From Sorghum bicolor (lineage: Eukaryota > Streptophyta > Magnoliopsida > Poales > Poaceae), in assembly GCF_000003195.3 (NCBI RefSeq), contig NC_012879.2:39452565-39516564 (forward strand): DNA of 64,000 nt, written 5' to 3'. The position numbers and the translations under genes were made by a program. Shown in pieces: positions 1 through 64,000 of this stretch; positions within the stretch are counted from its first letter, which is position 1, and every line of letters starts with the position of its first letter. A model generated the notes under the pieces. That model saw nothing but the letters and a program-made list of their open reading frames with translations, ran no database searches and was not told the DNA's origin.

Positions 1-3000
1 TTCTCTTTGATGTGGAAAATACCCTTGTCTGTTTTCTGACCTTCAATGACTTGACTCTCGAGCGAACAACTAAGTTGTATGTGACATAAGACTTCAGGAT
101 GCATGAGGTTAAAACCATCTTCAAACAACGGTTGAACCACCTGATAGTGCGGTTTACGACTCAAAGCGTCTTCTACTACATTAGCTTTGCCTGGATGATA
201 GTGAACTTCCAGATCATAGTCCTTGATTAGCTCTAACCACCGTCGTTGCCTCATATTCAGCTCGGACTGAGTGAAGATGTACTTCAAGCTCTTATGATCG
301 GTATAGATATGACACTTATTTCCCAGCAAATAGTGTCTCCAAATCTTCAAAGCGTGCACTACTGCTGCTAACTCAAGGTCGTGAGTTGGGTAGTTGACTT
401 CGTGCTTTCTCAACTGTCATGAAGCATAAGCTATCACTCTGCCATCTTGCATCAACACACACCCCAAGCCACTTTTCGACGCGTCGCAAAACACATCAAA
501 AGGCTTCTCGATATTGGGTTGCGCCAGAATGGGAGCAGTGGTTAGCAACTTTCGCAAGGTGCGGAAGGCTAGCTCACACCCCTCCGTCCAGACAAACTTA
601 TGATCCTTTTGTAACAAACTGGTCATTGGCTTAGCAATCTTGGAGAAGTCAGGTATGAAACGACGATAATACCCGGCCAGACCAAGAAAACTTCTAACTT
701 CTGAGACAGAAGTTGGTGCCTTCCAGTCCATGACTTCCTGCACTTTTGACGGATCCACAACAATCCCTTCTTTAGATAGAATGTGCCCCAGGAATGGAAC
801 TTTCTTCAACCAGAACTCACACTTGCTGAACTTGGCATATAACTGATGCTCTCGTAATCGTGTTAACACGATTCTCAGATGCTCGGCGTGATCTTGCTCA
901 TTTTCTGAATAAACCAGAATATCATCGATAAACACCACAACAAACTTATCTAATTCTGGCATAAAGACTGAATTCATCAGATACATAAAGTATGCAGCAT
1001 TTGTCAACCCAAAGGACATGACAAGATACTCATACAACCCATATCTGGTGGAAAAAGCAGTCTTCGGTTTATCCTGCGGACGAATCTTGATTTGGTGATA
1101 CCCAGACCTCAAATCTATCTTGGAAAACACTTTTGCCTTGGACAACTGATCAAACAAGATATCAATCCTTGGCAAAGGATACTTATTTTTGATGGTCACT
1201 ACATTTAGCGGACGATAGTCCACGCACATGCGCAAAGACTGATCCTTCTTTTTCACGAACAACGCTGGACAACCCCATTCTGATGAACTTGGCCGGATGA
1301 ACCCTTTATCCAGTAACTCCTTTAGTTGATTCTTCAACTCAGCAAGTTCGTTTGGTGGCATCCGGTACGGCCTTCTAGATATTGCTGTTGTACCTAGTAT
1401 CAACTCGATTGCAAACTCTACTTCCCTATCCGGAGGAAGTCCTGGCAATTCCTCGGGAAAAACATCATGGAACTCACATACCACGGGTATGTGTTCTAGT
1501 GGAACCACCTGTACTGCACACGAAAGACTGGCGAAGTCTAACCGTCGGGGTAGCTTGACCTGAAGCACACCCTTCCCTTGCGGGTCTCTGAGGGAAAGAG
1601 TTCTATTCCCGGCATCTATAACCGCGCCCCAGTCAGTCATCTTTTTCATTCCAATGATGACATCCAAAACCAGCCCTAGCATGACCACAAGGTTTACGCG
1701 AAACCTCCGGCCACTGATATCCAAGGTAACTCCTGTTACTGTTTTATTAGTCAACACATCAGCTCCGGCTGAGCTGATGTGATAGCCATAACCCAACTCA
1801 GTAACTGGCTGGTCATGCTTTTGTGCAAATGCTTGGCTCATGAATGAATGCGATGATCCAGAATCAAACAAAACAACTGCAAGATGTTGGTTGACAGGAA
1901 ACATACCAGCTGTTACTGGTTCTCCTTCCGGGATCTCCTCGATTGAGGTATGGTGCACACGAGCTGGATAGGTTGGCTGCTGCCTCTTGGGGTAGGTACA
2001 TTCCTTAGCAAAGTGCCCCATCTTGTGGCAGTTATAGCATGGACCCTTGGGCGCATTGTTGGCGGCAGGTGCCGCAGCTTGAATTGCCTTTGGCTTGGCA
2101 GGAGCTATTGCCACCTTGTACGGCTTCTACTGCGTTGGATGCCCGGTGTTCCTTCTCTGTGGCGGTCGGAACCTAGCACCTGGGGCAGGAGGACGATACT
2201 GTTGTCGCCCCGCCACTGGTGCCATAGGCTGGGATGATCCGGCTTCAAAAGCCCTCTTACGTGACTTGGATGCACTGTAGTTGTTGTTATTGTTCTCCTG
2301 GGTCAGGCAGTCATTGATATAGGCATTGAAGGTAGCCCTAGCTCCTGTACCCATGGTCTTTAGCATCTTTGGATTCAATCCTCTCTAGAAACTAGCAATC
2401 TTCTTGGCCTCCGTGTTCACAAACTCAGGGGCGTAGCGAGCGAGATTGTTGAAAGCATGTAGATACTCCTTCACAGATTTCGTCCCCTGGGACAGCCACA
2501 TGAATTCCCCAACCTTCATTTCAACCACACCCGGAGGAATGTAATTTCCCCAGAAAGCGGTGGTGAAGCGGTTCCAGGTGATTGGGGTCACCTCTGGGTA
2601 GGTAGTACGATGATGGGACCACCAAATTCCAACGGGTCCTTGCAACTGATGTGCCGCATACTCAGCCTTGAGTTCTTCTGTCATCTGAAGAAGACGAAAC
2701 TTCTTCTCCATAGTGTTAATCCACTCATCAGCTTCAAGCGGTTCCAAAGCCTCCTTGAAGACTGGTGGCTTGGTATCCATGAAGTCCTTGAAAGAGCTGT
2801 ACTGATTGACTTCACCGCCGCCCTGGTTATCCCCACGACGGGTGTTGTCAGCTATGTTACGCAGAGCCTCTTCCATGTTGCGCTGCATCTGTTCCATGTT
2901 GCGTTGGCTCCCCAAAAACTGCGCGAAAAACACGTCCGCAGTGTACGGAGGGGGCGGTGGTGGTGGTGTTGGTGCTCTGTCCTCATCCCGTTGAGCCCCA

Positions 3001-3062
3001 CCTCTGGACGTACCTGCTCCAAGACCCGGTTTGCTGTTACCCCCGCCACGTGTTTGCACCAT
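1..3062 (-). pseudogene. gag-pol: gag-protease-RT-RNase H polyprotein of the RIRE3-like element, disrupted and cut by the window edge
   Basis: One reading frame runs from the ATG at 3062 (MVQTRGGGN) to the window start. In order it shows: gag capsid (about 2400-2900; 'WWSHHR', 'FWGNYIPP'), a CX2CX4HX4C zinc knuckle (1998-2039), the aspartic protease motif FDSGSS (catalytic Asp near 1865), RT with the active site FIDD (921-932) and the 'GLTNA' and '[11 protein letters not shown]' motifs, then RNase H ([10 protein letters not shown], and TDHKSLKY below position 416). The frame is broken by three in-frame stops, TAG near 2383, TAG near 2125 and TGA near 417. Each can be explained by a single C-to-T change. 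After the TGA the frame continues with QLRKHE, so the family's usual YASRQL has lost its Arg codon. The protein would have been cleaved into capsid, protease, RT and integrase acting in cytoplasmic virus-like particles. This copy cannot make a full product without readthrough. Confidence 0.9.
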
Positions 3063-3384
3063 CTACATACGTCAATGATAAGCAATCGTTAGGAGTTGCC
3101 ATCAGCGGTAGAAATGTGTAGAATCATGCCGTACTGAATTTACTGAGGGAATAAATTCGCACAATAAACAGAGGCACAACAATTCATCATCTACGCACAA
3201 CATCACTAATAGATTACTTAACATTCAAGCAATAAGGTTCACGTACATCCAAATTTGCCAGCATACATACACTGGACTTTCAGTGTCATCTCATAAGTCT
3301 TACATAGCCCAGATCCAAAAGTACAAGACATGCCATGCAACATACAACACAAAAGAAAAAGGACTAGCTCTAGAGCCCTAGCAT
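3063..3384 (-). other. spacer between upstream ORF and gag
   Basis: About 320 bases between the end of the extra upstream ORF and the gag ATG. I see no coding frame and no TATA-like module in it. It is presumed leader of the element's transcript. Confidence 0.5.
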
Positions 3385-4426
3385 CTACTCGCTATGGTCA
3401 CTGTCCATGCCGGAGCCATCCTCGTCCTCATCTCCACTAGCAGCTGCTCCTATCTCGGGATCCTCATCCATCTCGTCCTCAGAGTCTAGCTCAGCTGCTC
3501 CAGGCAGGTGGTGAGGGTGGAGCTAGTTATGCAGCTGGTGGATCTCCTCATGCAAGTTCTCATTGTACTCCTCAGCATTAGCTAGCTGCTGCTCTAGCTC
3601 CAGCTGTCGGGCCCTCAGAGTGTCCTCCTCGTGCCAGGCTTCATTCCTCTGACCAAGCACATGGACTAGCATGCGCTCGCAGTTCCTGTGAGCAGTAGTC
3701 ACCCCATCTCTCTGCTCTTGCACTGCAAGCAGGTCCTGGCTCAGCTCACTATTCTGCTGGACTGCCTGGTCTCTCTCGGGTCACGTGGGCCAACTCCGCC
3801 TGTAGCCTCTCAACCTCAGAGTCGAACTCAGGCTACAACTGGCGCTTCTCATCCTGGACGGTGAGAAGAGACCCGGACAAGCGACCCAAACAACGCTCTA
3901 GGGCTCCATAGGTCTTCATCAAAGCGTACATGGCACTCATAGCTGCGCTGTCACTGTGCTGGTCCTCATCCGCACTCCTCTCTAGAGCGTTCACCTCGGA
4001 CTGATCCCACACCGAAGTGTAGGGGTCACCCCGGGGAAACACTCCAGCGAAGGCGTGGGCCAGCTCCTGTGGAAACCTCTCCATGAGGTCCCTCAGAACT
4101 GCGAAAGCTGCCCTGCTGGCACCGTGGAAAGGCATGGCACCTCGGGACTCATACACCTAGCCGCCCCAGGCGGGGTCACCTCCACTAGTAGGAACAGTTG
4201 CCTCGATCCCCACCAGGGTCTCGTCACCAAGCGGCTCCTTATCCCAATAGTAGCGAGGCTCCCTTCCTTCACGATACCCCATCGAGCTGAGCACTCTCCA
4301 AAGCAAAGTGGGCATCCCAAACTCCTCCAGGAACTTGCTCTTATGTCGCGAGCTCCTAGCTGCCAACAGATGGCGAGGGGCCCGCCCACCAGTGGACTTG
4401 CGAGCGGTGAGCCTAGTGCGCGCCAT
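3385..4426 (-). pseudogene. ORF upstream of gag with a histone H3 tail-like N-terminus, coiled coil and acidic tail
   Basis: The chosen start is the ATG at 4426, because from there the first 26 residues after Met match the histone H3 tail at 17 positions (A-R-T, then TARKSTGG, then APR, then LA). K9, S10 and T11 are kept, while K4, K14, K18, K23 and K27 are R, R, H, R and H. A second ATG lies three codons upstream (4435). A central domain of about 170 residues follows (WDKEPLGDE, VWDQSEVNALER), which I do not recognise. Next is a Q/E-rich heptad region (3530-3830), probably a coiled coil, and then an Asp/Glu/Ser-rich tail ending at the stop at 3385-3387. In-frame TAGs at 4157, 3833 and about 3523, and a one-base frameshift near 3778, break this copy. 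Function unknown. The position fits the extra ORF reported for RIRE3-type elements. Confidence 0.7.
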
Positions 4427-5235
4427 CTGCTGCAAATGGAATACCTTGGGTAAGAGCGAGGATTATCTTTAATTATTTTATTTAGAATTGGGACAGATTA
4501 AATTAAGGGGGAAAGTGAGCAATGATATGAAATGAACATGATGCATGCACGAAGTTACGATCCCACAAACTTAAGGAACACAAGTTAGCACTAAGCGATA
4601 TATGCGGTGGCACACAGCGTTCTCTCATAACGTAACTAGCGCTCTAAGCGAGAACGTGGTTAGCATACCTGTAGAAAACTCATTTCAGCCCACCCACAGT
4701 ATGCTCATGCAGAACAAGAATTTTAAAACTATACACCCCACATACACAGACACCCGTCCATGCATATGATGTGTCACTACCCACATCATCGCCCTAATGA
4801 CGGCATCGCCTCTCAGGACGTTATTCCCAACATGCGGTACTGTTCCCAAAACACACCAAAACATGTGTGCATGACACAGCACCTAACAACACTCCCCTAG
4901 ACCGGCAGTGTATCCGATCATGCTCTCACAGCTCCCACTTACCGCGGCGTAGAGGAAAAATGGATCCATACATTACCACTCAAATGAATGGTACTCATAC
5001 CATTGCACGCCGTATGAGCGACGAAATAGAAATATGATGCATTAACCCCCAAGTCAGTACTTAACTAGCCACCTTAGAGTCCTTAACTGGGCATAAAGGA
5101 TATGACCATGGCACACTAGATAGTTTTCCAAAACTTAGTTTAACACCTTGATCATTATTAATTAATAAAATCTTTTATTAAACCGGTTTAGATTTAGTTT
5201 AGAACGTACTTATGAACAGTAACTCGCTAAACCTT
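4427..5235 (-). other. 5' untranslated leader of the RIRE3-like element
   Basis: About 800 bases between the primer-binding site and the upstream ORF. No coding frame or RNA gene is recognised. It presumably holds packaging signals, but none can be identified. Confidence 0.5.
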
Positions 5236-5247
5236 GCTCCGATGCCA
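5236..5247 (-). other. primer-binding site (initiator tRNA-Met type)
   Basis: The minus strand reads TGGCATCGGAGC two bases inside the LTR end. This matches the usual plant iMet primer site TGGTATCAGAGC at 10 of 12 positions. It fixes the orientation of the element (minus) and the inner boundary of the LTR. Confidence 0.8.
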
Positions 5248-5249
5248 TC

Positions 5250-8200
5250 TGTAACAGAACCGACCAAATTATAAGAGATTAAGCCTAACAGTGACCATTT
5301 GCATAGTCCAACCATCGAGCTTAAGCCCATATAAACCCGGTAGTCTGTGAAACTCGAAGGATTTCAAACCCAATATCGTAGAGACAGCCAAGATCGTAAT
5401 AAGTTTAGCGGTCGCCATCCACAGATACATCCAGATTACAACATTCATAAAATACATCGGAGTTCTTAAAATTATTACAAACCAAGTTCTTCAAGTAGCG
5501 GAAGCTTCATAGTTCGAAATACAACACACACACTTAGTCTGATACAGTACCATAGTTCGTTCATTCCCACAAAAGCAGAAGAGAAGATGGAGTGACCATC
5601 GCCCTTGGTCTAGTCATCACCCATGGCTGGGTACAGACAGAGGATGCAATAACCATAGTACATTTGACCATCTGCAAAACAACATGGGAGTAGAACCCTA
5701 AGTACGAGAATGTACTCAGCTAGACTTACCCGTCATAAACTTAAAATAAAGACTCTTCAAGGATCATGAAGGCTATATAGTGGGGTAGCTGACAACCATT
5801 TTGCATAACCGCAGGATTTTATTACCATAACCTACATAAATCTTTGTTCTTGTAATTTGCTCAAGTTGAAAGTATCATTACCTATTATCTAGGTTTGCAC
5901 CTGCAATATTATAAGCAAGTATAGTGATATGATAGTACCTCATCATAGCATTCTTAAAACCATTTATCATTATAACCCAAGTGTTCCATAGTCCTTACTA
6001 CGAGGACGAAGCTCATGTCAAGTGCTCACTATCCAGGAGCGATGGCGATTCGAATCGATTTCTAACCAGTTGGCGAGTTTATTCCCCACACAAACCACAC
6101 TCACTGATCAAGTGAGCTACAGATCACCGTATTGCACTATCCAGGACCAATTCGCGGGTTCGACAGGCACCGCCCGTACCCGAGGACCGTTCCGGCGACC
6201 GAGGTATCCAAGGTATACCAAGGTTGCGCGTCGCGCCCTCGTCGTTCTCCTCAACCATCACCAATACAGAGCGTACATCGGGCCGATTCCGGCCCGGATA
6301 GTGCTCAGGCTTCGCGGTCGGAACGACTTATCCTTTCAGCTAAATGTGGGGCATGCGTTCAACATGACAAGAGGGCCGTCAACGATCGGTCCTTAATCGA
6401 CATAGGCAGGGGCACTATGGTCAACCCACCATAAGACCCTGCCAGGTCTCCAATTCCATTCCGTACTTGGTTATTCTTTTCCCCAAAGCAACCACTGCTT
6501 AATCAGGCAGGTATCCACCTATATCTCGCAGGTGACAGTGAATCACCCTTCTACCAGACTAAGAAAGCTAAGCATAGACTCCACGCCTATCTACATAGGA
6601 CAAGGTAGATAAACGAGTAGGGATAACAAGGAGTACATACGCATCAATGGTATCAAGCTATTCCTATCACTTAAATGCAATATAGTAGAACAAGCATATT
6701 ATATCATGTAAGTTAGCGAGAATAGGGAGACTTAGAATGCTCCGGGGCTTGCCTTTCTCAAACGTGCTGGGCCGGTGATCCGGACACTCCTGTAGCTCCT
6801 CTCCGGGTTCCGGTGCTTCCGGAGGTTCCTGCTCCTGAATCTCCTCTGGCCCCTCGGGTCCCACCTCGTTCTCCTACGAGCCTGTATGATGCATGTGTGC
6901 TCATGAGTGGAGTGCGAGATGCCCGAGTGGATGCTTCTATGAGAAGGTACCAAATGATTATGACATGATGCATAGGTGATTCACTTGGTCATGCTCATTA
7001 CAAGGTAGTCAACATCATCCAAGAACAGACAATTGAATTAAATATCTATTGCATTCTCTTCTACCAATTGTTTTCAAGTGTAACCAGCAACCCACATGAT
7101 GCTTCAAAAATACACCAAACCCCTTTTTATTCTATTTAACCCATATATAACAATTCATAATTTCCTTTATTCATTTCTAAGCCCATCAAAATTTGCATGC
7201 AATTCTGTTCATCTATAATTTCCACAAAAATTACAGGAGACTTCCAGTCAAGCATAAAGTCTACTATAAATTTTTCATAATTTTTGGATTCTCATTTTGA
7301 GCTACAAAAGTCACAAGATTATTACATAAAGGCAAGTACAATTACTCTACTGTGGTATAAGTGTCAAACAACAGATTTCATATTTTTACAATTGGTCTAA
7401 TATTATAGGAAATATCCACAAAAATTTCTATACTGATTGCATGATCCAAATCTTTATTAAAAATCATAAACCACTGCCATGCAAGCATTTAAATCATTAT
7501 AATTCTTATATACACCAAATAATTTGTACCAATATTTTCCCAGTGAGTTAACATACATGCAGAGCCAACAAATCAAGTTTCACATTTTTCTGAGCCATAT
7601 TTTAATTACTATGCATTTTCTAAGTTTAGCAAAAGCATGGATTAATTATTTCTGTCCAGAAAAATGTTCAAACATGACATACAATTACATCAAACTGTAG
7701 ATCTGAAAAATATAGAGCACACCAAAATTTATTTCATCAAATTTGGAGCTGTAGAACTCAAGATATGGATTTTACAAGTTTTAAATCGATTTCTAGAAAA
7801 CCTTTTCTGAAAATCAATTCGAAAACAGGATCAAAAACGCTAAAGACACCTAGTTCTACACCCAACGCGGTCCCCCTGTGACTGACAGTGGGCCTCTGAC
7901 CCCACTGGTCAGCGAGACTGAGAGGGAGAGCACCTCCGACGAGCAGATCTCGCCGGCTGTGAGGTTCCCGGCCACGGAGTGAGCACCATCATGCTCCCCG
8001 TAGCGAGGCGCACCCAGCGGTACCCTCGGGTTGGCCGGAGGATGGCCGGAGCACCTCCGACGAGCATGCATGGCAGCACGGCGGCACTGCTCGCCGTGGC
8101 CAGGCTGCTCCGGTGCGGTAGAACATGCGCAAGGGCTCCTCCGAGCTTCCCCGTCGCACTACGGATCTAACGCGCCAAGAAGCAAGCGAAACGGGACAGA

Positions 8201-9177
8201 AACGAGCGAGGTTCGACGCGGCGGAGCTCTCCGGCGAGGTCGGAGCAACTCCGACGAGCGATTCACGGCGTTCGACGGGCTCTCACCTCAGTAGAGCGTT
8301 CGCAGGAGCTTACCGCGACGACGGCGAGTGCGCTAGTGGTTTCGGCATCGAGATTGGGGCACTGGAGTGGCCGGCGGTGAGCAGCGGAGCTGCTCCGGCG
8401 ATGGCGCTGCGGCGGGGCTCCTACGGCTGCGGTTGCGCTCGCGAGTGGAGGGAGGAGGGAGAGAGGCGCGGGCGACACAGCGAATGGAGTGGCCTGGGAG
8501 CCCGGGCCGGCGTCTCGACCAGGTGAAGCCGGTCGGCCGCGGCGCGCTCCTCGCCGGCGTACGGCCGCCACGTGGCCGACGCTGGCTGGGACGAGGCGGG
8601 CGTCCGCGCGCGGGACAGAGGGGGAGGGGGAGGCAGGCCGGGCCGCTGTCTGGGCCGAAAGGGAGGCGGGGTTGGCTCAGCAGCGCCTGCCCCTTTTGCA
8701 TTTTTTTTTGAATTTCTTTTCTCAAATTCTTTTCTAAATTCATTTGGACCAATTTAAAATCATTTTCACCTCTTTCTCCCTAAAGCAAAGTTGTTCCAAA
8801 ACAAAAACCCTACAACTTTGTTTTAATAAGCAATGCCAAATTCCAAGTAGAATTTGAATTACCAATTAAAACTAGTTCTATGTTTTCAAATAAATTCATT
8901 TTGGGGATTTTGTATAAATTCCATTCCTCAAATTCTATTGCTCCAAAAATTGCACAAAAATATTTTTAAACCTTCTTACACATAAATCAACCTAGTTTGA
9001 ATATTCCACAATTTTAGAAGCAAGCATCATATTTTTAACATGTTTAAAGCACATGTAATAAAACACATAAAATCATATTTTGGGATGAATGGCATGCTCA
9101 TGATGCTATGCTTGATGAGAATGCTTATGCATTGCTTTGGTAAGGCTAAGTGCATGCTTAACACCTAGGGTGTTACA
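5250..9177 (-). repeat. 5' LTR of the RIRE3-like element (3.9 kb)
   Basis: The plus strand starts TGTAACAGAACC and ends CCTAGGGTGTTACA, so the element strand reads TGTAACACCC...CTGTTACA with TG..CA ends. At 3,928 bases it is unusually long. It holds AT-rich flanks and a strongly GC-rich core at about 7850-8690. Frames in the core are open on both strands but look like composition effects rather than genes. There is no second copy in the window for dating. Confidence 0.85.
7850..8690. promoter_or_regulatory. GC/CpG-rich core of the RIRE3-like LTR
   Basis: A sharply bounded GC-rich block between AT-rich stretches (7020-7850 and 8700-9150). It may be the regulatory or transcription-start part of the LTR, or an acquired fragment. 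I find no clear TATA box or domain. Open frames occur on both strands as expected from GC content. Confidence 0.35.
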
Positions 9178-10145
9178 GACATGGAAACATAAATACAAGG
9201 GATGCAATGCCACTCACCAACAACCTTCAGATTGAGCTCTTTGATGTCTGGGGAATAGACTACATGGGTCCATTTCCTCCATCAAAGAAGTGTGAGTACA
9301 TCTTGGTGGCAGTAGACTATGTCTCCCAGTGGGTAGAGGCATTACCTTGCAAGCATGCCGACAACGTCAGTTCAAAGAGGATGTTTGAAGAAATTATATT
9401 TCCAAGATTTGGAGTCCCCAGAGTAGTGATAAGTGATGGAGGAGCACACTTCATCGACAAACGCTTCAAGCAATATCTATCAAAACATGGAATCCATCAC
9501 AACGTCGCTACCCCCTATCATCCTCAAACAAGTGGCCAAGCAGAGACTTCCAACAAATAAATCAAGAATATTCTTCAGAAGACAGTAAGTGAAATGGGAA
9601 CAGCGTGGAAAGACAAGTTACCCAATGCACTCTGGGCATACCGGACAGCATACAAGACCCCAATTGGAATGTCCCCATACCAATTGGTGTACGGGAAGAC
9701 TTGCCATCTACCTGTTGAACTAGAGTTCAAAGCACATTGGGCCATAAAGAGATGTAATATGGACCTAGATGTTGCTGGAGATTATAGAAGAATGCAACTA
9801 TCAGAATTGGAAAAATGGCGAGAGAAAGCATATCACAATTCAAAGATCTACAAAGAAAGAGTCAAAAGGTGGCATGACAAGAGAATCAAGAAGGAGTTCA
9901 CACCCGGAGATAAGGTATTACTTTTTAATTCTAGGGTGAAGCTTTTCGGGCATGAAAAACTCCGGAGCAAATGGGAAGGACCATTCAAGGTAATTAATTC
10001 GTCATCCCACGGAGCTATCATACTTCAAAATGACGAAGGTACGTTATTCAAGGTAAATGGTCAACGTCTTAAATTATTTTTAGAGCCCAATAAAGAATTA
10101 GAAGAAATAGACGTAGTCCATTTTTACCTTCCCATGGAGAACTAG
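9178..10145 (+). pseudogene. pol: Athila integrase (C-terminal part of pol), truncated
   Basis: The frame is open from the RIRE3 junction and carries the integrase core: [11 protein letters not shown] (first Asp), VISDGGAHF (second Asp) and HPQTSGQAE (catalytic Glu, kept here). A basic C-terminal domain follows ([10 protein letters not shown], then [13 protein letters not shown] GPF motif), ending LPMEN and TAG. The integrase would insert element cDNA into nuclear DNA. One in-frame TAA near 9558 replaces CAA of the other Athila copy. The N-terminal zinc-binding part of the integrase, RT and gag are missing here because of the RIRE3-like insertion. Confidence 0.9.
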
Positions 10146-10522
10146 AGCCCGACCTTTTTAGTCTGATGTTTATGGGTCATATATATATATTTCTAAATAA
10201 TTTCGCATCTAGAAACACGCTGGGGAAAGTGGGCCCACAGAGGGGCCACAGAGAGGGCGGGCGCCTAGATCAGGTGGGCGGGCGCCCAGCTCCTGTTCCC
10301 CCTCGGTCCCGATTTTCTCTGTTATGGAAAATGCACTTATGGTAATTCGAATAATCCCTCGGATGGAAAGTTTCGCACACACATCGACGGAAGCAACCCG
10401 AACAACCCATAGAGGCACTTTTTGACCCCTATATAAACAGACCCCTGACCTCAGTTTTCAAACACCAAGCCACCAAGCCTTCTCTCCTTCAATTTGAGCT
10501 TGATTAGTTCCTTGCTGCTCCA
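10146..10522 (+). promoter_or_regulatory. promoter-like spacer in front of the Athila 3' ORF
   Basis: It contains two GGGCGGGCGCC boxes (about 10256-10292) and a TATA box TATATAAA at 10430-10437, 86 bases before the ATG at 10523. The same arrangement, TATA at 47556-47563 and 87 bases to the ATG, exists in the second Athila copy. The spacer resembles the LTR U3 promoters in this window (GGGCGCCC box, then TATATAA followed by CAGACCCC). A separate transcript for the 3' ORF is inferred. Confidence 0.5.
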
Positions 10523-11150
10523 ATGTCCGAGAAGTACCACGATGATTGGGAAGTCGTCCCCTTCAACCACAACATGGAGCCTGTGGAAGACCCCGATGCC
10601 CGTGCTCTCGTCCCGGCCAACACAGTGCGACAGCTAGAAGCCATGCCATTACGCCAACGCAGCTCCGCCCAATCCTATCATGCTCAACCAGTTCTCACCG
10701 CAGCGGCACAACCCTCTCCTCAAGGGATCATCATCCAAGATGAAGACCACCATCAAGGTGCCAACCGGCATGAGGATCCTTCCACCTAGACCCAATGAGA
10801 GGGTCGTTGGAGTCAAGACCAACCGGAGCGGCGAGATCAGCAGTATTCGCTACACTACGGAGGAGGAAAGGCCTTACTTTGAAGGGATTAGAGCAGCCAA
10901 AGTCCGTTTCATCCCTCCAAAGGCAGCCCCGAAGCACGCTCTCAATGCTTTTGAGACACCTCCCAAGCGTCGCAAGACTATAATGGATATTGATGAGGAC
11001 GTTCGCAGACTAGACAGAATTATCATAGACCTCCAGTCCTCGATTAATTCCCTCACTAGGCAGCTCCCTAACCACAACACCATTATACTAGGCCTTAGGT
11101 AGGATCTTGCCAGTGCCAACAAGAAGATTAGGGAATTAGAGCGCCGCTAA
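10523..11150 (+). pseudogene. Athila 3' ORF (env position), frameshifted
   Basis: Starts ATG at 10523 (MSEKYHDDWEVVPF). It is the homologue of the intact 209-residue ORF at 46840-47469. A small indel near 10715 shifts the frame, and a TAG near 11101 replaces CAG of the other copy. The end is at TAA 11148-11150. The visible parts are a Pro/Gln-rich N-terminal third, a basic stretch (PKRRKT) that could be a nuclear localisation signal, and a C-terminal heptad region, probably a coiled coil. No signal peptide or membrane segment is seen, so an envelope role is not supported despite the env-like position. Function unknown. Confidence 0.75.
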
Positions 11151-11430
11151 GTTATTTAGATTAGACCTTGAGGCAATGCATCTTAGTTATCTATCTTTAA
11201 ATTCGTTTTAGGTTTACTATTATCATCAGTTTGATATCAGTTTGCTACTAGTATTTTTTTAATAAATGCCTCAAGATTAATAAAGAGTATTATTATTATT
11301 ATTATTATTATGTCTTGTGTGTCTCTACTTTATTTTTGTGCAAGAAAGCAGAAAACAAGTATGGGGGAGATCCCTCAACATGCCAAACACACTCCGACTA
11401 CACCACTCCATGATTCAGGTACACACTCTG
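11151..11430 (+). other. Athila 3' untranslated region, left of A1 insertion
   Basis: Non-coding. It includes a TAT/ATT microsatellite at about 11288-11311 and a G-rich tract AAGTATGGGGGAGA at about 11357. It continues at 19426 after the A1 insertion. Confidence 0.6.
11426..11430. repeat. target site duplication of A1, left copy
   Basis: CTCTG here and directly after the right LTR. The uninterrupted homologue near 46560 (minus strand) has a single CTCTG, confirming the insertion. Confidence 0.95.
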
Positions 11431-12771
11431 TGTTGACACTTGCTAACACCACTTGAATACTAGGTTGTCATCCCCAGCATGGCACTAGAGTGTACTATGG
11501 TATTTATACGAACACAGATAATCCGCAAGCGCACGGATACCGTTGAAGCTTTTACCCGGTTAAAGGTTTTATCGTATCCACAGGGAAACGGGAGAACTGA
11601 TCTACGCTCTAACTTAACCAAGATAAGTAAATAGGTGTGAATAGGAAAGATGGTAGAATCGAATAAGAACAATATTAAAGGTAAGATAACAGTGAGTGAT
11701 AATATGGGAATAGAGAGTAGAGCAATTCTAGTATATGGGCGATGGTAGCAGAATAGAGAGGATAACTATGGTTTCTCTACTTCAAAGGGGTATGTCTATG
11801 TCTGGGACGAACCACGTGATAAGAGTACACCACAAAGGATGCTTATCCATAGGCCGATAAACCCTACCCGTCCTGCTAACGAGAGGTGGACTACAGGGGA
11901 CCAACGTAACTGTCACCTACGCGGCCTACCACATGATCCAGCTAGTCAGGGGATATCCACAAGTAATCTAGGTCTAAGCACCACGCTTACACCTATACTA
12001 CAACACTAACCTATAGGGTCCTATAGATTAGAAGTACTCAAAAGAGTTGTGAACCAGAACATACATGATTAGTAATTGCATAATGAATTAGAAGTAGATT
12101 ACCAAAGTCATCCCATGAGCAAGCTTGATTAGAGCTTGATCATGGCGAAGTACAACCGGAGGAAGAACCGACAGGCCGGCCTCTCCTCTAATCCTCCTTC
12201 ACTCTCCATCTCGCTACTATCTAGATTTACTCTAGTTTAGAGAAGAGAGGAGAGCTCTCATCTCTAAACCCTAGCTTTTGCTCTGTCTATGAATAATGAA
12301 TAATGATCAAGGGGTGCCTCCTCCAGGGGCCAGGGGGTCTGGTTTTATAGTCCCCTCAAGTGAACCTGGGCCGTCGGATCAAACTGACATTGATTGAATG
12401 GTTATTCTTGATCATTTAGGTCGGTGGAGCATAATCCGCGAGATTGAGCGTGATTGGCCGAAAAAGGTGGGTGGGCGCCCTAAGGACTTGGGCGGGCACC
12501 CTGTCCCTGACTCCGTTCGGTCTCCGCTTCCTTCCCGTGGCTTCTGGAGTCTTCTAGATGTAAGATAATTGCGTGACACGTTGATATCTCTATGTAATTC
12601 CGACGTGTGGGCCTTTCTTCCTTATTTCCTGATAACCCCCTGCAGAAATAGACAAACACCAAAACTCGTGGAATTCTGTCAGATAAAACCCTAAGTCTCG
12701 ATGTTGATTTCATTTGGATTCTTTTATTTGTTTATTTGATAGTTAAATTTGATACTTAAGGACCGTCAACA
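11431..12771 (-). repeat. A1 3' LTR
   Basis: The element strand starts TGTTGACGGTCC and ends GTGTCAACA. TATA box on the minus strand at 12343-12350 (CTATAAAA), preceded by CACTTGAGGGGA. GGGCGCCC boxes lie further upstream (12470-12500). It contains the CCGCAAGCGCACGG motif at 11523-11536, shared by the other LTR families here. Confidence 0.93.
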
Positions 12772-12785
12772 AACTCCCCCAAGCT
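12772..12785 (-). other. A1 3' polypurine tract
   Basis: The minus strand reads AGCTTGGGGGAGTT directly before the 3' LTR. It would prime plus-strand DNA synthesis. The same core recurs at 14358-14369 and 16020-16031. Confidence 0.85.
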
Positions 12786-12790
12786 TACCT

Positions 12791-12810
12791 CTTGCTCGTC
12801 CCTGAGCAAG
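12791..12810 (-). other. hairpin upstream of the 3' polypurine tract
   Basis: Perfect 7-bp stem CTTGCTC/GAGCAAG with a 6-base loop AGGGAC (element strand). Homologous positions in D (34429-34448) and C (39761-39782) keep the pairing with different outer base pairs. Confidence 0.6.
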
Positions 12811-15800
12811 GATAGACTCAGCTATGGATCATAAGTTGTTGCACTATCTTTAAAAATTGACGGTACACATGCTTTTAAATGAGGTCTTATCTCTGAGTTA
12901 GAGTAAACTGTCAAGACTTAAAACTTACTTACTTTACCTTTCACCATGGGACTTGTAACCGTCACTTCTGTCTTGAGTGGTTAAAAGATAGAACAGTCCA
13001 GTCAAGTGCCATGTCGCTTATTCTTGATCAGCTATAGCTCTGGAGTTTTTGTAGATTTTCAAATAAAACTCAGAGATTCCTTTGTATGACTTTCTCGTAT
13101 CTCTCTTTTGTGGTATTTCTGGATCCGTACCAAGGCAGTGATGGTATATGCCTTCTCTCAAAATATGTGGTATTTGTGGTATAAGGGATAGTGACATTGT
13201 CTTCTCTCTCACCCTACTCTAATAAGGCTTTAATATCTGGAGCTCATAGGTTTGAGATAAAATATACATACATACAAGACATTTATTGTATAGTCAAACC
13301 ATGGATCCAAAGAAACAAATCAATAAGCCAAATCAAGATGTGCATGTGTGGCGAATGAATAGTGTATGGTGATGATGGTGATGATGATGATAACAATGGT
13401 GAAAGTCTAATTCTACTTTTGCTCTTTTGAGGGGATATATACCTTCCTTGCTTTTTGAAACTTTATGAGGAGAATGAGATGCTCTTCTTTTTCTTTTCTC
13501 TCAGATGGGTATCCTGTACCCCTAATTCTAATGTCGGACACTTGTCCATTTTTACCTCTCGTCTCACTCTTTTTCTTTTCTTTCGTGGTAGTAGCAAGAT
13601 AACTTGAGCATTTATTTCACAAGGGAAAAACACAGATGTTTTTGGCTATTCTCTTCCGAATTAGGAGTAGAATATTTTTAGGTGATTTTAGAGATGGAAA
13701 TGGATGGATATATGTGGATGGTACTTCCGGAGTAGAAGTAGCATATATATGAGTGAACGTGCAAGTGAATCTTGATTTAACCACATGACAAGCTCCTAAG
13801 GGTCTACACAGCTTGACCACACTCAATGCTCATAAGCAGTAAATAATAAATGTGTGGCTCAAAGTCTAGCAAGCATGTATATATGGCTATGGTAGGAATT
13901 TAAACTTTCATCATACAGGAACTCATCATGCAACATTTTAAAGATTTTTCAAAGATAAAATTCTCCAGAATTCTAGCATCTCTAGGAATAGATAAACAGC
14001 AGCTCAACCTTCCCATATCATATCCGTTAACAACTTAGATTTCAGATCAAGTTTTCATCCCACAAGTTTAGATCTAGAGCAAGCTTTAAATTATAACAGT
14101 TATGTCTAAACTTGAGAGAGAACTTCAAATTTGCAAATTAGGCAGAACAACTATTCCTCATATCCATGCTAGAGTTTTATTATTAAGATTCAGATTAGCA
14201 TAGCCACTTTATTTATTTATTAAACACACTAAGCAAAAGATATATATATAAGCACAAAATATTTATTTGGTTTTTCATAGTTTATGTATTTTAATATTCT
14301 AATATAATATAAGTATAAAGGTAGGTAGAAATACTTAGCGAGATAAATGGGGGTGCTCTCCCCCAAGCTGAATTTTGACGTAATTTCTCTTGATGTAGCT
14401 AGCAGGTGGCAGAGGTGTATTTGAAAGTCAGCAGCATTCTGACAGCGATTAGAATGTCCTCCGTCTGCTAGTCTTCTTGATTCTTAAATTGTGTGGAGCT
14501 CAAATAGACAACAAAGCTTGTGGAACTAATTAAGTGTTAGCATAAATATCTAGCCTTCATCACGTTGAGCTTCCTCAATAAATATTACTCCCTGTTTTTA
14601 TATTTTTATTTTATAAAGTAGAAAAGAAATATTTATTTTGTTTTTATGCCACCACAGTGAAGGTACTTATGGGTTTTATGCCACTCGTATACTCACATGG
14701 GGCTTAGTATTTTTTAACATTTTTATTTTCTTTTCAAGATAGCATGATTAACTAATAATCTATTTAAGGAAAGTAAATAATTAAATGGGAAAGGGAATGC
14801 AGAAAGGATAAATATGGATAACTACCAATCTTACCTTTCGGCGAGGGTTCAATGTTTTAAGTCTTCTTGTCAAGACTTCTCATCGTGTTCATTGTTCAGG
14901 TGCGTCATTTGATTCAGGTGCGGACCTTGACGTCTGCACCTTTTAATACGGTGTCAACCATGTTCTTCGTTTGCCCAGCAGTTCGAAGTGCGGTGTTAGC
15001 AGTATCTTGCTCAGTGTGTTTGTGCTCGTAGTGTACCTGCTCATAGAGACAAGGCAGAGATCAAGTGCATGGGCCCTGTTGGTGGAAAACACCAACAAAA
15101 CTAAAAGTGTATTTGTTCTTCTCTAACCTTAAGCATAGTGAGCAAGACAAGTTGATGGATGATAAGTTCATGAGTGTAGCACTTATAACATTTGTCAGAT
15201 CAGATCGCTCAACCTTATGGAAAGATAATTTATCTATGTATATGTCTTTTTCTTTATATCTCTCAATGATTGAATGTGTAACATTTTAGCTCATATGATT
15301 AGGAGTGTGGGATCATGGAGGTAGTACTAAGAACATGGATTAAAGGACTAAACATGTTGAATCAGTTGGGTTGGTTAATCTAGAGTTGTAAATCATACAC
15401 GTTTGTCTCTTTTATTTATATGAACGCCAGAACCAAGGAGAAGCTTATAAAAGTGATAGTCAAGTATCTTAAGATGTTACCTTGCTCGAAGAGTGATGGT
15501 ACAGTATCATCTTGTGGAAGCTTTCCTTTCTTAGCGGTTGTGCGTCGTGTTTGTGGCACCCTCCATGGATCATCTCTCTATGATGAATGAGCTATGTCCT
15601 TCTTGTGCAAATTGTTAAACTTCATGTGTCACACTCTCTTCGTATCTTATGTGAGTTTATCTCAGGACTTCCCAAATCGATATTGAAAGATTTTCTGCAG
15701 GGGTTAGTCCGACAAAATATACCAATATCTACTCAAGCAGTTTTTTAGTTCAATAACCAAACTAGACTCCATGACTAATCAGATTAAGGAAGGCTATTTA

Positions 15801-16350
15801 ACCTAAGCACCATGCTTAATTTAAATGCCAATGGAAGTATGGCGAGTACTTCCAAACCAACACTTGCTAGTAAATAGACAAAGGTAGCATGACAGCGTTT
15901 ATAGAGATCTACTCAAGTGGAGATGAAGTAGTGTGATTAGTATTTAACAAATTGAGCATGTGTCAAAGGTAGGGACAACCAGCATAGCAACATGGCAAAG
16001 GATGTTTTTATGTAAAGTACTCCCCCAAGCTTGAATTTTGCAAAATTCAAGTTTGGATGAATTTAATTCAATGTTGTATGATGATTGGTTGGACATACCT
16101 TGTACTTGTCATTCATCCGATCTTCTTGCTCCAATCTTAGAAAGGTTAGTGACAAGAATACGCGAAGGAATATTTTTTTTACAATTATCCTTATATGCTC
16201 AATACACAAGGTAATGTTGCAAATAATTAAAGGCTCATGTTACGATCTGATCAATGCTTATTTTAAGACACTAAGCTTGTCCTTGGGAAACCATCAGTTT
16301 ATGTTGGCGAAGTGGTTTCCCCTCCGACACCAACCTATATCTAGATCAAC
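12811..16350 (-). other. A1 long non-coding 3' region
   Basis: About 3.5 kb with only short chance frames. It holds two internal copies of the polypurine core (14358-14369 and 16020-16031), a GAT/GGT microsatellite near 13371-13393, and the GGACAAGTGTCC-type motif near 13517-13550 (minus strand). Much of it is recognisable in the remnants at 22243-23670, 39743-43200 and 54961-56400. Confidence 0.7.
16020..16051 (-). other. internal polypurine tract with 22-bp perfect palindrome
   Basis: The element strand reads a perfect 22-bp palindrome (left arm CTTGAATTTTG, 16030-16051) running straight into AGCTTGGGGGAG (16020-16031). The order hairpin then tract is the same as at the 3' LTR, so it may be a second plus-strand priming site (inference). 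Confidence 0.55.
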
Positions 16351-17916
16351 TCAACGAGATCTGCAATATTTATTATAGACATATGCATCGACAACCGCCC
16401 TTTTAAAGTTTTTATAAATAGAAAGGAAGAGGGGGTTGGAGATCTCAAGTGTGGTGATGTCGGAGAGACCAATAGATTGGGAAGATGTTGCATATGAGCA
16501 TGGAGTAAACGAAGTGGCTATGAAATAAATTCCATGCTCATTAATGTTATCTTCGTCTCTAATCTGAATGTTCGGAGTTTCTCCTGGATTGGTCTCACCT
16601 ATGTCCTCTTCTGTAGTTGGATGAATCTCATCTTCAAAGGGAGTCAAGAACTCACCATTTGAAATTAAGCCAAAGTCAGAACCCATTAAGGCTTCTTCCT
16701 TATCCATCCATTCTACACATTCTAGCCATTTAGAACTTGTGATCAAAATAGGGGAGGTGTTAGAATTTTCTATATGGCTTAGCTCTCCTTCTATGGCATT
16801 ACTTGACATGCCATCCTTATGGTCTTCATGACTCCTATGGTTTGGTCGTCTTGGTGAATTGCTAGGATCATCATGAGACTGAAAAGAAGAGGGATAAGAG
16901 GGATCTCTAAGGTCAAGGATGGATTTAGAACTTGTGAACATGGAAGGGGAGTAGATAGAATTGTCTATATGGCTTAGCTCTCCTTCACTTGATATGTCAT
17001 CCTCGACTTCTTCATGATAGGAACCAGGACATTCTCTAAGAGAAACATTATTGCAATGATTTGAATTATCCCTGCTTAAAGGTCTCTTATAGAACCAGAA
17101 GTCTAAACCATCAGCATCTAAAAGATTTAAGGTTGGAATTCCTTCCTCCCTTGGAGAATTTTGGGGTATTGATGGTTTAGGATCGATAGCTAAAGTTTGG
17201 GATTGAAGTGGTTGCGATCTGGCTATTGAAACTTCTTCTTCTTGTCTAGGAACTGGTTCTTTCTCTTTCTCAGGGATATAAAAGCTAGGAGACTTTCCGC
17301 TCATTAAATCAATCAAATTCCAAGCTTCACTAGCGGATAGGTGGTGGAAAGATCCTCCAAAGGCCGCATGAAGGGTTTGCTTATTTTTCCTACTAAGGCC
17401 CTCAAAAAAGTGAATTAGAAGAACTTCTTCTGGAATAGAAAGTTTTGGGCCAGTGAGAGTAAGGTTAATAAAGCGGTCCCATGATTTGCCAAGAGATTCT
17501 TCTTCCAGTCGTCTAAAAGAAAGAATCTCACGCCGAAGTTCCACCACTTTGGAGATTGGAAAATATTTAGAAAGAAAACTACTATATAACTCCTTCCAAT
17601 CTCTATGAACACTCCCTACTTTGAGTTTATACCAATGTCTAGCTTTTCCCGTTAAAGAGAACGGAAAGAGCTTCCATTTAAGGGTCTCATCGGACATGCC
17701 TTCTATGCGAAGGAGGTCACAGACTCGATAAAACTCTCTTAGGTGTGTGTATGGGTTTTCCTCACCTTTTCCTGAGAAAGGTTGTTTTTGAATAAATTCT
17801 ATGTATTCAGAGTCTATCTCAAAACTAGATGCTATGATAGGCTTTGAAGATTTTGGTGGTTCGAGATGTGTGCCCATAGGTCTATAAAATTCATAGATAG
17901 ACATGTTTGAATTCAT
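16351..17916 (-). CDS. gag: gag protein of non-autonomous element A1 (521 aa, intact)
   Basis: Uninterrupted frame from ATG 17916 (MNSNMSIYEF). Residues about 40-190 form an Athila-type capsid domain: FSGKGEENPYTHLREF, then LRIEGMSDETLKWKLFPFSLTGKARHW-type retrotransposon gag core, LSKYFP and SLGKSWDRF. The remaining 300 residues are acidic, Ser/Pro-rich and low in recognisable domains, with two repeats of GELSHI-N (near 330 and 385). No zinc knuckle, protease, RT or integrase is seen. The start is chosen because homologues at 37190 begin with the same MNS-MSI. The product would form virus-like particles. The open frame in an element without pol suggests gag is needed in cis or was lost only recently. 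Copies of its C-terminus occur at 23677-24075 and 54762-54960. Confidence 0.88.
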   Translation of the reverse strand: MNSNMSIYEFYRPMGTHLEPPKSSKPIIASSFEIDSEYIEFIQKQPFSGKGEENPYTHLREFYRVCDLLRIEGMSDETLKWKLFPFSLTGKARHWYKLKVGSVHRDWKELYSSFLSKYFPISKVVELRREILSFRRLEEESLGKSWDRFINLTLTGPKLSIPEEVLLIHFFEGLSRKNKQTLHAAFGGSFHHLSASEAWNLIDLMSGKSPSFYIPEKEKEPVPRQEEEVSIARSQPLQSQTLAIDPKPSIPQNSPREEGIPTLNLLDADGLDFWFYKRPLSRDNSNHCNNVSLRECPGSYHEEVEDDISSEGELSHIDNSIYSPSMFTSSKSILDLRDPSYPSSFQSHDDPSNSPRRPNHRSHEDHKDGMSSNAIEGELSHIENSNTSPILITSSKWLECVEWMDKEEALMGSDFGLISNGEFLTPFEDEIHPTTEEDIGETNPGETPNIQIRDEDNINEHGIYFIATSFTPCSYATSSQSIGLSDITTLEISNPLFLSIYKNFKRAVVDAYVYNKYCRSR

Positions 17917-18054
17917 AATAGACCAGAGATCAAGGATTAGATAAGAAGAAAGAATAGCAGAGATGAGGCAAAGGATAAAAGGAAAATATTTTTATTTATC
18001 CATTTATTTTTTATAAAATGAATAAACTAGTTCGTAGTCAACTCAGCAACCGTT

Positions 18055-18072
18055 TCCCCGGCAACGGCGCCA
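18055..18072 (-). other. A1 primer-binding site (tRNA-Asp)
   Basis: The minus strand reads TGGCGCCGTTGCCGGGGA, a perfect complement to the 3' end of plant tRNA-Asp(GTC) as I know it, 8 bases inside the LTR. Confidence 0.88.
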
Positions 18073-18080
18073 AAAATGCT

Positions 18081-19420
18081 TGTTGACACTTGCTAACACC
18101 ACTTGAATACTAGGTTGTCATCCCCAGCATGGCACTAGAGTGTACTATGGTATTTATACGCACACAGATAATCCGCAAGCGCACGGATACCGTTGAAGCT
18201 TTTACCCGGTTAAAGGTTTTATCGTATCCACAGGGAAACGGGAGAACTGATCTACGCTCTAACTTAACCAAGATAAGTAAATAGGTGTGAATAGGAAAGA
18301 TGGTAGAATCGAATAAGAACAATATTAAAGGTAAGATAACAGTGAGTGATAATATGGGAATAGAGAGTAGAGCAATTCTAGTATATGGGTGATGGTAGCA
18401 GAATAGAGAGGATAACTATGGTTTCTCTACTTCAAAGGGGTATGTCTATGCCTGGGACGAACCACGTGATAAGAGTACACCACAAAGGATGCTTATCCAT
18501 AGGCCGATAAACCCTACCCGTCCTGCTAACGAGAGGTGGACTACAGGGGACCAACGTAACTGTCACCTACGCGGCCTACCACACGATCCAGCTAGTCAGG
18601 GGATATCCACAAGTAATCTAGGTCTAAGCACCACGCTTACACCTATAATACAACACTAACCTATAGGGTCCTATAGATTAGAAGTACTCAAAAGAGTTGT
18701 GAACCAGAACATACATGATTAGTAATTGCATAATGAATTAGAAGTAGATTACCAGAGTCATCCCATGAGCAAGCTTGATTAGAGCTTGATCATGGCGAAG
18801 TACAACCGGAGGAAGAACCGACAGGCCGGCCTCTCCTCTAATCCTCCTTCGCTCTCCATCTCGCTACTATCTAGATCTACTCTAGTTTAGAGAAGAGAGG
18901 ATAGCTCTCATCTCTAAACCCTAGCTTTTGCTCTGTCTATGAATAATGAATAATGATCAAGGGGTGCCTCCTCCAGGGGCCAGGGGTCTGGTTTTATAGT
19001 CCCCTCAAGTGAACCTGGGCCGTCGGATCAAACCGACATTGATTGAACGGTTATTCTTGATCCTTTAGGTCGGTGGAGCATAATCCGCGAGATTGAGCGT
19101 GATTGGCCGAAAAAGGTGGGCGGGCGCCCTAAGGACTTGGGCGGGCGCCCTGTCCCTGACTCCGTTCGGTCTCCGCTTCCTTCCCGTGGCTTCTGGAGTC
19201 TTCTAGATGTAAGATAATTGCGCGGCACGTTGATATCTCTATGTAATCCCGATGTGTGGGCCTTTCTTCCTTATTTCCTGATAACCCCCTGTAGAAATAG
19301 ACAAACACCAAAACTCGTGGAATTCTGTCAGATAAAACCCTAAGACTCGATGTTGATTTCATTTGGATCCTTTTATTTGTTTATTTGATAGTTAAATTTG
19401 ATACTTAAGGACCGTCAACA
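18081..19420 (-). repeat. A1 5' LTR
   Basis: 1,340 bases, nearly identical to the 3' LTR. TATA on the minus strand at about 18991-18999. Followed by target copy CTCTG. Confidence 0.93.
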
Positions 19421-19425
19421 CTCTG
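19421..19425. repeat. target site duplication of A1, right copy
   Basis: CTCTG, matching 11426-11430. The Athila 3' untranslated sequence resumes with CACACTTTAC. Confidence 0.95.
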
Positions 19426-20457
19426 CACACTTTACGTTACACACACATATATCTTGGATTATGCAGAATATTGTCTCCGACATGATAAATTAAAAAGATT
19501 AAAATATTTCTAATTATGATTAATCTCAATCTGTGATATTTCCTAAAAACTTGCAATTATTATAAAATCATTTTAAAACCCTGTGTTACTTAAGACAGTA
19601 TGGAATGTGAGATGGTAGAGTATGAGTTTCTTATTCTTGATATCATTGTTGCTTGGAGAATTTATTTCAAAATATTCAAAATTTTAGCTACCATCCTCAG
19701 TGTTTTATATGCCTGATAAAACTGAAAATATTAATTATAATTATAAAAGCTATCTCTTCTGTATTGAGTTTGTTCAAAATGAGTTAGACCCTTGTTGAGA
19801 GATTTATCATGCTCCTAAGATCAAGACATTTATTCAGAAAGATTCACTCTTCCGAAGTATTATTGCATTAGAGGCATGGGCTATGCAAAAATAGAGATAT
19901 TTCGAGGAAATAAAAAGGAGCAAGTGCTCGACAACCTCGCAGAAAAATGGACAAGTGTCCGGTAGTAGAATTAGGGGTACCTCGGTATCCACTTAAAAAA
20001 AGAAGAAGAAAAATGATAGCCCATGGTCCCTCTAATAAGCAATATGCCAGCAAGAGTTGACAAAGATTTTAATTTCCAAAGTCTTTGATCTAAGAGTATG
20101 ACATTCCCCTCCTCGGATCCCGTTTTGATCAGGAAATAAATGCAAAGTAAGTATGCTTGAGAATTTTTGCAAAATAAAACAACCTCAGTGAGATATATAA
20201 AAGATAATGAGTGATCTGAGAAGAACCTATGTGGATAAAAAGGTATGCTAACTTTCTTTCAAAAATATACAAAAACTCCAAGTGACAGGATTGAGAAGAA
20301 AGGATCTTTACTCTTAACCATAAACATCCCTGACTATAGTACACAGTGGAATTTTAACACCCTGCAAATAAAAAGAATGTTTTAAATGTTTACCCCAGAT
20401 ATTTTTCTTAACCATCCTTCTCTCGAGGATGAGTAAAAGCCTAAGTATGGGGGTATT
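19426..20457 (+). other. Athila 3' untranslated region, right of A1
   Basis: Non-coding and similar to the reverse strand of 45547-46555. It contains ATGGACAAGTGTCC and TAGAATTAGGGGTAC at 19946-19980, and a polypurine-like AAGTATGGGGGTATT just before the LTR. Confidence 0.7.
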
Positions 20458-21689
20458 TGTTGACGGTTCTTAACTATCCATTTTAATTATTAAATAAACA
20501 AGGGAAAGGACCAATATGCAACCAACACCTAGAATTAGGGTTTGATCTGACAGAATTCCATGAGTTTTGTTGTTTATCTGTTTCTGCAGGGGGTTATCAG
20601 GAAATAAGGATGAAAGGCCCACATGTCGGGATTACATAGAGATATCAACGCACCGCGCGATTTTCTACCATCTAGAAGACTCCAGAAGCCACGGGAAGAA
20701 GGCAGAGGCCGAAAGGGGCCAGGCCCAGGGCACCCGCCCTGGTGACCTGGGCGCCCGCCCCCTGCTGGATGCCAATCAGGACTCTCTTCGCACGGGATGT
20801 TCCACCGACCTATTGGATCAAGGAAAACATAGTACCACCTCGCCTACCAACCCAAAAAGCATAGAGGAGGAGGACTATATAAGGAGACCACCTGGCCCCT
20901 GGAGAAGACATGAAAAAATTATCATAGAGATTGAGGGTGCCCTCGAAGGAAAACCTCTTCTTTAATTAATATTTCTTTTTAGGCTTAGCAACCAATGTAA
21001 AGTAGAAATAGATCTTCTAGTTTCTACTAGATTGAGAGAGATAGAGTGGAGGTGTAGATTGGAGGAAGCCCGGCCTGTCGGTGTCTACTCCAAGCTTGTA
21101 CCTGCGGGATCAAGTTCTCCTAACCCGAAGCTTGCTCCTAGGATTCTTCAGTATTTCGACTTCTAAATTCTAGTAAGTTCTTGTTTTATTGTTCTTTTGG
21201 TTTATGAGTTTATTTTAATCTCTTCGCGTAGAGTTTAGAGTAATCATTGCTGGCGTAAACGTGGTGTTTAGGCTGGGGTACTCATAGATATTCCCTGACT
21301 AGCTGGACCGTGGTAGTAGCGAGGAACGTGACAATTCCGAGTTACCTTTGCAGACCATATCTCGTTAGCAAGAAGGATAGGGTTTATAGGTGCGGGTTGA
21401 ACATCCTTTGTGGTGTCTAGATTCCGTTAGCCTCCCCAATACAACAGTAGATCATCCTTACCAAGGTTAGAAGGAGACTACGGTTGCAGTCTTCTCTATT
21501 TATCACTCACATCGAAAGACATTCTTTGTTGCCTAAAGGTTAGTAGTAATAGACCGGTTAGTCAGATGCACTCTTTCTCCTAGTGGTAAAAAAATAAATA
21601 CGATACTCTAGATAATTTCCCGGGTGAAATGCTCACCGATATCCGTGCGCTTGCGGATCAATTCCTTATTGCGTTCCCAAATATCGACA
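20458..21689 (+). repeat. 3' LTR of the plus-strand Athila element (B-type)
   Basis: Starts TGTTGACGGTTC and ends CCAAATATCGACA, 1,232 bases, the same length as the LTR at 44315-45546. TATA at about 20876 (CTATATAAGG). CCGTGCGCTTGCGG motif at 21643-21656. Confidence 0.88.
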
Positions 21690-22242
21690 GCTATGCTAAT
21701 CTAGATGTCTAATTGATGTGGTGGCTCTAATCTTGATCAGAGGCTTCTTCTCCCTTGAGGAATAATGAATTAGGGTTGAGAGGCTCTCTCCTCCAGGTGC
21801 CAGGGGGTCTGGTTTTATAGTCCCTTCAAGTGAATATGGGCCGTTGGATCAAACCGACATCGATTGAACGGTTATCCTTGATCCTTTAGGTCTGTGGAGA
21901 TAGATCCCGAAAGAGAGTCCTATTTGGACTCCAGGAGGGGGCGGGTGCCGTGGTCAACTGGGCAGGCACCCAGGGCCTGGCTCCATTCGGCCTCCGCTTC
22001 CTTCACGTGGCTTTTGGAGTCTTCTAGATGTAAGATAATTGTGTGGCTCGTTAATATCTCTATGTAAACATGACATGTGGGCCTTTCTTTCGTATTTCCT
22101 GATAACCCCCTGCAGAAATAGACAAACACCAAAACTCGTGCAATTCTGTCAGATAAAACCCTAAGTCTGGATGTTTGTTTCATTTGGATCCTTTTTCTTT
22201 GTTTATTTGATAATTAAATTTGATACTTAAGGACCATCAACA
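21690..22242 (-). repeat. truncated minus-strand LTR
   Basis: Element-strand start TGTTGATGGTCC at 22242, with the usual U3 blocks and a TATA at about 21819. It is cut at 21690 by the end of the Athila LTR. It probably belongs to the element at 22243-26254 as its 3' LTR, with the plus-strand Athila inserted into it, but the missing part is outside the window. Confidence 0.6.
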
Positions 22243-23676
22243 GTGGCATTGGCAGCATCATCCTCAGTGTGTTTGTGCTCGTAGATCCAAGTTCTTCACT
22301 TGGTGGAATCTGGGAGTTGTAAAACTCCTTCATGTTTTGCTCAAAGTGTACCTGCTCATAGAGACAATGCAGAGATCAAGTGCATGGGCCCTGTTGGTGA
22401 AAAACACCAACAGAACCGAAAGTGTATTTGTTATTCTCTAACCTTAAGCATAGTGAGCAAGACAAAGTTGATGGATAATAAGATCATGAGTGTAGTATTT
22501 GATACATTTGTCAGATCAGATTGCTCAACCCAATGGGAAGATAATCTATCTATATTTATGTTTTGTTTATATCTTCCAAAGATTAAATGTGCAACATTTT
22601 AGCTTATATGATTAGGAGTGTGGGATCACGAAGGTAGTACTAAGAACAAAGATTAAAAGACTAAACATGTTGAATTAGTTGGGTAGTTCAATTTGGAGTT
22701 ACTAATCATACATGTTTGTCTCTTTATTTTATGTGAACGCCAGAACCAAGGAGAAGCTTATAAAAGCGATAGTCAAGTATCTTAAGATGTTACCTTACTT
22801 GAAGAGTAATGGTACAATATTACCTTGTGGAGGCTTTCCTTTCTTAGCGGTTGTGCACCGTGTTTGTGGCACTCTTTGTCTCGTTCTATGGATCATCTCT
22901 CTATGATGAATGAGCTATGTCCTTCTTGTGCAAATTGTTACATTTCATGTGTCTCTCTCTTCATCTCTAATGTGAGTTTATCTCAGGACTTCCCAAATTG
23001 ATATTGAAAGTTTTTCAGCAGGGGTTAGTCCGACAAAATATATCAATGTCTACACAAGCAGTTTTTAGTTCAATAACTGAACTAGACTCCATGTCTAATC
23101 AGATTAAGGAAGGCTGTTTAACCTAAGCACCATGCTTAATTTAAAAGCTAATAGAAGTATGTGCAGCACTTCCAAACTAACAATTACTAGGATAAACAAA
23201 GGTAGTGTGATGGCATAATAAGAGATCTACTCAAGTGGAGATGAACTAGTGTGATTAGTATTTAATCAATTGAGCATGTCTCAAAGGTAGGGACAACCAA
23301 CATAGCAACATGGTAAAGGATGTTTTTATGTAAAGTATTTCCCCCAAGCTTGAATTTTAAAAAATTCAAGATTGGATGAATTTAATTCAATGTTGCATGA
23401 TGATTGGTTGGGCATACCTTGCGCTTGTCATTCCTGGGATCTTCGTGCTCCAATCCTAGAAAGGTTAGTGACAAGAATACCGAAAGGAATATTTTTACAA
23501 TTATCCTTATATGCTCAATACATAAGACAATGTTGCAAATAATTAAAAATTCATGTTACGATCTGATAAGTGCTTGTTTTAGGACACTAAGCTTGTCCTT
23601 GGGAAACCATCAAATTATGTTGGTGAAGTGGTTTCCCCTTCAACACCAACCTAAGCGTGCCTATATCAAGATTGAC
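22243..23676 (-). other. A1-like non-coding 3' region
   Basis: Collinear with A1 at about 14990-16350, including the internal polypurine core at 23341-23350. Its adjoining hairpin keeps 10-bp arms CTTGAATTTT/AAAATTCAAG despite a changed centre. No coding sequence. Confidence 0.65.
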
Positions 23677-24919
23677 TCAACGATATCTACAATATTTATT
23701 ATAGACATATGCATCGATAACTACCCCTTTAAAGTTTTTATAAATAGAAAGGAAGAGGGGGTTGGAGATCTCAAATGTGGTAAGGATGGAGAGACCAATT
23801 GATTGGGGTGATGTTTTATATGAGCAAGGACTTGGTGAGGTATTTATGAAATAACTTCCATGCTCACTATTGTTTCTCTCATTCTCAAACTCAAAGGATG
23901 ATTCTTCATGAATGCTTAAAATTCCTCTAGGATTGTCTCTCAAGTTTGTTTTATCTATATATTCAATGGTGATAGCACAAGGATTTTTAATGCCCTCTAG
24001 CCATTGATGTTGCTCTTCTCGATCCTCCTTGTGGTCTTGGTGACTCTTATGCATGGGATGTCTAGAGAGATTCATAGGATCATCGGGAGGTTCAAGAGAA
24101 AGAGCATAGTAGAAATTATTAGGCTCAAGGATGGGTTTAAAGATAGGTTCGAATGAGTCATCAAAAGTGGGCGTAGAATGGGAGAAGATGGGATTGTCTT
24201 CTAAATGGCTTCGCTCTCCTTCTATTGCATCACTTAAGTTGCCATCCTTGAGTCTTTCTCGATGTCCATCAAAGGGATTGGATTTGAGATGCTTTCTAAG
24301 AGATCCCTTCTTAGGAAGGTTCAGACTATATGCACTCTAAGGTCTCTTATGAAGCAGGAAGTTTAAGTTCATCCCAAAACAAATTTACAAAGGTAGAATT
24401 TCTTCTTCCCTAAGATGATTTTGGAGCACTACTAGTTTGGGTTGGATAGCCGAATCATTGGATTGAAATGTTTGGAAATCGGCTATTGAAACTTCCTTTA
24501 TTCGTCTAGGAGATGATTCCTTCTCTATCTCTAGGATTTTTTTATCAAGATTAGTGAAAGAAGGATGTCCATGAATGAAGATATACCTTGCTTTACTAAC
24601 AGATAAAGAAAGAAAAACTCTACCAAGGGTTATATGATTAAGACCAATGTGAAAATATCGAGGAAAAACATGGTCTTATAGGGCTAGGTTTAAACCAGAA
24701 TTTATAGAAAGATTATCAGATTCCCTAGGTGTAGCTAAAAGTTCATTATCTTTTTGATTAAAAGATATGACCTCAGCTATAGAAAAGGGTTGGTTTTGAC
24801 CTATTGCAATCAACTCCGGACACAGATCATAATTAGGGGAAAAGAAAGGACTTGTTGACTCCCATGGTCTCCGAAGGTGCAAAGAATTCAATAATATGTA
24901 TGGAATTTGAAATATCCAT
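23677..24919 (-). pseudogene. gag: gag remnant
   Basis: Probable start ATG at 24919 (MDISNS), with frameshifts soon after. Pieces of gag N-terminus appear at 24676-24891 (FNQKDNELLATPRES). The C-terminus at 23677-24075 closely matches A1 gag (SQSIGLS, FEISNPLFLSIYKNFK, YNKYCR). The middle, including the capsid core, is largely lost or scrambled. Not expected to give a product. Confidence 0.7.
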
Positions 24920-25015
24920 AAAGATGGAAAGAATAAAAAGATAAAAGAATAAAAGTATAAAAGTATAATACAAGATAATAGTATGACTAAAAGTTATCTC
25001 AGCAAACCGTCTTTC

Positions 25016-25033
25016 TCCCCGGCAACGGCGCCA
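25016..25033 (-). other. primer-binding site (tRNA-Asp)
   Basis: The minus strand reads TGGCGCCGTTGCCGGGGA, a perfect match, 8 bases inside the LTR that starts at 25042. Confidence 0.85.
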
Positions 25034-25041
25034 GAAATGCT

Positions 25042-26254
25042 TGTTGATATTTGGTAACGCCATTAGCAATTGATCCGCAAGCGCACGGATATCGGTGAGC
25101 ATTTCACCTGGGAGGTTATCCAGAGTATCGTATTTATATTTTTACCACTGGGAGAAAGCGTGCATCTGACTAACCAAATCTATTGCTACTACCCTTTAGG
25201 CTACAAAGAATGTGATTCGATGTGAGCGATGTATAGAGAAGACTACAACCGTAGTCTCGTTCTAACCATGTTAAGGATGATCTACTGGATCTACTGTTCT
25301 ATTGGGGTGGCTCACGGAATCTAGACACCACAGAGGATGTTCGACCCGCACCTATAAACCCTACTCGTCCTGCTAACGAGATGTGGGCTGCAAAGGTAAC
25401 TCGGAAATGTCACGTTCTTCGCTACTACCACGGTCCAGCTAGTCACGTGATATCTATGAGTACCTTAGCCCAAACACCACGTTTACGCTATCAATGATTA
25501 CTCTAAACTCAACCGGAAGAGATTAAAGTAAACTCCTAAACCAAAGAACAATAAAACAAGAACTTACTAGAATTTAGAATTCGAATTATTGAGCAAGCCT
25601 CGGGTTAGGAGAACTTGATCCCGCAGGTACAACCTCGGAGTAGACACCGACAGGCCGGGCTTCCTGCGATCTACACCTCCACTCTATCTCTCTCAATCTA
25701 GTAGATCTAGTCTACTCTCACATTGGATGCTAAGCCCTAAGTCTATTTAGAGGAAAGGTTATCCTTCGAGGGCACCTCTCAACTCTATGATGAACTTGTT
25801 CTCCTCCAGGGGCCAGGGGGTCTCCTTATATAGTCCCGTCAAGTGAATCTGGGCCGTCGGATCAAACCGACATTGATTGAACGGTTATCCTTGATCGTTT
25901 AGGTCGGTGGAGCGTAATCTGCGAGACGAGTCCTCATTGGACTCTGTACCAGGGCGGGCACCCTAGGGGGGTGGGTGGGCGCGCTGCCCCCGGGCCCGAT
26001 CACCTTCCCGTTCGTTCTCGTGGCTTCTGGAGTCTTCTAGATGATAGAAAATTGTGTGGCACGTTAATATCTCTATGTAAACCCGACGTGTGGGCCTTTG
26101 TTCTGTATTTCCTGATAACCCCCTACAAAAATAGACAAATACAAAAACTCATGGAATTCTATCAGATAAAACCCTAAGTTTGGGTGTTGGTTGCATTTGG
26201 ATCCTTTTCTTTATTTATTTGATGATTATATTTGGTACTTAAGGACCGTCAACA
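25042..26254 (-). repeat. 5' LTR, B-type end
   Basis: Plus strand TGTTGATATTTGG...AAGGACCGTCAACA, 1,213 bases. CCGCAAGCGCACGG motif at 25075-25088, TATA on the minus strand near 25834. The U5 end is like the Athila LTRs, whereas the internal region is like A1. Confidence 0.85.
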
Positions 26255-26411
26255 GAAGGTAATATGAGTAAGTTTAAAACTTAATTGTTTACCGTAACCT
26301 AGAGATGAGATCTTGTTTGAACGCATGTGTACCTTTAAGGCATGAAACCACTGCAGAAACTCTTGAGTCCATCCTTGCACAGGGACGAGCAAGAGGTAAG
26401 CTTGGGGGAGT
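26255..26411 (+). other. 3' end of an A/C-type internal region
   Basis: Matches the reverse strand of 39743-39905. It contains the pre-polypurine hairpin (26374-26393, one mismatch) and AGCTTGGGGGAG directly before the LTR at 26412. Cut on the left by the minus-strand LTR. Confidence 0.7.
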
Positions 26412-26692
26412 TGTTGACGGTCCTTAACTACCAAATATAATCATCAATTAAATAAAGAAAAGGATCCAAATGCAACCAACACCCAGACTTAGGGTTTTAG
26501 CTAACAGAATTCCACGAGTTTTGGTGTTTGTCTATTTCTGTAGGGGTTTATTAGGAATTACGGAAGAAAGGCCCACACGCCGGTTTTACATAGAGATGTT
26601 AAGGTGCTGCGCAATTATCTAACATCTAGAAGACTCCAGAAGCCATGGGAACAAACGGGAAGCTGAGCGGGCTCGGGGGCAGGGCGCCCGCC
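26412..26692 (+). repeat. A-type LTR, 5' piece (continues at 35983)
   Basis: Starts TGTTGACGGTCC and is interrupted by element D. The two pieces together (26412-26692 and 35983-37027) give about 1,326 bases, close to the A1 LTR. Confidence 0.85.
26688..26692. repeat. target site duplication of D, left copy
   Basis: CCGCC, repeated at 35978-35982. Confidence 0.9.
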
Positions 26693-28202
26693 TCTTGACG
26701 GTCCTTAAGTACTAAAATTAATAATGAAATAAACATGAAAAAGGATCAATATGAAACAAACATCTAGAATTAGGGTTTTATCTGACAGAATTCTACGAGC
26801 TTTGGTGTTTATCTATTTCTGCAGGGGGTTATCAGAGAATATGGAGAGAAGGCCCACATGTCATGTTTACAACGAGATAATTACGTGCCGCGCAATTTTC
26901 CTCAATCTAGAAGAGTCTAGAAGCCACGGGAACGAACGAGAGCACGATCGGGCTCGGGGGCAGGGCGGCCACCCACCCCCTTTTGGCGCTCTCCCAGGGT
27001 TGGAACCCAATCGGGACTCTGCTTCGGGACTACGCTCCACCAACCTAAAGGATCAATCTAAACCATACAATCTATGTCGGTTTGATCCAATGGCTCACGT
27101 TCACTTGAGGGGACTATAAAACCAAGGCCAAACGCCCCCTGGAGGGAGGAGAAGAGAAGAAATCATTATTCAGAGGTAGCCATCAAAGTTAGGGTTTAGA
27201 GCTTCTCTCCCACGGAGAATTAGAATTAGCTACTCCCTAATCCTTCAAGTTTAGAGGTTTGATTAGATAGCAATTAGAGAAGTAGAGCACTACGCTCTGG
27301 ATTCGGATCTTCGGTAATAAAGATTGGTATTATTCATATCTTTCTCTAATTCTTTGTTCTAATTGCATTATGTCTCTAATTATTATGTTCTTAGTTTGTT
27401 CTAGTTCTATATTTGATATAGTTCTAATTGATAATGAGTTTATGTATAAGTTTGCAAAGCGCTTAGCTCTTGACGCGAGGGAGTTAGGTGATAGATCACA
27501 TGTGAGCGTGGTGCTTAGAAGTTATTTATCTGCAAATGTATCCTATTGGCCGGGTCGTGTGGTAGTTCGCGATAGTGACAGCTTCGTTGATTCTTATATA
27601 GTCCACCCTCCGTTGATAGGACAGGCAGAACCGGTATTGTGGAGTAAGTCATGCGATGCTCTGATTTACTTTATCAATGTTCCTTATACATGAATGAAGA
27701 GTCTTTTATGCTATATATGATCTTGTAGATAACTAGAGTAGATTATGACTTAGTAGTTAGTAGATAACTTAGAATCCATTCTCTAGCTAATCTGACATCA
27801 CCTACATATATGAGGAGTAGTCTATTTTCTAATCGCTGTGTTATCTACCCATGAACTTATAATTCATTATCTTTATGTTTATGGTTTACCCCCTGCTAAA
27901 GTAAGTGACTGTGTGACGAGTTTCTCATTAGTAATCATGTTCTTGCAAGTTTATCTCTAGTCTATGCCTTGATAGATTTTGTCCCCTTATTTTAATTTCA
28001 TCCCTTGAGCAAAATTATAAATAACGATACCTGGAATACTTATCCTAGTGAAATGCTACAATGAGGTGTTTTATCTGTGAGCTTGCGGATAGAATAGATT
28101 ATTTTCTAGAAGAGCCTTTACATTTATAAATACCTTTGTACACTCTGGTACCATGCTGGGGATGACAACCTAGTATCTAAGTGGTGTTAGCTAGTGTCAA
28201 CA
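26693..28202 (+). repeat. D 5' LTR
   Basis: Ends GTGTCAACA. The first bases read TCTTGACGG instead of TGTTGACGG, so the second base of the canonical TG is mutated. TATA at 27115-27120 after CACTTGAGGGGAC. Confidence 0.92.
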
Positions 28203-28210
28203 AGCATTTC

Positions 28211-28228
28211 TGGCGCCGTTGCCGAGGA
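28211..28228 (+). other. D primer-binding site (tRNA-Asp)
   Basis: TGGCGCCGTTGCCGAGGA, one mismatch to the tRNA-Asp complement, 8 bases after the LTR. Confidence 0.85.
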
Positions 28229-28535
28229 TTATACGAGTCTCAGGAATAAGTCATAAAGGGGAACAAAAGGGTAATACTTAGGAAAGCCAGAAAATCAATC
28301 AAGGTTATTCATATAAATCATTAGACTAGACTATAGAGAAATAATTGCATAAAACAGCTACTAAGTGAGAAATCATAACAAGGCACCTCTGCTTTGGCAG
28401 GTTCACCCTGTTGTTTTTCTATGTTTACATTTTTGTACAGGGTATATCAGGATTGACTTTTGGTACATTCAACTCTTCATCATTAGAACCAAAGCAATCA
28501 AGAGAAGAAGAAGCTAGCTACCAATTGCTGAAGCT
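28229..28535 (+). other. D leader upstream of gag
   Basis: Non-coding. It has a strong splice-acceptor-like tract (TTTTTGTACAG ending at 28440) about 95 bases before the gag ATG. Whether it is used is unknown. Confidence 0.45.
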
Positions 28536-30491
28536 ATGGCACAAAAGACCCTACAAGAATTCTCTGCTCCAAGTCTTGACAACATTCCAACTGGTCCAAG
28601 ATTTGTAGTAGAAGAAGGAATACCTGAGTTTGAGCTCAAGTCAAGCCTCATCAATTTGGTGCAAGCTACACAATTCAGTGGAAAGGCACATGAAGATGCT
28701 AGTGCACACTTGCAGAATTTCTTAGAGATTGGAAGCACAATCCACATCAACGGAGTTGACAAAGACGTCATACTGCTTCGCCTTTTTCCATTCTCACTAG
28801 AAGGAAAAGCGAGGAAGTGGTTCTACACTCATCAAGATAACATCGACAACTGGACGAACTTGTCAGATGCCTTTCTATCGAAGTTTTTCCCTATAGGCAA
28901 AACAACTGCCTTAAGAGGAACTATTGTCAGTTTCCAACAGCAGAAGACAGAAGCCATTTCAGAAGCATGGGAGCATTTTCAAGGATACATATCAGATTGT
29001 CCTCACCATGGAATGGCCACATGGTTGCTTATGCAGACCTTCTACCATGGATTAACCCAGAAGACTCGTGAGTGCCTAGATGCATCTGCTAAAGGATCAT
29101 TCTTGGAGCTTACATTTGGAAAAGCAGAGATACTTTTGGATAAGATAGCAGAAAACCAAAGCTGGTTCCAAGATAAAGCTCAACAATGTCATCAAACTGA
29201 AGAAATACCAGAAGAAGTAAATGCATTATCAACTAAGATGGAAAATTTGCTCCATTGGATTGACCAGAGGGCCAAGTTTAAAGAAGATCAAAGGGCTATT
29301 GAGACAGCATACAAATATCAACCAACTTCGAGTCAACCCAATAGCAAAGGTATGAATTCAGGTAATACTTTCAAGCAACTTTCATTAAAAGAGATAATTG
29401 CTCAACAAACCAAAATTAATGACGAAGTTAAACAAAGGCTAGATACAAATGAATCATCTCTAAAAGATATACACAATAAAATGGATTTTCTACTAACTGC
29501 CTTTGATGAGCAAAACACTCTTAATAAAATGGTAGAGCTTAAATTAATAAAGATAGCTGCTGCACTGCCTGTTGCTACTAACCTTGAGCAGGTAAAGAAT
29601 ATAACTACTAGAGGAGGCAAAGCTACCAGAGATCCCCCATACCCAAAAGAGAATCAAAGAACATCAGCACCAGTGCAACCAGCAGTGATAGAAGAAGAAA
29701 GCCCAGTTGAAGCAGAAGATCTACTACAACCACCAAGAACTAGAGAAATGAGGAAAGATTTTTACGACACCAACTATTTGCCATTTCCCAGAAGAAACAG
29801 AGGACTGCAGTCGGATGAGCAGTTTGGTAAGTTTGTAGAGGTCATTCAGAAATTATACGTCAACATAACTCTGCTCGATGCCATACAGGTACCTACATAT
29901 GCAAAGTACATCAGAGATATTCTTAACAAGAAGAGACCACTGCCCACCACTGAGGTTATCAAGCTGACAGAAGAATGTAGTGCGGCCATCCTCAACAAAC
30001 CACCAAAGAAGAAGGAAGATCTAGGATATCCCACTATTGACTGCTCGATCGGAAACCAACACTTCAACAATGCACTTTGTGATCTCGGAGCAAGTGTCAG
30101 TGTGATGCCAGCATCAGCCTACAAAAGGCTTGAGCATGCGACCCTAGAACCAACATCAATGTGCCTACAATTAGCGGATCAATCGGTTCGAGACCCTCTG
30201 GGCATCGCCGAGAACATTCCAGTCAAGATCAGAGATTTCCTTGTGCCAGTAGACTTCGTAGTATTGGACATGAGTCCTGACTCAAAAGTGTCCATCATCC
30301 TTGGAAGGCCATTTCTGAGCACTGCCAATGCCCACATTGATGTCGGGAAAGGAGAAATCAAGTTCAACACAAACGGTCAAGAAGAACACATGACATTCAA
30401 ACCCAGACCAGAGAGAGACTCTACAGTGAAGGAAGTTCATGAAGAACCATTGGAGACACCGTCTCCGGAGGAAGGTAACTCAGAAGATTAA
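28536..30491 (+). CDS. gag-pro: gag-aspartic protease of element D (651 aa, intact)
   Basis: Starts ATG GCA CAA (MAQKTLQEF). Residues about 45-230 are an Athila-type capsid domain (FSGKAHEDASAHLQNF, RLFPFSLEGKARKW, LSKFFP, AWEHFQGYI). A long Gln/Lys/Glu-rich linker with coiled-coil character follows (about 265-350). The C-terminal third is a retropepsin-like domain, with CDLGASVSVMP (Asp at residue 516) as the catalytic loop and IILGRPFLST near 588 as the second conserved block. The family's usual form continues into RT, but here the protein stops after an acidic tail. No zinc knuckle is seen. It would form particles and might process itself. The ORF-following sequence carries a G-rich tract ACTTGGGGGA (30508-30517). 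Confidence 0.9.
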   Translation: MAQKTLQEFSAPSLDNIPTGPRFVVEEGIPEFELKSSLINLVQATQFSGKAHEDASAHLQNFLEIGSTIHINGVDKDVILLRLFPFSLEGKARKWFYTHQDNIDNWTNLSDAFLSKFFPIGKTTALRGTIVSFQQQKTEAISEAWEHFQGYISDCPHHGMATWLLMQTFYHGLTQKTRECLDASAKGSFLELTFGKAEILLDKIAENQSWFQDKAQQCHQTEEIPEEVNALSTKMENLLHWIDQRAKFKEDQRAIETAYKYQPTSSQPNSKGMNSGNTFKQLSLKEIIAQQTKINDEVKQRLDTNESSLKDIHNKMDFLLTAFDEQNTLNKMVELKLIKIAAALPVATNLEQVKNITTRGGKATRDPPYPKENQRTSAPVQPAVIEEESPVEAEDLLQPPRTREMRKDFYDTNYLPFPRRNRGLQSDEQFGKFVEVIQKLYVNITLLDAIQVPTYAKYIRDILNKKRPLPTTEVIKLTEECSAAILNKPPKKKEDLGYPTIDCSIGNQHFNNALCDLGASVSVMPASAYKRLEHATLEPTSMCLQLADQSVRDPLGIAENIPVKIRDFLVPVDFVVLDMSPDSKVSIILGRPFLSTANAHIDVGKGEIKFNTNGQEEHMTFKPRPERDSTVKEVHEEPLETPSPEEGNSED

Positions 30492-31370
30492 AAGATTTGG
30501 AGGTCCAACTTGGGGGACCTAAAAATCCCAAACCCTCACCGGGAGGTAAATCGGTATTTATCTGCATTATTAATTTTATCATGTTTAAATTCTTGCATAA
30601 TTAATTCTTGCATTAGTCATAGCATAATTATAATAATCAAAAAGCCCCATATAAATAATATTCATGGTGTGTAACAACCCATATTTATTAATTATTGTGG
30701 AGGCACAAAAAATATTTTCCATTATCATTATCATTAAGTTTCAATTCTCATAGATTTTCCTACATTATATTTAATTATATTAATCTTCTAGAAGCATGAC
30801 CCACACTCCTTGGGTCCCACATGCCATACACTTCACCTCACATACATCCCATCACATAATTTCATCCACCACTATGTTTCCACCCACCAGACATCTTTCC
30901 ACCATCCAACAACCACCACACAACATTATTCTGCGTGAGATCAAAGCAAGGAAGCAAGTGGAGAAGGCACACCCAGGATGGACACCAGGAGTGGGCGCCC
31001 ACCCTGTCCCCTCTTGCTCCTATAAATAGCCACATTCCACCTCCATCTTCTTCACAAAAACACTCCAGAAAACCACACAAGTTTCAGTTTCCCGAGAAGG
31101 AGCTCTTGTAGTGAAGAGAAGAGAGTAGAGAGAAAGAGGAGAGTGGAAGAGAAGGTTGGGAGTTCTTTCGAGAGAGTGATTATCACCTAGCAAGTAGTGA
31201 TCCCGTTGTCTAAGCGGAAGTAAAAGTTGTTTAGGGGGGAAGCTCTACTAAAATAGAAAACTTATCTTGAACGACTAACCCCTGGACTACTGACATTCCG
31301 GATAGCTGACCACTAACATTTTCTCTCACATTTTCCACTAGTTGTGTTTTTGCCAACTTTTGTTTGCAGG
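30492..31370 (+). promoter_or_regulatory. D inter-ORF region with promoter-like module
   Basis: It contains a perfect 12-bp palindrome GTGGGCGCCCAC (30991-31002) and, about 20 bases further, TATAAATA (31021-31028). A purine-rich leader and a consensus splice acceptor TTTGTTTGCAG ending at 31369 follow, immediately before the ORF2 ATG. This resembles a plant promoter with a 5' leader, possibly including an intron. The GGGCGCCC-then-TATA order echoes the LTR U3. Confidence 0.55.
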
Positions 31371-32927
31371 ATGTTTAAGAAGGTGAAGAATGCAGGGAAG
31401 GCTCTCAAGAACATTGGTACAAGGAGTTCAGCCCGACACTCCTCACAGCCATCAGAGATGAGCGTCGACCCGACACCCACACAAGCTCCATCATCTTCAT
31501 CAGGTCAGCAAGTTAAGGTCCTTCTTAAGATAGGAGACCTTGGACTGAAGACCCGAAGAGAGAAAGAAGTCTATCAGCAACTGAAGAATAAAGATTTTAT
31601 TCACACCCCTACTATTGATCCAATCTTACTACAAGAAACAGGTGTGGACACTGAATTTGACTTAATTTTCCAAATGTTAGGTTGGACAAATTTTTGGAAT
31701 ATAACTGAGCTGGGTTCTCGTCTTCTCACCCTCGAATTTCTTTGCACTTTACAATACTATGAGGGGGGAATTGTTTTTCGAATGTTCAAACAGGAAATTA
31801 TGTTGTCTTGGAGAGAGCTGAGCGACCATCTTGGTTTCTCTTCAAGATGCATCCTGAACATTGACTCCGATTTACCCAATTTTGAGAGACACCAGTTTTG
31901 GAGAGAAATATCTAGAGATAATTTTTATAGTCAAGCCCGAACTAGTGACATGGAACACCCTACTCTTAGGATGTTCCACAAATGGCTTGGGTACAATCTT
32001 TTCTATCGTGATGATATTAGAAAAGTAAGAGTAGGAGATTTACAACTTTTATATGCTGCTATTAATAAAGTACCCACTTCACCTGTTACACTTTTAGTTT
32101 CACATTGGCTTAGTGTACCTAGTCTGCAGGGACCAGTAGGATGTACTTCACTTATCACTCGTTTAGCCTCTAATCTTCATTTACTAGAAAACTCATCGTT
32201 GGATTTCATAGAGGAGTTAAGAATTTATCATGGCTATGACACATTTAGACAAGCTCGGATGTTAAAGAAAGAGGGGAATGTAATGTATATGCTATATGAT
32301 GATAAAGGCAAGATTCGGTTACCTAACCCGAACCTTGGCCTATACGTTGTGCAAAATCTTTTGATTGAGATTGCAGCAACACCAGTGAACCAGAGAGCTC
32401 CACAGCGAGTGGCATCTGAAAGGGTGACCACTCACCGAGAATGCACCTGGTATGGAGCTGACCCTGGACCAGAAGAAGCAGCGCACCTGCATTATTGCGA
32501 TTACAACCCCCGAGTCCTTCGAGACCCATGGGTTCGTCATGCGCAACCACAAGAGCCAATAGAGGAGACATGGCCGGAGAGCCAAGATCACCAGTGGACA
32601 AACCCGCCTTTCCATATGGGCAGGTACTCCACTGATCCATATGGAGCTTCAGGATCCAGACCTCCGCCCCAATTTGATGCAGGACGATACTCCGACGCCT
32701 CCTACGCTTGCACGAATGACTACTATCAAGAGGCCGGTGCTTTCTTCACTCGTACCGACAACACCCTCCTCGACATCCAGAACACGCAAGCAGAACATGA
32801 AAGACTCCTGGAAGAGCAACAAAAATGGAACCAGGACCATGCTGCTGCAGTACAAGAGCTGAGACAAGATACAACAACAATGAATGACAACATCACAACT
32901 ATGATGCGGTTCTGGAACATCGGGTAA
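31371..32927 (+). CDS. Athila ORF-1-like protein of element D (518 aa)
   Basis: The frame is open from ATG 31344, but I prefer ATG 31371 (MFKKVKNAGKALK), which directly follows the acceptor-like TTTGCAGG. After a basic Ser-rich N-terminus, residues about 60-320 form a folded domain with ELGSRLLTLEFLCTL, IVFRMFKQEIMLSWRELSDHLGF and HKWLGYNLFYR. This resembles the plant 'ATHILA ORF-1' family as I know it (moderate confidence). The C-terminal part is Pro/Tyr/Gln-rich, followed by a Glu/Gln-rich coiled-coil tail (LLEEQQKWNQDHAAAVQEL). No signal peptide or membrane segment is seen, so the env label often given to this position is not supported. It is followed directly by AGCTTGGGGGAG (32945-32956). 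Confidence 0.75.
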   Translation: MFKKVKNAGKALKNIGTRSSARHSSQPSEMSVDPTPTQAPSSSSGQQVKVLLKIGDLGLKTRREKEVYQQLKNKDFIHTPTIDPILLQETGVDTEFDLIFQMLGWTNFWNITELGSRLLTLEFLCTLQYYEGGIVFRMFKQEIMLSWRELSDHLGFSSRCILNIDSDLPNFERHQFWREISRDNFYSQARTSDMEHPTLRMFHKWLGYNLFYRDDIRKVRVGDLQLLYAAINKVPTSPVTLLVSHWLSVPSLQGPVGCTSLITRLASNLHLLENSSLDFIEELRIYHGYDTFRQARMLKKEGNVMYMLYDDKGKIRLPNPNLGLYVVQNLLIEIAATPVNQRAPQRVASERVTTHRECTWYGADPGPEEAAHLHYCDYNPRVLRDPWVRHAQPQEPIEETWPESQDHQWTNPPFHMGRYSTDPYGASGSRPPPQFDAGRYSDASYACTNDYYQEAGAFFTRTDNTLLDIQNTQAEHERLLEEQQKWNQDHAAAVQELRQDTTTMNDNITTMMRFWNIG

Positions 32928-34467
32928 GACCGACGTCAACATCCAGCTTGGGGGAGTTCCTCCCCAATTTATCAAGTAAGTTTTTATTTGCTCTTATTAT
33001 TTATTCTTTTCTATTTTAGTATTTTATCTTAAAAAGGAAAACTTAGAAAACCCAATAAATATTTTCTTGCTTTAAATTACTGCATTTTATAAACATGAAA
33101 ACAAAATAAAAAGAGTGTGTAGATAAGTGTGCTTTATTTATCTGTCAAGAGTTAATCTCTAGAAAAAATAAAAAGACCAAAAAGATGCATGATGGAAATG
33201 ATGAATAGTTGCTCTGTTTGCTTACTTTCAAGTACCTAGCTTTTATATTAGAGTTCTTCCAGGAATTACTAAAACTGAAACTTACTGTCTTTGGGAAGCA
33301 TAAAACTAATGTCTAGGTAAGCGAAAGGCATGATATAAAGTTGAGCTACTGTTTATCTTGTTCCTACTACACAAAGTTCTGGAGATTTATTTTGAAAACT
33401 TACAAATCACATGATGAGATTCCTAGCATTACAAACTACCTACCACAGCCATACTTGCTATAACATCTTTTACTACACTTACATTGAGTTTGATTGAGCT
33501 GTGTAGACCCTTAGGAGCTTTTCATGTGGTTAAATTAAGATATTCACTTGCACACATCTACTATACCATTCATCATCATTCATTAAAATTGCTAAAAATA
33601 TTATCACTCACTGTCCTGAATATTGTTATTCTCTCTCTAAAAAGATTCAATGCAGAAGAGGCATGGGTTATGCAAAAATATGCGAGGAAATAAACAGGGT
33701 CAAGTGCTCGGAACCTCAAAAAAGAAAGAAAAAGAGTGAGACGAGAGGTAAAATAGACAAGTGTCCGAAGTAGAATTAGGGGTACAAAGATGCCCACTTG
33801 AGCGGAAAAAAATGGACAAGTGTCCGACAGTAGAATTAGGGGTATCTACTACCCATCTGAAAAAAAAAGAAAGAGAAAAGATAGCCCATGTTCTCCCAAA
33901 GCAAAGATCAGAGAAGAGGAGAGATAGCAATATGAGGAGCAATGAGAAGTAAGTTTCATTATCACTTATACATTTTTATCATCACTATCATTTACTCCAC
34001 CACACATGCACATCTTGATTTAATTATATGCTGAGTTCCTTTTGGATCCATGGCTCAATTAGACAACATATGTATGAGCTGTTTTTCACTTCTATGAGCT
34101 CCACTTAAATATTCCATTAACTATAGGTAAGTGACATTATGGTAAGGATCCACAAATACCACATATAGAGAGACTTGAGAGAATCATTGCTGGGAACTCT
34201 GAGTTTTATTTTGGAAACTTATAAAATACTCTGGAACAAAGGTGAAGTATAAACAAGAGGAATAGTGCTTGACTTAACTATTTTGTCTTTCGATTACTTA
34301 AGATTTAAGTGCAGGTACTAAACTCCATAACACTTCACTCTAACCTGGAAGAAATTTTATGTAAAAGCATGTGTGCCTGTCAGGATAGAAAACATCGAAG
34401 CAACTTCTGATTCGTCTAAGTTTAGCTATTTGCTCAGGGACGAGCAAAGGGTAAGCTTGGGGGAGTT
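32928..34467 (+). other. D 3' non-coding region
   Basis: About 1.5 kb without coding sequence. It holds the AGCTTGGGGGAG copy at 32945-32956 and two tandem copies of the ACAAGTGTCCG...GTAGAATTAGGGGTA motif (about 33757-33785 and 33809-33842). The hairpin 34429-34448 and 3' polypurine tract 34454-34465 are at its end. Confidence 0.7.
34429..34465 (+). other. D hairpin and 3' polypurine tract
   Basis: Stem TTTGCTC/GAGCAAA with loop AGGGAC (34429-34448), then AGCTTGGGGGAG (34454-34465) and the 3' LTR at 34468. The outer pair is T-A where A1 has C-G. Confidence 0.65.
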
Positions 34468-35977
34468 TGTTGACGGTCCTTAAGTACTAAAATTAATAAT
34501 CAAATAAACATGAAAAGGGATCAATATGAAACAAACATCTAGAATTAGGGTTTTATCTGACAGAATTCCACGAGCTTTGGTGTTTACCTATTTCTGCAGG
34601 GGGTTATCAGAGAATATGGAGAGAAGGCCCACATGTCATGTTTACAACGAGATAATTACGTGCCGCGCAATTTTCCTCAATCTAGAAGAGTCCAGAAGCC
34701 ACGGGAACGAACGAGAGCACGATCGGGCTCGGGGGCATGGCGGCCGCCCACCCCCCTTGGGCGCCCGTCTAGGGTTGGAACCCAATCGGGACTCTGCTTC
34801 GGGACTACGCTCCACCGACCTAAAGGATCAATCTAAACCATACAATCTATGTCGGTTTGATCCAATGGCTCACGTTCACTTGAGGGGACTATAAAACCAA
34901 GGCCAAACCCCCCCTGGAGGGAGGAGAAGAGAAGAAATCATTATTCAGAGGTAGCCATCAAAGTTAGGGTTTAGAGCTTCTCTCCCACGGAGAATTAGAA
35001 TTAGCTACTCCCTAATCCTTCAAGTTTAGAGGTTTGATTAGATAGCAATTAGAGAAGTAGAGCACTACGCTCTAGATTCGGATCTTCGGTAATAAAGATT
35101 GGTATTATTCATATCTTTCTCTAATTCTTTGTTCTAATTGCATTATGTCTCTAATTATTATGTTATTAGTTTGTTCTAGTTCTATATTTGATATAGTTCT
35201 AATTGATAATGAGTTTATGTATAAGTTTGCAAAGCGCTTAGCTCTTGACGCGAGGGAGTTAGGTGATAGATCACATGTGAGCGTGGTGCTTAGATGTTAT
35301 TTATCTGCAAATGTATCCTATTGGCCGGGTCGTGTGGTAGTTCGCGATAGTGACAGCTTCGTTGATTCTTATATAGTCCACCCTCCGTTGATAGGACAGG
35401 TAGAACCGGTATTGTGGAGTAAGTCATGCGATGCTCTGATTTACTTTATCAATGTTCCTTATACATGAATGAAGAGTCTTTTATGCTATATATGATCTTG
35501 TAGATAACTAGAGTAGATTATGACTTAGTAGTTAGTAGATAACTTAGAATCCATTCTCTAGCTAATCCAACATCACCTACATATATGAGGAGTAGTCTAT
35601 TTTCTAATAGCTGTGTTATCTACCCATGAACTTATAATTCATTATCTTTATCTTTAGGGTTTACCCCCTGCTAAAGTAAGTGACTGTGTGACGAGTTTCT
35701 CATTAGTAATCATGTTCTTGCAAGTTTATCTCTAGTCTATGCCTTGATAGATTTTGCCCCCTTATTTTAATTTCATCCCTCGAGCAAAATTATAAATAAC
35801 GATACCTGGAATACTTATCATCATGAAATGCTACAATGAGGTGTTTTATCTGTGCGCTTGCGGATAGAATAGATTATTTTCTAGAAGAGCCTTTACATTT
35901 ATAAATACCTTTGTACACTCTGGTACCATGCTGGGGATGACAACCTAGTATCTAAGTGGTGTTAGCTAGTGTCAACA
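34468..35977 (+). repeat. D 3' LTR
   Basis: TGTTGACGGTCC...TAGTGTCAACA, 1,510 bases, the same length as the 5' LTR. TATA at about 34890-34895. Confidence 0.93.
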
Positions 35978-35982
35978 CCGCC
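35978..35982. repeat. target site duplication of D, right copy
   Basis: CCGCC, equal to 26688-26692. A-type LTR sequence resumes after it. Confidence 0.9.
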
Positions 35983-37027
35983 CTCCCTCCTTGGGCGCCC
36001 GCCCAGCTAGAGGAACTAATCAGGCTCCGTCTCGCGGATTATGCTCCACTGACCTAAAGGATCAAGGAAAACCGTGTGATTAATGTCGGTTTGATCCGAC
36101 GGTCCATATTCATTTGGAGGGACTATATAAGCAGACCCCTTGGCCCCTGGAGGAGGCACCCCTTGATCTCTATTCATTATTCATAGATAGAGCAAAAGCT
36201 AGGGTTTGGAGATGAGAGCTCTCCTCTCATCTCTAAACTAGAGTAGATCTAGATAGTAGCGAGATGGAGAGCGAGGGAGGATTGGAGGAGAGGCCGGCCT
36301 GTCGGTTCTTCCTCCGGTTGTACTTCGCCATGATCAAGCTCTAATCAAGCATGCTCGTGGGATGACTTTGGTAATCTACTTCTATTTCATTATGCAATTA
36401 CTATCCATGTATGTTCTCGTTCACAACTCTTTTGAGTACTTTAATCTATAGGACGCTATAGGTGGGAGTTGTAGTATAGGTGTAAGCGTGGTGCTTAGAC
36501 TTAAATTACTTGTGGATATCCCTTGTCTAGCCGGATCGTGTGGTAGGCCGCGTAGGTGACAGTTACGTTGGTCCACTGTAGTCCACCTCCTGTTAGCAGG
36601 ACTGGTAGGGTTTATCGGCCTATGGATAAGCATCCTTTGTGGTGTATTCTTATCACGTGGTTCATCCCAGACATAGACATACCCCTTTGAAGTAGAGAAA
36701 CCATAGTTATCCTCTCTATTCTCCTAGCATCGCCCATATACTCTCTATTCCCATATTATCACCCATTGTTATCTTACCTTTAATATTATTCTTATTCAAT
36801 TCTACCATCTTTCCTATTTACACCTACTTATCTATCGGGTTAAGTTAGAGCGTAGATCAGTTCTCCCGTTTTCCTATAGATACGATAAAACCTTTAACCG
36901 AGTAAAAGTTACAACGGTATCCATGCGCTTGCGGATTTATCTGTGTGCGTATAAATACCATAGTACACTCTAGTGCCATGCTGGGGATGACAACCTAGTA
37001 CTCAAGTGGTGTTAGCAAGTGTCATCA
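35983..37027 (+). repeat. A-type LTR, 3' piece
   Basis: Resumes mid-U3 (TTGGGCGCCCGCCC), has TATATAAGCAGACCCC near 36125, and ends AAGTGTCATCA. The final CAACA is changed to CATCA. Confidence 0.85.
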
Positions 37028-37034
37028 AGCTTTT

Positions 37035-37052
37035 TGGCGCCGTTGCCGGGGA
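37035..37052 (+). other. primer-binding site (tRNA-Asp) of the A-type element
   Basis: TGGCGCCGTTGCCGGGGA, perfect match, 7 bases after the LTR. Confidence 0.88.
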
Positions 37053-37189
37053 AACGGTAGCTGAGTTGACTACGAACTAGCTTAATCATTTTCTAAAAAA
37101 ATAAAAAAAAAATAAATATATTTCCTTTTATCCTTTGCTTCATCTCTGCTATTCTTTCTCCTTATCTAATCCTTGATCTCTGGTCTATC

Positions 37190-37936
37190 ATGAATTCAAT
37201 CATGTCTATCCATGAATTTCATTGACCTACGGGCACACATCTCGAACCACCAAAATCTTCAAAGCCTATCATAGCATCTAGTTTTCAGATAGACCTCGAA
37301 TACATAGAATTTGTTCAAAAACAACCTTTCTCAGGAGAAGGTGAACAAAACCCATACACACACCTAAGAGAGTTTTATCGAGTCTGTGACCTCCTTCGCA
37401 TAGAAGGCATGTCTGATGAGACCCTTAAATGGAAGCTCTTTCCGTTCTCTTTAACAGGAAAAGCTAGACATTGGTACAATCTCAAAGTAGGGAGTGTTCA
37501 TGGAGATTGGAAGGAGTTATATAATAGTTTTCTTTTTAAATATTTTCCAATCTCCAAAGTGGCGGAACTTCGGTGTGAGATTATTTCTTTTAGACAACTA
37601 GAAGAAGAATCTCTTGGCAAATCATGGGACCGCTTTATTAACCTTACTCTCACTGGCCCAAAGCTTTGTATTCCAGAATAAGTTCTTCTAATTCACTTTT
37701 TTGAGGGCCTTTGTAGGGAAAATAAGCAAACCTTGAATACAGCATCTAGAGGATCCTTCTATCACCTATCTGCTAGTGAAGATAGGGATTTAATTGATTC
37801 ATTGAGTGGAAAGTTTCCTAGCATTTATATCCCTGAGAAAGAGAAAGAACCAGTTCCTAGACAAGAAGAAGAAGTTTCGATAGCCAGATCACAACCACTT
37901 CAATCCAGAACTTTAGCTATCGATCCTAAACCATAG
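37190..37936 (+). pseudogene. gag: gag N-terminal remnant of an A-type element
   Basis: A single frame from ATG 37190 (MNSIMSIHEF) parallels A1 gag through the capsid core (FPFSLTGKARHWYN, SLGKSWDRF) to IDPKP. It has stops near 37223 (TGA) and 37679 (TAA, replacing a Glu codon). At AAACCATAG (about 37929-37937) it jumps into the middle of an LTR, so the C-terminal half and all 3' sequence are deleted. Confidence 0.85.
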
Positions 37937-38271
37937 TTATCCTCTCTATTCTCCTACCATTGCCCATATACTAGATTGCTCCACTCTCTATTCCCATATT
38001 ATCACCCATTGTTATCTTACCTTTAATATTGTTCTTATTTTATTCTACCATCTTTCCTATTTACACCTACTTATCTATCTAGGTTAAGTTAGAGCATAGA
38101 TTAGTTCTCCCGTTTCCCTGTGGATAGGATAAAACCTTTAACTAGGTAAAAGCTACAATGGTATCAGTGCGCTTGCGGATTTATCTGTGTGCGTATAAAT
38201 ACCATAGTACACTCTAGTGCAATGCTGGGGATGACAACCTAGTACTGAAGTGGTGTTAGCAAGTGTCAACA
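37937..38271 (+). repeat. A-type 3' LTR, last third
   Basis: Corresponds to the LTR segment starting near 36711 and ends GTGTCAACA. Joined to gag by deletion at a short shared sequence. Confidence 0.85.
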
Positions 38272-38483
38272 CTAGCCACTTGCCCTTGGTAAGCCCGGTC
38301 TTGTGATCCCTCGACGCGAACGGCTACTCGCGCACTGGACGTGGAGCGATGGCGAGAGTAGCGTGTACCGTCCTGGAAAATGGGCTGGATGGTGGGGTAC
38401 TATGCTCTCGGGTGCCGTGAACCCGGTCAGATCTAGGGAGAGCTAGATTTGGGTTGACATATGCAAGTTTTGGTTCTACATAT
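38272..38483. other. unassigned sequence
   Basis: About 210 bases, moderately GC-rich, between two LTRs. I recognise no element or gene in it. It may be older target DNA or part of another repeat. Confidence 0.3.
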
Positions 38484-39316
38484 TGTTGACGGTCCTTAAT
38501 GCTCACATTTAACTGTCAACTAATCATGAAAAAGGATCCAAATGCAACCGACACCTAGACTTAGGGTTTCATCTGACAGAATTCCATGAGTTTTGGTGTT
38601 TGTCTATTTCTGCAGGGGGTTATCAGGAAATATGGAAGAAAGACCCACACGTCGAGTTTACATAGATATATTAACGTGTCGAGCAATTTTCTATCATCTA
38701 GAAGACTCTAGAAGCCACAGGAACGAAGCAGAGGCAGAACGGGGCGTGGCCCAGGGCGCCCACCCACCTTCTGTGCCCAATCAGAGTCAACTTTGCGTGT
38801 CGTGCTCCACCGACCTAATGGATCAAGGATAACCGTTCAATCAATGTCGGTTTGATCCGACGGCCCAGATTCACTTGAGGGGACTATATAAGCAGACCCC
38901 CTGGCCCCTTTAGAGCATACCTCTTCTACATAATCAAAGCTAGGGTTTCAATTATTCATCCAAGTAGAGAGGATCCCTCTAGTTCATCTAGTTCTAGTTC
39001 TAGTTCCTCTAGTTCTAGTTCTAGTTAGTTCTAGTTGTAAACTAGAAAATAGGGAGAGAGAAGAGGAGAGCGGAGGAGGAGCCAGATCTGTCGGATCTTC
39101 CACAACATTGTACTTTTGCAGCAACTGGTTCGTTCTTCATCGTTCTCCAAGTTCTTCAATTCATAATTCTTGAGTTCTTTAATTACATTTATTTACATTC
39201 AAGTTATTTATTGGATTCCCGCTTGCATCAAGTGCTCTAGTCTTTATAACGCTAGAGTAGTAATTAATAGATTAGACGTGGTGTTTAGTCTTGCCATTAC
39301 CTAGAATTGCACCAAG
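38484..39316 (+). repeat. truncated plus-strand LTR (C-type)
   Basis: Starts TGTTGACGGTCCTTAATGC, has TATATAAGCAGACCCC near 38886, and a CTAGTT microsatellite-like block at about 38979-39040. Its U3 matches the C LTR start at 54654 (reverse). It stops near 39316, where minus-strand C LTR sequence begins. Confidence 0.75.
38979..39040. repeat. CTAGTT/TCTAGT short tandem repeat
   Basis: Imperfect tandem array of a 6-base unit (TCTAGT/TAGTTC) within the LTR leader. Confidence 0.8.
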
Positions 39317-39742
39317 TCCTTCTTTTATTAATATTTATTGATTCTGAACTCCAAATATAGCAAATAATATATGCATTTTGATCAGCTCGACGAGATCTTT
39401 GTAATGGTGTACTCCATTCTGTGATTGGTGCTTATACCAGGGCGGGCGCCCTAGGGGGGAGGGCGGGCGCCTTGCCCACGGGCCCGATCGCTTTCCCGTT
39501 CGTTGCCGTGGCTTCTGGAGTCTTCTAGATGATAGAAAATTGAATGGCACGTTAATATCTCTATGTAAACCTGACATGTGGGCCTTTCTTTCATATTTCC
39601 TGATAACCCCCTGTAGAAATAGACAAACACCAAAACTTGTGGAAATCTGTCAGATGAAACCCTAAGTCTAGGTGTCGGTTGCATTTGGATCCTTTTTCAT
39701 GATTAATTGACGGTTAAATGTGAGCATTGAGGACCGTCAACA
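39317..39742 (-). repeat. C 3' LTR, truncated
   Basis: Matches 54224-54654 and ends GGACCGTCAACA. It has lost its U5 part at 39317. Confidence 0.82.
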
Positions 39743-42700
39743 AGCTCCCCCAAGCTTAACCTTTGCTCGTCCCCGAGCAAAGATGGACTCAAGAGTTTCT
39801 GCAGTGGTTTCATGCCTTAAAGGTACACATGCGTTCAAACAAGATCTCATCTCTAGGTTAGGGTAAACTGTTAAGATTTAAACTTACTCATTTTACCTTC
39901 CACCATGGGGCTTGCAACCGTCACTTATGCCTTGAGCAGTTAAAAGAAAGAACGGTCTAGACAAGCGCAATATCTCTTGTTCTTCGATTAACTATAGCTC
40001 TGCAGTTTTTGCCAATTTTTAAATAAAACTCATAGATTCCTTATATGACTCTCTAGTCTCTCTTTTGTGGTATTTCTGGATCCTTACCAAGGAAGTAATG
40101 GTGTATGCCTTCTCTCAAAGTATGTGGTATTTTTGGTATGAGGCATAGTGGTATTGCCTTATCTCTCACCCTACTCTAATAAGGTTTTGATATCTGGAGC
40201 TCATAGGTGGGAGATAAAGTATACATACTTACAAGACATTTATTGCATAGTCAAACCATGGATCCAGAAGAACAAGTCAATAAGTCAAATCAAGATGTGC
40301 ATGTGTGGCGAATGAATGGTGTATGGTGATGATGGTGATAATGTTGAAAGTCTAATTCTACGTTTGCTCTTTTGAGGGGGTACATACCTTTCTTGCACTT
40401 GAGGCTTTTGAGGGGAATGAGATGCTCTATATTTTATTTTTCTTTTCTCTCAGGTGGGTATCTTGTACCCCTAATTCCACTGTCGGACACTTGTCCATTT
40501 TTACCTCTCGTCTCACTTTTTCTTTTTTTTCTTCTTCTTTTTTTGAGGTTTCAGGCACTTGCCCCTTTTTATTTCCTCGTATTCACTTTTTTCAGAGCCC
40601 TCACCCTCCTGGAATAATGTAGCAAGTGGTAGTAACCAAAATATCTCGAGCATTTATTTCACGGGGAATAACAGGGATAGGATAATGTTTCTTGGCTATT
40701 CTCTCCTAGATAGGAGTAGAATAACTTTGGGTGAATCTGGATATGGAAATGAGTGGATGTATGTGGATGCGTACTTCTGGAGTAGAAGCAGCATGTATGA
40801 GTGAACGTGCAAGTGAATCTTAATTTTAACCGCATGATAAGCTCCTAAGGGTCAACACAGCTTGACCACACTCAATGCTCATAAACAGTAAAAAGTAAAT
40901 GTATGGTTTATAGTCTAATAAGCTTGTATATATGGCTGTGGTAGGATTTTAAACTCTCATTATACAGGAACTCATCATGCAACATTTTAAAGATTTTCAA
41001 AGATAAAATTCTCCAGAATTCTAGCATCTCTAGGAAGAGATAAACAACAGCTCAACCTTCCCATATCATATCTGTTAACAACTTAGACTTTTGATCAGGT
41101 ACTCTTCCTGCAAATTTAGGTTTAGAGCAAGCTTTAAATTATAACAGTTATGCCTAAACTTGAGAGAGAGCTCAAATTTGAAAACTAGGTACTTGGCAGA
41201 GCATCTATTCATCATATCCATGTAAGAGTTTATCATTGAAGTTCAGTTTGGCATAGACGCTTTATTTATTTATTCTGCAAACTAAGCAAAGATATATATA
41301 AGCACAAAATATTTAATTGGTTTTTATGATTACGCATTTTTTATTATTTGAGTAAAGTATAAATGTGAGTAGAAACACTTAGCTGGATAAATGGAGGTGC
41401 TCTCCCCCAAGCTGGATTTTAACATAATTTCTTCTGATGTAGCTAGCAGGTGGCGTAGGTGTATTTGAATGTTGGCAGCACCCTGATAGCGATTAGGATA
41501 TCCTCTGTCTGCTAGTCTTCCTTGATCCTTGAATTCTGTGGAGCTCAAATAGACTACAAAGCTTTGTGGAACTGGTTAAGTGTTAGCATAAAATCTCTTA
41601 GCCTTTGTCAAGTTGAGCTTCCTCTAATTAATATTACTCTCTTTAGTAGGATCATAAATTTATTTTTATATTTTCAATTTTACAGGACAAGAATATATTT
41701 ATTTTATTTTTACGCCACCACAGTGAATGGGTTTTATGCCATGAGCATACTCACTTGGGCTTACTGTTTTTAACATTTTTATTTTCTTTTCAAGATAGTA
41801 TGATTAACTAACAAGCTATTTAAGGAAAGTAAATAATTTAAGAAAAAAAGAATGCAGGAAGGATAAATAAGGATAACTACCGATTTTATCTTTCGGCGAG
41901 GGTTCAATGTTTTAAGTCTTCTGAACAAGACTTCTCACCGTGTTTATTCTTTAGGTGCGTCATTTGAGTTAGGTTTGGACCTTGACATCTGCACCTCTTG
42001 ATATGGTGTCACCCATGTTTTTCGTTTGCCCAGCAGTTCGAAGTACGGCGTTGGCAGCATCCTCCTCAGTGTGTTTGTGCTCGTAGATCCAGATCCTTCA
42101 CTTGGTAGAGTCTAGGAGTTGGAAAACTCCTCCATGTTTTGCTCGAAGTGTATCCTGCTCATAGAGACAAGACAGAGATCAAGTGCATGGGCCCTATTGG
42201 TGGAAAACACCAACAGAACCAAAAGTGTATTTGTTCTTCTCTAACCTTAAGCATAGTGAGCAAGACAAAGTTGATGGATGATAAGATCATGAGTGTAGCA
42301 TTTAAAACATTTGTCAGATCAGATCACTCAACCTTATAGAAAGATAATCTATCTAAGTAAATGTTTTTTTCTTTACATGACTATCATTTTCCAAAGATCG
42401 GATATGCAACATTTTAGCTCATATGGTTAAGATTGTGGGATCAAGAAGGTAGTACCGGGAACAAAGATTAAAGGACTAAACATGTTGAATCAACTGGGTT
42501 GGTTAATTTGGAGTTATAAATCATACATGTTTGTCTTTTTATCCATGTGCATGCTAGAATCAAGGAGACGCTTATAACAGTGACAGTCACATACCTTAAG
42601 ATGTTACCTTAATGGAAGAGTGATGGTACAATATCACCTTGTGGAAGCTTTTCTTTCTCAATGGTTGTGCATCTTGTTCGTGGCACTCTTCATCTCGTTC

Positions 42701-43922
42701 CATGGATTATCTCTCGAGCTATGTCTTTCTTGTCCAAATTGTTAAACTTCATGTGTCTCCTTCTTTATCTCCATTCTGAATTTATTTTAGGACTTCTCAA
42801 ATAGATATTAAAAATTTTCCTGTAGGGGTTAGTACAACAAAATATACTAGTGTCTACACAAGCAGTGTTTAGTTCAATAACCAAATTAGACTCCATGTCT
42901 AATCGGATTAAGGAAGGCTATTTAACCTAAGCACCATGCTTAATTTAAATGCCAATGGAAGTATGTCGAGTACTTTCAAACCAACACTTACTTGTGAATA
43001 GACAAAGGTAGCATGACAACATTATAGAGATCTACTCAAGTGGGGATGAAGTAGAATGATTAGTGTTTAACAAATTTAGCATGTCTTAATGGTAGGGACA
43101 ACCAACATAGCAACATGGCAAAAGATGTTTTTATGTAAAGTACTCCCCCAAGCTTGAACAAGTCAAGTTTGGATGAATTTAATTCAATGTTGCATGATGA
43201 TTGGTTGGACATACCTTGTTGTTATTCTTCACTCTTTTACTTCAAGCCTGAATCGCGGGATTGCTTCCCCCGAGCTAAATGTTGACATAGTCTTTAATCT
43301 TGAATCCGCACAACACAGATGTTCTTCAATATTCTTGAGCTTCAAAATGTCAGTGATGATTGCAGCGCTTCCAAGTTGATGAAGATTCTCTCTTCAAATC
43401 ATGTTAAACTCAAATAGACAACAAAACTTGTGGCGCCGATTAAACATTAGTAGTTGGCCACTTAAGCCTTAGTTGTCCAAGCTTTTTAGATTTTTCTTAA
43501 CTCTTTTTCTAAGCATAGTTTCAACAAGGTCTCTTTCTTAATATATATATATTGGGTTTTAATCTTTTTATGAAGCAAAAGGAAATGGAACAGGATGAAT
43601 GCATGTTTATTTACTTTTATTTATTTATTTATTTATTTTTATTCCACCGCGGTGAATATCTGTGTGGGCTTTTACACACCACACAATTTATTCACATGGG
43701 GTTTTAGTATTTAAGATGCAACGAGTTATATAAAATATTTTTATTATATTTTCTAATTCAATAATAATGCAGAAAGATAAACATGTTATGGAGAAATGAT
43801 GATTAAAAATAAATATGCTAAAAACAAATGCAGAAAAGATAAATACAATAAACCTACTAAAGCTAGTGATACATTAAATTAGCAGACATCAAGATCATTA
43901 TCAATATCTTCACACCAATTGC
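39743..43922 (-). other. C internal region, non-coding
   Basis: No ORF of note. The 3' part follows A1 (12772-16080) closely, with polypurine cores at 39745-39756, 41402-41413 and 43143-43154 and the GGACACTTGTCC motif near 40480. From about 43210 the sequence differs and the gag region is missing. A TTTA microsatellite lies at about 43613-43640. Confidence 0.7.
39761..39782 (-). other. C hairpin upstream of the polypurine tract
   Basis: 8-bp stem CTTTGCTC/GAGCAAAG, loop GGGGAC on the element strand. Confidence 0.6.
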
Positions 43923-43923
43923 T

Positions 43924-43941
43924 TCCCCGGCAACGGCGCCA
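43924..43941 (-). other. C primer-binding site (tRNA-Asp)
   Basis: The minus strand reads TGGCGCCGTTGCCGGGGA, perfect match, 8 bases inside the LTR. Confidence 0.88.
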
Positions 43942-43949
43942 AAAATGCT

Positions 43950-44314
43950 TGTTGACATTCGTTAAGTGCAATAAGAATAAGAAAAATCCCGCAAGCGCAC
44001 AGAACATCGTCGTAGCATTTTACCGGGAGTATTCTAGGTATCGTTATTTATATTTTACCACTGGAAAGCTAAGGTCAAAGAATCTAATAACTTACTATCA
44101 TGCATCTACTAATTTAATAAACCAACTAGACTAAAGTAGGGGTAAATGATATATGATAGGTAATAATATAAAGGTGAGAATTCTATGATAAATGCGTAGA
44201 TAGCCATAGCGGACAACGGGAGAGACCTAGGTTCCTGTATACTTCTCTATTACTTCAGTTCTATGATTACAAAGAATGAATAGATATAGCAATCACATAT
44301 TAGCACTTTGGGAC
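43950..44314 (-). repeat. C 5' LTR, U5 piece (continues at 53543)
   Basis: Begins TGTTGACATTCG on the plus strand. Interrupted after GGGAC by the Athila insertion. CCGCAAGCGCACAG at about 43990. Confidence 0.82.
44310..44314. repeat. target site duplication of the complete Athila, left copy
   Basis: GGGAC, repeated at 53538-53542. Confidence 0.92.
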
Positions 44315-45546
44315 TGTTGATATTTGGAAACGCAATAAGGAATTGATCCGCAAGCGCACGGATATCGGTGAGCACTTCACCCGAGAAATTATCCAGAGTA
44401 TCATATTTATTTTTTTACCACTAGGAGAAAGAGTGCATCTGACTAACCGGTCTATTACTACTAACCGTTTAGGCAACAAAGAATGTCTCTCGATGTGAGT
44501 GATAAATAGAGAAGACTGCAGCCGTAGTCTCCTTCTAACCTTGGTAAGGTTGATCTACTGTTCTATTGGGGAGGCTAACGGAATCTAGACACCACAAAGG
44601 ATGTTCAACCCGCACCTATAAATCCTATCCTTCCTGCTAACGAGATATGGTCTGCAAAGGTAACTCGGAATTGTCACGTTCCTCGCTACTACCACGGTTT
44701 AGCTAGTGAGGGAATATCTATGAGTACCCCAGCCTAAACACCACGTTTACGCCAGTAATGATTACTCTAAACTCTACGCGAAGAGATTAAAGTAAACTCA
44801 TAAACCATAAGAACAATAAAACAAGAACTTACTAGAATTTAGAAGTCGAAATACTGAAGAATCCTAGGAGCAAGCTTCGGGTTAGGAGAACTTGATCCCG
44901 CAGGTACAAGCTTGGAGTAGACACCGACAGGCCGGGCTTCCTCCAATCTACACCTCCACTCTATCTCTCTCAATCTAGTAGAAACTAGAAGATCTATTTC
45001 TACTTTACATTGGTTGCTAAGCCTACAAAGAAATATTAATTAGAGAAGAGGTTTTCCTTCGAGTTCACCCCTCAATCTCTATGATAACTTCTTGTGTTCT
45101 CCAATGGCCAGGGGGTCTCCTTATATAGTCCTCCTCCTCTATGCGTTTTTGGGTCGGTAGGCGAGGTGGTACTACGTTATCCTTGATCCAATAGGTTGGT
45201 GGAACATCGTGTGCGAAGAGAGTCCTGAATGGCTTCTAGGAGGGGGCGGGCGCCAAGGTCCTTAGGGCGGGCGCCCTGGGCCTGGCCCCTTTCGGCCTCT
45301 GCTTTCTTCCCGTGGCTTCTGGAGTCTTCTAGATGGTAGAAAACCGCGCGGTGCGTTGATATCTCTATGTAATCCTGACATGTGGGCCTTTCTTCCTTAT
45401 TTCCTGATAACCCCCTGCAGAAACAGATAAACAACAAAACTTATGGAATTTTGTCAGATCAAACCCTAATTCTAGGTGTTGGTTGCATATTGGTCCTTTC
45501 TCTTGTTTATTCGATAATTAAAATTGATACTTAAGAACCGTCAACA
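44315..45546 (-). repeat. Athila 3' LTR
   Basis: TGTTGATATTTGG...AAGAACCGTCAACA, 1,232 bases. TATA on the minus strand near 45120 (CTATATAAGG). Upstream GGGCGCCC boxes at about 45245-45281. Confidence 0.92.
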
Positions 45547-46839
45547 AATACCCCTATACTTAGGCTTTTACTCGTTCTCAAGAAAAGGATGGTTAAGAAC
45601 AATATTTGGGGTAAAAAATTTTAAAATATTCTTTTCATAACTGCAGGGTGTTAAAATTCCACTGTGTACTATAGTCAGGGAAGTATATGGTTAGGAGTAA
45701 AGATCCTTTCTTCTCAATCCTGTCACTTGGAGTTTTTTTGTATATTTTTGAAAGAAAGTTAGCATACCTTTTATCCTCATAGGTTCTCTCAGATCAATCA
45801 TTATCTTTTATATATCTTACTGAGGCTGTTTTAATTTGCAAAAATTCTAAGCATACTTACTTTGCATTTATTGCCTGATCAAAACGGGATCCGAGGAGGG
45901 CAATGTCATACTCTTCGATCAAAGACTTTGGAAATTAAAAACTTTGTCAACTCTTGTTGGCATATTGCTTATCAGAGGGACCATGGGCTATCAATTTTTT
46001 AAGTGGATACCGAGGTAACCCTAATTCTACTGCTGGACACTTGTCCATTTTTTTCTATGAGGTTGTCGAGCACTTGCTCCTTTTTATTTCCTCGAAATAT
46101 CTTTTATTTTTGCCTAGCCCATGCCTCTAATGCAATAATACTTCGGAAGAGTGAATCTTTCTGAATAAATGTCTTGATCTTAGGAGCATGATAAATCTCT
46201 CAACAAGGGTCTAACTCATTTTGAAGAAAAACTCAATACAGAGCAGATAGCTTTTATAATTAATATTTTCAGTTTTATCAGGCATATAAAACACTGAGGA
46301 TGGTAGCTAGAATTTTGAAGATTTTGAAATAAATTCTCCAAGCAACAATGATATCAAGAATAAGAAACTCATACTCTACCATCTCACAGTCCACAATGAC
46401 TTAAGTAACATAGGGTTTTTAAAATGATTTTATAATAGTTATAAGTTTTAGGAAATATCACAGAGTGAGATTAATCATAATTAGAAACATTTTAAGCTTA
46501 TGATGTCTGAGACAGTATTCTGTATAATCCAAGATATATGTACGTGTAAAGTAAAGTGTGCAGAGTGTGTACCTGACTCGTGGAGTGGTGTAGTCGGAGT
46601 GTGTTTGGCATGTTGAGGGATCTCCCCCATACTTGTTTTCTGCTTTCTTGCACAAAAATAAAGTAGAGACACACAAGACATAATAATAATAATACTCTTT
46701 ATTAATCTTGAGGCATTTATTACAAAAGACTAGTAGCAAACTGATGATAGAAGTAACAAATTGATGATAATAATAAACCTAAATCGAATTTAAATATAGA
46801 TGACTAAGATGCATTGCCTCAAAGTCTAATCTAGATAAC
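45547..46839 (-). other. Athila 3' untranslated region
   Basis: Non-coding. Ends at the LTR with TATAGGGGTATTTG as the likely polypurine tract. The GGACACTTGTCCA motif lies near 46040 (plus-strand reading) and an ATT microsatellite near 46680-46695. Confidence 0.65.
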
Positions 46840-47469
46840 TTAGCGGCGCTCTAATTCCTTGATCTTCTTGTTGGCACTGGCAAGATCCTGCCTAAGACCT
46901 AGTATAATGGTGTTATGGTTAGAGAGCTGCCTATTGAGGGAATTAATCGAGGACTGGAGGTCTATGATAACTCTGTCTAGTCTGCGAACGTCCTCATCAA
47001 TATCCATTATAGTCTTGCGACGTTTGGTAGGTGTCTCAAAAGCATTGAGAGCGTGCTTCGGGGCTGCCTTTCGATTGATGAAACGGACTTTGGCTGCTCT
47101 AATCCATTCGAAGTAAGGTCTTTCCTCCTCCACAGTGTAGCGAATACTGCTGATCTCGCTGCTCCGGTTGGTCTTGACTCCAACGACCCTCTCATTGGGT
47201 CTAGATGGAAGGATCCTTGTGCCGGTTGGCACCTTGATGGTGGTCTTCGTCTTGGATGATAATCCCTTTAGGAGTAGGGGTTGTGGCGGTGCGGTGAGAA
47301 CTGGTTGAGCATGGTAGGATTGGGCGGAGCTGCGTTGGCGTAATGGCATAGCTTCTAGCTGTCGCTCTGTGTTGGCCGGGACGAGAGCACGGGCATCGGG
47401 ATCTTCCACAGGCTCCATGTTGAGGTTGAAGGGGACGACTTCCCAATCATCGTGGTATTTCTCGGCCAT
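46840..47469 (-). CDS. Athila 3' ORF (209 aa, intact), function unknown
   Basis: Complete frame from ATG 47469 (MAEKYHDDWEVVPF) to TAA. The N-terminal 70 residues are Pro/Gln/Ala-rich. The middle has PNERVVGVKTNR and a basic PTKRRKT that may be a nuclear localisation signal. Residues about 155-209 form heptads (VRRLDRVIIDLQSSINSLN, then DLASANKKIKELE), probably a coiled coil. There is no signal peptide or membrane helix. It lies between pol and the 3' LTR behind its own TATA module. It is unrelated in sequence to ORF2 of element D, although both occupy the same place. Confidence 0.8.
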   Translation of the reverse strand: MAEKYHDDWEVVPFNLNMEPVEDPDARALVPANTERQLEAMPLRQRSSAQSYHAQPVLTAPPQPLLLKGLSSKTKTTIKVPTGTRILPSRPNERVVGVKTNRSSEISSIRYTVEEERPYFEWIRAAKVRFINRKAAPKHALNAFETPTKRRKTIMDIDEDVRRLDRVIIDLQSSINSLNRQLSNHNTIILGLRQDLASANKKIKELERR

Positions 47470-47847
47470 TGGAGCAACAAGGAACTAATCAAGCTCTAGT
47501 TGAAGAAGAGAAGGCTTGGTAGTTTGGTGTTTGAAAACTGAGGTCAGGGGTCTTGTTTATATAGGGGTCAAAAAGTGCCTCTATGGGTTGTTCGGGTTGC
47601 TCCCGTCGATGTGCGTGCGGAACTTTCCATCTGAGGGATTATTCAGATTACCATAAGTGCATTTTCCATAACAGAGAAAATCGGGACCGAGGGGGAACAG
47701 GAGCTGGGCCCCCGCCCACCTGATCTGGGCGCCCGCCCTCTCTCTAGCCCCTCTGTGGGCCCACTTTCTCGCGCGCGTTACTGGATGCAAAACTATTTAG
47801 AAAAATATATATATGACCCAAAAACATGAGACTAAAAAGGTCAGGCT
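47470..47847 (-). promoter_or_regulatory. promoter-like spacer upstream of the Athila 3' ORF
   Basis: The minus strand has TATATAAA at 47556-47563, 87 bases before the ATG, and GGGCGCCC-type boxes near 47710-47740. Spacing is the same as in the copy at 10146-10522. Confidence 0.5.
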
Positions 47848-50631
47848 CTAATTCTCCATGGGAAGGTAAAAATGGACTACATCTATTTCTTCTAATTCTT
47901 TATTGGGTTCTAAAAATAATTTAAGACGTTGACCATTTACCTTGAATAACGTACCTTCGTCATTTTGAAGTGTGATAGCTCGGTGGGATGATAAATTAAT
48001 TACCTTGAATGGTCCTTCCCATTTGCTCCAGAGTTTTCCAGGCCCAAAAAGCTTCACCCTGGAATTAAAAAGTAATACCTTATCTCCGGGTGTGAACTCC
48101 TTCTTCTTGATTCTCTTGTCATGCCACCTTTTGACTGTTTCTTTGTAGATCTTTGAGTTGTGATATGCCTTCTCTCGCCATTCTTCCAATTCTGATAGTT
48201 GCATTCTTCTATAATCTCCAGCAACATCTAGGTCCATATTCCATCTCTATATGGCCCAGTGTGCTTTGAACTCTAGTTCAACGGGTAGATGACAAGTCTT
48301 CCCGTACAGCAATTGGTATGGAGACATTCCAATTGGGGTCTTGTATGCTGTCCGGTATGCGCAGAGTGCATCGGGTAACTTGTCTTTCCACGCCATTCCC
48401 ATTTCATTTACTGTCTTCTGAAGAATATTCTTGATTTGTTTGTTGGAAGTCTTTGCTTGGCCACTTGTTTGAGGATGATAGGGGGTAGCGACGTTGTGAC
48501 GGATTCCATGTTTTGATAGATATTGCTTGAAGAATTTGTCGATGAAGTGTGCTCCTCCATCACTTATCACTACTCTGGGGACTCCAAATCTTGGAAATAT
48601 AATTTCTTCAAACATCCTCTTTGAACTGATGTTGTCGGCATGCTTGCAAGGTAATGCCTCTACCCACTCGGAGACATAGTCAACTACCACCAAGATGTAC
48701 TCACACTTCTTTCATGGAGGAAATGGTCCCATGCAGTCTATTCCCCAGACATCAAAGAGCTCAATCTGAAGGTTGTTGGTGAGTGGCATTGCATCCCTTG
48801 TATTTAAGTTTCTGTGTCTTTGACATGGCCCACATCTTCTGATATATTGCTTCGTGTCTTCATACATTGTAGGCCAGTAGAATCCACACTGCCAGATCTT
48901 TGAATGTGTACGGAATGCTCCATAGTGACCTCCATATGGTGATGAATGACATCTGTCGATGATCTTCCATCCTTCCTTAGTGGTCACACACCTCCTGAGT
49001 AAGCCATCAGAGCATACTCGGAAGAGGTATGGCTCATCCCATATATGTGAACGACTTTCTTGAATAAGCTTCTTCTTATTTGCTCCTGGTGGTACATACC
49101 CTGAAACCATAAAATTAACAATATCTGCATACCAGGGGTCAGACCTGTTAATCCCGTAGAGCATGTCGTCCCGGAGTGAATCATTGATGGGGATTTCCTG
49201 TGGACTCTTAAAATACATTCTAGACAAGTGATCAGCAACAGACTTTTCTACTCCCTTTTTATCTTTTATTTCTAAGTCAAATTCTTGGAGTAATAAGATC
49301 CATCTAATCAGGCGAGGTTTAGCATCTTTTTTAGTGTGCAAATATTTTAGTGTAGCATGATCAGTGTAAACAATTATTTTAGCTCCAACTAAATAAGATC
49401 TAAATTTATCAATGGCAAAGACAACAGCCAGAAACTCTTTTTCGGTGGTTGCATAATTAAGTTGAGCTCCTATCAAAGTTTTACTAGCATAAGCAATTGC
49501 ATGATGCTTCTTATTTTTAGTTTGTCCCAATACTGCCCTCACAGCATAATCACTGGCATCACACATAATTTCAAAGGGCAATGACCAATCAGGGGGTTGA
49601 ATGATTGGTGCAGAGATGAGTGCTTTCTTTAATAAATTGAAAGATGTTAGACATGCATCAACAAATTCGAAAGGAGCATCCTTGGCTAGCAAAAGAGTAA
49701 GTGGTCTAGCAATGAATGAGAAATCTCTTATGAATCTACGATAAAAACCAGCATGGCCTAGAAAGCTTCGAATTCCTTTTATATTCACAGGTGGAGGTAG
49801 TTGTTTAATTACTTCAATTTTAGCTTTATCTACCTCAATACCTCTTTCAGACACTAGGTGTCCCAGCACTATTCCTTCTCTAACCATAAAATGACATTTT
49901 TCCCAATTAAGGACTAAGTGCTTTTCTTCAAATCTTTGCAAAACCTTGTCTAAGTTTTCAAGACAACTATCAAAAGTTTTTCCATAAATAGAGAAATCAT
50001 CCATGAAAACTTCCATAATCTCTTCAATCATATCAGAAAATATAGACATCATGCATCTTTGAAAAGAAGCTAGTGCATTACATAACCCAAAAGACATTCT
50101 ACGGTTAGCATAAGTTCCATATGGGCATGTAAAAGTGGTTTTGCTTTGATCATCGGGATGGATCAGGATCTGATGATACCCTGAATATCCATCTAAGAAA
50201 CAGAAGAACGAATGGTTTGCTAACCACTCTAGCATCTCATCTATGAAAGGTAAAGGAAAGTGATCCTTTCTCGTGGCTTTGTTTAGTTTTCTATAGTCTA
50301 TGCACATCCGCCATCCTGTGACGGTGCGTTGCGGAATTAGCTCGTTCGTTTCATTCATAATAACAGTCATGCCTCCCTTTTTAGGCACAACTTGCACCGG
50401 GCTTACCCACTCACTATGCGGCATAGGATATATAATCCCTGCATGCAGCAACTTTATAACTTCCTTTTTAACTACCTCTCTCATAGTGTTGTTAAGTCTA
50501 CGTTGGGGTTCTCGAGAAGGTGAAACATAAGGATCTGTTGGAATACGATGGGTACAAATCATAGGACTGATTCCTGTAAGATCTTGGAGTGAGTAGCCGA
50601 AAACTGAGTGATGTTTCTCAAGAATGGTCAT
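47848..50631 (-). pseudogene. pol: Athila RT-RNase H-integrase, interrupted
   Basis: In frame with the upstream gag-protease part. RT runs from about 50480, with [12 protein letters not shown], the active site [10 protein letters not shown] and [11 protein letters not shown]. RNase H follows ([27 protein letters not shown]). Integrase has the HHCC zinc motif ([10 protein letters not shown]... CGPCQRH), DVWGIDCMG and VISDGGAHF. The third catalytic residue is changed: GQAK here, GQAE in the copy at 9178. Stops: TGA near 48712 (TCA in the other copy) and TAG near 48247 (AAG in the other copy). It ends LPMEN, TAG. It would copy element RNA into DNA and integrate it. This copy cannot. Confidence 0.92.
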
Positions 50632-52238
50632 TAATCATAGAGTTTGCTCCTGAGTGAGTTTGTCGCTAATGATCACAGGAAACTCTGGATTACTGTTTAG
50701 GAAAGCATAGATAAGACCGGGTGGTATAGTTTTAAGCTCTATGGGGGGTCTAGGTGTTTCTGCAAACTCATCTAAGTGTTCAGGTTCAGAAGGTTTGGCC
50801 TCTTCTTCTGTGAAGAAAGGAGTTTCGTCTTCTAAGTCTGATTCTTCTAAAAGCTCTAGGGATGCAGCCTTTACCTCCTCCATAGGATCAGGCAAAAGAT
50901 ATGATTCAGCCTTATTGTTTAAGGAGTGTGAAATTGTTATTGGGAATTTGAAGGTTTTTCCAAAAGAAATGTGTAGCTTTCCAGTATGACCTTCATAAAG
51001 GAGTCTTCTAAAAGGTTGTCCTATCAACAGGTCGAAGTCCCATGTATCACAGATATAAAAGTTCAAATGAACCATGGAGCCTTCTACCGTAAGATGTAGG
51101 ACATTAATAATTGCAAGACTGGGGACTAATCGTCCCGAAGATTCCTTTATGACTTTTGTTGTGGGGGTTAAGACAAGATTTTTAAATAGTTTAAGTGCAA
51201 AAGATTTAGACATGATGTTGATCCCCACAACAGGATTATAGAGAGCATTAAATCGATCAGAATTATAAGCACAGCGTATAGTTATAGAGGGTGTGTCCAA
51301 ACGGATCACATTATAGGAAAGCTCTGATTCCTCCAACCATTCGCTACTCATTACTGAGATAAGTTCTCTTAATTGATATTCACTTGGCAAATAAATGCTA
51401 AACTGTCCATTTTGGGGTTTGTCAATAGAATGGTAGTTTGAAATGTTTCCAAAATCGGCAAAAAGATCGGATTCTATATCCAGACTGAAGTCCGGTGGTG
51501 GAATTTCTTCCTCTTGTGTCTCAAAACTTGGGATAGCTAAAGTAGATGAAGAATTTGGCAGAGTGTCTACTTCGGCTTGGTAGGTTTCATCATGAAGGGT
51601 ATTATCCATCTCAGCTTCTAAGATTCTATCTAGGATCACTCTAGCTTCATCAGTAGGGATGCGAAAGAAAGAACCTCTAGACATTGTATGTAGCATTTGT
51701 TTATGATCTTTCTGAAGACCTCGAAAAAAGTGAAATAAAAGAACAGGGTCTTCAACATTAAGGTTTGGACAAGATTCTAAAAGATTAGAAAAACGTTTCC
51801 AGGATTTTCCCATAGTTTCATTATCTTTTTGTTTAAAAGATTGGACTTCGAGTCTAAGGTCGGCTATACGGTCGAGCGAATAGAAATCTAGACAAAAGTT
51901 GGCTCGTAAAACTCCCCATTCACCTCGTTGTTGACTTACCTTCTGACTGTACCATTGTCGAGCTTCTCCCCTCAAATAAAAAGGAAAAAGCTTCCAACGT
52001 AAAGTTTTATCAGAAATGCCTTCAATGCGAAGACAATCACATGTTTGCTCAAAATCTCTAATATGAAAGGGTTTTTGTCTTCCTTTCTTGAAAAAGATAG
52101 GTTTTGAATCATGGCAATCAACCTAGAACTTAACTTATACTGGGATGTTTGGATAGGCTGTGATGATTCCCATGGTAAAAGGTCAGTTACTGAAGGGATT
52201 GCAGATTCATGGATCGATTTAGAATTTTGGTTTTCCAT
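50632..52238 (-). pseudogene. gag: Athila gag-protease, frameshifted
   Basis: Start ATG 52238 (MENQNSKSIHES). The first 60 codons are open, then a frameshift near 52066 moves to the frame that runs on to 50635. The gag core continues there (LRIEGISDKTLRWKLFPF, RGEARQWYSQ, MGKSWKRF, LHTMSRGSFF). The protease-like part is near 51200-50980. Where relatives have D-T/L-G-S/A, this copy reads NPVVGINIMS, so the catalytic Asp is missing, while the second block is present as DLLIGQPF. A TGA at 50635-50637, possibly from CGA, separates it from RT in the same frame. The zinc knuckle is not obvious. Confidence 0.85.
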
Positions 52239-52346
52239 AAGGTAAGAATAAATAAAATAAATAAAGAATATAAAAGATAAGAAAAGATAAAAGTATAGAT
52301 ACAAGCTAGTAGTAAGACTCAAGGTTATCTCAGCAAACCGTCTTTC

Positions 52347-52364
52347 TCCCCGGCAACGGCGCTA
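52347..52364 (-). other. Athila primer-binding site (tRNA-Asp, one mismatch)
   Basis: The minus strand reads TAGCGCCGTTGCCGGGGA. The second base is A where the other elements have G. Confidence 0.85.
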
Positions 52365-52372
52365 GAAATGCT

Positions 52373-53537
52373 TGTTGATATTTGGGAACGCAATAAGGAA
52401 TTGATCTGCAAGCGCACGGATATCGGTGAGCACTTCACCCGGGAAATTATCTAGAGTATCGTATTTATGTTTTTACCACTAGGAGAAAGAGTGCATCTGA
52501 CTAACCGGTCTATTACTACTAACCCCAACAAAGAATGTCTCTCGATGTGAGTGATAAATAGAGACTAACGGAATCTAGACACCACAAAGAATGTTCAACC
52601 CGCACCTATAAACCCTATCCTTCCTGCAAACGAGATATGGTCTGCAAAGGTAACTCGGAATTGTCACGTTCCTCGCTACTACCACGGTCTAGCTAGTCAG
52701 GGAATATCTATGAGTACCCCAGCCTAAACACCACGTTTACGCCAGTAATGATTACTCTAAACTCTATGCGAAGAGATTAAAGTAAACACATAAACCATAA
52801 GAACAATAAAACAAGAACTTACTAGAATTTAGAAGTCGAAATACTGAAGAATCCTAGGAGCAAGCTTCGGGTTAGGAGAACTTGATCCCGCAGGTACAAG
52901 CTTGGAGTAGACACTGACAGGCCGGGCTTCCACCAATCTACACCTCCACTCTATCTCTCTCAATCTAGTAGAAACTAGAAGACCTATTTCCACTTTACAT
53001 TGGTTGCTAAGCCTAAAAAGAAATATTAATTAGAGAAGAGGTTTTCCTTCGAGGGCACCCCTCGATCTCTATGATAACTTCTTGTCTTCTCCAAGGGCCA
53101 GGGGGGTCTCCTTATATAGTCCTCCTCCTCTATGCGTTTTTGGGTCGGTAGGCGAGGTGGTACTACGTTATCCTTGATCCAATAGGTCGGTGGAACATCG
53201 TGTGCGAAGAGAGTCCTGAATGGCTTCCAGGAGGGGGCGGGCGCCTAGGTCCTCAGGGCGGGCGCCCTGGGCCTGGCCCCTTTCGGCCACTGCTTTCTTC
53301 CCGTGGCTTCTGGAGTCTTCTAGATGGTAGAAAATCGTGCGGTGCGTTGATATCTCTATGTAATCCCGACATGCGGGCCTCTCTTCCTTATTTCCTGATA
53401 ACCCCCTGCATAAACAGATAAACAACAAAACTCGTAGAATTTTGTCGGATCAAACCCTAATTCTAGGTGTTGGTTGCATATTGGTCCTTTCTCTTGTTTA
53501 TTTAATAATTAAAATTGATACTTAAGAACCGTCAACA
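52373..53537 (-). repeat. Athila 5' LTR with internal deletion
   Basis: 1,165 bases. Compared with the 3' LTR it lacks about 67 bases near 52565 (GAGACTAACGG replaces a longer stretch bounded by GAGAAGACTG and GGGAGGCTAACGG). TATA on the minus strand near 53114. Confidence 0.92.
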
Positions 53538-53542
53538 GGGAC
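53538..53542. repeat. target site duplication of the complete Athila, right copy
   Basis: GGGAC, equal to 44310-44314. Confidence 0.92.
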
Positions 53543-54654
53543 ATCAGAACACCAACCATAGAAAGAGAACTGGAAGGGGGCTGGGAAGCTCTGACTATGG
53601 TCCTACAAACACCGATCGGAACGAGGTGGAATACGTCGACCGTTAGGGCTCTCACTACCCTAGGGCTACCACAACAATCCGCAGGACTAGGTGCAACCTC
53701 ATGTAACCTCTAGTATAGACACCACGTCTACACTAACGATTAATACTCTAATTACCATGAATAACTAGAGCACTCGATGCGAACGGAGATCCTATGCCAA
53801 AATATAATAACTACACTACTCGATAATAATAAAGGCATAAAAGTAAATAGAGAAGATAAATATATTAAAGCATAAGTTTTACAATAAATATAAAGACATA
53901 CCAAAACTCTAAAGACTTCTCCAAAACCGGAGCGCAACTCCGCTCTCCCTAACTCCCGACTAGAACTAATCTACTACATTGGAATGTCTAGCCCTAATTC
54001 TCTATAGAGGAAAGGTTATCCTTCGAGGGCACCTCTCAACTCTATAATGATATGTTCTCCTCCAGGGGCTAGGGGCCTTGCTTATATAGTCCTCCTCCTT
54101 TGTGTGTTTTTGGTTCAGCAGGCGATGTGGTACTAAACTTTCCACCATATCTCATTAAAATGCACATAGGCCTTAATGGACCAAAATCTGATTTGGGCCC
54201 AATTAATCTCGCAACTCTTTTATGTGAAGTCCTTCTTTTATTAATATCTCTTGATTCTGAACTCCAAATATAGCAAATAATATATGCATTTCGATCAGCT
54301 CGATGAGATCTTTGTAATGGTGTACTCCATTCCGTGATTGGTGCTTGTACCAGGGCGGGCGCCCTAGGGGGTGGGCGGGCGCCCTGCCCCCAGGCCCGAT
54401 CGCCTTCCCGTTCGTTCCCGTGGCCTCTGGAGTCTTCTAGATGATAGAAAATTGTGTGACACGTTAATATCTCTATGTAAACCCGACGTGTGGGCCTTTC
54501 TTCCATATTTGCTGATAACCCCCTGCAGAAATAGACAAACACCAAAACTCGTGGAAATCTGTCAGATGAAACCCTAAGTCTAGGTGTCAGTTGCATTTGG
54601 ATCCTTTTTCATGATTAATTGACGGTTAAATGTGACCATTAAGGACCGTCAACA
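53543..54654 (-). repeat. C 5' LTR, U3 piece
   Basis: Resumes the C LTR after the Athila insertion and ends AAGGACCGTCAACA. It has GGGCGGGCGCCC boxes near 54354-54386 and a TATA on the minus strand near 54090. Confidence 0.82.
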
Positions 54655-54761
54655 GGTAGCTGTGCTAGTTTTGAACCAAGTCGTCCATGTATCCTTTTTC
54701 TTTTCCTTTTTTTATCACACTCACCTTACCATTTTCACCATACAACATGGATTTCACTCCA

Positions 54762-54960
54762 AACATTAATGAGCATGGAATTTATTTCATAGCCACTTCA
54801 TTTTCTCCATGCTCATATGCAACATCTTCCCAATCTATTGGTCTCTCCAACATCACCACATTTGAGATCTCCAACCCCCCTATTCCTTCCTATTTATAAA
54901 AACTTTAAAAGGGCGGTTGTCGATGTATATGTCTATAATAAATATTGTAGATCTTGTTGA
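54762..54960 (+). pseudogene. gag: gag C-terminal remnant
   Basis: Matches the end of A1 gag (NINEHGIYFIATSF, SQSIGLSNITTFEISNP). A frameshift follows in the C-rich run near 54880, then YKNFKRAVVD and a stop at 54958-54960. The N-terminal part is missing. Confidence 0.8.
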
Positions 54961-56404
54961 GTTGATCTTGATATAGGTCAGCGTTGGAGGGGAAACAACT
55001 TTGCCGACATAAATTGATGGTTTCCCAAGGACAAGCTTAGTGTCCTAAAATAAGCACTGATCGGATCGTGACATGAGCTTTTAATTATTTACAACATTAC
55101 CTTGTGTATATAAGGATAATTGTAAAAAAAATTCCTTCGGGTATTCTTGTCACTAACCTTTCCAGGATTGGAGCAAGAAGATCGGATGAATGACAAGCAC
55201 AAGGTACGTCCAACCAATCATCATACAACATTGAATTAAATTCATCCAAACTTGAATTTTGCAAAATTCGAGCTTGGGGGAGTACTTTACATAAAAACAT
55301 CCTTTGCCATGTGGCTATGTTGGTTGTCCCTACCTTTTAGACATGCTCAATTTTTTAAATACTAATCACACTACTTCATCTCCATTTGAGTAGATCTCTA
55401 TAAATGCTGTCATGCTACCTTTATTTGCTTTAGTATAAGTCTAGGTTTGGAGTAGTTTCATTTATCTCTTAATTAAGCATGGTGCTTAGTTTAGGAATGA
55501 TGATCTTACTTCCAAGGGATTTTAAATTAAGCATGGTGCTTAGGTTAAAATGCCCTCCTAAATCAAATTAGACATGGTGTCTAGGTTGATTTTTGAGCCG
55601 ATAGTATGCTATAGTAGATATTGGATATTTTGTTGGACTAACCCCTGTAGGAAAACTTTCAATATCGACCTGGGAAGTCCTGAGATAAACTCACATTGGA
55701 GACAAAGAGAGAGACACATGAAGTTTAACAATTTACACAAGGATGGCATAGCTCACAAGAGATGATCCATGGAGGGTGCCACAAACACGTTGCACAACCG
55801 GTTAGAAAGGAAAGCTTCCACAAGGTGATACTGTACCATCATTCTTCAAGTAAGGTAACATCTTAAGATACTTGACTATCACTTTTATAAGTTTCTCATT
55901 GGTTCTAACGTTCACATGAATAAAAGAGACAAACATGTATGATTTACAACTCTAGATTAACCAACCCAATCGATTCAACATGTTTAGTCCTTCCACCTTT
56001 GTGATCCCATACTCCTAATATGGGCTAAAATGTTGCACACGCAATCTTTAGAAGATATATAAAAAAAAGATAAGTATAGATAGATTATCTTTCCATTAGG
56101 TTGAGCAATCTGATCTGACAAATGTTTTAAATGCTATACTCATGATCTTATTATCCATCAACCTTGTCTTGCTCACTATGCTTAAGGTTAGAGAGAAGAT
56201 ATACACTTTTGGTTCTGTTGGTGTTTTCCACCAACAGAGCCCATGCACTTGATCTCTGCCCTATCTCTATGAGCAGGTACACTTCGAGCAAAATATGAAG
56301 GAGTTTTACAACTCCCATACTCCACCAAGTGAGGAACCTGGATCTACGAGCACAAACACACTAAAGATACTAGACACTCAGGCAATCAATGCCCTGAGAT
56401 GCTT
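54961..56404 (+). other. A-type non-coding region
   Basis: Reverse-strand match to A1 at about 15000-16350. AGCTTGGGGGAG at 55271-55282 is preceded by the near-perfect palindrome (one arm base changed, still a G-U pair). No coding sequence. Confidence 0.65.
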
Positions 56405-57531
56405 GAGGACGTAAACTACATCAACAACAACAACAACTACTACTACTAAAACCGTCCTCAACAAAATCAAGGTTGGAATCAACAGAGGCCTAACTACTCA
56501 GGACGCCCCATCATCCCGATCTTCATCGGCATGGTGGACTTCCCAGAAGCACTCTGTGACTTTGGCTCCAGCGTCAACATTATGCCCAGGGGAATATTGA
56601 AGAACCTCTACGTCCGAGTTCGTACCTTGTACGCCCAGCAGACTTCTTGGTAATAGAGACTAGTACTGATGAGAGAGCACCCATCATCCAAGGGAGGCCA
56701 TTCCTGAACACCTTAGGAGCTGTCATCTACGCTAGTGCTGCTAAGATCAGTTTCTACATCAAGGGGAAGAAGGAGACTTTCCTTCAAGAACAAGACTACA
56801 CAACTTTCAGAGCAATCCCGACATGAACCAAGGAAGAGGACCAACAGGAGGAACAGGAACAAGCAAATATGGACCGAGTCAGCTAAGATGGTCACTACAA
56901 CTCAAGGAAGTCAAGATCGTCGACTTAAGTCGCCTTTCTTGATCAAGAAGGATGACCCTGGTGTTCCATGCATCGAGTGCACAATCAACGGATACTCTTT
57001 TCAAAAGACACTCTACGACACTGGATCTGAGGTCAACATAATGGCCGCAGTCACTTATCAGCACCTGCTTGGAACTGTGCCCCTACAACCAACATACATT
57101 CAACTCCAGATGATTTTCAGGTCATTGATATGGGAGAAGATGAGTACTATCTGCCCATCATCCTTGGGAGACCGTTCTTCAGCACGGTTAAAGCAATTAT
57201 CAACATTGGAACCGGAGAAGTCCACATGCACTTCCCCTCTGAGAAGGTACGCCGCTATTTTAATGACCTTAACTATATAGTTGAAGACTCTAAGTACGTC
57301 AAGACAAGAAGAAGATGACGCAACCACAACCAGAGGAGGCAAATCATCAAGGACGGATGGGCAGACTACGAAGGAGAAGTAGTAAGGTCTGAAGACATAC
57401 ATCTTGAACAGAACTGTCCTGAGGAGGCCGTAGCACTGAGTCAGGTGAGAAGAGAGAAGATAGTTATACACGAAGAGGAGGCGCTGCTGGAACCACCGAC
57501 TATGCCATCCAGCGAATCCCAGGACGACTGA
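56405..57531 (+). pseudogene. tandem aspartic-protease-like segments of an A-type element
   Basis: Starts with an Asn-rich gag linker (NYINNNNNYYY, then QNQGWNQQRPNYSG). The first retropepsin-like segment has CDFGSSVNIM (about 56568) and, after a frame change, IIQGRPFLNT (about 56688). After a Glu/Gln-rich linker, a second segment has LYDTGSEVNIM (about 57015) and, again in another frame, IILGRPFFST (about 57162). It ends with an acidic tail (EEEALLEPP) and TGA at 57529-57531. Stops and frameshifts make it non-functional. Both segments lack the part between the active-site loop and the second block. Two successive protease domains are not usual for Athila or Tat elements as I know them. Confidence 0.65.
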
Positions 57532-57770
57532 GAAAACAGAGAGTCCCATTCGGAGGACTTAAAAACACCGAACGCCTTGCCAAGAGGTAAACTTGGTAGT
57601 TATCTTTTTGCTTTCAATTATTTAAAATAGTTTGCTTAGTTAACCAGGATCATATCATCTTGAAAAGAAAATAAAAATGTCAAAAATAGTAAGCCCCATG
57701 TGAGTATGCTCATGGCATAAAACCCATAAGTACATTCACTGTGGTGGCGTAAAAATAAAACAAATATATT
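57532..57770 (+). other. A-type 3' sequence after the protease remnant
   Basis: Non-coding. The last 100 bases match A1 near 14640-14710 in reverse, confirming that the protease segment belongs to the same family. Cut at 57771 by the Tat-type LTR. Confidence 0.6.
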
Positions 57771-58845
57771 TGTCGGCGTCTAGACTCGTGGTCTAGACAC
57801 TAACAAGTATAAGAATGTGTGACTATCTAAGCCTGGAAGGTGATGCAAGTGGAACACAGAGGGTTTGTACTGGTTCAGGCCGAGGATGCCCTACGTCCAG
57901 TTTGATCGGGGGTCTGTATTGCCTTGCACCCAAAGGTGCTTGTAGTAGGGGCGTACAAGCAGGTTGCGAGAGAGGGCTAAGTCCTAGGTCTCAGCTTTGT
58001 GTGGTGGACAGAGTGCTGCTAGCTACCCTGCGTGAGAACTCACTTGGAGTGTGGTGATCGTGTGTTGTGTGTTCTAGATGAACCTGTCTTGGTTGTGAAC
58101 CCTGGCTCCCCTTTTATAGTCTCAAGGGGAGGCAGGTATTTACATGAGCGTTGGAGATTGCTTCTGCTGAGGGGTGAAGCCACAATCCCGTCCCTGTAGA
58201 AACTCGCCCATCCCGTCCTTGTGGCTTGGTTGATAGCATGGCTCCTCCTGTGGAGGGTTACTGAGCCCTGTTGGAGTCGTGGGGGTCGGATCGGCGATAC
58301 TGCTGCTTGTCCTGTTAACAGTGGGAGAAGACAGCACATAGTGACGCTGATTGATCTCCCCCATTCCTCTTTCACTGCGAGGCGGTACACCACAGTAAAA
58401 GAGGTAAGATTGTACAGTGAAAGAGGTAAGGTTGCAGTGACCAGGGTGGTTGGAATAGTCGCCACCATGCCCTGCTGTGATATGGGAGTCACTGCGCCTT
58501 TCACATCGTGGGTACGAGCGCCGTGCGTCAGAAGCCTTGCACTGTGATGGGGGATTGGGCGAAACGGCGTTGGCGCCCGAGCCCTAGAGGGGTCGGGCGA
58601 GACGGAACTCGCGTCCGAGGCCCAGGGGGTCAGGCGAGACAGAACTCGCGTTCGAGGCCCAGGGGGGTCGGGCGAGACGGAACTCGCGTTCGAGGCCAAA
58701 GGGGTCGGGCGAGCCTTGGTTTGGACTCGAGGCCGAGGAGCCAGACGAGCCGGGACCCGCGCCCTAGTGATTACGGGTGGTTTGCTCTGTCTTTTGCGAT
58801 TTTTTATTGCTCTGATTTGGGTATCCCTTTTTATGGTACCCAACA
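57771..58845 (-). repeat. 3' LTR of the Tat-type element
   Basis: Element strand TGTTGGGTACC...GACGCCGACA, 1,075 bases. TATA ACTATAAAAG at 58111-58120 on the minus strand. It holds a GC-rich tandem repeat near its element-strand start. Confidence 0.8.
58591..58715. repeat. 37-38 bp tandem repeat in the Tat LTR
   Basis: The unit begins GGTCGGGCGAGACGGAACTC. Starts at 58591, 58628, 58666 and 58703, the last one partial. Confidence 0.85.
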
Positions 58846-60151
58846 GTAGCCCAGAGCCTTTGGAGGGGTGAAGGCACCCTTTCAAAGGTTCTTTTCCAAT
58901 GGACTATTTGATTTGGAGCCTTTTTACTTTCTCCGGAGGGTGCGTGCGAGCGCACCCGCCAGGTCTAGCCCCCGAGCCTTTTGGAGGAATGGTGTTATTC
59001 CTTCAAAGGCTTTTACCCCTGAGTGTTGTAGTGGGGAGTATTGAGGGGTAGGTTGCATGTTCTTTACACGTAGTGCCTATCCCCATTGTGCGAGGAAGCC
59101 CCCGAGCCCTTTCCCCGCAAGGGTCGATCAGGTTCTTTCTCGTCTTTTGTAATTACCTCCCTCATTCGTCCTTTGGCTCAGAGGAGGGGTGGGTTGCGCC
59201 ATACTACCCTCGATGGGCGAGTATCGACATTCCTCGGGAGGTGCAAGCGGGTAAATCCAAGTGGATGTCCGAGTCCCATTCGCTAGGGGTCGGCTAGTGG
59301 CCTTATGGGCACATCTCAAAATACCCGAGGGCAGTCACGGTGGATGTTGGAACCGTTCACTAGGTTCCGGGGGCTTGGTGCCTCCCTCGATGGGATCCCA
59401 CTCGCGTGACACCCGCATGGGTCTCGAATATGATTGGCAAAGATGAGCCGACCCCCTGTGGGGCTCGAACATTGGCCTCTATTGTGCTCATCTTCAGTCA
59501 TCCCTCGCTCGGTCATCCTGAGGCGACTGTTTGAACCCGCTTTGCATGTCAGTCTTCGCAACCTTTGGAACGTAGGTGGCCATGGCCTGGGGAATTTTGC
59601 CTCGAAAGGTCTCCAGATTTGGTTATTGAGGTCGGCTGAGACGTAATCTTCACCTAACGAAAACCGCCTTGCAATTTTTGCTCGGGGTCAGTAGGGGGTC
59701 GGGCGAGACAATGTCTACGCCCGACGGAGACCATCCTACTACCTTGGTCAGCAGGGGGTCGAGCGCTGCTTGCCCTGGAAGGAACCGCCCTGACATATCT
59801 TTTTAGGGCGTTCCTTTTGAGGCGCGGCGCATGGGGAGTTGAAACGGCCGTGCCGTTGTGCCCAGATTAGACACGACGTTTCACCTGCGGAATTAATGCG
59901 CGCGTGCGGCGGGCTTGAGAATCGGAGGGAGTGGGCGCTTCGAATTTTTCATCTGGGCGACGGTTGCTCTCCTTTCCCCCTTGGTCTTCTGTGCAGGCGG
60001 CATGGCCGTGGTGCGCTCCTTCTATAAAAGCAGCCGGAGGGGGTTGGTTTCTTTCCTCCTGCTCTCGCGCAAAAAAGCCCTTGCCTCCTGCTCTCCCTTT
60101 TGCTACCGTCTTCTCCACTCCGCCCCCAAAAGCCCCACTGTTCTCACAGCC
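58846..60151. other. spacer between Tat LTR and antisense ORF
   Basis: Non-coding, with repeated 'GCCCCCGAGCC' and 'GGGGGTCGGGCGAGAC' stretches. TATAAAAG at 60023-60030 lies about 125 bases before the antisense ORF's ATG, so it includes that ORF's likely promoter and 5' leader. Confidence 0.55.
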
Positions 60152-62775
60152 ATGGCCGGCGATGATGTGTGGCCTCCCAGCAATGTGACCAGGTCCGCGC
60201 TAGACGCCCGCGTGAAGGCCGGGATCCTCCGTCCCCTCACGGATGCCGAGCTGCCAGAGTGGATCGTTCCCTCGGCGAACAACAGGGAGCCAAACCCGCC
60301 CCTAGGCTATGTGGTTTGCTTCCTATCATTCCTAGACCGGGGGTTTAGGACTCCGGCCGGTCGCCTGATCTGAGCGATTCTTAATTACTACGAGGTGGAG
60401 CTGCACAACCTCAACCCCAACTCGATGATGCAGGCAGCCGTGTTTGCCATGGTGTGCGAGGGGTTCCTAGGGGTTCCTCCGCATTGGAACCTCTGGCTTC
60501 ACCTTTTTAAGGTGGATATGGCCGCCCGCTATGAGGTAGGGGAGAAGTTTCCCTTGCGGGTCGGCGGTTGCACATTGCAGCTTCGCCAGCAGTGATCTAA
60601 CTAGTATATCTGGAGCGCGATGCCTTCGTCGAACCGGGGGTGGCAGAGCGGGTGGTTCTACCTCCGGAACGACGGCGGGCTGCTCCCGGGGTACACCGGG
60701 AAGATGTGAAAGAATGTCCCCAAAAGTGGGTGTGGGGTGCCCCTACGAAGGAGCAGAAGAGGCTCGCCCCGCTCCTTGCGGGGCTCGAGAAGCAGCGGCG
60801 GGCGTTCATGTTCGAGATGACTCGGGACGTCCCCTGGGTCGGGACAAGGATGCTGGCCGAGCCAGTGTCGGTGTCTGACATAGCCGCCCAGGTCTCAAAG
60901 ACCACGCACTCGGACCTGAAGAACTCCCGGGTGGTGGCGATGCGCCCTGAAAATGGCTACATTTCTCTGGTAAGATGCTCTTTTTGCTTCTAATTTAGCG
61001 CTTGTTCTCCTCTTCTCTTTGCCTTACTCCCGATCGCTGCTCGTTTGCAAAGGATGGGGATCGTTAGGGACTCCCTGCCCCTATCCCTGAGGACAAGGCG
61101 ATCCGGGCCAAGAATCGGGCCCGGAACGAGGAGCAGAAGAAGGCCAAGGAAGACAAGAAGGCGAAGGCTGTGAGGAAAGCGCAGCGTCGTGAGATCTCTG
61201 CCAAGAACCACCGCGAGTCCGAGAAGGCGGGAGTCCCTCCGCCCGATTCTCCTGAGACCTCGGTCTCTAAAATAGAGGATGGGGAGACAATGTGATCCCC
61301 CCTATCGGTGGGGTGATCGAGATCCCAGAGGGGTCGAGGGCTCGAGGGGGGTCGGAGGCCCCCGAGGGTTCCCAAGCACCGGGGGGTGGTCAGGCCGCCC
61401 CCCACATAATCGTGGATGATGAAGAGGATGGCGCCCCACATGAGGGCTCTGTCCCCTCTGATGCTGGGGGGTGGATCCGACGTGCCCCCACAGCCGGAGG
61501 TGCCGGAGGGCTCGACCGAGCCCCGCCTAGTGTCTGGGGTGGAGGCAGGAAGTTCGGCCGAGGTGCCGCAGGCGGAGACCAGCGTTGAAGCCCCTGCGCC
61601 AACCGCTGGGGCAACGGGGCATCCAACGGCTCCTGGCGCTCTGGGAGGCCCCCAGGGAGCTCCAGGCTCCCAAAGAAGGCTGCCCCCCGAGCCAGGTGTG
61701 TTTAGGTTTTCTGATTCTTCTTTGGATTTTTTGTTTTTCTCTTTCTTCTGACTTGTGTCGTCCCTTCAGCCAGAAGCACAAGGCTGCCCCAGTGGCGCTG
61801 GCCCCCCTGAAGGCCGTGAAGAGGGGGGCACAGTCGACCACTGGGTCGGCGAGGCCCAAATCGCCGCCCCTCCTGAGCCGCGATGTGGGGGAGCCCCGTC
61901 GGGAAGGAGAGGGGCAGTAGATGGAGACGCCGAGGCCCCAAAGGCCGGAGGAGACGGTCCTAGCCCTCGGGGCTATTCCTCCCCCGGGGGATGCCGATCT
62001 AGGGGATGTGGCTCGGCCCGCGTATATTGAGGAGGGCCGGGCCATCGTGGCGTCTAATGTGGCGCCCCTCAGGGATCCCCACGAGAAGGGCCCTGCCCGA
62101 CCTGATGCTCCCGCGGCGGGAGGAGAAGGCGATGCCGCGTGGGGCAAAAGCCCCGTATTCTGGCTTGACCTCGACGACGCAGAGGGAGGAGCCAGATTTG
62201 TTCTGGATGATCCGTCGGAGGTTTACCTCTGGCAGGGTCTGGACACATGCAGGCGTGCCAGCGTCGAGGCCATCGACCGAGCTTCTAAGCTCGTGAGCCG
62301 AGATATGTACAAACTGGCCCAGGTAAGGCTTCCTTCCATGTCGTGAGGTGTTTTTTGTTCTATATTTGTAGTACTGACTCCCTGTGTAATTTCTGAATTT
62401 GTAGGCGCTCAAGGCTATGTCCCTAGAGAAGTCGGTTTTCCTCCGTAGGGAAAGAGATGCCTGGGCGACCTGTGAGATTTAGAAAGCTGCTAGGGAGGCG
62501 GCTGAGGGGGAACTCGCAAAGGAATGCGAGATTTCTGGCGAGCTTCGGCAGAAATGCGCGGCCCTCGCGACTGAGGCTCGGGAGGCTCGGGAAAAGGTCG
62601 CTCCTCTAGAAAAGAGGGTTTGCGACCTAACCCAGGAGCCCCAAGAGTAGAGGGCGGCGGCTGAGGGGTACAAGGGCGAGGTTTCTCGGCTTGAGGCTCT
62701 GCTCGCCGAAAAAGACCTTGCCCTGAACCAAACTCAGGCTGACATTTCTGCTGCTCAGAGCGAGGTGGTCCGTTG
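60152..62775 (+). pseudogene. antisense ORF of the Tat-type element ('putative gypsy type transposon' family), intron-containing, broken
   Basis: ATG 60152 (MAGDDVWPPSN). The first 150 codons match the plant domain annotated as putative gypsy-type transposon (Transposase_28), recognised from VVCFLSFLDRGFRTPAGR, LHNLNPNSM and PHWNLWLHLF. Stops at about 60371, 60594, 60600 and 60708, and a frameshift near 60735, break it. Intron-like gaps with GT..AG borders follow: about 60970-61053 (GTAAGA...AAAG), about 61697-61770 and about 62321-62404 (GTAAGG...TTTGTAG). Between them are a Lys-rich stretch (KKAKEDKKAKAVRK) and Pro/Gly-rich disordered sequence. The last part (from 62405) is a coiled coil (ERDAW, EKRVCDL). 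It is cut by the LTR at 62777. The molecular role of this family is not established. Confidence 0.72.
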
Positions 62776-62776
62776 G

Positions 62777-63491
62777 TGTTGATGCAAAAGCGGATCTGCA
62801 AACACAAAGGGCTAATACCCGATTCAAACGTTAAGGCGTGCCAGTCGATTTGACCTTACTATCGGCAAAGGTGATAACTCAAATACTTTGGTCCTGACAA
62901 TAGCGATGCGCCCGGATGTCACGGCCAAGAGGTATTCACGCGGAACTCGAGAATACGCCGAGCTTAAGGCGACAAACTCCAAAGAACTCGTAGTAAAAAG
63001 GAAAATATGACAGAGTCATCGAAAAAGTAGATGCTAGAATATGAGAAAAAACTTGTGTTTGATTTATTGATAGATTCTTATTACAAAACCCAAGGGTCTA
63101 CATTTATACCATGCTCAAAGAGCTACAATCAGACATGACTAGGACTCGAATTCCAAACTAAATAGAATCCACATACAAAACAAATTTAAATAATTAAGAA
63201 AAACATAAAACTATCCCCTTGTAACCGACCGGGACACTGCCACAGATCAATCAGCAATCTCCATGCTTTCCTTCAGAACCATCGGCAGACTTCCTGTTAT
63301 GGCCATCGGCAAACACCAATATTGATCATCGGCACAAACACATCACCTCTTCTGGACTTAGTCATATTCAACTGTATCCTCATCGGCAATTACCCTCATC
63401 GGCAACTACCCTGCAGACTAGTTACCGTTGCTCCATCTGTCGATCTATACTTTACCGATCCCCGGGTACGTGTCCAAAAACGGTGCCAACA
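62777..63491 (-). repeat. LTR of a second, probably Tat-type, element
   Basis: Plus strand TGTTGATGCAAAA...CGGTGCCAACA, 715 bases. A minus-strand TATA (TATAAATG, about 63102-63109) and a G-rich tract just to the right (minus strand GGGGGCATG before TGTTGGCACC) indicate a 3' LTR of a minus-strand element. It interrupts the antisense ORF. Confidence 0.75.
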
Positions 63492-64000
63492 CATGCCCCC
63501 AAATTTCTGAGTATAAAATCATTAATGCTCCGTAATTCTCTATAGTAATGATGCCTTTCTGCAATTAATTCTCCCAATTTGGTAACCGTTCGTCAAAATC
63601 CGAACAACTTCGGGCCGATTTTCTTGCATATTCCTCGAATTCCTCAACCTTCCGAACCAAATCTCTCCACTTTATACGCCCATCGGCAATATTACCGTTA
63701 GAAGGAACTGCCGATGGACCGACCAGGAGATCTTGTACAGTGAAATATCTCCAAAATCATGACAGCTTCCTGTCAAATAACCTGCGCAATCCCTTGATTA
63801 TCGTGCGAACAGTTACCATATCCACCTGAGCACCCTCGGATTTCATGGATGCGGCGAAGAGATAAGTCAAATTTGCCCTTGCCCATTTTGTCCTATAAAT
63901 ACTTCCTTCTTGGGTACCCCTTCTCCATCGCATCATTCTACAGCCCAAACTCTCCTTTCCTGGTGGCGACACTGTTCGAGAACTCCAAGAAATCCAGCAA
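63492..64000 (-). mobile_element. internal 3' end of the second element, cut by the window
   Basis: Non-coding in the window. A plus-strand TATAAATA at 63894-63901 with a downstream leader-like stretch has the same layout as 60023-60152. Another antisense ORF may therefore begin beyond 64000 (inference). Confidence 0.5.

Follow-up and report, generated by a model that had tools for sequence, protein, structure and literature searches.

The grass elements Retrosat2, RIRE3, RIRE8 and FRetro3 and the maize and sorghum Tekay elements have LTRs of more than 3 kb and carry an extra open reading frame, ORF0, upstream of gag (PMC3485330; PMC11728184). The Retrosat2 paper predicted metabolic hydrolases for ORF0 and described its effect on transposition as unclear (PMC3485330). 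A DRBM-like structure (TM 0.35-0.37) has also been noted for the maize and sorghum proteins, and a part in RNA silencing was considered possible (PMC3485330; PMC11728184). A review of LTR-retrotransposon host factors, in its passages on such additional ORFs (aORFs), mentions them only in general terms (PMC12786077). The word 'histone' is absent from the main texts of three papers on these extra ORFs (PMC3485330, PMC11728184, PMC7264820), and among the matches listed in the open-licence literature (titles and abstract openings) none reported that a retrotransposon protein carries an H3 tail.

We analysed 64,000 nucleotides of Sorghum bicolor DNA (NC_012879.2, positions 39,452,565 to 39,516,564, forward strand), hereafter the window, where the original prediction had placed a retrotransposon ORF starting with a mimic of the histone H3 tail. 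The tail held up, but the copy that carries it is broken, not intact, and a second module, a domain of predicted dsRBD fold behind the tail, had been overlooked. The ORF fits ORF0 of the grass Retrosat2/RIRE3/RIRE8 elements (Tekay) by position and LTR length (3928 bp here), which is a fit of features and not an alignment; of the LTR ends, the 5' one agrees well and the 3' one less so.

Element and ORF0 structure

ORF0 was sense-oriented between the 5' LTR and gag (LTR 9177-5250, ORF0 4426-3385, gag from 3062, all on the minus strand). The features of the element are:

5250..9177, minus strand: 5' LTR, 3928 bp, beginning TGTAACACCC and ending TTCTGTTACA; ends placed from one LTR, by its inverted terminal TG..CA and the PBS-like stretch next to it, the 3' LTR being outside the window
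5236..5247, minus strand: PBS-like stretch TGGCATCGGAGC just inside the LTR, read from sequence, which we take to resemble an initiator-Met tRNA PBS
4427..4436, minus strand: putative 3' splice site TTTGCAGCAG, abutting the ATG, from Gln before Met in homologs
3385..4426, minus strand: remnant of ORF0 (5' additional ORF) with in-frame stops and a frameshift, from tblastn of nine homologs
4346..4426, minus strand: N-terminus resembling the H3 tail (Met followed by H3 1-26, 17/26 identical), from alignment, PDB search, tblastn and a window control
4385..4423, minus strand: constrained tail core (H3 1-13, K9 included), from site rates, parsimony changes and pair identities
4067..4321 (approximate), minus strand: region homologous to the predicted dsRBD-fold domain, stop-interrupted in the window copy, from fold comparison of AlphaFold2 models (P0033, P0081)
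3520..3949 (approximate), minus strand: region homologous to a predicted long helix, from the AlphaFold2 model of P0081 (helix 160-264)
3388..3489, minus strand: acidic C-terminus, from homolog P0148
2385..3062, minus strand: gag (Retrotrans_gag, PF03732, E 1.5e-16), Pfam match
417..2114, minus strand: zinc knuckle, protease (RVP_2), reverse transcriptase and the start of RNase H, from Pfam; the element runs off the start of the window and the integrase lies beyond it

The 5' end of the LTR, TGTAACACCC, matched the RIRE8/Retrosat2 end TGTCACACCC at 9/10 positions, and its 3' end matched GGGCGTGACA at 5/10 (PMC3485330). The leader ahead of ORF0 spans 823 bases and contains 25 ATGs, which makes splicing plausible. 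Gln immediately precedes Met in 17/17 homologs that have residues upstream of the tail. Together with TTTGCAGCAG before the ORF0 ATG, this is a possible sign of a conserved splice acceptor, with the H3-like N-terminus starting an exon.

The window frame stops after 89 codons, and its homologous remainder, reaching to about 3385, has a further stop and a frameshift. When nine homologs were compared with the window by tblastn, P0148 spanned 4315-3388 in two pieces and the other eight started at 4426-4435 and extended to between 4025 and 3770. The last 46 residues of P0148 include 16 Asp/Glu and zero Lys/Arg. Scans of contigs for the DNA of ORF0 relatives confirmed none.

The ORF0 element is flanked at 9178-10145 (plus strand) by what appears to be the pol region of another Ty3 element, into which it inserted; by eye, this flank shares the same 18 protein letters with the element at 48712-50631 (minus strand). 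Elsewhere in the window, an ORF at 31371-32927 (plus strand), downstream of a gag/protease ORF at 28536-30491, matched ATHILA ORF-1 (PF03078, E 1.7e-11). Two ORFs at 10680-11102 (plus strand) and 46840-47469 (minus strand) were similar to each other (TTIKVPTG...RILP, KRRKTIMDIDEDVRRLDR), and the longer of them, the only one scanned, had no Pfam match.

The H3-like N-terminus

The ATG at 4426-4424 (minus strand) opens the 89-codon frame, which reads MARTRLTARKSTGGRAPRHLLAARSSRHKSKFLEEFGMPTLLWRV... and whose codon 27 ends at 4346. Its N-terminus, MARTRLTARKSTGGRAPRHLLAARSSR, equals H3 1-26 at 17/26 positions in ungapped register. This recount agrees with the original prediction, and the segments that it had named, TARKSTGG (H3 6-13) and APR (15-17), are present. 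If a one-residue gap is allowed, KS at positions 28-29 of the window tail can also be aligned to H3 K27-S28. The second-best H3 1-26 score was 6/26 among 641 ATG-initiated open 27-codon stretches on both strands of the window and 10/26 among 127,840 26-residue stretches in six frames. A chance match to H3 was ruled out by this control (17/26 vs 6/26 for the next best ATG start). The 89-aa window ORF matched histone H3 at E 6.8e-5 (phmmer against PDB sequences), and a family profile of the ORF0 homologs matched histone H3 in the PDB at E 1.3e-8. Judged by its sequence, the ORF0 tail of the window is a true relative of the H3 tail.

Scans of the two ORF0 pieces of the window and of 14 homologs, mostly incomplete ones, detected no histone fold (PF00125). 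On these scans and on the modelled domain, which is dsRBD-like, the reading as a complete histone or a protein with the histone fold was rejected. Since the H3 tail is present and the histone fold was not found, we regard the N-terminus as a tail mimic and not as a histone.

Gapped alignment of 16 hand-picked representatives to H3 showed 12 to 20 of residues 1-27 kept. A7 and K9 were present in 16/16 and R2, T6 and R8 each in 15/16. Other H3 residues were kept here and there, namely K14 (P0024, P0082), T22 (P0024, P0081), K23 (P0081), A24 (P0024) and K27 (P0081, P0149 and also the window if a gap is allowed). Because rare H3 residues survive in scattered lineages, a single captured tail of about 27 residues or longer, later eroded, fits better than convergence. 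The alignments point to a host H3 tail as the probable source of the ORF0 N-terminus.

Distribution and residue pattern of the tail

Three protein searches for homologs gave 67, 409 (at least 120 of them listed) and 92 matches; the second and third used alignments that contained the tail, so tail-bearing matches may be favoured. Nearly all homologs had no protein name and came from the ena, jgi or lgn sources, mostly metagenomic collections, and the third search's matches included eight histone-domain proteins (P0170-P0177). The homologs carry the tail in divergent subfamilies, so the H3 match extends beyond the window copy, and the idea that the tail is a private oddity of that copy was ruled out.

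Residues were counted in the 83/170 rows that had at least 20/24 tail columns filled, excluding P0165 and the histone-domain proteins P0170-P0177; the remaining 87/170 rows were not scorable. Lysine occupied K9 in 83/83. Counts at the other positions of the core were M 83, A1 78, R2 74, T3 79, T6 76, A7 78, R8 75, S10 75, T11 70 and G13 80. Position 4 was K in 55 rows, R in 27 and W in 1, and position 5 was Q in 38 and L in 40. Further along, position 14 was K in 2 rows and R in 66, position 18 was K in 0 and H in 62, and position 23 was R in 65/82. K14, K18 and K23 were lost almost everywhere, and K4 was usually kept outside the window's subfamily. Within that subfamily (23 rows, delimited by a text pattern), R filled position 4 in 20 rows, with K in 2 others and W in the remaining one. 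Among 14 subfamily representatives, chosen by eye and examined for lysines, K9 was kept in 14/14 and was the sole lysine column kept in all; its context was TARK in 13 and IAWK in P0082, a degenerate sequence.

The claim that the mimic keeps only K9 is correct for the window's subfamily in strict register and fails for the family, which has lysine at position 4 in 55/83 rows; because K4 is kept in most subfamilies, the K9-only design is not universal. Relatives without the match or without ARKS, which the original prediction had named as evidence against itself, did not turn up among the 83 scorable rows (87/170 being unscorable), but S10 was replaced by A, P, T or Y in 8/83 and R8 by H, C or W in 8/83, and P0082 is degenerate.

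Some relatives were built differently. P0165 (245 residues) had four H3-tail-like segments, MARTKQTARKTSGGRAP, RRTKQTARKSTGGHAP, HPRQTARKSTGGGAP and RPRTKQTARKSTGGHAP, and no Pfam match; here the H3-tail mimic is in tandem and the ORF0 domain is missing. The H3 tail of P0178 was almost directly joined to coiled-coil-like sequence, without the dsRBD-like domain. P0141 and P0079 had the leader and most of the tail in common, and the domain that follows was very different after WRVL. The pair suggests an apparent recombination between ORF0 subfamilies in which the domain would have been swapped and the H3 tail kept.

Constraint on the tail

Site rates were estimated from 60 rows and 94 sites, after dropping rows of <75 aa and P0147, P0153, P0168, P0169, P0076 and P0178. 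The mean relative rate was 0.53 in H3 1-13, against 1.15 in 14-30 and 1.11 in the domain. H3 1-13 differed in rate from the domain (p 4e-4) and from 14-30 (p 0.0025), and K9 was the second slowest of the 94 sites, with Met the slowest. Parsimony changes averaged 4.3 in H3 1-13, 9.1 in 14-30 and 7.3 in the domain. K9 had 0 changes, K4 had 8 and K14 had 11, and the zero-change sites were seven: M0, K9, L20, F31, L32, L45 and Y50. Pairwise identities between 12 representatives, again chosen by eye (66 pairs, with gap columns and the fragments P0178, P0067 and P0049 excluded) averaged 76% in H3 1-13, 41% in 14-30 and 48% in the domain (32-76%), and tail identity exceeded domain identity in 62/66 pairs. 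When the short domain fragment of the window was left out, 55 pairs remained, with means of 75%, 41% and 47% and the tail ahead of the domain in 51/55.

A lysine encoded by AAG is shielded from C-to-T decay, since a third-base G-to-A change is silent. Within the window's subfamily, K28 and K30 were about as invariant as K9. The invariance of K9 among decayed copies was set aside as a proof of selection, as it is weakened by this codon bias and by the other lysines that are equally invariant within the subfamily. Given the invariance of K28 and K30 and the shielding of AAG, the claim of selection rests on the comparisons between subfamilies. These suggest that H3 1-13 has apparently been kept by selection at the protein level, changing at about half the rate of the domain.

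The domain behind the tail

AlphaFold2 models of P0033 and P0081, with fold comparison, gave the domain behind the tail an alpha-beta-beta-beta-alpha fold matching solved dsRBDs. The predicted layout of ORF0 is a disordered tail joined to this dsRBD-fold domain, followed by a long helix and an acidic C-terminus; on our reading of the models, the helix of the relatives is probably a coiled coil. Profile scans did not detect Pfam dsrm in the domain of the homologs, the domain alone reached a best E of 0.077 against PDB sequences, and a viral fold library gave no match at E 1e-3 or better. Canonical dsRNA-binding dsRBDs have the KKxAK lysines at the start of helix 2. K/R stood at the two leading Lys positions of this motif in 0/93 and 8/93 rows. 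A canonical dsRNA-binding domain was rejected because these lysines are absent, although the fold fits. ORF0 as a hydrolase, as in the 2012 homology models, found no support in the present comparison of predicted folds.

Proposed function and alternatives

ADCP1 is described as reading R2-K4-K9me2 and HP1-type chromodomains as reading Q5 to S10 (PMC6318295). The enzymes and readers of the H3 tail bind a disordered N-terminus of this kind, with A-R-T-(K/R) exposed after Met removal and T-A-R-K9 at its centre, and H3-tail mimicry is proposed on this basis. The parts of the proposal that were computed here are the H3 match and its occurrence across divergent subfamilies, the constraint at the protein level, the predicted disorder of the tail and the predicted dsRBD fold. 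We consider it about evenly balanced whether a Tekay-type Ty3 family has in ORF0 a conserved accessory protein in which a captured H3 tail serves as a K9 decoy or handle against silencing and the dsRBD-fold domain engages DRB/Dicer-type partners of the host. Selection would then keep H3 1-13 around K9 at the exact N-terminus of ORF0, and the expressed tail would imitate H3 to the host's K9-region writers and readers, being methylated at K9 and bound by the latter. The decoy or handle would in turn weaken or redirect H3K9-linked silencing of the element, with anti-silencing as the outcome, and the dsRBD-fold domain may bring in the host partners. A broader version, which we advance tentatively and rate somewhat below an even chance, is that a plant retrotransposon lineage captured an H3 tail that was selected as a programmable decoy, with K9 methylatable, the acetylatable K14, K18 and K23 lost and an RNAi-type dsRBD fold fused to it, so that one protein would touch both the H3K9me and the small RNA arms.

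The main rival is targeting and not anti-silencing, and we judge it unlikely. The methylated tail would be a handle for chromodomain readers, including the element's own integrase chromodomain, and would tether the integration complex to H3K9me chromatin or group complexes. In sunflower, Tekay groups whose integrase chromodomains are of type II do differ in insertion distribution by the presence of a 5' aORF, but the aORF-carrying group inserts along chromosome arms and not pericentromeres, the sunflower aORF is reported as having no sequence similarity to grass aORFs, and group II chromodomains are reported with one aromatic pocket residue (PMC11728184). Retrosat2, moreover, is described as dispersed (PMC3485330). 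The tail core suits a chromodomain ligand, with the exception of Q5 in the lineage of the window copy; the integrase, and with it any putative chromodomain, lies beyond the window start.

A general basic N-terminal tail, used for nuclear import or RNA/DNA binding and only incidentally derived from H3, with K9 kept for charge or structure, is distinctly unlikely. The ORF0 tail is basic, and Tekay 5' aORF proteins are predicted to be nuclear (PMC11728184). However, K9 is never R (83/83 K) while K4 exchanges (K 55, R 27), which disfavours a pure charge role, and the neutral T3, T6, A7 and G13 are mostly kept. Constraint on RNA or DNA in place of protein, through a splice acceptor, leader structure or packaging signal, is very unlikely: the Gln before Met in 17/17 homologs is consistent with a conserved CAG acceptor, and the 25 leader ATGs make splicing plausible, but the constraint tracks H3 1-13 and then falls at 14-30, and the residues read farther upstream differ between homologs. 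That the tail is a neutral relic of H3 capture, owed to common ancestry and mutational bias, we consider highly improbable. Many homolog sequences resemble fragments or decayed copies, and AAG shielding applies to the lysine, yet the representatives' domain identity of 48% (32-76%) compares with 76% for the tail, and the rates differ (p 4e-4). Chance resemblance or convergence without H3 descent has only the general existence of short ARKS-type mimics in its favour and is of negligible probability against a match of 17/26 with 6 as the next best, subfamilies that keep different H3 residues and a family profile that finds H3 at E 1.3e-8.

If the proposed H3 mimicry is real, transposons join a strategy known so far from viruses. 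Reading ORF0 as an H3 mimic also gives this accessory ORF of grass retrotransposons a testable function. In addition, nature has provided in this family a set of H3-tail variants that share K9 and differ at K4, K14, K18 and K23, with which the requirements of plant K9 readers could be dissected.

Comparison with known systems

The ORF0 domain differs from the dsRBDs of DRB7.2 and DCL4 in having no detectable sequence similarity to them and no KKxAK lysines, and in being fused to an H3 tail. Among viral proteins, NS1 of influenza A H3N2 has a short mimic of the H3 tail to which chromatin factors of the host respond, and SARS-CoV-2 ORF8 has the ARKS motif of H3K9 (PMC10208167). The NS1 mimic is a C-terminal ARSK, whereas that of ORF0 is N-terminal, about 27 residues long, centred on K9 and carried by a retrotransposon. 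NS1 combines its mimic with a dsRNA-binding domain, a pairing of modules like that in ORF0. The ARKS of SARS-CoV-2 ORF8 is, to our knowledge, an isolated motif away from the N-terminus without extended H3 homology, and ORF0 differs from it in these respects. VANC of the Arabidopsis VANDAL transposons is a plant-transposon accessory protein that counters epigenetic silencing, the role proposed for ORF0; unlike ORF0, it belongs to a DNA transposon and works by sequence-specific DNA binding and demethylation, and the descriptions of it in these sources include no histone mimic (PMC5735166, PMC10398659, PMC12844716). Histone mimicry is already known from viruses (PMC10208167), and anti-silencing proteins from plant transposons, VANC among them (PMC12844716).
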